42,268 bases of DNA from Desulfobulbus sp. (lineage in GTDB: Bacteria; Desulfobacterota; Desulfobulbia; Desulfobulbales; Desulfobulbaceae). Below the pieces are notes generated by a model, which saw only the letters and a program-made list of their open reading frames with translations, was not told the origin of the DNA and searched no databases. Positions within the stretch are counted from its first letter, which is position 1. Every line of letters starts with the position of its first letter. Positions 1 to 42,268 of the stretch are shown here, piece by piece. The stretch spans positions 1 to 42,268 of the forward strand of contig JAAYDD010000065.1 in the NCBI GenBank assembly GCA_012729435.1, given 5' to 3'. Position numbers and translations under genes: made by a program.

Positions 1-370
<370 letters not shown>

Positions 371-419
371 ATCTTTTTTAAACAAAGTTTACCCTGCTAC
401 TTCAATTGTTACAGTTTTT

Positions 420-535
<116 letters not shown>

Positions 536-542
536 TATGTAA

Positions 543-586
543 AACCCCCCCTCTTTGAACAAAACAAAGAGAGGGGGTTTTTTTGT
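543..586 (+). terminator. Rho-independent terminator of the rRNA operon
   Basis: cccccctctttg-aacaaaa-caaagagaggggg followed by a T-run. Confidence 0.93.
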
Positions 587-777
587 TTAAATAAAAAAAA
601 CAAAGGGATAAAGAGAGCATATTCAGGTAAAGTCACTCTCAACACGTCGAGAAATAACGGCTCGCCCGCTTCCACGGATATCCGGTGGACTCAAAGCTGC
701 CCCTACCCTCCCCGTCAGGCCTTCAACTCCAAACAGATGAATCCTTCGCAAATAACCATTTCCCCTTCAGCACCTCT

Positions 778-3228
778 TTACACTGAAAAGTACTTTGCCT
801 GCGGATGATGAACCACAATAGCAGAGGTGCTTTGCTCAGGAACCATCTGCATGTTCTCAGTCAGACTGATACCGACACCTTCTGGTCTGAGAAGTGAGAA
901 AAGCGATTTGTGAGCATCCAGGTCAGGGCTGGCAGCATAGCCAAACCCATAGCGTGATCCCTGATATCTCTGAACCAGACCGGAGTCTGACTCCCCTTCT
1001 CTCTCAGCTTCAATCCCAAGCTCCTGACGCATAATCTTGTGCCAGTACTCGGTCAGTGCTTCGGTGATCTCAACACTGAACCCGTGCAGAAGCAGGTAAT
1101 CATGATACGCATTAGCCGCGTACAGTTTTGCAATCTCCACCCCGATCTGCGAACCTATGGTTGCCACAAAAAACCCTGCGACATCGCCTCCTTCCTCAGC
1201 TGATTTGAAGTAATCGGCAATACAAAGAAAAGGCGCGTCCTTTTGTCGGGGAAAGCTAAAGATGTACTCCTGCTCATCAGCTTCAATTACCAACTTGTTC
1301 TCAATGGCATGACAGGTAAAATATCCATAGCTGATCCTGGGCTGCAGCCACTCTTCAGTCGCTGCCCGTTCTATAATCTGCTGATAGAGGGGTCTGACCT
1401 TTCCGGCAATCAAAGCATCATACTCATCTGCCGCCATCTTGCCGCGCCGGTAGCCCCAGCGCCCTCGAAAAAGCGCCTGCTCATTGATCAGCGGAAAAAA
1501 GAGTTCCGGATCCAAACCTTCCACATAGCGGTGTCCGAGAAACGGCGGCTCGGGAACCGGGTTGTCACGGTTAATTTCGAGTACCTGAACACCCGGTTTT
1601 GCTGACTTCTTTACCGAAGCATGGTTGTACACCGTTGCAGTGAGCCTGCCCGCCTCATACTCCTGAACCGCACGTAACCCTGCAAAGGCATCGGCGCAGT
1701 ACACAACCGCTCCCGGATAAAGCGGCACACAGGATTCGGCAACAAATTTTGCCGTGAGTGCTGCGCCACCTAATAAAATGGGGATGGTCAGTCCGGCGTC
1801 CCGATATTGCGCCATGGAATCCTGCATGACAATAGCTGACTTGACCAGGAGTCCACTGAGTCCGATCATATCAACCGCGTGCTCCCTGGCCTTTTCTATA
1901 ACAGTCTCCACCGGAACCTTGATCCCGATATTGTACACCCTGTATCCGTTGTTGCTCAGAATAATATCGACCAGGTTTTTACCGATATCATGTACATCCC
2001 CCTGGACAGTGGCGAGGAGAATTTTTGTCTCAGAACCATCATCAATTCTGTCCATAAACGGTTCGAGCAACAGAACTGCTGTTTTCATCACCTCAGCAGA
2101 TTGCAATACAAAGGGCAGCAGAATTTCACCCTTGCCGAACAGTTCGCCAACATGCCGCATGGCCGGAACCAGAATCTGATTAATGATATCTATCGGCTTG
2201 AAACGATGTCGCAGTATAACCAACAGATCATCCAGTTCGTCCTTATCACCATCGACAACCTTGGCAAAAAGCTGCTCTTCAATGAGACGGTCGCTTTTTT
2301 TCGCCTCTTCTCTAGTCTGCTCGGATGTATCGCTGAAATGGGCAATACACTCCATCAGTGGATCTGTCCCGGTCTCTTCTTGCCTGTTGTAAAGAAGATT
2401 CAGACAGACACGCCGGTCATCTTCGGAGATACGGGCCAGAGGGATGATTTTACCGACATCGACAATCGCCGCATCCAGTCCTGCTGCCACGGCCTCATGT
2501 AAAAAGACAGAGTTCAGAATACGTCTTGCCCGCGGTGTCAGACCAAAAGAGATGTTGCTCAAGCCAAGGACAGTCAGACATCCCGGCAGCTCCTGTTTGA
2601 TCAGACGAATACCCTCCAGAGTCTGCAGTGCGGCATCACGCAGGGTGTCATCACCACTGCCGACCGTAAACGTCAGACAATCAAAAAGAATATCATGGGC
2701 CCGCAAGCCACACTCATGCACTGCAATAGAATAGATCTCCTGGGCGATACGCAGTTTTTCCGTGCCTGTCATGGCCATCCCCTGCGCATCAATGGTAAGG
2801 GCCACCACAGCGGCTCCGTACTTTCTGGCCGCACGGCATACCCGTCGGATATTGATGCCGCCGTCCTCCAGATTGACGGAGTTGACAATCGCTCTGCCCG
2901 GATAGATGCGCAGGCAGGCTTCGATACACTCGGGAGTCGTTGAGTCGATCATCAGCGGAGCCTTGAGACTGGCGGCACAGAGACTGACCAGGGTAGTCAT
3001 GTCTTTCAACTCATCCCGCCCCGCATAAGCGGTACAGAGGTCAATAACATGGGCGCCTCTGCCTTCCTGCTCCAGGGCAATTTTTAAACAGGCCTGATAA
3101 TCATCTGCCAGGAGCAGCTCACGAAACTTCTTTGAACCGTTGGCATTGGCCCGCTCACCAATGAGAAGCGGCGGTATCTCTTGTTGAAGTTCAACAGCCT
3201 GATAAAGACTTGCAACAGAGGGTTTCAT
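778..3228 (-). CDS. metH: Cobalamin-dependent methionine synthase: pterin-binding, B12-binding and activation domains, without the homocysteine domain
   Basis: LIGERANANGSKKF pterin-domain start, GDVHDIGKN B12-binding motif, C-terminal activation-like region (RYGFGYAASPD...KYFSV). Confidence 0.9.
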   Translation of the reverse strand: MKPSVASLYQAVELQQEIPPLLIGERANANGSKKFRELLLADDYQACLKIALEQEGRGAHVIDLCTAYAGRDELKDMTTLVSLCAASLKAPLMIDSTTPECIEACLRIYPGRAIVNSVNLEDGGINIRRVCRAARKYGAAVVALTIDAQGMAMTGTEKLRIAQEIYSIAVHECGLRAHDILFDCLTFTVGSGDDTLRDAALQTLEGIRLIKQELPGCLTVLGLSNISFGLTPRARRILNSVFLHEAVAAGLDAAIVDVGKIIPLARISEDDRRVCLNLLYNRQEETGTDPLMECIAHFSDTSEQTREEAKKSDRLIEEQLFAKVVDGDKDELDDLLVILRHRFKPIDIINQILVPAMRHVGELFGKGEILLPFVLQSAEVMKTAVLLLEPFMDRIDDGSETKILLATVQGDVHDIGKNLVDIILSNNGYRVYNIGIKVPVETVIEKAREHAVDMIGLSGLLVKSAIVMQDSMAQYRDAGLTIPILLGGAALTAKFVAESCVPLYPGAVVYCADAFAGLRAVQEYEAGRLTATVYNHASVKKSAKPGVQVLEINRDNPVPEPPFLGHRYVEGLDPELFFPLINEQALFRGRWGYRRGKMAADEYDALIAGKVRPLYQQIIERAATEEWLQPRISYGYFTCHAIENKLVIEADEQEYIFSFPRQKDAPFLCIADYFKSAEEGGDVAGFFVATIGSQIGVEIAKLYAANAYHDYLLLHGFSVEITEALTEYWHKIMRQELGIEAEREGESDSGLVQRYQGSRYGFGYAASPDLDAHKSLFSLLRPEGVGISLTENMQMVPEQSTSAIVVHHPQAKYFSV

Positions 3229-4154
3229 GCGACCACCTCCCGAGCCGGCGGCTCGACTCCTTGTAGACCCTCCACGAGTGCCCGGGTGTGTTCAGCCGTG
3301 GTGCCACAGCACCCGCCGACAACACTGACTCCATAGTCACTGACAAATCGTTTCATTTCCTGAGTATAGCGCTCAGGTGTCAGAGAGTACGTGGTTTTAC
3401 CATCCACAACTTCCGGCAACCCCTGGTTTGGTATACAGGAAATTCTTCCCGGCCAGTTACGGCTCAGCCAGCGAATGTGCGACTCCATATCCTGGGGACC
3501 GGTGGCACAGTTCAGGCCAAAGGAAAAAACAGGAAAAGGTTCCAGCGTAACCGCGGCAGCGGCGATATCCGTCCCCACCAGCATGGTACCGGTTCTCTCA
3601 ATGGTCACCGACACCATCACCGGAATTTCTTCCTGCACGTTCTCGAGAATTTCAAAACAGGTGATCATGGCTACCTTCAGCTGCAGGAGGTCCTGACAGG
3701 TTTCGATGATCAGCATGTCCACACCGGCAGCGACAAGGGCATGTATCTGCTCACTGTAGACAGCGGCAAGCACCTCCGGCGAGATATGTCCCAGTGACGG
3801 CAGCTTAGTACCCGGACCGATGGAACCAGCCACGTACACATCATCCCGATCTCCGATGGCAACACGGGCATTGGCGACTGCAGCCCGGTTGATATCTTCA
3901 ACCTGGTCCTGCAATCCGTACTCCTCAAGCACGATTCGATTCGCCCCGAAGGTATTGGTTTCAAGGACCATGGCACCGGCTTCGACAAAACTGCGATGCA
4001 GGGCAATGATGCTCTCCGGAGCCGTAAGATTGAGGAGTTCGTTGCATCCCTCCTTTCCCGCCCAGGCAGAAAAGGGGATGTTCATTTCCTGAAGGTTGGT
4101 CCCGCAGGCACCGTCAAGAATGAGCAGCTTATGATCATCTGGTCGCATGTTCAA
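3225..4154 (-). CDS. Homocysteine S-methyltransferase domain (N-terminal part of a split MetH)
   Basis: ILDGACGTNLQ, FGLNCATGP and GGCCGTT motifs; overlaps the downstream ORF by ATGA. Confidence 0.9.
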   Translation of the reverse strand: MNMRPDDHKLLILDGACGTNLQEMNIPFSAWAGKEGCNELLNLTAPESIIALHRSFVEAGAMVLETNTFGANRIVLEEYGLQDQVEDINRAAVANARVAIGDRDDVYVAGSIGPGTKLPSLGHISPEVLAAVYSEQIHALVAAGVDMLIIETCQDLLQLKVAMITCFEILENVQEEIPVMVSVTIERTGTMLVGTDIAAAAVTLEPFPVFSFGLNCATGPQDMESHIRWLSRNWPGRISCIPNQGLPEVVDGKTTYSLTPERYTQEMKRFVSDYGVSVVGGCCGTTAEHTRALVEGLQGVEPPAREVVA

Positions 4155-4410
4155 TCGTTCCTGTTGAGCAATGGTTTAAAACCTGTTCGTGACATTTTAG
4201 GGACTTGCGCATTTTTGTCTGAAATGAATCCGTCTACTGTAGGACTCTTGACCCTGCTTTGCATCATTTTTCTCTTCTCTTCTGTTTCTATCCCTGAGCA
4301 CATACCTGTAAGCCGGTCCTCCACGCTCAGGTGGTGCTTGTCAAACTTGTCTTTTTCTTCTACATTATTGCGATTACGAACCTTTTGTTTTCTTCAACCG
4401 GGATATACAG

Positions 4411-5424
4411 ATGCCACCGTCCACTATTGCCGTTATTCTTGCCGCCGGGAAAGGAACCCGCATGAAATCAGAACAGACCAAGATACTCCATCCGGTCTTC
4501 TTCCGGCCAATGATTCACCATGTCCTGGATGCTGTGAGAGACACCGGCGTTGTACAGTGTGCGGTTATAATCGGACATCAGCGATCAGAGGTTGCCATGG
4601 CTCTGGCATCGTATCAAGTGACACTTGTCACCCAGGAAGAACAGCTGGGTACAGGACATGCCGTTCTCTGTGCAGAAGAAGTCTGCAGAAACCACGATGA
4701 GGTCCTCATCCTCTGTGGTGACACTCCTCTGCTGGGTGCAACAACCCTGCAAAAGATGATCAGCGTTCATCGCAGCCAGGGGGCTGATCTCACCCTCATG
4801 ACCACCATAGTTGACAATCCTTTCGGGTACGGCAGAATCGTTAAGGACGCGGAAGGTAACATTCAAGCCATTGTTGAAGAAAAAGACGCGACTGCTGAAC
4901 AACGTCAAATCCGGGAAATCAATGCGGGTGTTTATCTGGTGGAGCGGGAATTTCTGTTTAATGCGCTTCAAGAGGTCGGAACGGATAATGCCCAGGGAGA
5001 AGTGTATCTGACCGATATTGTGGCCCAGGCTCGTCGACAGAAAAAACGGGTCCAGCCCTTTATGCATGACCGGGCAATCGATGTGCTGGGCGTCAACTCC
5101 AGAGTTGAACTGGCTCAGGCCCAAGCTGCTTTACAGCAACGCCGCAACCGGGAGCTCATGCTTGGGGGCGTCACCCTTGAATCTCCTGCAACCATCGTCG
5201 TGTCTGCTGATTGTACCATCGGCCCGGACTGCCACCTTCAGGGTAACGTGCGTCTCAGTGACGGTACAATCCTTGGCCGCGGCTGCCTGATCGAAGCCGG
5301 CTGCGTTTTAAAACGCTGCCGGCTTGGCAATGGAGTCACCGTTGGTGCCAACTCAGTGCTCACCAACTGCCGTCTTGATGACAACAGTCAGGTTGAGCCG
5401 CTGACCCTCTGTAACAACAAGTAA
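4411..5424 (+). CDS. GlmU-like UDP-GlcNAc pyrophosphorylase with a short left-handed beta-helix
   Basis: LAAGKGTRMKS nucleotidyltransferase motif, LCGDTPLL, QLGTGHAV; only a few hexapeptide repeats; 337 aa versus about 450 aa for full GlmU. Confidence 0.88.
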   Translation: MPPSTIAVILAAGKGTRMKSEQTKILHPVFFRPMIHHVLDAVRDTGVVQCAVIIGHQRSEVAMALASYQVTLVTQEEQLGTGHAVLCAEEVCRNHDEVLILCGDTPLLGATTLQKMISVHRSQGADLTLMTTIVDNPFGYGRIVKDAEGNIQAIVEEKDATAEQRQIREINAGVYLVEREFLFNALQEVGTDNAQGEVYLTDIVAQARRQKKRVQPFMHDRAIDVLGVNSRVELAQAQAALQQRRNRELMLGGVTLESPATIVVSADCTIGPDCHLQGNVRLSDGTILGRGCLIEAGCVLKRCRLGNGVTVGANSVLTNCRLDDNSQVEPLTLCNNK

Positions 5425-5494
5425 CGTATTATTATCCACTCTGCCGGCAGCGGGGCAAAGTGCCGGCTGATCCCTGTTTGGAGCATATTCCGCC

Positions 5495-6784
5495 ATGACA
5501 GATCTGAAAAAAATGTATTCCACCCTCCGGGGAGACTCCTTTCCCATGGAAATGACTATCACCTTTGGGGATCAAACCCTAGTATACCGAAAAAAAACCT
5601 GGAAAATTCCCCAGGAAGACGGAAGCTTTGATGAACGCGGCCTGCGTTACGGTGAAAATCCTGACCAGGAAGCAGCACTGTACGAGCTGGTTAACGGCAA
5701 CCTCGTCCTGGGCGATTGCGCCTATATCGAACCGGGCAATGGGCTGGTCAGTGCCATCAGTGTGGAAGATATGCTCCAGGTGGGGAAACATCCGGGCAAG
5801 ATCAATCTCACAGATGTTGACAACGGCCTGAATATCATCAAGTACCTCATTGATAAACCGGCGGCCGTCATTTTGAAGCATAACAACCCTTGTGGTGCAG
5901 CCATCGGCGCCAGCCTCGCCGATGCCTACAACCGGGCCAACCGGAGTGACCGGATTGCCGCCTTCGGCGGTGCAGTGGTCACCAGCAGACCGCTGGATAA
6001 AGAGACCGCTGAACTCATGGCCCAGAATTACCTCGAAGTGGTCTGTGCTCCGGACTTTGAAGAGGGGGTTCTTGAGATTCTGGCCCGCCGGAAAAATCTG
6101 AGGGTCATTCGCATGCCCGGTATCAGCCGGCTGGCCGAATTCGAGCGGTACCGCTTTGTGGATTTCAAGTCCCTCATCGACGGCGGTATCATAGTACAAC
6201 AGTCAGCGGTCAACTCCATCCGGAGCCCGCAGGACCTCAAACCCGCCACCACAATCTACAAAGGTGTTCAGTACACCTGTGAACGACAACCAACCCGACG
6301 TGAGATTGAAGACATGCTCTTTGGCTGGGCCGTTGAACACGGCGTCACGTCCAACTCCGTCATCTACGTCAAGGACGGGTGCACCACTGCCATCGGAGCC
6401 GGTGAACAGGACCGGGTCGGAGTGGCGGAGATCGCCATTCATAAGGCGTACGTCAAGTACGCTGACATCCTGTGTTTTGACACCTATGGCATACCTTATG
6501 CGAATCTGGTGCTTGAAATATCGCAGGGGAAACGTGACAAAGCGGACAAAGAGGCGATTGACGCCAAAGTAAAAGAGGATCGGGCTGGTCTGCCAGGATC
6601 AGTCATGATCTCAGATGCGTTTTTCCCCTTTCGGGATGCTGCTGATGTCGGCATCCGTGAAGGCGTCACCGCGATCCTTCAGGCCGGTGGCTCCATTCGT
6701 GATTTCGAATCGATTCAGGCCTGTAACGAGGCCGATCCACAGGTGGCCATGATGTATACCGGCCAGCGTTCCTTTAAGCACTGA
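5495..6784 (+). CDS. Stand-alone AICAR transformylase-type protein (PurH C-terminal domain)
   Basis: LRYGENPDQEAALY, LKHNNPCGAA, FGGAVVTSRPLD, VMISDAFFPFRDA; no IMP cyclohydrolase (MGS-like) domain. Confidence 0.88.
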   Translation: MTDLKKMYSTLRGDSFPMEMTITFGDQTLVYRKKTWKIPQEDGSFDERGLRYGENPDQEAALYELVNGNLVLGDCAYIEPGNGLVSAISVEDMLQVGKHPGKINLTDVDNGLNIIKYLIDKPAAVILKHNNPCGAAIGASLADAYNRANRSDRIAAFGGAVVTSRPLDKETAELMAQNYLEVVCAPDFEEGVLEILARRKNLRVIRMPGISRLAEFERYRFVDFKSLIDGGIIVQQSAVNSIRSPQDLKPATTIYKGVQYTCERQPTRREIEDMLFGWAVEHGVTSNSVIYVKDGCTTAIGAGEQDRVGVAEIAIHKAYVKYADILCFDTYGIPYANLVLEISQGKRDKADKEAIDAKVKEDRAGLPGSVMISDAFFPFRDAADVGIREGVTAILQAGGSIRDFESIQACNEADPQVAMMYTGQRSFKH

Positions 6785-6917
6785 CGATCCGAATAACAGA
6801 GCAGAGAACCTGACACCTGCTTCGATCAATCGTGCCCTTATCCATCACTTTGGGGCGTGACCAACGGGCCTGTGATCAGATGAGCGTACACCTGCAGAGA
6901 AAATAAGGAACAATGGT

Positions 6918-7559
6918 ATGATAACACAACTCATGCAGATGCTGGTGGATGTTGTCGGCGCACTGGGCTATCCCGGTATTTTTCTCCTAATGGCCATGGA
7001 AAGCTCGATTATCCCCGTACCCAGCGAACTCGTCATGCCACCGGCCGGCTATCTCGCACAGCAGGGGACAATGAATGCATGGATCGCCATCATCGCCGGC
7101 ACCACCGGCAGTCTCCTCGGCGCGTATGCCAACTATTTCGCTGCCCTGTACCTGGGCCGGCCTCTCATTCTCAAGTATGGAAAGTACGTTCTTATCTCTT
7201 CCGATAAATTCTGCAAAGTTGAAGCGTTTTTTCTCCGTCACGGAGAGATCTCCACTTTCATAGGGAGACTTCTTCCGGTGATCCGCCATCTCATCTCCAT
7301 CCCGGCAGGTCTCTCCCGGATGAACCACCTGCGCTTTTCAGCCTACACCCTGCTGGGTGCCTTTATCTGGTGCTCGATACTGACGTGGATAGGCTATATT
7401 ATCGGTCACAATCAGGATCAGATCATGGCCTATTCAAAACAGGCGGTCCTCTGGGTGGCAGCCGGCTGCGGAATGCTCCTGGCGGGCTACATCTGGTTTC
7501 TGCGCAGAAGATCAAGAAACCGCACCCTGTCAGAAATGACCCCTGTTTCAGAAGAATAG
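6918..7559 (+). CDS. DedA family membrane protein
   Basis: ESSIIPVPSELVMPPAGYLA, GRLLPVIRHLISIPAGLSRM; several hydrophobic segments. Confidence 0.9.
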   Translation: MITQLMQMLVDVVGALGYPGIFLLMAMESSIIPVPSELVMPPAGYLAQQGTMNAWIAIIAGTTGSLLGAYANYFAALYLGRPLILKYGKYVLISSDKFCKVEAFFLRHGEISTFIGRLLPVIRHLISIPAGLSRMNHLRFSAYTLLGAFIWCSILTWIGYIIGHNQDQIMAYSKQAVLWVAAGCGMLLAGYIWFLRRRSRNRTLSEMTPVSEE

Positions 7560-7612
7560 CTCCATCATGATCCGGTATTATCTGTTGTCTTTATACCGGC
7601 TGAGGTAACCAC

Positions 7613-8485
7613 ATGAAACGAATCGTTCTTTTCCTCTGCACCAACCTGGCGGTCCTTCTTGTTCTGGGCCTTGTCATCAACCTCCTCGGTGTTGATCAGT
7701 ATCTTACCGAACAGGGTCTGGATCTCGGTACTCTCCTTGTCTTTGCTGCCGTTCTGGGCTTTGGCGGCTCCTTCATCTCTCTGTTCATGTCCAAAACCAT
7801 TGCCAAAATGTCCACGGGTGCCAGGGTCATAGGACAACCACAAAATTCGGCGGAACACTGGCTGCTCACCACGGTAGCAAAACTCGCGGGCAGAGCAAAC
7901 GTGACCATGCCGGAGGTTGCGATCTATGAGGGGCCTCCAAATGCCTTTGCCACCGGAGCCAGTCGGTCAAACTCACTGGTGGCGGTCTCGACCGGCCTTT
8001 TGCAGAGCATGAACGAACAGGAAGTTGAGGCGGTTCTTGCCCATGAGATGGCTCATATTGCCAACGGTGACATGGTCACTCTGACGCTGATTCAGGGCAC
8101 GGTCAACACCTTTGTCTTTTTCCTGGCACGCGTGATCGGTTATCTCGTCGACAGCATGATCAATAAGAACAACCAAAACCGTGGTGGATACGGTGCCGGC
8201 TATATGATTACCGTCTCTATCTGCCAAGTGCTCTTTGGTGTTCTGGCCAGTCTGATTGTCATGTATTTTTCACGACAGCGTGAATTCCGGGCCGATGCCG
8301 GTGCAGCACAGTTTCTGGGCAGTCCTCAACCGATGATTGCCGCTTTACGGCGGTTAGGAGGGCTGGACACCGGAGCTCTGCCACAGAACATGGCCTCATC
8401 AGGTATAGCCGGCAGACAGGGCCTGTCCGCCCTTTTTGCCACCCATCCCTCCATTGAGGACCGTATCAGAGCGCTCCAGTCATAG
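7613..8485 (+). CDS. htpX: Membrane zinc metalloprotease HtpX (M48B)
   Basis: [19 protein letters not shown] motif, four TM segments, [14 protein letters not shown] terminus. Confidence 0.95.
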
Positions 8486-8521
8486 TCCTGAAGGCTGTCA
8501 TCGTATGGCGGCAGAAACAAG

Positions 8522-8562
8522 AACAGCACCTGATCTCTGTCTAATGACGATCAGGTGCTGTT
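8522..8562. terminator. 14-bp perfect hairpin after htpX, possibly bidirectional terminator
   Basis: aacagcacctgatc (8522-8535) / gatcaggtgctgtt (8549-8562) followed by tattgtt. Confidence 0.8.
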
Positions 8563-8766
8563 TATTGTTCCCACTGCACAACGCTGTGCCACTCACTGGC
8601 TGGTAATCGGATCATCGCCCACAGCGATCACCCCCCCCTATCCTGCCGGTCTGATTTTCGGCATGCGTACCGCCTTAAAAAAAACACTGTACGTCGATTG
8701 GTTTATATATCTTCCCCTGACCATCCGGCCCTAAGACAATAACCTGCCAGATGCACCAGTTGTAAA

Positions 8767-10311
8767 TTAATGCACTCCGACAAACGGTTGCATTTCAACA
8801 TCGCATCGTCCACCCACCCGCACATCCTTCATCACTGACTCCTGCAGACACTGCTCACCCCTGTCTGTGGTCCGGCAGTGTACTTCGTACGGTTTACCAT
8901 CGTTCACCCACGACGGTGTTTTTCGATAGCGACCGATCGTCTGAAACGAACAGCCTTGCGGAAGGCCATAGGGAGTGCATCTGCCCCTGCCCGATGCAAG
9001 GGAAACCCGTCGGCCGTCGACAACAAAACCGGGATAATTATCAACGACCGAGATGACATCTCTGTCAGGCTCTTCCCGAACCATAAAACTGCGGAACAGG
9101 TAGCCACCCGGCACCCTGCGATCAACATGAATCCTGGTGTTGGCAATCAGAGCAAAGTTATTCCCGTTTCTGGCCACTGCTCCTGACATGTATTCGACGC
9201 GATTGTAGGCGGGAAAACATTTCCCCATGGCCGGAGCATGGTAGTAGTGCTTGAGAGCCTTCAGATCCGACAGGCTGCTGCCGGGAAAAAGAGCCGCCAG
9301 ATCCGCGTCGCTCCCGTAAAGAATCCTTTCAATATCTCTGATATTCTGAGCATACATACGTTGCAGCTTCTGGTAATTCTGTGTACCTGGCTGACTGATA
9401 TCAGCAAGGTCGTCACGCAGGAAACAGGAGGTCAGCCCGGAAATCTGCGTCAAGAACTCATCCCAGATATTGTATTGAGAGACTGCGGTCACAACACCCT
9501 GAAAATCTCCAGGCGCTCTGCACCCCTGTCGTTGAAGGCAGTTTTCAAGCCCGCGGTTACGGATGGAAAGGGCAATGATGTTCCGTTCGCACGAACCATA
9601 CGCACTGCAACCACGACCAAGATGCCCTTCAAACAGGGCTGTACGCATGACATAGTCAAGGTGCATGGCCCGTCGCAAAGTGCCGGCCGACCACCTGTCC
9701 TGTTGTTCCAGAATAAAACGATTCCATGCCCGCTGCAGAGCCTGACGGCGTTCAAGTAATTGCAGGTTGGCCTGACTGCATGCGGCTGAGTTATGAAAGG
9801 TCCGGATGATCTGATCCAGTTCACTGCCCCTCCCGTTGTCTGCAGAACGCACAGCCGGTGCGGCCCGCTGTACAGGCGGCGGATCAAAACGTGGCGGTTT
9901 GGCCATTGCATAAAGATTACGGACATCAAGCACGTAACGGATACCCACAGGGCAGTGATGGTTGACAACCATGAGAGATTCCCGGGACTTAAACGCATTC
10001 CTGTACTGTTCTGCCGAGGTCGGCGCAGCTCGCCGGGGGTCGACAGCAACTTCAAACCCCACATAGGGAATCCCCTGTCCATCGGTAAGCGGTGCATCAC
10101 CGTACATCATCAGGCAGGGAATAACTGATGTTCCCTGTGGAAGACTGCCTGCCGGTGTTACCGGGCCCCTCTGCCGGAAGGTCTCGGCATCGTAGTAGGG
10201 AATACTCAGATCACCGTTAAAACGGTACAGCGTCATCAGCGGTGTTGCCGGTATATCAGCCCATGCCACGGCAGCCATAAAAAACGTGAACAGAAGCACC
10301 AGTCTTTTCAT
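8767..10311 (-). CDS. Secreted Cys-rich protein of unknown function
   Basis: Signal peptide MKRLVLLFTFFMAAVAWA; 14 Cys counted in the mature chain; family not recognised. Confidence 0.75.
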   Translation of the reverse strand: MKRLVLLFTFFMAAVAWADIPATPLMTLYRFNGDLSIPYYDAETFRQRGPVTPAGSLPQGTSVIPCLMMYGDAPLTDGQGIPYVGFEVAVDPRRAAPTSAEQYRNAFKSRESLMVVNHHCPVGIRYVLDVRNLYAMAKPPRFDPPPVQRAAPAVRSADNGRGSELDQIIRTFHNSAACSQANLQLLERRQALQRAWNRFILEQQDRWSAGTLRRAMHLDYVMRTALFEGHLGRGCSAYGSCERNIIALSIRNRGLENCLQRQGCRAPGDFQGVVTAVSQYNIWDEFLTQISGLTSCFLRDDLADISQPGTQNYQKLQRMYAQNIRDIERILYGSDADLAALFPGSSLSDLKALKHYYHAPAMGKCFPAYNRVEYMSGAVARNGNNFALIANTRIHVDRRVPGGYLFRSFMVREEPDRDVISVVDNYPGFVVDGRRVSLASGRGRCTPYGLPQGCSFQTIGRYRKTPSWVNDGKPYEVHCRTTDRGEQCLQESVMKDVRVGGRCDVEMQPFVGVH

Positions 10312-10701
10312 CTGTCTCTCCTTGCTGAAAACCACAACAACGCCTTCGCATCGCGGGAGTATTGAGGGATCGAAAATAGTTTAAAAAAAATCCTAAACAA
10401 AGACACCTCAAAGACAACGCTTCACCGGAGGTTGTCTTAAAAGAAGTACTGGTGAATACTACAGTACATGTAAGAATTCCACATCAGGAACCACAGTCTT
10501 CCGTTCTCCGTGACACCGCTTCACAGCCCGGAAAAACCGCCCGAAGAGACCGGCCGGCCAGATTCTGACGGTGATCTGTCAGCAAAGGTGCCAGCCGGCT
10601 CACCTGCTGCGCAAAAAGCCCGTACCTTTCTGATACAGACCTCCCCTTTCCATCATTATCCCTTTATTACATCTTTACAAAAATACCATTATCAGGCATA
10701 A

Positions 10702-10725
10702 CGTTATTTTATTGATTGAATAACG
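10702..10725. promoter_or_regulatory. ModE-like palindrome upstream of modABC
   Basis: CGTTAT-N12-ATAACG, 250 bp upstream of modA; a modE-like gene closes the locus. Confidence 0.6.
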
Positions 10726-10878
10726 GTGTATGGAAAGAGCACCTCTGTGAACCGTTGCCAACATATGATGCTGGTCCAGATCAACATCACCTACCATACA
10801 TGGCTCATCTTTCATCAGCCATGCGACACGGCCGGCAAACAGGACGTACCATGATCAATCAGTAACTGTACATTGTTG

Positions 10879-10933
10879 CCAGCGGCTGGAGGTGAAAAGT
10901 CAACCGGTATGTCCGCATACCTCCTGTTTCACC
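10879..10933 (+). promoter_or_regulatory. Structured leader upstream of modA
   Basis: CCAG/CTGG hairpin, then GGTGAAA(10891-10897)/TTTCACC(10927-10933) enclosing GGTATG-tccg-CATACC (10906-10921). Confidence 0.5.
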
Positions 10934-10973
10934 CCGGTCAGAACCGCCTTCCCCCCTGCAAAGGAGAGACTCC

Positions 10974-11732
10974 ATGAACCGGCTCCATATTCTGATTGCA
11001 ACGCTTACCCTCACCCTGTTTGCAGCCTTTTCCACCCCCTGTGCGGCCGATGAGATCAGAATCTCCGTACCCGCCAGCATGACCGATGCGGTCAAAGAAA
11101 TCATCACTCAATTCACCGCCTCCGGTCACTCTGTTCAGATTATACCCAACTTCGGGCCTTCCGGCACTCTGGCCAAACAGATCGTCGAGGGTGCACCGGT
11201 TGACCTGTTCATTTCAGCCAACCAGAAATGGATGACCTATCTTCGTGAAGAGCAGAAGATCGAACCGTCCAGTGAAAAGATCATCGCCACCAACACCCTT
11301 GTCTTTGCCGGCACAAAGAATCCGGCTGTCACCAGGTTGACCGATATCACCACACTCAAACAGATTGCCATCGGCAGCCCCAAAAGTGTACCTGCCGGTG
11401 AATACGCGGTCCAGGCCATGGAAAAAGCCGGTATCTACACCCGGTTGGAGCAGGAAAAGAAACTGGTCATGGCCAAAGACGTACGCCAGTCACTGACCTA
11501 TGCAGATCGGGGTGAGACAGGCGGTGCATTTGTCTACAAAACCGATGCCCTGATGGCCGAGCATGCCGTAATTCTCTTCGAGATTCCGCAGGATCTGTAT
11601 GATAAAGTCACCTATCCCTTCGCACTGACCCTGGCGGGCAGCAAGAATGCAGATGCCAAGGCCTTTTACACCTATCTCACCGGCCCGGAAGCACTCAAGG
11701 TATTTCTGAAGTATGGATTCAGTGCTCCGTAA
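10974..11732 (+). CDS. modA: Molybdate ABC transporter substrate-binding protein
   Basis: Signal peptide; ISVPASMTDAVKEI, GAPVDLFISANQKWM. Confidence 0.93.
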   Translation: MNRLHILIATLTLTLFAAFSTPCAADEIRISVPASMTDAVKEIITQFTASGHSVQIIPNFGPSGTLAKQIVEGAPVDLFISANQKWMTYLREEQKIEPSSEKIIATNTLVFAGTKNPAVTRLTDITTLKQIAIGSPKSVPAGEYAVQAMEKAGIYTRLEQEKKLVMAKDVRQSLTYADRGETGGAFVYKTDALMAEHAVILFEIPQDLYDKVTYPFALTLAGSKNADAKAFYTYLTGPEALKVFLKYGFSAP

Positions 11733-11755
11733 CAACGGACGAACTGCAGGAAATC

Positions 11756-12436
11756 ATGCCCTTTTTACAACCTTCGGATCTGGATGCGATCCGGCTGTCT
11801 TTTCAGGTCGCCTGTGCCGCCACTGTGGTCTCAACGCCGCTCGGCATCGGTGTTGCCTATGTCCTTGTCTATACCCGGATACCGGGGAAATCCCTGATCG
11901 AAGGACTAACCAATCTGCCCCTGGTCCTGCCGCCGGTGGTTGTCGGATATCTGCTCCTGCTGCTGTTCGGCCGCCGCGGCTGGATCGGCTCCTGGCTTAT
12001 GGAACACAACATTCAGGTCATTTTCACTCTCACCGGAGCCATTATCGCCTCATCAGTGGTCGGTTTCCCTCTGCTGGTTCGATCAATCCGACTCGGCATG
12101 GAAACCATTGACCCTGCCTACCGGATGGCGGCCCGCACCCTGGGATCCGGCCCTTGGGATACCTTTTTTACCGTTACCCTGCCCCTCTCCGGCAAGGCTG
12201 TCTTTGTCGGCATGACCCTGATGTTTGCCCGCAGTCTTGGGGAGTTCGGTGCCACCATCATCCTGGCCGGCAATATTCCCGGTATCACTCAGACCATTCC
12301 TCTGGCTATTTACGAGTACACCGGTACACCCGGAGGCGACCGCATGGCACTGTCGTTATGTCTCGTGTCAATCCTTCTGTCGTACGTCGTCCTGTTGATC
12401 AGCGGGGCAGCCTCCCGATCGCTGGACAGAAGATGA
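11756..12436 (+). CDS. modB: Molybdate ABC transporter permease
   Basis: RSLGEFGATIILAGNIPGITQTIPLAIYEY motif. Confidence 0.94.
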   Translation: MPFLQPSDLDAIRLSFQVACAATVVSTPLGIGVAYVLVYTRIPGKSLIEGLTNLPLVLPPVVVGYLLLLLFGRRGWIGSWLMEHNIQVIFTLTGAIIASSVVGFPLLVRSIRLGMETIDPAYRMAARTLGSGPWDTFFTVTLPLSGKAVFVGMTLMFARSLGEFGATIILAGNIPGITQTIPLAIYEYTGTPGGDRMALSLCLVSILLSYVVLLISGAASRSLDRR

Positions 12437-13491
12437 TGCAGCTGGCGGTCTCTGTCCACAAACAGCTGGGTGCCTTCAACCTGACCGCTGATTTCACGGT
12501 CACCGGGCAACGCATTGGTTTATTCGGTCCATCGGGCAGCGGGAAATCCACCCTCATGCATCTGCTGGCCGGCCTGCTCAAGCCGGATCGCGGCACTCTC
12601 CGTTTAGATCAGACGCCCCTGTTTGACAGTGCAAACCGGATCAATCTGGCACCTGAAGCACGAAGAATCGGGGTTGTCTTTCAGCATAATCATCTGTTCC
12701 CCCACATGAGTGTACGCCGCAACCTGCTCTACGGATGGAAGCGCACCCCCGTGCACGAACGACATATCGATCCGGAAGCAATCATTGAAGTGCTCCAGCT
12801 CGGCAAACTCCTCGATCGCGGAGTGAACCTCCTCTCCGGCGGTGAACGGCAGCGGGTCGCCCTGGCCCGGACCGTTCTCACCTGTCCACGGCTGATCCTC
12901 ATGGATGAGCCGCTCACCGGTCTGGATGAGGAGTTGAAATTTCAGATTATCTCTTACCTCAACTCTGTTTTTTCCCGGTTTGAAATTCCTCTCTTGTTCA
13001 TCAGCCATTCCCTGATGGAGATACGGTTAATGACGGAACAGATTCTGATCGCCGAGCAGGGAGTAATCAAACGGCGGATGGCCACTGAAGAGTTGGCCCG
13101 GTCGATCTGGAGCACACCAGGGCAGAGCTACGTAAACCTTCTTCATCTTGGCCGACCGCAGCCACTCGGTGATCTCTGGAGCTATCAGTGGGGAGATATC
13201 CGGCTGATACTGACCGAATACGGAGCAAACAACGAAAACATCTTTGAACTGGATGCCCGCGAGATCGTCCTCTTCAAACACCACCCTGAGGCCACCAGCG
13301 CCCGTAATGTACTGCCCTGTACGGTACGTAACCTCTTTACCGCGGGCAATCGGGTACGTGTGGAGCTTCAGTGCGGATCAAACACGTTAACCGTGCAGAT
13401 AGTGCCTGAGTCAAAGCGGGAACTGGAACTTGCACCCGGCAAAGAGGTCGTGGCAGTGATCAAAGCCTCGGCATTCAAAAAGGTACTGTAA
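12433..13491 (+). CDS. modC: Molybdate ABC transporter ATP-binding protein with C-terminal TOBE/Mop-like domain
   Basis: GPSGSGKST Walker A, LLSGGERQRVALAR signature, LMDEPLTGLD; ATGA overlap with modB gives start at 12433. Confidence 0.93.
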   Translation: MMQLAVSVHKQLGAFNLTADFTVTGQRIGLFGPSGSGKSTLMHLLAGLLKPDRGTLRLDQTPLFDSANRINLAPEARRIGVVFQHNHLFPHMSVRRNLLYGWKRTPVHERHIDPEAIIEVLQLGKLLDRGVNLLSGGERQRVALARTVLTCPRLILMDEPLTGLDEELKFQIISYLNSVFSRFEIPLLFISHSLMEIRLMTEQILIAEQGVIKRRMATEELARSIWSTPGQSYVNLLHLGRPQPLGDLWSYQWGDIRLILTEYGANNENIFELDAREIVLFKHHPEATSARNVLPCTVRNLFTAGNRVRVELQCGSNTLTVQIVPESKRELELAPGKEVVAVIKASAFKKVL

Positions 13492-13566
13492 AAGGGATCT
13501 GTCACTGCTGCCCTGATAGAACAGGGAGGAGCATCGATACGATGGAAAAATGCCCGGGCGCAACCT

Positions 13567-13947
13567 TCACAGATGTTCTTTTTCAACCCACTCCTGAAAT
13601 CGCGCCACCAGAGCAAAGAAATCGTGAACAGCCTGTCTGCCGGCATCAGTCAGCCAGGCACCACCTCCGCGCCGGCCACCGGCCTGCTTCTCAACGAGCG
13701 GTTCCGGGGCCAGTGCGTTCATGTCCTCAACCAGTCGCCATGCATGACTGAAACTCATCTGCATGGACTTGGCAGCACCGGAAACCGACCCATACTCGTC
13801 AATCCGCTGAAGAAGGACAATGCGGCCCCAGGAAAGATAGGTACGACCTTCGACCTCTATCCATAAACGACCCTTGACCTGTACACCTTTTCTGACCTGA
13901 CTGGAAGCCAGTGCGTTCTGCTCATTTTTTTGTCGAACCCTGGGCAT
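13567..13947 (-). CDS. ModE-type HTH regulator lacking Mop domains
   Basis: LSWGRIVLLQRIDEYGSVSGAAKSMQMSFSHAWRLVEDMN...GGRRGGGAWLTDAG. Confidence 0.88.
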   Translation of the reverse strand: MPRVRQKNEQNALASSQVRKGVQVKGRLWIEVEGRTYLSWGRIVLLQRIDEYGSVSGAAKSMQMSFSHAWRLVEDMNALAPEPLVEKQAGGRRGGGAWLTDAGRQAVHDFFALVARFQEWVEKEHL

Positions 13948-14112
13948 GATCCCCCCGTGGCAGTAAGTTCACCGCCTTATGCGGCGAAAAACACAAGACG
14001 GACCAGAAGACAATACCGGAGATCAGCCGGTTAGGCAATTGCTCTGTCAGTCGCTGAAAGCGGGCCGGTCACGATCTCTGCCGGAAGCATCTTCATCACT
14101 GCAGAAAGACGA

Positions 14113-15321
14113 TTACTTCGCGGTCAGATCGGCGATTTCACGGGCAATGGCCAGCTCTTCGTTCGTGGGAATGACAAATATCCTCACAGTGCTGTCAGTA
14201 TGACTGATGCACCGGGCCTGTCGAGAATGTTCGCTATTTTTTTCCGGGTCGAGCCGGATACCGAACATATCCAACCCTTTGAGAGATTCCGCCCGGACAA
14301 CAGCGTCGTTCTCGCCGATACCGGCTGTGAACACGATGGCGTCAACCCGACCCAGCACTGCCATATAGGCACCGATATACTTGCGATTACGGTATGTCTG
14401 CACCTCCAGCGCCAGCTTTGCCCGTTCATCGCCCCCTGCCGCTGCAGCATGGATATCACGCATATCGTTCATGCCGCACAACCCTTTGAGACCGGATTCC
14501 TTATTAAGGAGGTTATCAATCTCCTCAAGCTCCATACCCACATTCTGCTTGAGAAACAGATGCAGAGCCGGATCAACGTCACCCGAACGCGTTCCCATAA
14601 CCAGACCTTCCAAAGGTGTCATGCCGAGTGAAGTGTCTACACTGCAGCCATTTTCTATGGCAGTCATGGAGCAGCCGTTGCCAAGGTGGACTGTGATCAG
14701 ATTGCATGCGACCAGCGGCTTTCCGAGAAACCGGGCGCATTCTCCGGCCACGAACCGGTGGGAAGTACCGTGAAATCCATACTTCCGCACCCGGTACCGC
14801 TCGTACAGCTCATGGGGGACAGCATAGAGGTAGGCACGCCGGGGCATGGTCTGATGAAAGGCGGTATCAAACACCGCCACCTGAGGAACATTCGGAAACA
14901 TCTCCCTGGCAACCCGGATACCATCCAGGTTGGCCGGATTATGGAGCGGGGCCAGGGGAATATTCTTTTCAAGCACATTGATCACTTCCGGTGTGATCAA
15001 CGTCGAATGAAGGAACTGTTCACCACCATGGACCACCCGATGCCCGACAGCGGTGATCTCGGAGGTATCAGAGATGACCCCTTTCTCACCGTCGGTCAAG
15101 GCTGCGATGACCAGCATCATCCCATTTGCATGATCAGCAATCGGCTGTTCGATAACCGTGGTCAGTTCCCTGTCACTGCCGGGGAAGGCGATATTCTTCA
15201 GGCGACCGGCGGCTTCGCCTATCCGTTCCACCAGACCGGTGGCCAGTACTGTCTCGGTGGTCATCTCAATGACCTGATACTTGATCGAAGAGCTGCCTGA
15301 ATTGATGATTAAGTATTTCAT
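14113..15321 (-). CDS. ackA: Acetate kinase
   Basis: MKYLIINSGSSSIKYQ, VVHGGEQF, FDTAFHQTMP, TAGIGEND. Confidence 0.96.
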   Translation of the reverse strand: MKYLIINSGSSSIKYQVIEMTTETVLATGLVERIGEAAGRLKNIAFPGSDRELTTVIEQPIADHANGMMLVIAALTDGEKGVISDTSEITAVGHRVVHGGEQFLHSTLITPEVINVLEKNIPLAPLHNPANLDGIRVAREMFPNVPQVAVFDTAFHQTMPRRAYLYAVPHELYERYRVRKYGFHGTSHRFVAGECARFLGKPLVACNLITVHLGNGCSMTAIENGCSVDTSLGMTPLEGLVMGTRSGDVDPALHLFLKQNVGMELEEIDNLLNKESGLKGLCGMNDMRDIHAAAAGGDERAKLALEVQTYRNRKYIGAYMAVLGRVDAIVFTAGIGENDAVVRAESLKGLDMFGIRLDPEKNSEHSRQARCISHTDSTVRIFVIPTNEELAIAREIADLTAK

Positions 15322-15331
15322 GGCTTTTATA

Positions 15332-17449
15332 TCACTGGTGTTTGCCCACCTGGGCCTGGATAGCGGTCAGGGCAACAGTATGTACGATGTCCTGCACAGT
15401 ACAGCCACGGGAGAGATCATTGACCGGCCTGTTCAGTCCTTGCAGAACAGGTCCCATGGCAACGGCATTGGCGGCTCGCTGCACTGCCTTATAGGTGTTA
15501 TTGCCGGTGTTCAGGTCTGGAAAAATAAAAACTGTCGCTCGCCCGGCGACCTTTGAATCCGGCGATTTCAAAGCAGCCACCTCCGGATCAAAGGCAGCAT
15601 CATATTGCAGCGGTCCCTCCAATGGAAAGTCAAGGCCGCGTTCGGCCATCATCTGCTTGGCAATGGCTGTGGCCTCCACCACCTTGTCCACATCCTGGCC
15701 GGATCCGGAAAGCCCGGTTGAATAGCTCAAGAGCGCGACCCGCGGTTCAATACCGTAGATATGGGCTGTTTCCGCCGAGCTGAGTGCAATCTCAGCCAGC
15801 TGCCGGGCATCGGGATTAGGGACAACGGCACAGTCGCCAAAGGCCAGTACCTTTGTCTGCAAGCACATGATAAAAATAGAAGAGACAACCGATACTCCGG
15901 GTTTGGTCTTGATAAACTCAAAGGCCGGCCGGATGGTCTGGGCTGTGGTTGTGATCGAACCGGCAACCATACCGTCAGCCAGCCCCTTGTGAACCATCAT
16001 GGTACCGAAGTAGGTCGGATCGGACATGCGGTCGCGGGCAACATCCATCACTATGCCGCGGTGCTTGCGAATATCGAAATAGCTCTGCACAAACTCATCG
16101 TAGTATGGCGACTTGACCGGATCGATGATCCTGGCGCCGTCAATATTGAGACTGAGAATGGAGGCCTTGGTCCGGATCTCATCCTCAGGTCCCAACAGGG
16201 TGATATCTGCAATGCCGCGGGTTAAAATCATGTCCGTGGCTGTCAGAATCCGCTCTCCCAACCCTTCAGGCAAGACGATATGCTGCCGGTGCAATGCCGC
16301 CTTCTCCACCAAGGAGTACTCAAACATCCGGGGGGTGATCTTAACAGAACGTTTCTCCACCACGCGTTTTGTCAGTTCAGAAGTATTCACATACTTGCCA
16401 AACAACCCGAGCGCCATGCTGATACGCTTCGTATCAGCGGGTTCGATACGTCCGTACAGTTCGTTGACACTCTGCACTGTATCGTAAGTGTGCGACTCAA
16501 CGAACAGGACCGGTACCGGTATACCTGCCCATCCCTGGATCAGCCGCTGTACACTCGGACTCAGGCCGATACCGCCGGTGATCAGGATTCCGGAAATATT
16601 CGGATAGGCTGAGGATATCCGGCTGGCAAGACTGGCAATGATAATATCGGAGCGATCACCCGGGGTGATGATCAGGCTGCCCTCCTTGAGGTAGGAGAGG
16701 AAGTTGCTGATCTGCATGGCGGCAACGAGGTAATTATCCACCAGATTGAGCATGCTGGGTTTCCCATAAAGCACCTCAGCCCCCAGCCAGCGCTTGACAT
16801 CATCAATGGTTGGTGAACCGAGAGCCCGATTTTCCGGGATGACATACAATGGATAAGGCCGCCCGAACTGTTCCCGGCACTTGGCATTGGTTGCCGTATC
16901 CCGGAGAAAGGTTTCCGGTGCGCGGTTGATGATGCAGCCGGTGATCTCCACACCCTTTTCTTCCAGGGTGTCAATGGTGATCGCCGTATGGGTACAGATC
17001 TCTTCTGTCGTCTTGTCCCGGCCCGAGAAAATCAGCAACATCGGCGCACCGATGGTCAGCGCAATGTTGGCGTTGAGATCAAGCTCAAATCCGGGCTCCT
17101 TGCCGTGGAAATCTGTTCCCTCGCAGAGAACGAAGTCATACTTCGAAGCAAGCTGATGATACTTTTTCAGTATATTCTCATAGAGGATCTCTTCCTGCCC
17201 GGAGGAGATCAGCTGCCGTGCCTGACTTAACGTGTAGGCATGCATGTCATTGTACTCGATATCGAGCTTGAAATACTTCAGCATCAGGTTGAGATCATGA
17301 TCGGTACGCCCAAAAACGTGGTCATGGATAATAGGACGGAAAAAAGCGACGCGGCCGATCTCTTTCAGGATCATCTGCATAACCCCCAGAATAATGGCCG
17401 ACTTGCCGCTTCGTTCCTCCACAGCGGTCACATAGAGATTGTTTGCCAT
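15332..17449 (-). CDS. pta: Phosphate acetyltransferase (BioD-like / DRTGG / PTA)
   Basis: VTAVEERSGKSAI N-terminus, LPEGLGERIL, FIFPDLNTGNNTYKAVQR. Confidence 0.95.
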   Translation of the reverse strand: MANNLYVTAVEERSGKSAIILGVMQMILKEIGRVAFFRPIIHDHVFGRTDHDLNLMLKYFKLDIEYNDMHAYTLSQARQLISSGQEEILYENILKKYHQLASKYDFVLCEGTDFHGKEPGFELDLNANIALTIGAPMLLIFSGRDKTTEEICTHTAITIDTLEEKGVEITGCIINRAPETFLRDTATNAKCREQFGRPYPLYVIPENRALGSPTIDDVKRWLGAEVLYGKPSMLNLVDNYLVAAMQISNFLSYLKEGSLIITPGDRSDIIIASLASRISSAYPNISGILITGGIGLSPSVQRLIQGWAGIPVPVLFVESHTYDTVQSVNELYGRIEPADTKRISMALGLFGKYVNTSELTKRVVEKRSVKITPRMFEYSLVEKAALHRQHIVLPEGLGERILTATDMILTRGIADITLLGPEDEIRTKASILSLNIDGARIIDPVKSPYYDEFVQSYFDIRKHRGIVMDVARDRMSDPTYFGTMMVHKGLADGMVAGSITTTAQTIRPAFEFIKTKPGVSVVSSIFIMCLQTKVLAFGDCAVVPNPDARQLAEIALSSAETAHIYGIEPRVALLSYSTGLSGSGQDVDKVVEATAIAKQMMAERGLDFPLEGPLQYDAAFDPEVAALKSPDSKVAGRATVFIFPDLNTGNNTYKAVQRAANAVAMGPVLQGLNRPVNDLSRGCTVQDIVHTVALTAIQAQVGKHQ

Positions 17450-17504
17450 GAGACAACCACCTCACCTTCCCGCTCAGCGCGGGTTTGAAAGTACAGGGAA
17501 AGCA

Positions 17505-17552
17505 AAAACAGCCGCGATCGGATCGGCGGCCGGTACAGTCGACGGCTGTTTT
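17505..17552 (-). terminator. Terminator of the lut operon
   Basis: aaaacagccg/cggctgtttt 10-bp inverted repeat; T-run on the minus strand. Confidence 0.75.
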
Positions 17553-17647
17553 CCGGTCTTACCCAATGTATACCTCTTTCCAATTTCTATCCAATCAAAT
17601 CACCGGCGGCATGGAACACCCTCTGCTGTCGGGTCGATTGCCAACAA

Positions 17648-19789
17648 TCAGTCCTCCAGCTGTTCGGCAAGGATCTCCACAGTATGCCGCACCCTGACCG
17701 GAGCCCCGTCCTGATCCATACCACCACGGATCTGCATCACACAACCCGGACAATCCATGGCCACCACCGGAGCGCCGGTGTTTTTGATGTTGGTCAGCTT
17801 GCGTTTCAGCATCGGTGCAGAGATTTCCGGCAGCTTCAGGGAGTACGAACCACCCATACCGCAGCAGACATCACATTCAAACATCTCGGTCAGCTGATAC
17901 CCGCTCTTCTCCAGAAGCTGTCGCGGTGCCTGTTCAGCATGCATGGTACGCTTGAGGTGACAGGAATCATGATAGGTGATGGTGCCGAGCTGTTGCCCCT
18001 CTTTAAGTGTGAGCCGGCCCTCGTCGACCAGTCTCTTCACCAGAGTGGAGAAATCAATGGTCCTGGCTGCCAGTTCCCTGGCCTGAGGCAACCATTTTGT
18101 TTCGCCTAAACTTTCAAAGGTGGTGATAAACTCATGATCCAGCGCCACTGTACAGGTCGGACAGGCTGAAACTACGTAATCGGCACGTTCAGCAAGAAGA
18201 GCCCTGATATTGTCAACCGCGTTATTGGCCGCCACTTCATAGGCGCCGCTGTAACGGGCCGGCGCCCCACAACAGGTCTGGTCTTCAGGAAACACCACCT
18301 CAATACCGGCCTTATTCAGAATTCTGATGAGTGCCTCGCCCATCTCCGGATATGCAAAGTCGATCAGACAACCTGCATAAAAGACGGCCTTCTCGGGAAG
18401 ACCCTTCGGCTGGCGAATGGTTTTAAACACATCACGAAAGGGCTTGGCGGCAATGGCCGGCAGACTGCGACCATCGGTGAGATCCGCCAAAAACATCGGC
18501 AGGTGACGGATAAACCTGGTTCCTTTGGCAAACGGTCTCGATGCCAGCGAGGCTGCCCGGAGCATACCGTGAAAAACGCGCCGATTGTTCACAAGGCTGT
18601 AGATGGATTTATGCAGCAACGGCAGCCCCTGCTCTTTTACGAGTCGCCGGCGGATCTCCATGATCAGACCGGGAATATCAATCTTGCCCGGGCAGACATC
18701 CTTACAGGCTCCGCACTGAATGCACAGTCCCTGGATCTCTTCCGAGCTTTTCAACTCATCGTACCAGGCGGTGAGGATCGTGCCGATGCCGCCGGTGTAC
18801 ACCTTGCCGAAGACGTGCCCGCCGACCAGACGGAAAATCGGGCAGACGTTGAGGCAGGAGGCGCAACGGATGCACTGCATGGCCTCCTTGAACATCGGAT
18901 CCGCCGCCATTTCGCTCCGTTTGTTGTCCATGAGAATGATGTGCAGATTCTTGAGACTGCCGTCACTGTTGGGCGTCTGGCCGGAGATGATAGACACGTA
19001 ACTGGTCAGCAGCTGGGCGGTGGCGCTCCGCGGCAGTGCCTTGAGGATCGGAGCGATGTCACTGAATTTCTCCACCAGTTTTTCAATGCCGATCACGGCA
19101 ATATGAATTCTGGGCAGTGAGGTGACAAGACGGGCATTCCCTTCATTTGTGACCAGCACGATCGAACCGGTCTCCGCCACGGCCATATTACCGCCGGAAA
19201 TACCCATATCAGCCCGAAGAAACTTGGGGCGCATCTCCTGGCGGGCCACCTTGACCAGCCTGGGAATATCCGAGGTGAGGCGTTCCTCCACCTCTTTGGA
19301 AAAGAGATCGGCCACCTCCTCTTTTGTCATATGAATCGCAGGCATGACCATGTGCGAAGGCGTCTGACCGGCCAGCTGAATGATCCATTCACCGAGGTCA
19401 GTCTCATTGACCTCGATCCCCTCCTTTTCAAGGAACGAGTTGAGATGGATCTCTTCCGTGGCCATGGATTTTGATTTAACGATGGACCGGACACCGTTTT
19501 CCTGAGCAACTCTGAGAATATACTCCCGGACCTCAGCCGGATCACTGGTACAAAATACCTTGGCCCCTTTTGCCTCCGCATTTTTCTGGAATCGGGCGGA
19601 CAGCTCCTTGAGATGGGCTGCAGCATACCCTTTACGCTCTGCGATGTGTCCTCGCAGGGCCTCGAAATCAATACCTTCATACGCTTTCGCGCGGTTGACC
19701 TTGTAGGCTTCGGAGAACTTCTCCAGTGCTCCGGTCAGGTTGGCATCGTGCAGAGCCCGGTCAATGGATGTCTTGAATTCCTGTTGCAT
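17648..19789 (-). CDS. LutB-LutA fusion: LUD domain, [4Fe-4S] ferredoxin domain, CCG domains (L-lactate oxidation)
   Basis: KSMATEEIHLN LUD domain; CIRCASCLNVCPIFR and CIQCGACKDVCPGKID; CCGAPARYSG and CCGMGGSY. Confidence 0.92.
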   Translation of the reverse strand: MQQEFKTSIDRALHDANLTGALEKFSEAYKVNRAKAYEGIDFEALRGHIAERKGYAAAHLKELSARFQKNAEAKGAKVFCTSDPAEVREYILRVAQENGVRSIVKSKSMATEEIHLNSFLEKEGIEVNETDLGEWIIQLAGQTPSHMVMPAIHMTKEEVADLFSKEVEERLTSDIPRLVKVARQEMRPKFLRADMGISGGNMAVAETGSIVLVTNEGNARLVTSLPRIHIAVIGIEKLVEKFSDIAPILKALPRSATAQLLTSYVSIISGQTPNSDGSLKNLHIILMDNKRSEMAADPMFKEAMQCIRCASCLNVCPIFRLVGGHVFGKVYTGGIGTILTAWYDELKSSEEIQGLCIQCGACKDVCPGKIDIPGLIMEIRRRLVKEQGLPLLHKSIYSLVNNRRVFHGMLRAASLASRPFAKGTRFIRHLPMFLADLTDGRSLPAIAAKPFRDVFKTIRQPKGLPEKAVFYAGCLIDFAYPEMGEALIRILNKAGIEVVFPEDQTCCGAPARYSGAYEVAANNAVDNIRALLAERADYVVSACPTCTVALDHEFITTFESLGETKWLPQARELAARTIDFSTLVKRLVDEGRLTLKEGQQLGTITYHDSCHLKRTMHAEQAPRQLLEKSGYQLTEMFECDVCCGMGGSYSLKLPEISAPMLKRKLTNIKNTGAPVVAMDCPGCVMQIRGGMDQDGAPVRVRHTVEILAEQLED

Positions 19790-20337
19790 CAGTTGGGCCC
19801 TCCCAGTTCGTCGATAAAGCAGATGACCAGTCGTGCCGGCCCATGCACACCAATGGTCAGTACCCGTTCAATGTCCGCAGTACGGCTCGGCCCGGTAATC
19901 ATGGCCAGGTAGCCGGCCTTATCCGGGTCGGCATCAGCCAGCCATGCCGGCATGTCAGGGCGCAGACCCGAAGTGGCGATCATGGCGATATGAATAAGCG
20001 GCAGTGTCGAGACCAGTCGTTTATCAGCTGCAGTGGCATCCTGAACCAGAGTGCCGGTATCGGCCAGGGCCCAGTCCACCTGACTGATGCCCACCTTGGC
20101 ACCTGCAGCCAGCTCCCGGGTCACATCAAAAAAAACTCCAGGGATTTCTGCGAGCTGTTTTCGATCGATACTGCCCAAAAATGGACTGTCCGCCACCACG
20201 CAGTACCGGCCATCCTGATCAGTCACCTCTTCCTCTTGCAAAAAATCAACAAGAAAAGCCAATGCATCGGCACTGGTTGTAAAACGGTGCACCTCGGCAC
20301 TGACGCCTTCCGCCTTTACCTTGAACTGTTCGTACAT
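19789..20337 (-). CDS. lutC: LutC-like LUD domain protein
   Basis: VDWALADTGTLV, LPLIHIAMI, ITGPSRTADIERVLTIGVHGPARL; TGATG coupling with the downstream gene. Confidence 0.88.
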   Translation of the reverse strand: MYEQFKVKAEGVSAEVHRFTTSADALAFLVDFLQEEEVTDQDGRYCVVADSPFLGSIDRKQLAEIPGVFFDVTRELAAGAKVGISQVDWALADTGTLVQDATAADKRLVSTLPLIHIAMIATSGLRPDMPAWLADADPDKAGYLAMITGPSRTADIERVLTIGVHGPARLVICFIDELGGPN

Positions 20338-20424
20338 GCAAACCTCCTCCTGTGTATGCGGCCCGGCAGCTGCGCCCCATGCGTCTGCATACCGGTTTTC
20401 CAACAGTCATGAACGAGAGGTAAA

Positions 20425-20489
20425 ATTGGTAAGGTAACTTTACCCCATCAGGCAAGACCAATATATTTTAACCTATACCATCATGTCAA
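20425..20489 (-). promoter_or_regulatory. Putative lut promoter with LldR/PdhR-type half-sites
   Basis: Minus strand TTGACA (20484-20489)-N18-TATATT (20460-20465) overlapping tATTGGTctt; further ATTGGTaag at 20425-20433. Confidence 0.55.
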
Positions 20490-20521
20490 CATACTTTTTT
20501 ATTAAAACGCAAAAAATAATA

Positions 20522-20563
20522 TTGACGGATTCTGCAGAATAAAATAATTGGTAAGACCAAATT
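20522..20563 (+). promoter_or_regulatory. Putative lctP promoter with FadR-subfamily operator
   Basis: TTGACG-N17-TAATTG with AATTGGTaagACCAAATT (20546-20563) over the -10. Confidence 0.65.
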
Positions 20564-20639
20564 ATGGCCTCTTTGTGCCTCAGGAAAAACCAATACGACA
20601 ACAGTGTTTTTTGGCCTCACATCTACAAGGAGAAACAGC

Positions 20640-20744
20640 ATGACCCAAAGACCTCGCTCCATCCAGGATGCAACAGATCCATCGTGCCGTCCGGTAACAA
20701 CTACCCGCAGCTCTTGCCATCACATCCTCAACCTTTCAGCATAA
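20640..20744 (+). CDS. Possible 34-aa leader ORF upstream of lctP
   Basis: AAGGAG Shine-Dalgarno then ATG...TAA: MTQRPRSIQDATDPSCRPVTTTRSSCHHILNLSA; stop lies 12 nt before the lctP ATG. Confidence 0.35.
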   Translation: MTQRPRSIQDATDPSCRPVTTTRSSCHHILNLSA

Positions 20745-20756
20745 GAGGTACCCCCA

Positions 20757-22451
20757 ATGTCACTTGCGCTACTTGCCTCCATCGCCCTGCTGCCCATTGC
20801 TCTTGCCCTCGTTCTTATGGTCGGATTCCGCTGGCCGGCCACCCGTGCCATGCCCCTTGCCTGGCTGGTCACCGCCCTGGCCGCTCTCTTTGTCTGGAAG
20901 ATGCCGCTCAGCTTTGTGCTTGCCTCCACGCTGAGCGGATTCGGCGGAGCCATCAATGTGCTCATCATCGTCTTTGGAGCCATCCTCATTCTCTACACGC
21001 TGCGTGACAGCGGCGGCATGGAGACCATCAACCATGGCTTTCACGGCATCAGTCGCGACCGGCGAGTGCAGGTGATCATCATTGCCGCCATCTTCTCCGC
21101 CTTCCTCGAGGGTGCCGCTGGTTTCGGTACCCCGGCAGCCATTGCCGCACCGCTGCTGCTCAGTCTTGGCTTCCCGGCTCTGGCAGCAGCCATGGTCTGC
21201 CTGATCCTCAACTCCTACCCGGTGACCTTCGGTGCAGTCGGTACTCCGGTCTGGTTCGGCCTGTCAAATCTCAAACCCCAGGTCGAAGCGGCCATTGCCG
21301 CCGGCCAGGCCGGTGACATCACCTCCTTTGCCATGTTTCTCAAGGCGATCGGCCAATGGGCTGCCCTCTTTCATCTGCCCATGGTCTTTATCATCCCGCT
21401 GTTTGTGAACATGATGCTCACCCGCTTCTTCGGGAAGAACAGGTCCTGGCTGGAGGGCCTGGGTGCCTGGAAATTTTCCCTCTTTGCCTCCACCTGTTTT
21501 GCCGTGCCCTACGTGGCCACAGCCTTCCTCATCGGTGAGGAGTTCCCGGCCCTGGTGGGCGGACTGATCGCCACCGGCCTGGTGGTCACCGCTGCCAAGA
21601 GAGGATTCCTCCTGCCGGAAAAGGTCTGGGATTTCGGTCCGCAGGCCACCTGGGAAAAAGAGTGGACCGGTACCATTGCCACCGAAGAAAATAAAGAGTT
21701 CAAGGCGCACATGAGCCAGTTCCGCGCCTGGCTGCCCTACGTGCTCATCGGCGTTATCCTGGTGCTCACCCGGGTCAACTTTCTGCCGCTCAAGGCCTGG
21801 CTGAACAGCATCAGCTTTGATGTACACGCCATTCTCGGCTACCAGTCGGTCACCTACTCCATCAAACCCCTCTACCTTCCCGGCACCATCCCCTTCATGC
21901 TGGTGGCCGTACTCACCATCTTCCTGCACGGTATGCCCGCGGAAAAGATAAGGTCCACCTGGATCGACTCGTTCAAGGCCCTGAAAAACCCGACCATTGC
22001 CATGCTCTTTGCCGTGGCCATGGTGGAGATCTTTAAACAGTCAGCCCAGAATTCTCTGGATCTGCCCTCCATGCCACTCGCCATGGCGCAGGCTGCCGCC
22101 GGCATGGCCGGTACCTCCTGGCCGATGTTCACCTCCCTTGTCGGTGCCCTCGGATCATTCATCACCGGCTCGAACACCGTATCCGACCTGCTGTTCGCCG
22201 AGTTCCAGTACGCCACTGCAGCCCAGCTGGGGATCTCCAAGCAGATCATCGTCAGCCTCCAGGCTGTGGGCGGTGCCATGGGCAACATGGTGTGCATCCA
22301 CAATATCGTCGCCGCCTCAGCAACTGTCGGCCTTGTTGGCCAGGAAGGCCTCCTCATCCGTCGAAACTCTCCACCGATGCTGCTCTACGGTCTGATCGTC
22401 GGTACTCTCGGCCTTGTTTTCTGCTACATCATGTTTCCGGGCATCTATTAA
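20757..22451 (+). CDS. lctP: L-lactate permease (LctP family)
   Basis: EGAAGFGTPAAIAAPLLLSLGFPALAAAMV, SFITGSNTVSDLLFAEFQYATA. Confidence 0.96.
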   Translation: MSLALLASIALLPIALALVLMVGFRWPATRAMPLAWLVTALAALFVWKMPLSFVLASTLSGFGGAINVLIIVFGAILILYTLRDSGGMETINHGFHGISRDRRVQVIIIAAIFSAFLEGAAGFGTPAAIAAPLLLSLGFPALAAAMVCLILNSYPVTFGAVGTPVWFGLSNLKPQVEAAIAAGQAGDITSFAMFLKAIGQWAALFHLPMVFIIPLFVNMMLTRFFGKNRSWLEGLGAWKFSLFASTCFAVPYVATAFLIGEEFPALVGGLIATGLVVTAAKRGFLLPEKVWDFGPQATWEKEWTGTIATEENKEFKAHMSQFRAWLPYVLIGVILVLTRVNFLPLKAWLNSISFDVHAILGYQSVTYSIKPLYLPGTIPFMLVAVLTIFLHGMPAEKIRSTWIDSFKALKNPTIAMLFAVAMVEIFKQSAQNSLDLPSMPLAMAQAAAGMAGTSWPMFTSLVGALGSFITGSNTVSDLLFAEFQYATAAQLGISKQIIVSLQAVGGAMGNMVCIHNIVAASATVGLVGQEGLLIRRNSPPMLLYGLIVGTLGLVFCYIMFPGIY

Positions 22452-22485
22452 CCCGCAGACAGGAAAACAGCGTACAGGCATGTCA

Positions 22486-22536
22486 GCACCGATCCCTGCA
22501 ACTGTTCCGCTTGCCGGGATCGGTGCCTGTCTTTTT
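22486..22536 (+). terminator. Terminator after lctP
   Basis: gcaccgatccc/gggatcggtgc 11-bp stem then ctgtcttttt. Confidence 0.82.
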
Positions 22537-22650
22537 ATCTCTCCCCGCCCGCTCCAACGGCAGGACATCTCTTTTTATACGTTGCAATTCCAAATGTATT
22601 CAGGTAGATATCCAGTTAATAATCGATCTATTTCTTCATCCTATCCACCC

Positions 22651-23370
22651 ATGAAATTCAAACCGATCAAAGCCAAGAAGATCTCCAACCTGATCGCTGA
22701 TCAGATCCGAGACTCCATCCTTGCCGGTGACTTTGCGCCCGGTGACAAACTGCCACCGGAACGTGAGCTGGCGCAGATGTTTGGTGTCTCCCGGCCCTCG
22801 GTACGTGAGGCCCTCAACCTGCTCGCCTCCATCGGCCTGGTCATATCGTACCAGGGAGGCGGCACGGTGGTACAGTCACTGGTCGATACCGCGAGTGAAA
22901 CCCCGCTCGGTGAGCTGATCAGTCAGCAGCAGGAACGTGTTCTGGAAGTGATTGAAGTACGAAAAGCCATGGAATCCTGGACTGCCTTCTACGCCGCACA
23001 GCGGGCGCTGCCTGAAGACCTGCGCCGTATGGACGACATCATCGATGCCATGCGTAAAAACACCGAGACCACGGAACCCTCCGAAGATCTGGATGCCAAC
23101 CTGCACCTCGTTATTGCGAGGGCCACCCACAACATCGTCTGGCTCCATCTGATGCAGAGTCTTTTCGATGCCATGAAGGAGTTTCAGCGGAGTGTCTGGC
23201 GGGCCGTCTATCTGACCCGGGAAGATTTTGATCTGTTACTGAAGCACCATACAGATATTGTGGAGGCTATCCGTCGTCGCGATCCGGAAGCTGCCCGTGT
23301 AACAATGATGGAACACCTTGATTTTGCCGAGCATCGCAGCGTCGCCTACGTAGCCCGCACCTCCAACTGA
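22651..23370 (+). CDS. FadR-subfamily GntR regulator (LldR/PdhR-like)
   Basis: GDFAPGDKLPPERELAQMFGVSRPSVREALNLLASIGLV wHTH and a FCD domain. Confidence 0.93.
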   Translation: MKFKPIKAKKISNLIADQIRDSILAGDFAPGDKLPPERELAQMFGVSRPSVREALNLLASIGLVISYQGGGTVVQSLVDTASETPLGELISQQQERVLEVIEVRKAMESWTAFYAAQRALPEDLRRMDDIIDAMRKNTETTEPSEDLDANLHLVIARATHNIVWLHLMQSLFDAMKEFQRSVWRAVYLTREDFDLLLKHHTDIVEAIRRRDPEAARVTMMEHLDFAEHRSVAYVARTSN

Positions 23371-23475
23371 TTCACGAGCCCGGGAAGGCCACAACCTTCC
23401 GCTCCCCCCACCCCTCTTACAGCCACTGCCGGCCCTGTCGCGCCGGTGCACCAGTCGATCCGGTATATTTTTTAT

Positions 23476-23517
23476 TTGACAGACAACGTGACAAAAGTTA
23501 ATTGGTAAGACAAGTAA
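23476..23517 (+). promoter_or_regulatory. Putative glcD promoter with operator
   Basis: TTGACA-N17-TAATTG with ATTGGTaagACaAgT over the -10, same layout as lctP. Confidence 0.6.
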
Positions 23518-23589
23518 CCAGAAAAAATGGTCGTTCCAGAGGCCTGCCCCGGCACCGACCCTTTCCGTACCCGCAGCAAAGGAGACTGT

Positions 23590-24984
23590 ATGCTTGACAA
23601 GGAAATCATGGAGAAACTCGCAGCACTGGTCGGCCAGGATAATATACTGACCGGCAAAATGGACAGGTTGACTTACAGCTATGACGCCACCGCTGACCTG
23701 CCACGGCAGATGCCGGACGTGGTCGTGCTGCCCACCGACAGTAACATGGTGCAGGCCATCGTCCGCTTTGCCCGCAAACATCGTATCCCCATCTACCCGC
23801 GCGGGGCCGGCACCAACCTGAGCGGCGGCACGATACCGATCAAACAGGGGATCGTCCTCTCCTTTCAGAAGATGAACAGGATCCTTGATGTCGATCCGGC
23901 CAACCTCACCGCCGTGGTCCAGCCCGGGGTGGTCATCGGCGCCCTCAACGCGGCCGTGGCTCCGCACGGTCTGATCTATCCTCCTGACCCCGGTACTGTG
24001 GCCACTGCCACCATGGGCGGTTCGGCGGCAGAGAACTCGGGCGGCCTGCGCGGTCTCAAATACGGTGTTACCAAGAACTACATCATGGGTATGGAAGTGG
24101 TGCTGGCCAACGGTGACAAGGTCCGCTTCGGCGGCAAGACGGTGAAAAATGTCACGGCCTACGACTTCGCTACCCTGTTCATCGGCTCTGAAGGAACGCT
24201 CGGCATCATCACCGAACTGACTGCCAAACTCATCCCTGCCCCAAGATTCCGCCGCACCATGACCGGGGCCTTTTCCACCCTGGCCGATGCGGGCAACGCT
24301 GTGGCCGGCATCATTGCCGCCCAGGTCATCCCCGCCACCCTGGAGATCATGGACAGGATGACCATCCAGACCGTGGAGAACTTCGCTCACATCGGCCTGC
24401 CCACCGAGGCCGAGGCCCTCCTGCTGATCGAGGTGGACGGCATGTCCGCAGACCTGGTCCAGGCCGAAGCTGAGGCAGTGATCCAGGTGGTCCGGGACAA
24501 CCACGGCGACCTGTGCACCGCGGAAACCGACCAGGAGCGAGACCAGCTGTGGACCGCGCGGCGCAACGCCCTGCCCGCCCTGGCCTCGCTGAACAACACG
24601 GTCATCCTTGAAGATGCCACTGTGCCCCGCTCGCGCATCACCGACATGCTCGTTGCCTGCGAACAGATCGGCAAAAAGTACAATCTGACGCTCGGCACCT
24701 TCGGCCACGCCGGTGACGGCAACCTGCATCCGACCATCCTCTGCGACAAGCACAACGAAGATGAGATGGCACGGATGCACCAGGCGGTGGACGAGATCTT
24801 TCAGGTCGCACTTGAGTTCGGCGGCACGCTCTCCGGCGAACACGGCATCGGCATGGCCAAGATGCGCTATCTCGGTAACGAACTGGGTGAAAGCGGCCTC
24901 AACCTGATACGTACCATCAAAGAATCGCTCGACCCCGATTACCTGCTTAACCCGGGCAAGATGGTGCCCGCGCACGAGGTGTAA
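23590..24984 (+). CDS. FAD-binding D-lactate/glycolate dehydrogenase (GlcD family)
   Basis: PRGAGTNLSGGTIP, MGGSAAENSGGLRGLKYGVTKNY, GTFGHAGDGNLHPT, SGEHGIGMAK; SD aaaggag before 23590. Confidence 0.94.
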   Translation: MLDKEIMEKLAALVGQDNILTGKMDRLTYSYDATADLPRQMPDVVVLPTDSNMVQAIVRFARKHRIPIYPRGAGTNLSGGTIPIKQGIVLSFQKMNRILDVDPANLTAVVQPGVVIGALNAAVAPHGLIYPPDPGTVATATMGGSAAENSGGLRGLKYGVTKNYIMGMEVVLANGDKVRFGGKTVKNVTAYDFATLFIGSEGTLGIITELTAKLIPAPRFRRTMTGAFSTLADAGNAVAGIIAAQVIPATLEIMDRMTIQTVENFAHIGLPTEAEALLLIEVDGMSADLVQAEAEAVIQVVRDNHGDLCTAETDQERDQLWTARRNALPALASLNNTVILEDATVPRSRITDMLVACEQIGKKYNLTLGTFGHAGDGNLHPTILCDKHNEDEMARMHQAVDEIFQVALEFGGTLSGEHGIGMAKMRYLGNELGESGLNLIRTIKESLDPDYLLNPGKMVPAHEV

Positions 24985-24986
24985 TC

Positions 24987-26321
24987 ATGACCGAGACCAC
25001 AACCGCCACCCGGCCGAGCAAGACCTACCATGATGAACTCGCGATCATCCGCGCGGAACTCGACAAGTGCATGAAATGCGGTAACTGTATGGCTGTCTGC
25101 CCGGTGTACGGGGTGGAACGAAAGGAGGCCGCGGTCACACGGTCCAAGGTCGCTGTGGCACAGGCCGTGCTCGATGGTGACCTCGAACTGGACGATCCGG
25201 AAGTTTACGAGATGGCGTTCAACTGCCTGGTGTGCAAGTCCTGCATGATCAACTGTCCGACCAAAGTCAACTTCGACCATATCATGCTTGCCCTGCGTGC
25301 CGCCCTAGTGCGCAAGAACGGTCTGCCCTGGCTGAAGAAGATGATCTTCTCCACCCTCAGGCATCCGAAGCTGTTCGATGCCGGTATGCGCCTCGGCGCG
25401 ACCATGCAGTCCCTCGTGTTCCGCAGCGAGAAAGAGAGTCGGGCAATCTCACCGCGTTCGCCCTTTTCCCTGGTCGGCGGCACCATCGGTTTCGATGCCG
25501 AGCGCAAGCTGCCCGGCCTGAACAGTACGCCACTGCGCGAACAGGTGCCCGAGGTGGTGCGGGTGACTGATCCGGTCGCCAGCGTGGCGTTTTTCACTGG
25601 CGACTCACTGAATTACTTCTATCCTGAGGCTGGCCGGGACCTGATTGAGGTGCTCACCGCCAACAACATCGAGGTCCATATCCCTAAGGGGCAGAACTGC
25701 TGCGGTGTTCCTGTGCTGGTACACGGCGATATTGATACCGTCCGCACTCTGGCCAGAAACAACATCGATGTGTTCGAGGCCACCGGCTGCGACTACCTGA
25801 TTACCGGCTGCGGTTCCTGCGGCGGTGCCTGGCAGCACGACTACAGCGAACTGCTGGCAAACGACCCGATCTACGGACCCAAAGCCGAGAAGTGGGCCAA
25901 ACAGACCTATGACATCTCGACCTTCCTCACCCGCATCGTCCGGCTGCGTGCACCACAGGGCCGGATCGACAAGGTGGTGACCTACCACGATTCCTGTCAC
26001 CTGAAGAAATCCATGGGAGTGGCGGCGGAACCGCGCGAGATCCTGCACCTGATCCCGGGCGTCACGTTCAGGGAGATGAGTGCTCCGGACGCCTGTTGCG
26101 GCAGCGGCGGCTCATACGTGCTCACCCACTTCCAGACCGCTTCGACAATCGGCCGGAAAAAAGCCGAGGACATCGACAGGACCGGTGCGGAGACCGTATC
26201 CGTGGGTTGCCCTGCCTGCATGATGCAGCTGCTCGACAATGTCCATCGTTTTGGCGCCCACCAGGAGGTGACACACTTTATCAGCCTGCTGGCTGAGTCC
26301 TATCGGAGGGAAAAAAACTGA
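24987..26321 (+). CDS. GlcF-like Fe-S/CCG-domain subunit
   Basis: CMKCGNCMAVCPVY, CLVCKSCMINCPTKV, CCGVPVL, CCGSGGSYVLTH. Confidence 0.93.
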   Translation: MTETTTATRPSKTYHDELAIIRAELDKCMKCGNCMAVCPVYGVERKEAAVTRSKVAVAQAVLDGDLELDDPEVYEMAFNCLVCKSCMINCPTKVNFDHIMLALRAALVRKNGLPWLKKMIFSTLRHPKLFDAGMRLGATMQSLVFRSEKESRAISPRSPFSLVGGTIGFDAERKLPGLNSTPLREQVPEVVRVTDPVASVAFFTGDSLNYFYPEAGRDLIEVLTANNIEVHIPKGQNCCGVPVLVHGDIDTVRTLARNNIDVFEATGCDYLITGCGSCGGAWQHDYSELLANDPIYGPKAEKWAKQTYDISTFLTRIVRLRAPQGRIDKVVTYHDSCHLKKSMGVAAEPREILHLIPGVTFREMSAPDACCGSGGSYVLTHFQTASTIGRKKAEDIDRTGAETVSVGCPACMMQLLDNVHRFGAHQEVTHFISLLAESYRREKN

Positions 26322-26376
26322 TTCAGCAAGGTGATGCCGGGCCGCGACCATGATCTATGCCGCCCGGCAATCCGGG

Positions 26377-27126
26377 TTATTCTTCCTGTAACGTGAACTT
26401 CCAGGCACAAAACCACTCTTCCGGGTGCGGGTCCGGCGGACAGCCGACACACTCGGTCACAAAACGGCTGTCAATGGCCCGGGCAAAGGTCGGATACTCC
26501 ACGAGACCGGCGGACTTGCAGGGATAGTCAGGCAGCCCCCTGCGTTTCCGGGCAGCCTGCACACGGCAGTTGTTCATATAAAAGATGAGACAGGTCTCAC
26601 TGACCTCTTCAATGGACTGCTCGTTAATAAAGGCATACATCCGAAAGGCAAGGGCCTTCTTCAATGCAGGTACACCGCCATTGTCAGGCAGGCCGAGCAG
26701 GGCCTTGATCCGGACCGCTTCAAAGGGAGAAAATCGGGTCCAGCAGGTGTCATTGCACCGTTTGGCATCACCCATGCCGAAACGTTGCTCCACAGCCTGG
26801 AACCAGATCCCGTCGTTGGCCAGCCAGTTGATGCTTATTTTCTCCACCAGATCGCGCAGCGCCTCCTGGGACATGGTCTGCAAAACCGCAGGGATACCGT
26901 TTTCAACGGGAAATCCCAGGGTCTTACCAAGACGGCCCAACTGATTTTCCACTGTGGCCTGCCATACCTCCGCCTCAACCTCGAGCGCCTTTTCCAGGCC
27001 GACCTGATGCTGCACTTCGGCGAACCAGGCACCGTAATGCACGATAATCCGGTGAAATCCGTCCATCACCAGTTTAACCAGCATATCCTGATCCATCTGT
27101 TCGCCCAACCCGGTTGTCCTGCTCAT
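26377..27126 (-). CDS. DUF6125-like conserved protein
   Basis: CNDTCWTRFSPFEA, CVGCPPDPHPEEWFCAWKF; family assignment from memory. Confidence 0.65.
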   Translation of the reverse strand: MSRTTGLGEQMDQDMLVKLVMDGFHRIIVHYGAWFAEVQHQVGLEKALEVEAEVWQATVENQLGRLGKTLGFPVENGIPAVLQTMSQEALRDLVEKISINWLANDGIWFQAVEQRFGMGDAKRCNDTCWTRFSPFEAVRIKALLGLPDNGGVPALKKALAFRMYAFINEQSIEEVSETCLIFYMNNCRVQAARKRRGLPDYPCKSAGLVEYPTFARAIDSRFVTECVGCPPDPHPEEWFCAWKFTLQEE

Positions 27127-27429
27127 CCGCCGTCCTCCTGTCTGATGTTCATGTTCTGTCTGGTCTCTCTGACTGAAATCTGTGTTCTCCGGCAACGAAT
27201 TCCAAACGATGTTCCCGACACTCTTCTTAGGCCTGCCTGCTCTGTGCAGGGCGCGCAGCAGGCTTTCTCGCGTCGCAGATTATTCTTTACCTCACGGATA
27301 ATTTAGTGTCTTGTGAAAAAGACAGGCAGGTAAACAAGACCATCCATCCGATCACATTGAAAGACAACCGGAGCTGATCAACAGTGCCGGTTCAATTACC
27401 GGCACCTGACGGAAGAGGAGGCGTACATC

Positions 27430-27942
27430 ATGATCGTTGATCGCAGCACCTTAAGACCTATTGTTAACATTGACGGACAGACCTGTTTCGGCTGCGGCGC
27501 TCACAATCCTGTCGGTCTGCACATGGAGTTCTTCACCGATAACGAACGGGTGTATTCGTTCATCTCCATTCCCGGTGCCATGGCCGGATGGGATCAGACC
27601 GCACACGGAGGCATCGTCTCAACCATCCTTGACGAGATCATGGGCTGGTCTGTCATCTATCTGCTCAGAAAGATCGGGGTGACCAAAACCATGACCGTCA
27701 CTTTTCACAAACCGACACCGGTGGAACAGCCCCTCACCGTGACCGGTTCCATTGAAGAGATCGTATCCGAGCGGGAGGTGCTGGTCAGCGGAGTGATCCA
27801 CGGGGAAGACGGGACTGTTTATGCCGCCTCCCGGGCAACTTTTGTGCCCATGAGCGCCAAAACGGCTGTGCGGATGAAGGTGATGAGTTCGTCTTATATG
27901 AAACGGTTTTTACCGGTGCTGGAACAGGAGTGGGGCTCTTAG
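27430..27942 (+). CDS. PaaI-like hotdog thioesterase
   Basis: CFGCGAHNPVGLHM, QTAHGGIVSTILDEIMGW. Confidence 0.9.
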   Translation: MIVDRSTLRPIVNIDGQTCFGCGAHNPVGLHMEFFTDNERVYSFISIPGAMAGWDQTAHGGIVSTILDEIMGWSVIYLLRKIGVTKTMTVTFHKPTPVEQPLTVTGSIEEIVSEREVLVSGVIHGEDGTVYAASRATFVPMSAKTAVRMKVMSSSYMKRFLPVLEQEWGS

Positions 27943-28874
27943 GCAGACGGCTCATCCGGAGTTCCGGTCATGCTTCCGGAAGAGGCTGTCAACGACCGGC
28001 AGATCCGCCCGGACAGCTGCCGCTCAAGCAGAGTTTCCAGGGTGGTGACCGCCTGGCACAGGGCACCCACATCGATACCGGTGTCAACCCCCATCCCCTC
28101 AAAGAGATACACCGCATCTTCAGTGGCCACATTCCCGGGCGCACCCTTCACAAAGATACAGCTGCCCAGGCCGCCGGCAGCCACGTCAAACACGCGGACT
28201 CCGGCCTCGTAGCCCGCATAGATGTTCACCAGGCCCAGACCACGGGTATCATGAAGATGGAGGGCCAGCTCCAAGTCAGGAAAGGCGGCATGAAATGTGC
28301 CAACCAGATCCCGGATCTGGCGGGGGTGAGCCAATCCGGCGGTATCTGCCAGATTAATACCCGTTGCGCCTGCCTCCGCCAGGTGCCCGGCTGTTTCCAC
28401 AAGATGCGCGGTTGGGATCTCCCCTTCATACATACAGCCAAAGGCACTGCGGATTCCCGCCTGTACAGAGACACCGGCACGAACAGCAGAGCTGATCAGA
28501 CGGGTTGCACTTTCCAGATATCTGTCCACCGGTCGACCGCCAAAGTGCCGGCTGTCCGTATCCGAAACCGGAACAAAAACAGTGACCCGTTGCAGACCGC
28601 TGAGCTGGGCCCTTTCAAGCCCCTTTTCATTGTACACAAGAGCACTGCAGAGCAACTCCGGGTACTGTTGTCGTACCAGTGAGGCCAGGGCATCCGTATT
28701 GGCCGCCTGGGGAACAGAACGGGGGTTGGCAAAACCGCCCAGTTGCAGTCGGCGTACGCCTGCAGCCACGAGCAGCCTGACAACTTCGAGTTTTTCTGCC
28801 AGACCAAGCAACCGCTCTTCAGTCTGCAACCCTTCCCATAATGACTCTTCCTGCAACACAACTTTCATCATCAT
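27939..28874 (-). CDS. HMG-CoA lyase-like TIM-barrel protein with altered catalytic motif
   Basis: GINLADTAGLAHP, LALHLHDTRGLGLVN, GLGSCIFVKGAPGNVATEDAVYLFEGMGVDTG; SLWEGLQ where RDGLQ is expected. Confidence 0.87.
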   Translation of the reverse strand: MMMKVVLQEESLWEGLQTEERLLGLAEKLEVVRLLVAAGVRRLQLGGFANPRSVPQAANTDALASLVRQQYPELLCSALVYNEKGLERAQLSGLQRVTVFVPVSDTDSRHFGGRPVDRYLESATRLISSAVRAGVSVQAGIRSAFGCMYEGEIPTAHLVETAGHLAEAGATGINLADTAGLAHPRQIRDLVGTFHAAFPDLELALHLHDTRGLGLVNIYAGYEAGVRVFDVAAGGLGSCIFVKGAPGNVATEDAVYLFEGMGVDTGIDVGALCQAVTTLETLLERQLSGRICRSLTASSGSMTGTPDEPSA

Positions 28875-29183
28875 GTACCAATACAGGCCATTGCACCCGA
28901 TAGCAATGACGCCCTCTCAGCTGGAAAAAACCTTCCGGCGGGCTGCATATTACCGGGTAGAAACAGAACGCAGCCCTTCATGTCCTCACAAAGACCCGTC
29001 TTCTTGCAAGAAGAATATAAAAAAAGTACGGTTTTCACACATCTTTTTTACCTGGCCATCCTGCCCGGAGAGCATCTGACAAATCTCTGGAAAAATCATT
29101 TGACCCACCGTACAATAAAAATCCGGAATGCACCTGATTTATAACAGAAAATCCCTCTCCCCCCAGCCCATGGAGGCAAGTTC

Positions 29184-29747
29184 TTGAATATAGTCTCTCT
29201 TCTTGGCAGTGCCCGAAAGAACGGAACAAGTGCACGCATTGCCCGGTCCTTCACCAGCACCGCCGCCACCTACGGGGCCACGGTCACCGAATATCCGCTC
29301 AACACCATGCAGTACCGCGGCTGTCAGGGATGCGAAGGCTGCCATACCCGCTCTGACCGCTGCGTACTTCGTGACGATGCCACTGCTGCACTTGATCAGC
29401 TTTACCACGCCGATATCGTTGTTTTTGCGGCACCTGTCTACTTCGGCGACACCTGCGGTCAGTTCAAATCGTTTTATGATCGCATGTGGTCACTTCTTCG
29501 CACAGACACTGAGGAGGAGTACAGCCGGCTGCCTCCGGGAAAGACGGCTCTGCTCATCCTCACCCAGGTGGACCGGGCCGACGCCCACAGTGACGTTGCA
29601 AAACGGTATACCCGCACCCTTGAGCTGTACGGATTCACGGTGCATACACTCATCGGCGCTGGACTTCGTCTGCAACCGAACACCGATATTGATTCATACC
29701 TGCAGGCTGCAACCGCCCTTGCCCGGGAGCTGATGCGATCCGAGTAA
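29184..29747 (+). CDS. Iron-sulfur flavoprotein / NAD(P)H-dependent FMN reductase family
   Basis: LLGSARKNGTSARIA, CQGCEGCHTRSDRC cluster motif, APVYFGDTCGQFKSFYDR; TTG start. Confidence 0.87.
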   Translation: MNIVSLLGSARKNGTSARIARSFTSTAATYGATVTEYPLNTMQYRGCQGCEGCHTRSDRCVLRDDATAALDQLYHADIVVFAAPVYFGDTCGQFKSFYDRMWSLLRTDTEEEYSRLPPGKTALLILTQVDRADAHSDVAKRYTRTLELYGFTVHTLIGAGLRLQPNTDIDSYLQAATALARELMRSE

Positions 29748-29750
29748 CGG

Positions 29751-30272
29751 TTATCCGGGATCTTTTGAACGGTGAAGGACGATCTCATACACCGCATCGC
29801 CGACTCCGAAGATCTCCGCACTGTACCGTGCGAAGGTCCCGAGCCGGCGGCGGATGTCAGGATAAGCGGTCAGCGGTAACCGGTGTTGTACACAGAGGGC
29901 GATAACGAGCATCAGGGTATTGTAAAACGGCAGATCATACAGGTTTGTCTGTTCCAGGACCCGACGGTCTTCTGACAGAACAGGCTCGGCAAGAAGTTGT
30001 GCTGTCCGGCACAGCTGCTCGTCCGTGGTACCGGTGGACACGATATCCATCTGCCTGCAGCCCGGCGGACAGCCGCCATATTCCCTGATCACACCGGGTA
30101 TGAGCACAAGAGAAAAAGAACGGGCGGCAACGGGCAGTAATCTGAGGCGATCGAGGTAGATCAGGGTTGAGGTGTCAACAACCCCTCCCTGCAATTGCCG
30201 GAGCTCGTCTGCAATTACCGCTGGCGCAACACGAAAAGGTCGTCTATGCTGGTGTGTTCCATTACCGATCAT
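29751..30272 (-). CDS. PIN-like domain protein
   Basis: GGVVDTSTLIYLDRLRLL..., VLIPGVIREYGG, VLSEDRRVLEQ...YNTLMLVIAL; start set at MIGNG. Confidence 0.6.
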   Translation of the reverse strand: MIGNGTHQHRRPFRVAPAVIADELRQLQGGVVDTSTLIYLDRLRLLPVAARSFSLVLIPGVIREYGGCPPGCRQMDIVSTGTTDEQLCRTAQLLAEPVLSEDRRVLEQTNLYDLPFYNTLMLVIALCVQHRLPLTAYPDIRRRLGTFARYSAEIFGVGDAVYEIVLHRSKDPG

Positions 30273-30399
30273 GCTCAGCAGGGCAAACCAAAGCTGAATA
30301 AAAAAGAGACATCTGTCAGATAACATACCTCTGCATCTGCACCGAAAACCAGGGCTCCCGGCCAGATGTCTCAGCACCCATACAACCGGAGGAGAAGCC

Positions 30400-31230
30400 A
30401 TGGACCTGCAATTTACTGTGAACCAGGACCTCTGTATCCAGTGCGGAGCCTGCGCGGAAGACTGCCCTTTACGGGTCATTGAGATGGAATCCGGTTATCC
30501 GGTCCTCAATCCTTCCAGAATCCGCCTCTGCATCCGCTGCCAGCACTGTCTGGCCGTCTGTCCCACCGGCGCCCTCTCCATCTTCGGCTTCAAACCGGAA
30601 AATTCACTTCCTCTGCCGGAGAGCCTTCCCAGCGTGCAACAGTTGACCGCCCTGATCAAAGGACGGCGCTCAACCCGCCGTTTTCTTGCCGAACCTCTTG
30701 ATCCCGATCTGATCAGGCAGATGATCGTCACTGTTGCCAATGGTCCCACAGGAAAGAACAACCGGCAGTGTCTGTTCACTGTGATTGAAGACCCGGCCAG
30801 CATGGCTGTCTTCCGGCATGAGATCATGGAAGGGCTGCGCCGGGCGGTCGCTGAGAAAAGACTCAGTGAAGGACTGAGCTACTTCCGGCATGTGGTTTCA
30901 GCCTGGGACAAGGGCCGCGACATCATCTTTCGTAACGCCCCGCATCTGCTGATCGTCACGGTCCCTCCGACAATAACCACTCCGGATGCCGATATCATCA
31001 TTGCCATGAGTTACTTTGAACTCCTGGCCGCCACCATGGGAATCGGCACCCTCTGGAATGCCATGATCCGCTGGGCAATTTCAACCATCAACGTTGATCT
31101 CTACCAGCGTCTCAACATCCCGGAGGACCACATCAAGAGTTATGCGCTCCTCTTCGGCCGGCCGGATGTGGAGTACCACCGGACTGTACAACGTGATGAG
31201 GCCATGATCAACCTGGTCAGCCTGGCATAA
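30400..31230 (+). CDS. Ferredoxin-nitroreductase fusion
   Basis: CIQCGACAEDCP, CIRCQHCLAVCP; RRSTRRFLAEPLD nitroreductase start; good SD. Confidence 0.93.
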   Translation: MDLQFTVNQDLCIQCGACAEDCPLRVIEMESGYPVLNPSRIRLCIRCQHCLAVCPTGALSIFGFKPENSLPLPESLPSVQQLTALIKGRRSTRRFLAEPLDPDLIRQMIVTVANGPTGKNNRQCLFTVIEDPASMAVFRHEIMEGLRRAVAEKRLSEGLSYFRHVVSAWDKGRDIIFRNAPHLLIVTVPPTITTPDADIIIAMSYFELLAATMGIGTLWNAMIRWAISTINVDLYQRLNIPEDHIKSYALLFGRPDVEYHRTVQRDEAMINLVSLA

Positions 31231-31232
31231 GG

Positions 31233-32216
31233 TTGCGTACTTCCAGCCCGTTTTCTGATAATCCGTCCGTCTGTTTTGAGCCGCCGGTCTGGCTGCGCAA
31301 TCCGCACATCCAAACCCTCTGGCCAAAGCTGTTCCGCAGACGGCCGGCCCTGCCTCTGACCAGCCAACGGATCAACCTCGCTGATGGTGACTTCATTGAT
31401 CTGACCTGGGCCGTGGGCTGCAAAGGGTCGGTGGTGCTCATACTGCACGGTCTGGAGGGCAACCTCGACTCCCACTATGCGCTTCCGGTCATGGACTGTC
31501 TTGCCCGGGCCGGTCTCCAGCCGGTTTTCATGCACCTGCGGGGCTGCAGCCACGAGCCCAACCGGTCGGCCCGAACCTATCATTCCGGTGCGATCGAGGA
31601 TCTGGAGGAGGTGCTGCTCGCTCTGTACAACACCGACCGGGCTGTTGCTGCAGCGCTTGGATTCTCGCTGGGCGGAAACATACTGCTCCGGTATCTCGGC
31701 ATGCGGGGAGACAGGGCACTCCTCAAGGCGGCCATGGCTGTCTCGGTTCCCTTTGTCCTGGCTGATGCTGCCAGACGGCTTGAACAGGGGAGTTCACGAT
31801 TCTATCAGTCGTATCTGCTGGCCAGGCTGAAACGGACGTATAAGCGGAAACTCAACAACTCCCACTCGTCTTTACAGGTGAACCTGAACGGTATCCGGAC
31901 CATCCGGCAATATGACGAGCATATCACCGCACCGCTCAACGGCTTTGCCGGCGCCGATGATTACTACCACCGCTGCAGTTCAATCGGTTACCTCACCGGC
32001 ATCACAATCCCGACCCTGCTTCTGCACAGCCTTGATGACCCCTTCATGTATCCCGGCACCTCCCCGCGGCCGGATCAACTGGGTCCCGGGGTGCGGCCGG
32101 TCATTCTCCCGCACGGCGGGCACGTGGGCTTTGTCCACGGCACCCGACCCTGGCGGACGGCATATCTGGTCGATCAGCTGGCTCCGGCCTTTTTTTCTGA
32201 AGCCCTTTCCAAATAA
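31233..32216 (+). CDS. YheT-like alpha/beta hydrolase
   Basis: NPHIQTLWPKLFRRRP, LILHGLEGNLDSHYAL, GFSLGGNILLRYLG, HGGHVGFV. Confidence 0.92.
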   Translation: MRTSSPFSDNPSVCFEPPVWLRNPHIQTLWPKLFRRRPALPLTSQRINLADGDFIDLTWAVGCKGSVVLILHGLEGNLDSHYALPVMDCLARAGLQPVFMHLRGCSHEPNRSARTYHSGAIEDLEEVLLALYNTDRAVAAALGFSLGGNILLRYLGMRGDRALLKAAMAVSVPFVLADAARRLEQGSSRFYQSYLLARLKRTYKRKLNNSHSSLQVNLNGIRTIRQYDEHITAPLNGFAGADDYYHRCSSIGYLTGITIPTLLLHSLDDPFMYPGTSPRPDQLGPGVRPVILPHGGHVGFVHGTRPWRTAYLVDQLAPAFFSEALSK

Positions 32217-32218
32217 AA

Positions 32219-32270
32219 AAGGTGGATCACCGCTTCTCTGCAGACACCTGTCTCTCCGACCGACCACCTT
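32219..32270 (-). terminator. Possible terminator of the cob operon
   Basis: aaggtgg/ccacctt inverted repeat; minus-strand T-run 'ccaccttttttattt'. Confidence 0.5.
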
Positions 32271-32511
32271 ATCAGAGGTGAGAGTACGGAAAGCAGGAGA
32301 AATGATTCCGTAAAGACCGGTAACAATCAGAACGAAAAGTGCACCCGACACTCCGGATCAGGGGAGATCTGACGTGCCGATTTCCAAGGTACATCAATCA
32401 GCACCCCTTTCTGCACATGCCCGCGTTCCCAGTACAACCTGACCGAACCACAGGAGGATTTGAGGAACCGGTCGGTTCAGGACCTGGAAAGCGACTGCAG
32501 GGGCTGACGGC

Positions 32512-33606
32512 TTACCCTGGAAACTGCCCGCGATAGGCTCTGGCCGTATCCGCAATCTCTTCCCGCGATTTACCAAGAACGGCGAAGGTACCCATCTCTT
32601 CGATCATGCGCAGCGAGGCCTCGATAATGGAAAACATGAGTGCACACCCTGTACCTTCTCCCAGCCGCATATCCATGTTCAGCATGGGTTCAAGCCCGGT
32701 GATTTCCTGGAGCAGTTTCGCACCCGGTTCAAAGGAGAGATGAGAGGGGATCATGTATTCCACGGCTGTGGGATGCAACCGCATGGCAGCCAGAGCAGCC
32801 ACATTGGAAATGAGGCCGTCGGTGACCACCGGTATCCTCCGGGCTGCACAGGCCAGATAGGTGCCTGTCATCCCGGCAATATCCAGGCCGCCCACTTTGG
32901 CCAGCACATCAAGGGGGTCGTCCGGATCCGGCCGGTGCAGCTGCACCGCCTGCCTGACCACCTCTTTCTTGCGGGCAAAGGCCTCGTCCGTGAGGCCGGC
33001 TCCGCGACCGACAACCCGTTCAATGGGTGCGCCGGTAAAGGCATAGAGCACGGCGCTGCTGGCGGTCGTGTTGCCGATGCCGATCTCTCCCGTACCAAAG
33101 AGATCGTACCCCTGATCAATGGCGGTATTTGTTATCTCGATTCCGGTTTCAACCGCCCTGATAACCTCCTCCCGGGTCATGGCCGGTTCCTTCAGAAAGT
33201 TGGCCGTGCCGTAACGGATTTTCCGGTGCACAACCCCGGGAAGGTCAACATCGACCTGGATACCGATATCCACGGCGATAATGTCTGCACCGGCATAGTT
33301 GGCAAGAAAGTTCACTCCCATCCGGCCTGAGGTGACAAAATCGGCCCCGATGCGCGTAATATCCTGTGGATACATGGCAATGCCTTCGGTGACGATCCCA
33401 TTGTCGGCCATCATGACTACAATCGCCTTCTTCGATATCGCATTGTGGACCTGCCCGGTGATGCCGGCGATCTGGCGGGCGATCTGTTCAAGCCTGCCGA
33501 GACTGCCCGGGGGTTTGAGACAGTAGTCAATCTCTTTTTGTGCTGCGGCCATGACCAGCCGGTCTGTCGGTCTGATGGCGTCAAGGGTCTTCTTCAGCAA
33601 CAGCAT
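32512..33606 (-). CDS. cobT: Nicotinate-nucleotide-dimethylbenzimidazole phosphoribosyltransferase
   Basis: KPPGSLGRLEQIARQIAGI, MADNGI, GIGNTTASSA, RLGEGTGCAL; start at ATG 33606 after SD. Confidence 0.94.
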   Translation of the reverse strand: MLLLKKTLDAIRPTDRLVMAAAQKEIDYCLKPPGSLGRLEQIARQIAGITGQVHNAISKKAIVVMMADNGIVTEGIAMYPQDITRIGADFVTSGRMGVNFLANYAGADIIAVDIGIQVDVDLPGVVHRKIRYGTANFLKEPAMTREEVIRAVETGIEITNTAIDQGYDLFGTGEIGIGNTTASSAVLYAFTGAPIERVVGRGAGLTDEAFARKKEVVRQAVQLHRPDPDDPLDVLAKVGGLDIAGMTGTYLACAARRIPVVTDGLISNVAALAAMRLHPTAVEYMIPSHLSFEPGAKLLQEITGLEPMLNMDMRLGEGTGCALMFSIIEASLRMIEEMGTFAVLGKSREEIADTARAYRGQFPG

Positions 33607-33617
33607 CCTCTCCCCCC

Positions 33618-34217
33618 TCACCGATAGTTGAACCGGACAAGAATCGGCAGCTCACCCATGAACTCAACCTCACTGAGTGTGGCATTATCAACCTTGAAAC
33701 GCCAGTATCCTTTACCAACCGATTCACAGAAGAAGTGGGCGAGGAGCGAGCGGATGCACCCGCCGTGAGAAACCACTGCGACGCGCTGTCCGGGCTGGGA
33801 GCGGACAATCTCCTCAACCGCACTGATAACACGATGTGTGAACGCGAAAAAATTCTCACTGCCGGGTATGCGGGTCTTTTCCCAGTCCGTGAGCCACATC
33901 CGCCAGGCTTCCGGATACTGTTTGGCTATCTCTGAAAAGTGCATCCCCTCCCATTCACCAAAATGGAACTCCTGCAGGCTTGAGTCGGTGATGATCGGTG
34001 CGTTGTCGCCGAAAACCAGGCTTGCGGTTTCCACAGCCCGGGCAAGAGGGCTTGAATAAACGGCATCCACCTGGAGGGCATTGATGCGTTCACGCAGGGA
34101 AAGAGCCTGGCGGCGACCATGATCGTTCAGAGCGGTGTCAGTACTGCCTACAAGGACGCCCTTTTTATTTTGTTCGGTCTCGCCGTGACGTATGAGATAA
34201 AGACTGACAGTATTCAT
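33618..34217 (-). CDS. cobC: Histidine phosphatase, alpha-ribazole phosphatase-like
   Basis: LIRHGETEQNKKG, VYSSPLARAVETA, FGEWEG, VSHGG. Confidence 0.9.
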   Translation of the reverse strand: MNTVSLYLIRHGETEQNKKGVLVGSTDTALNDHGRRQALSLRERINALQVDAVYSSPLARAVETASLVFGDNAPIITDSSLQEFHFGEWEGMHFSEIAKQYPEAWRMWLTDWEKTRIPGSENFFAFTHRVISAVEEIVRSQPGQRVAVVSHGGCIRSLLAHFFCESVGKGYWRFKVDNATLSEVEFMGELPILVRFNYR

Positions 34218-34993
34218 AACAGTTGATATTTCCAGAGAAAAAGAAAAACAAAGAGGCCCGCGAGCTCTGCAAGTTCGATGGTGGCACCGATGGTATCACC
34301 GGTAATGCCGCCAAGCCGGCGGGTCAGATAAGCAGCGAAGAGCACCGCGAAACCTGCGGTCGCCAGGTGCAGGATGACGGTGACCGCACAAACCGTAACC
34401 AGTGGAAAACCCCACAGAAGGAGCAGACAGGAAACGATGATCACGGAGAGCAGGGTCGCAGCTGAGGCATGGATGAGTCCGGTCTGATTGACAAAGTCTC
34501 CGATCCCGTTTTCATCCCGGGCATAACGGGCAACCGCGGCATGCCATGTCAGCGCCATATGGCCAAGAACCGGTACCGTCAACACCGCCAGTACACTGCC
34601 CGCAGCAGGCACGGAACGCAAGAGCACAAACTTGCTGAGGACAGTGAGGACCATCGTTGTAACACCATGCGCCCCCAGATTGGAATCACGCATGATCTCA
34701 AGCATCCGTTCCCGGGTGTTGTAGCTGAAAAGGCCGTCCGCAGTGTCCGCAATACCATCGAGATGGAGTCCGCCGGTGACCCAGATAAGTATGATGACCG
34801 CCGCGAGAGTCGCCACATCTCTGCCCAGGAGCATCTCAAAGCCGGCATAGCAGCCTGCTGCCGGCAGGGCGACAAGAAGCCCGATGAGCGGCATCCACTT
34901 CATGCCCTTCACAAAATGAACGGCAGTGAAATCAACGACCACAGGAATGGGATACCGGGTCATGAACTGAATCATCAGAATCAGCGACTGCAT
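34214..34993 (-). CDS. cobS: Adenosylcobinamide-GDP ribazoletransferase
   Basis: MIQFMTRYPIP, TGGLHLDGIADTADGLF, REAMEIM-like RERMLEIMRDSNLGAHG. Confidence 0.93.
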   Translation of the reverse strand: MQSLILMIQFMTRYPIPVVVDFTAVHFVKGMKWMPLIGLLVALPAAGCYAGFEMLLGRDVATLAAVIILIWVTGGLHLDGIADTADGLFSYNTRERMLEIMRDSNLGAHGVTTMVLTVLSKFVLLRSVPAAGSVLAVLTVPVLGHMALTWHAAVARYARDENGIGDFVNQTGLIHASAATLLSVIIVSCLLLLWGFPLVTVCAVTVILHLATAGFAVLFAAYLTRRLGGITGDTIGATIELAELAGLFVFLFLWKYQLL

Positions 34994-35000
34994 AGTGGGT

Positions 35001-35564
35001 TCAGCGTCCCTTGATCCGCACCGGTATGCCGGAGACCACCCAGTACACTTCAGCAGCAACAGCAGCCATCCGTTGATTGATCCTTCCGGCGCAGTCACGG
35101 AAGAACCGGGTCATGGGCGAGGCGGGTACAATACCGCATCCCACCTCATTGGTGACCGCAACCAGATCAGCACGACTCTCGCATACCGCCTTGTAAATGG
35201 CTTCAATCTCGCTCAGGATCTCTCCTTCAATCTCAGCCAGCCGGTGACGGGACACATGTTCCCAATCGATATCATAAAGAAGAAGGAGGTTTGTGGTGAG
35301 CACAGTGAGACAATCAAGGAGGATGGCATCACATCCCTGTCCCTGTTCGGCAATCACAGCTGACGGTCTTTCCGGTGCTTCAAAGGTCTGCCAGGATGAA
35401 GGACGCTGACGGCGATGTCTGGCAATGCGGTCAACCATCTCTTCATCAACGGGTCGTGCAGTAGCGATATAGACTATCTGCGGACCAAAACCGGCCGCCA
35501 GCTGTTCAGCAAAGCCGCTCTTGCCGCTGCGTGCGCCGCCGGTAACCAGAAAAACCCTTCCCAT
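35001..35564 (-). CDS. cobU: Adenosylcobinamide kinase/guanylyltransferase
   Basis: LVTGGARSGKSGFAEQLA, YIATARPVDEEM, VTNEVGCGIVP. Confidence 0.94.
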   Translation of the reverse strand: MGRVFLVTGGARSGKSGFAEQLAAGFGPQIVYIATARPVDEEMVDRIARHRRQRPSSWQTFEAPERPSAVIAEQGQGCDAILLDCLTVLTTNLLLLYDIDWEHVSRHRLAEIEGEILSEIEAIYKAVCESRADLVAVTNEVGCGIVPASPMTRFFRDCAGRINQRMAAVAAEVYWVVSGIPVRIKGR

Positions 35565-35779
35565 ACACCCTCATTGTATTATCAGTTCAAGACCATGCCG
35601 GTGTCCGATCTGTCCGTAGAAATCACCCGACGGCACCAGCCATCTGCTTCTGCCGGAGACGTGCGTCTGCCGCCCGCGGGGCAAAGCACCGGTGTCACTG
35701 CTCAGTCAGTGTGCAAACTCTTACAAAACGAAGGTCACCACAATACCATTGCTGTCTTTATTCCACGAAGACGAACACG

Positions 35780-35930
35780 CAGAGAAGTGTCTGGCTTTTC
35801 CGCGGCTTGGCGGAATCACAGTTGCGGGACAGCACGGGAATCACACCCGTTTCCTTCGTTCGGATCGCTTCCGGTCAGTTGAAGCGCGGGCATCACTATA
35901 CCGAATCCAGCAGAAAAAGATAGAGTCAAA
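35780..35930 (-). ncRNA. Cobalamin riboswitch upstream of cobU (boundaries approximate)
   Basis: Minus strand core AAGGAAACGGGTGTGATTCCCGTGCTGTCCCGCAACTGTGA (35816-35856) then AAGCCAGACAC, the B12-box region. Confidence 0.85.
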
Positions 35931-35967
35931 TGCGGCAGGCCTGTTGTCCGATCCGTGACGCCCGCAC

Positions 35968-36405
35968 CTATTTGCAGGCAAAAAAGGTGACATACCTGCC
36001 GATTTCAGCGATTCCAGCCCGCGTGATCTCAGGACTCAACATGTTCTGATCATGTCCGCGTGACCGGCTCCAGGCATCAAACTGCTTCAACGGACTCGTA
36101 TAGTTATAGCCAACGTTCTCAACACAGAGTCGACTGCCGGAACGTGCAAAACGGTCGTCAAAGTTGGCGTGACCGACCATTTTTTGTCGGGACATGGCAA
36201 AGCTGTGGGTTCTGGCCAGATGGATGAGGTTTGCATCGAACCGCAGAGGATGAAGACCGTTGTCACGCCGGTAGAGATTGATCTGCTCAAGAAGCGTACG
36301 ACCGTACAGTGTGGCGCCGGCTCCTCTTTCAGCAGCCGGCAGCGACAGGGGCAGAAGAGCCAGCAAGAGGATTCCACCCGCCAGAATACTTTTTGTCACA
36401 TTCAT
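35968..36405 (-). CDS. Secreted CAP/SCP-domain protein
   Basis: Signal peptide MNVTKSILAGGILLLALLPLSLPA; LLEQINLYRRDNGLHPLRFDANLIHLARTHSFAM. Confidence 0.85.
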   Translation of the reverse strand: MNVTKSILAGGILLLALLPLSLPAAERGAGATLYGRTLLEQINLYRRDNGLHPLRFDANLIHLARTHSFAMSRQKMVGHANFDDRFARSGSRLCVENVGYNYTSPLKQFDAWSRSRGHDQNMLSPEITRAGIAEIGRYVTFFACK

Positions 36406-36489
36406 GATACTCTCCTGCAAATCGATGGTAAGCCGGCTTGTCCCGCCGGCCGCACCCTGTTCGCACAAGGGTGTCTGCTTTAAAAAAAG

Positions 36490-38403
36490 TTATCGTTCAA
36501 AGTAGGTGTAGCCGCGTAATCCGGCCTCATAGGCCGCGACAATCTCCCTCCGCTCGGAAACACTGATCCGGCCGGAACGGACTGCCTGTTCCGCAGCTTC
36601 CCGAAAACGGATAAAAAGCCCCTTGGGATCATACTGGACATAGGAAAGCACCTCTGCCACCGTATCGCCTTCCTGCTCACTGACCAGTTCGAACTCACCT
36701 TTATCCTGAATACTGATGGTCACCACATTGGTATCGCCAAGCATGTTATGGAGGTCACCCAGAGTCTCCTGGTAGGCTCCGACCAGAAAAACACCAAGGA
36801 TATACTCCTCGTAAGGTTTGAGTTCATGAAGGGGCAGATAACGTCTGACGCCGCGCTTGTCGATAAACTTGTCAATCTTACCGTCACAGTCACAGGTGAT
36901 ATCAGCCAGGATACCTTTCCGGGTCGGCTCCTCATTCAGCCGGTGAATAGGCATGATCGGAAACAGCTGGCCGATCGCCCAGGAATCCGGCAGCGATTGA
37001 AAGACGCTGAAGTTGCAGTAATAGAAGTCGGAAAGAACCCGATCAAGATCGGTGAGTTCAGGATTCGGATTCTTCAGCTCCTTTGCCAGACGGTTGATCT
37101 CACTGATTGTCGTCCAGAAGAGCTGCTCTGCCAAGGACCGTTCGCGCAGGCTGATCTGACCGTTCTGAAAGAGCCTTCGGGTCTCGTCACGATAAAAAAT
37201 TGCATCGTTGAGCACCTCCTGAATGTTGCGGATCGTCAGGTCCTGAAGAGCCTGGTACATGTATTCCAGCGGCGCCGGACAGTCTTCAGGCATCCGCGGC
37301 GGCAACGGCTCGGTATGAAAGCGGGTGACATCCAGAATATTGAACAGGAGAATCGAATAGTAGGCCACCAGCGCCCGGCCGGACTCGGTAATGATCACCG
37401 GGTGAGGGATCTCCTCTGTTTCCAGAGAGGTCATCACTGCCTCAACGATGTCGGTGCAGTACTCTTTCAGTGTATAGTTCCGGCTGGAAAGGAAATTGGA
37501 CTGCGAACCATCATAATCAACCGCCAGACCGCCGCCGAGATCCAGATATTCAAGCGAGGCTCCCTCCTTGACCAGACCGGCGTAAACACGACAGGCCTCG
37601 TACACCGCCGCCCGGATCTCACGGATGTTGGAGATCTGTGAGCCCAAGTGATAGTGCACGAGTTTCAGGCAGTCAAGCATACCCGCACTGGCCAACAGGT
37701 CGACAGCCTGGATCAGCTGTCTGGTGTTCAGACCGAAGATCGATCGCTCACCGCCGGATTCTGACCAGTGTCCGCCTGCCTGTGCTGACAGCTTGATGCG
37801 AATACCGAGAATCGGCTTGGCATTCAGCGCCTTTGACCGCTCAATGATGAGCGGCAGCTCATCTGGCATCTCCACCACCAGGATGCAGGTGAAGCCCATT
37901 TTGGTTGCGTAGAGGCCGAGATCAATGAACTCCTCATCCTTGTAACCGTTGCAGATGAGCACAGCCTTCTTGTCATGCATCATGCCCATGGCTGCGATCA
38001 ACTCCGCCTTGGACCCGGCCTCAAGGCCATGGTGGTACCTTGAACCGAACTGGGTGATCTTCTCAACAACCTGCTGCTGCTGATTCACCTTGATCGGGTA
38101 GGCACCCATGAAACTCCCCTCATACCCCTGCTCTTCCATGGCAGCACGGAAGGTTTCATTGAGGCTGGTGATCTGCGCATCAAGGATATTTTCAATCCGC
38201 AGCAGAACCGGCATATCAAAACCGCGTTCACGGATGCCTCTGGCAATCTCAGCGATACTCACGGCGCGATCGGTTGCGCCGGGTTCGGGCACAACCATCA
38301 TATCACCATTTTCAGCTATAAAAAAATAGCCGCCACTCCATTCGGTCACGCTGTAGAGATCCGACGACTTATTGATATTCCACCGCTCCATCGTGTAATT
38401 CAC
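36490..38403 (-). CDS. speA: Biosynthetic arginine decarboxylase
   Basis: AYPIKVNQQQQVVEKI, GLEAGSKAEL, KLVHYHLGSQISNI, YLDLGGGLAVDYDG. Confidence 0.95.
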   Translation of the reverse strand: MNYTMERWNINKSSDLYSVTEWSGGYFFIAENGDMMVVPEPGATDRAVSIAEIARGIRERGFDMPVLLRIENILDAQITSLNETFRAAMEEQGYEGSFMGAYPIKVNQQQQVVEKITQFGSRYHHGLEAGSKAELIAAMGMMHDKKAVLICNGYKDEEFIDLGLYATKMGFTCILVVEMPDELPLIIERSKALNAKPILGIRIKLSAQAGGHWSESGGERSIFGLNTRQLIQAVDLLASAGMLDCLKLVHYHLGSQISNIREIRAAVYEACRVYAGLVKEGASLEYLDLGGGLAVDYDGSQSNFLSSRNYTLKEYCTDIVEAVMTSLETEEIPHPVIITESGRALVAYYSILLFNILDVTRFHTEPLPPRMPEDCPAPLEYMYQALQDLTIRNIQEVLNDAIFYRDETRRLFQNGQISLRERSLAEQLFWTTISEINRLAKELKNPNPELTDLDRVLSDFYYCNFSVFQSLPDSWAIGQLFPIMPIHRLNEEPTRKGILADITCDCDGKIDKFIDKRGVRRYLPLHELKPYEEYILGVFLVGAYQETLGDLHNMLGDTNVVTISIQDKGEFELVSEQEGDTVAEVLSYVQYDPKGLFIRFREAAEQAVRSGRISVSERREIVAAYEAGLRGYTYFER

Positions 38404-38501
38404 TCAAACTCCTCCTGCTGTGCGGAACTGTTCTCCATTGCACCGACCCGGCTCTTCCGGGGTTTCAGTTTACTGTACCGCCATTCCAACGCCTGTCCTT
38501 T

Positions 38502-39647
38502 CTATCGAAGGAGACCCGTCGGTCCTGTACCGGCCATCGGATGGTGCAACCTGATCTCTCTTCCATCAATCACCGCCTGATGATACGCCTGCCCGTGAAC
38601 AACGGACGGCCGCCCCCGCCGACGATGCAAACGGGGAAAACGGGTATTGACAAAGGCTGCCAAGCGTTGCTGCCTCTGTGCTACCGGCAAAGTTGTACCC
38701 GTTGTCCGGCTGTCTTCCGACGGTCCAACAGCTCCGGCTACTGCTGTCTGCAAGGTCTGCCCGAAACCGGCCAGCAGACCGAGGTAGTAACTGCGCCGCG
38801 CAAGACGGCGGTTGCCGGCAAAGGCATGACGGTTCGTCTGCCACAACGCTTCAAGGCGGTTTTCAAGAAAAAAGTAGCAGTGTTCAGCAATGGCCACCGA
38901 CTCCTCTGATCCCAGCAGCTCAATCGTCTTGTAGCTGCAATCAGCTTGCGGGTCGTACTCGGTGGCACAGACAACCCTCACCGCAAAGCAGCGTTCCAGA
39001 AGAACGGCAATAACCTTGCGATGCTCCGCCAGCCTCTGCCGACCGGTGCTGATGGTACGATGCACCAGTCCCTCTTCCCGGGCCAGCGCATCCATATCAA
39101 GCTGGTGGCGGGTGAGGAGTTCTCCGGCGCGCTGCAGGGCGAGTGCTGCTTCATGTTCGTTGTCCGAACACCCCAAGGCCAGTAATTTCCGCACCTTTTC
39201 AACGATTCGTCGTCCCGGCCCGGTCACCGCTGTACCCTGATCCAGCTCCGGAATCCCCTCCGACAGGTCTGCGGCCGCATGCTGAAAACACACGTCAAGT
39301 CCAAGCTGAGTACAGGCTTGGCGAAACAGCGGCCCATGCCCTGCACCAGGTTGCCCGAAAACCTCGTCACAGATCTGGTGGGCAATTTCATGCTTGAACA
39401 CCTGCAGGGTCAAGCGCCATGGGTGTGCACTGATCAGAAAATGACTGAGACTCAAAATCCGTTTGCTCGGCAGCCAGCTACCCAGTTGTGTACGGCTCTG
39501 ACTGATGCGCAGGATCGGCGGTTGCAGAGAAAAGCCGTACTGATAACAGATATCGTCATATTCACGTGACAACTGGTTCAGCCAGGCGAGGTGGAGCCGA
39601 CTGTTGAGACCTTCCATCTGTTCAGGAACCCGAGCCCGCAGCTCCAA
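38502..39647 (-). CDS. SprT-like zinc-binding domain fused to DUF2786-like region (alternative start 39617)
   Basis: VFKHEIAHQICDEVFGQPGAGHGPLF; IVEKVRKLLALGCSDNEHEAALALQRAGELL. Confidence 0.8.
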   Translation of the reverse strand: MELRARVPEQMEGLNSRLHLAWLNQLSREYDDICYQYGFSLQPPILRISQSRTQLGSWLPSKRILSLSHFLISAHPWRLTLQVFKHEIAHQICDEVFGQPGAGHGPLFRQACTQLGLDVCFQHAAADLSEGIPELDQGTAVTGPGRRIVEKVRKLLALGCSDNEHEAALALQRAGELLTRHQLDMDALAREEGLVHRTISTGRQRLAEHRKVIAVLLERCFAVRVVCATEYDPQADCSYKTIELLGSEESVAIAEHCYFFLENRLEALWQTNRHAFAGNRRLARRSYYLGLLAGFGQTLQTAVAGAVGPSEDSRTTGTTLPVAQRQQRLAAFVNTRFPRLHRRRGRPSVVHGQAYHQAVIDGREIRLHHPMAGTGPTGLLR

Positions 39648-40884
39648 GCCGCCGCAAGGCTCCGATACGGGCCTGTATCGGAGGATGGCTGTAATGCAGG
39701 AAGACGTGCAGCGGATGCGGCGTCAGGTTGCTGAGGTTGCTTACACTCAGCTTCTTCAGGCCCTGAATCAATGCATCCCCTCCGCTGCCAGCGCCTCCTG
39801 TTTCCACGGCATAACGATCAGCCTGGTATTCATGGCGTCGTGAAACCAGATTCAAACCAATGGCAAGGACAGTGGAAATCGGGGCATAAAGAAAACCAAA
39901 GAAGACCAGAGAGGCATAAATGGAGAGATGTTCCATTCTGAAGGCTTCAAACAGACCGGGATTGCCCAGAAACAGGGAGAGAATGAAAAACATGATCCCC
40001 ATCTGGGCGATGGACAGCGTCATCATCACCGGAATATGCCGTAGTTTATAATGCCCCATCTCATGGGCCAGTACAGCCACAATCTCATCGGTGTTCAGCC
40101 TGTCCATGAGGGTATCGAAAAAAACAATACGCCGAAAACGACCAAAACCAGTAAAAAAGGCATTGGCCCGGGTAGAACGTCTGGATCCGTCCATGGTGTA
40201 GATACCCTGCAGGGCAAAACGCTGGGCTGCTGCATACCGGGTAATACGTTCGTTCAGGTCACCCTCGTCCAGGGGGATAAACTTGTTGAACAACGGCATG
40301 ATAACCACGGGTGCCAGCAGCTGCACCACAAAAATAAACGTTGCAACAGCTGCCCAGCAGTAGAGCCAGGCCCATGTGCCGGCAAACTCAAAAAACCAGA
40401 GGATAGCCGCCAGCAGCGGGCCGCCGAGAAGAACGGCCAGCAGCAGCCCTTTACCGTAATCAAGAACAAAGGTCGTCACCGTGGTGGTGTTGAAACCAAA
40501 CCGCTGTTCAATGACAAAGGTGGAGTAAACGGAAAAAGGCAAACTGAGAACTGCTGACAGTAAACCGAACAGCCCCGTGAAGAGCAGGCCGGTACCAATG
40601 GAAGAGAGGTTGAAACTGCGGGCAACCAGGTCAATATAATGAAAGCCGCCGACAAGGATAAAGAGGATTGTCAGCACCAGACTGACTGTTGACTGCAGCA
40701 GTGAAAACCTGGTCTGCACCCTGGTGTACTCCTGGGAGCGGACATACTGATCGGGTTGAAACACCCCGGCAAACTCGTCCGGCAGCCGGGGATTGAGCGA
40801 ACGCAGGTTCAGCAGGGCAACCACAAGATCAATCAGGTAGCCGACGAGAAGAACACTGAGAATAAAAAGAAGATAACCGTTCAT
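39622..40884 (-). CDS. Ste24/CAAX-like M48 metalloprotease
   Basis: VLAHEMGHYKLRHI, EYQADRYAVE, HPPIQARIGAL; start at MNGYLLF. Confidence 0.93.
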   Translation of the reverse strand: MNGYLLFILSVLLVGYLIDLVVALLNLRSLNPRLPDEFAGVFQPDQYVRSQEYTRVQTRFSLLQSTVSLVLTILFILVGGFHYIDLVARSFNLSSIGTGLLFTGLFGLLSAVLSLPFSVYSTFVIEQRFGFNTTTVTTFVLDYGKGLLLAVLLGGPLLAAILWFFEFAGTWAWLYCWAAVATFIFVVQLLAPVVIMPLFNKFIPLDEGDLNERITRYAAAQRFALQGIYTMDGSRRSTRANAFFTGFGRFRRIVFFDTLMDRLNTDEIVAVLAHEMGHYKLRHIPVMMTLSIAQMGIMFFILSLFLGNPGLFEAFRMEHLSIYASLVFFGFLYAPISTVLAIGLNLVSRRHEYQADRYAVETGGAGSGGDALIQGLKKLSVSNLSNLTPHPLHVFLHYSHPPIQARIGALRRLGAAGSGS

Positions 40885-41353
40885 GACTGTCGAAGTTCCA
40901 TGAAGTTTATGCCACACAATCTGACTGACGTACGATGCACTTACAGAAGATCGGTGGACGCTGCAATTAAATTGTGGGGTTGACGGGTCTTTACAAAATA
41001 GAGACAAACAGGCACTGTCAAGGTTACAACCTCAACAAAGAGAACTGTGTGAAACCTGCAAACAGGAAAAACTCATTGAGATCGGGGCAACCGGTGTTTG
41101 AGCTGCAGGTACAGCGGGCCGGGTGCTCAAAAAAACGACTGCCAGAATAGCATGATTGCCATGCGATGTCCACCTGTACAGATCTTCTTTTGCCGCTGGT
41201 TATGGCCAAAAACGAACAACCCCGGCAGGTCACAGACCGGGAAGAGATCGATTGTAAAAAAATTACCCAAGCATTGAAAAACAGCAGCATCGCTGCACAA
41301 AATAAGACGTTGAGGAAAGGGGAAGGTTCAGTGTTGGGTTGCTCCCTAATGGC

Positions 41354-41415
41354 GCCCACACACGGCTCACCTGGAGCCGGCTTTTTCGGCGATCAGGTGC
41401 AGCCGATGGTTAGCT
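41354..41415 (-). repeat. attC-like recombination site 2
   Basis: Minus strand AGCTAAC-catc-GGCT(g)CACCTG-atc-GCCG-aaaaagc-CGGC-tc-CAGGTGAGCC-gtg-TGTGGGC; extra base in the left arm. Confidence 0.5.
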
Positions 41416-41461
41416 GATATAACAAGTCGCATTTGCGCCGTAATCGGACTGTTCACAAGGT

Positions 41462-41785
41462 TTAAAGCGCGTTCTGAAGCATCCGCACCTTGTCGCTGGT
41501 CCTCTTGAAGAAGCGTGAAGCATTCTCAAGAGCCTCTTCTAAATTGAGGAGATCTCGATACATGTCTTCCCGACCCACGGATACAGCTTTCGCCTTGATA
41601 TCGTTCTCATATTCGTTTGTAAGCACCGCAATTTCTATTAATCGGCTCATAGCATCAAACATGTTATCAGATGCCGAGGTAAAGCCATAGTAATTGGGCG
41701 GGACTTGCTTATCTTCCAACGCTTTCCTGAGTGCTGGGAAAGGTCCCCATTTGCGCTCGCGGTAAGCTTCTGCCGTCAAGCTCAT
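41462..41785 (-). CDS. Hypothetical protein, likely integron cassette gene (107 aa)
   Basis: MSLTAEAYRERKWGPFPALRKALEDKQVPP...; SD agggagg; lies between two attC-like hairpins. Confidence 0.7.
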   Translation of the reverse strand: MSLTAEAYRERKWGPFPALRKALEDKQVPPNYYGFTSASDNMFDAMSRLIEIAVLTNEYENDIKAKAVSVGREDMYRDLLNLEEALENASRFFKRTSDKVRMLQNAL

Positions 41786-41819
41786 GCTTGGTGCCTCCCT
41801 ATTGGCATTGTCGTCGTGC

Positions 41820-41881
41820 AGCTAACGTGGAGTTCTGCGGACCCGCGCTGTTTGCGGGTCCGCAGGAACGACTTGTTGTGC
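41820..41881 (-). repeat. attC-like recombination site 1
   Basis: Minus strand GCACAACAAGTC-GTTC(c)TGCGGACCCGC-aaacagc-GCGGGTCCGCAGAAC-tccac-GTTAGCT: 15-bp stem with one extrahelical base and core-like ends. Confidence 0.72.
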
Positions 41882-41917
41882 AATTTATATCATATTTATA
41901 ATATGTTACATCGCATA

Positions 41918-42118
41918 TCAAGCCTTGCTCAGCTCTATCCTAACTTTTTCCAAAATCACATATTTTCTGTCGTCAGAAATTCCTCTAAAGGCTTCCTCAA
42001 GCAATTTCACTGTTGCGTCTGTTAAAAGCTGTTTAATCTTCTTTGTATCCCCAAATGAAAAATTTTGTATCTCTATTAATAGTTCTTGATAGTCTTTCAA
42101 GTTCTTTTCTTCTATCAA
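41918..42118 (-). CDS. Hypothetical short ORF, possible upstream cassette gene (TTG start uncertain)
   Basis: LKDYQELLIEIQNFSFGDTKKIKQLLTDATVKLLEEAFRGISDDRKYVILEKVRIELSKA; frame stays open upstream to 42247. Confidence 0.45.
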   Translation of the reverse strand: MIEEKNLKDYQELLIEIQNFSFGDTKKIKQLLTDATVKLLEEAFRGISDDRKYVILEKVRIELSKA

Positions 42119-42268
42119 GTCGTTTGATTTTAGTAACTGCTCAGCAGTTCCCGATATCCCACTAGGCCCTGTTTTTAGGGGATATGAGGAATCGGCTTTC
42201 GTAAACTTTTTGGAGCAATCGCATGATGGTACGGCCGGCTGGCCACGTTACGGCGGAACACCGGCCAC

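Follow-up and report, generated by a model that had tools for sequence, protein, structure and literature searches.

At the right edge of the window, as we call the whole stretch of 42,268 nucleotides that was analyzed, lies in our judgment (probability of about 0.92) the distal end, with the last cassette, of a sedentary chromosomal integron whose integrase has decayed; the host is a Desulfobulbus-type bacterium. The window is the entire contig C37, and its position 42268 is the end of the contig and not the end of the array. It belongs to a 2.56-Mb MAG that is 83% complete and whose nearest named relatives are Desulfobulbus. Elsewhere in the window, the end of an rRNA operon is located at positions 1-535, and a cobalamin riboswitch is located on the minus strand at 35785-35856 (36.7 bits).

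A first-pass annotation had proposed a cassette array, or else an integrase-less attC cluster, at this edge. The cassette array stands, while the available evidence supports an integron whose integrase was inactivated over an element that was integrase-less from the outset. Through loss of the integrase, the element is effectively a CALIN, i.e., a cluster of attC sites lacking an integron integrase (PMC8618304): two attC sites are found in the window and a functional intI was not found.

Two attC sites and the cassette between them

The annotation was correct in describing two 62-bp hairpins whose minus strand is the top strand. Site 1 (41820..41881) reads, on the minus strand, GCACAAC AAGTCGTTC CTGCGGACCCGC AAACAGC GCGGGTCCGCAG AACTCCAC GTTAGCT, with GCACAAC as its R'' box, GTTAGCT as its R' box, an extra C in the left arm, and a short loop. 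Site 2 (41354..41415), the last site of the array, reads AGCTAAC CATCGGCTGCACCTG..CAGGTGAGCC GTG TGTGGGC on the same strand; its R'' box is AGCTAAC, and its R' box has decayed to TGTGGGC, in a position where the finished genome of a relative, G066, has GTTGGGC. The claim that the hairpins have attC-like ends therefore holds for both boxes of site 1, which alone matches the R''/R' pattern in full, but not for the degraded R' box of site 2. The previously reported extra base in the left arm is seen in both sites: both are long, imperfectly palindromic sequences in which one base of the top-strand L'' arm is extrahelical. When folded as single-stranded DNA, the bottom strands are more stable than dinucleotide shuffles of the same sequences (z of −6.7 for site 1 and −3.6 for site 2), and none of the 200 shuffles was as good.

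The hairpins were scored with a covariance model, R2, built from 22 attC sites, each of which stands on the cassette side of an intact integron integrase; all come from genomes elsewhere in the order, with the window's genome excluded from the training set. R2 was given its structure and replaced an initial model, R1, in which RNAalifold found no base pairs. The arms of R2 covary (score of 0.328, reached by 0 of 500 shuffles), the score drops when they are slid, and 73% of the cells are paired. Across the 42-kb window, R2 has exactly two matches at E values up to 10, both of them full length and on the minus strand, and the attC call of the annotation thus survives covariance scoring. Site 1 scores 26.9 bits (E = 6.9e−5). 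Site 2 scores 12.6 bits (E = 0.45), which is weak taken alone, and the score is low because its R' box is TGTGGGC instead of GTTGGGC. In a search of the whole genome of the MAG, site 1 was the sole match among the 150 of 588 candidates that were scored; R2 searched directly on contigs revealed further attC-bearing cassettes on contigs C207 and C329 of the same genome. Simple IUPAC attC patterns run over this genome were uninformative.

Similar sites adjoin integrases in other bacteria. A 26-nt stretch corresponding to the site 1 stem-loop recurs, with 25 of 26 positions identical, in an attC beside an integron integrase of another genus (L137), and close look-alikes of this stem-loop are present in the attCs of the L157 array. 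Within the R''/L'' part of site 2, AACCATCGGCTGCACC is shared with an attC of L144 and the arm CAGGTGAGCCGTG with an attC of L154. A reversed, plus-strand orientation of the two sites was ruled out, given that the model, the extra base, the ORF, and the relatives adjoining intI all point to the minus strand. Taken together, we regard both 62-bp hairpins as genuine integron recombination sites (attC) around one small cassette. The L137 cassette itself (917-1666, genome G104) is located beside an intact integrase, has the site 1 stem-loop in its attC, and encodes a product that, by eye, resembles a TIR-like nucleotide-binding protein.

The complete cassette, of about 467 bp, would extend on the minus strand between the G|TT crossover points of sites 1 and 2 (~41359..41825), as judged from the core sites of the two attCs and from the position, 41358, at which homology to G066 ends. 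As had been noted, the hairpins bracket a 107-amino-acid ORF with its own Shine-Dalgarno sequence (ORF107, 41462..41785, minus strand; GGGAGG at 41794-41799), 34 nt from site 1 to its start and 46 nt from its stop to site 2. A gene and an attC are thus found in the same orientation with G|TT at both ends, although the outer of the two core sites is degraded. Searches with ORF107 gave no match in Pfam, PADLOC, plasmids, or the 257 other genomes of the class, and in PHROG only one below threshold (E = 0.054). Such a lack of known relatives is typical of cassettes. With no match in the class and with G066 homology stopping at the attC edge, the ORF is not a syntenic core gene of relatives, which had been named as the outcome that would count against a cassette.

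Upstream of site 1, the second small ORF of the annotation is present at 66 amino acids (counted from a TTG at 42118). It is, however, only the 3' part of the next upstream cassette ORF (41918..42141, minus strand), whose frame remains open through the junction at 42142 with an insertion sequence (IS). The end of this IS (CAGCAGTTCCCGATATCCC..., 42142..42268, plus strand) interrupts the array and ends the contig; it cuts the ORF of the second cassette and broke the assembly. The IS end is repeated exactly, over 127 bp, in contig C147 of the same genome, and copies with 80-85% identity are found in genomes G119, G163, and G111. The G111 copy adjoins a putative transposase of 460 amino acids with a weak match to Pfam DDE_Tnp_1_assoc. 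Contig C147 was considered as a continuation of the window and rejected, since it has only the 127-bp IS end in common with the window and is oriented in the wrong direction.

The same locus in a finished relative

At its distal end, the array abuts a core gene (39622..41007, minus strand; start perhaps at 40881) encoding a membrane protease that we presume, from its sequence, to be of the M48 family. The finished 3.1-Mb genome G066, which belongs to the same genus, aligns with the window at 98% identity up to position 41358, which is located inside the R' box of site 2, and homology ends there. At this breakpoint, G066 reads GTTGGGCGCCATTAG, and the chromosomal half-site TTGGGC is intact. Beyond the breakpoint, G066 carries other cassettes, with attC sites at L201 2761-2847 and 6028-6099, the former of which folds poorly by free energy (z of +0.9). 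One G066 cassette gene (L201 2853-6015) encodes a UG13a defence reverse transcriptase (PADLOC E = 5e−184) and is split by an IS with a 360-amino-acid transposase. It is followed, in order, by a 285-amino-acid ORF, a C-terminal remnant of an integrase, a putative Y1-type transposase, and the genes on the zupT side.

The same far side is present on contig C76 of the window's own genome. C76 matches G066 as far as CTTG|TT and diverges from it thereafter. Directly after the attI, on the minus strand, the first cassette genes of C76 (L016 107-1335) are an adjacent pair encoding TIR (ThsB-like, PF08937) and SLATT (PF18184/PF18181) proteins; the pair looks like a two-gene defence cassette. From its synteny with G066, we infer that C76 carries the other end of the window's array, the stretch from 42142 to C76 being unassembled. 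If the two conserved flanks are joined in thought, they give CTTG|TTGGGC, a standard core site. The cassette contents suggest that the array may be a reservoir of phage-defence genes and of genes of unassigned function.

In other relatives, the M48 gene directly adjoins another gene, X, with no array between them. An array simply inserted between the M48 gene and gene X was ruled out for the window's genome, where gene X is found in another context on contig C192 (L168 2808-5342). There it is located beside a PAS/HD-GYP-like gene, and the region was therefore rearranged.

Integrase remnants and attI junctions

The search beyond the window that the annotation had called for yielded, in the flank (by synteny) and elsewhere in the genome, both further attC sites and an integrase remnant. 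Six junctions of the CTTG|TT (CTTG|TTRRRY) type are found on contigs C76, C207, and C329 of the window's genome and in G066. All six have a common integrase 3' end, a hairpin, and CTTG|TT on the left and different cassettes on the right. The hairpin of the C207 copy has a paired change, TATCAGC..GCTGATA for TATTAGC..GCTAATA. An attI with cassettes inserted at G|TTRRRY is therefore present, with the C76 copy linked to the window by synteny only. The integrase remnants on C76 and C207 contain stops and C329 carries a fragment; at several loci, the remnants read toward attI, which is the direction of the cassettes.

No match over the TIGR02249 cut-off was found in the window's genome (an 83% complete MAG), in which the integrase pieces are only fragments with stops, or in finished G066, while 130 of 243 genomes of the order have a match over the cut-off for this integron-integrase family. 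Given the 83% completeness of the MAG, an intact integrase could be missing from its assembly. Intact integrons in two genomes of the same genus, G048 and G157 (L212, L213), have the usual divergent layout, and their integrases are about 41-43% identical to the remnant. The closest intact integrases are those of G111 and G163 (53-54%), near which no clear attC was found.

Three other integron-like regions were observed at guaA-related loci. In the window's genome, a second locus on C207 (L014 7500-9302) has a degenerate 3' fragment of guaA, an integrase remnant, an attI junction, a large cassette ORF, and an attC at 9236-9302, and apparently duplicates a guaA-linked integron-like locus. Near this array is an ORF that, by eye, is class D beta-lactamase-like (L014 10223-10966, motif PASTFKIPHTLFALD) and is only a candidate member of the array. 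A third locus, on C329 (L015 11444-13003), consists of guaA, an integrase remnant, an attI junction, two cassette-like ORFs, and an attC at 12261-12328. In G066, the region next to guaA (L221 1-11035) contains several integrase remnants, attC sites, and IS elements, and is a heavily rearranged integron region.

Two alternative explanations do without an integron platform at this locus. Strong GC-rich hairpins beside small ORFs are common and site 2 scores low, in keeping with a small orphan gene that is merely flanked by ordinary intergenic structures, such as REP-like repeats or terminators. However, the full-length matches of the attC model fall exactly on these two sites and are the only ones in 42 kb, matching attCs adjoin intact integrases elsewhere, the G066 homology breaks at the core site, and neither hairpin is followed by an intrinsic-terminator T-run on the strand of the gene. 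This explanation is largely refuted, and we give it hardly any weight. Somewhat less improbable, although still very unlikely, is a CALIN formed by off-target insertion, in which an integrase acting in trans placed cassettes into the intergenic region before the M48 gene without any platform. Such an origin would account for a window without an integrase, for the non-canonical last R' box, and for the relatives in which the M48 gene adjoins gene X with no array. It is contradicted by the opposite end of the locus, where both G066 and C76 have an attI-type junction and an integrase remnant, and by the distal flank of G066, which starts with TTGGGC, as expected of an attI half-site.

Under the preferred explanation of a chromosomal integron that lost its integrase, the array would begin at an attI beside the decayed integrase gene (placed on C76 by synteny) and extend leftward as far as the M48 protease gene, with a gene and one attC in every cassette. 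The bottom strand of an attC would fold and be cut by the integrase between the G and the TT of the R' core, leading to cassette insertion or excision at attI. The integrase would once have built the array at this locus and later been lost, probably before the IS insertion and the decay of the last R' box. The array would now be frozen unless an integrase were supplied in trans.

Possible exchange of the locus and comparison with known integrons

The flanks of the array are unusually similar between the window's genome and G066. Compared with G066, the window is mostly 84-91% identical until about 38.6 kb and 95-100% identical between 38.7 and 41.36 kb; the chromosomal flank at 38690..41358, which comprises part of an SprT-like gene, the M48 protease gene, and the intergenic region, is 97-100% identical, compared to about 85% further left. 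On C76, the interval between 1.36 and 3.79 kb is 91-100% identical, and the sequence past it about 75-89%. A flank of about 2.5 kb on either side of the array is 96-99% identical in genomes that are otherwise about 85% identical. Because both edges of the identity tracts fall inside genes, homologous recombination tracts centred on the array are suggested, and the near-identical flanks suggest that the locus may have been recently exchanged between species by homologous recombination.

Near-identity could also be due to an assembly artefact, in which the contig switches to a G066-like species and the array may belong to another organism. We consider such an artefact unlikely: although the source is a MAG and identity jumps abruptly at about 38.69 kb, a matching jump, from 96% to about 85%, is found independently on C76 at about 3.79 kb, and the cassettes differ from those of G066. 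Whether or not an artefact is involved, the element is still an integron array. We tentatively conjecture, as a possibility that we would not favor, that this lineage had its own reversed-integrase type of integron, in which a conserved hairpin of about 14 bp directly precedes the attI core on its 5' side and the module of integrase 3' end and attI is repeated at at least three loci in one genome. After death of the integrase, whole arrays might then be exchanged between species via the flanks of about 2.5 kb, with no need for the integrase.

The element is a new example of a well-known kind and not a new mechanism, and loss of idle integrases is established (PMC3510236, PMC12444791). The locus adds a well-resolved dying chromosomal integron in Desulfobulbales, for which the same locus of a finished relative shows both array ends and a complete replacement of the cassettes. 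It fits two current views, namely that defence-like cassettes are retained in decayed integrons and that homologous flanks allow an array to be exchanged as one block. Worth following are the reversed direction of the integrase and the identity tracts, which are less common, and also the repetition of the attI module.

Like a CALIN, the assembled stretch carries two or more attC sites and no functional integrase close to them; unlike in a CALIN formed by stray insertion, an integrase remnant and an attI-type junction survive. In the integrons of Treponema denticola, intI is transcribed toward attI (PMC3607928), and the integrase remnant described here also reads toward attI, although in another phylum and with only C-terminal remnants left. 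Sedentary chromosomal integrons with inactivated intI are known, for example, at ilvD in Xanthomonas (PMC12444791). As in the window, these have a fixed chromosomal site, a dead or missing intI, varied and mostly unknown cassettes, and lineage-specific loss. In contrast to the Xanthomonas integrons, the locus described here belongs to another phylum and another chromosomal position, between the M48 protease gene and the zupT-side genes, and the cassettes seen differ wholly between two related genomes, with the integrase dead in both.
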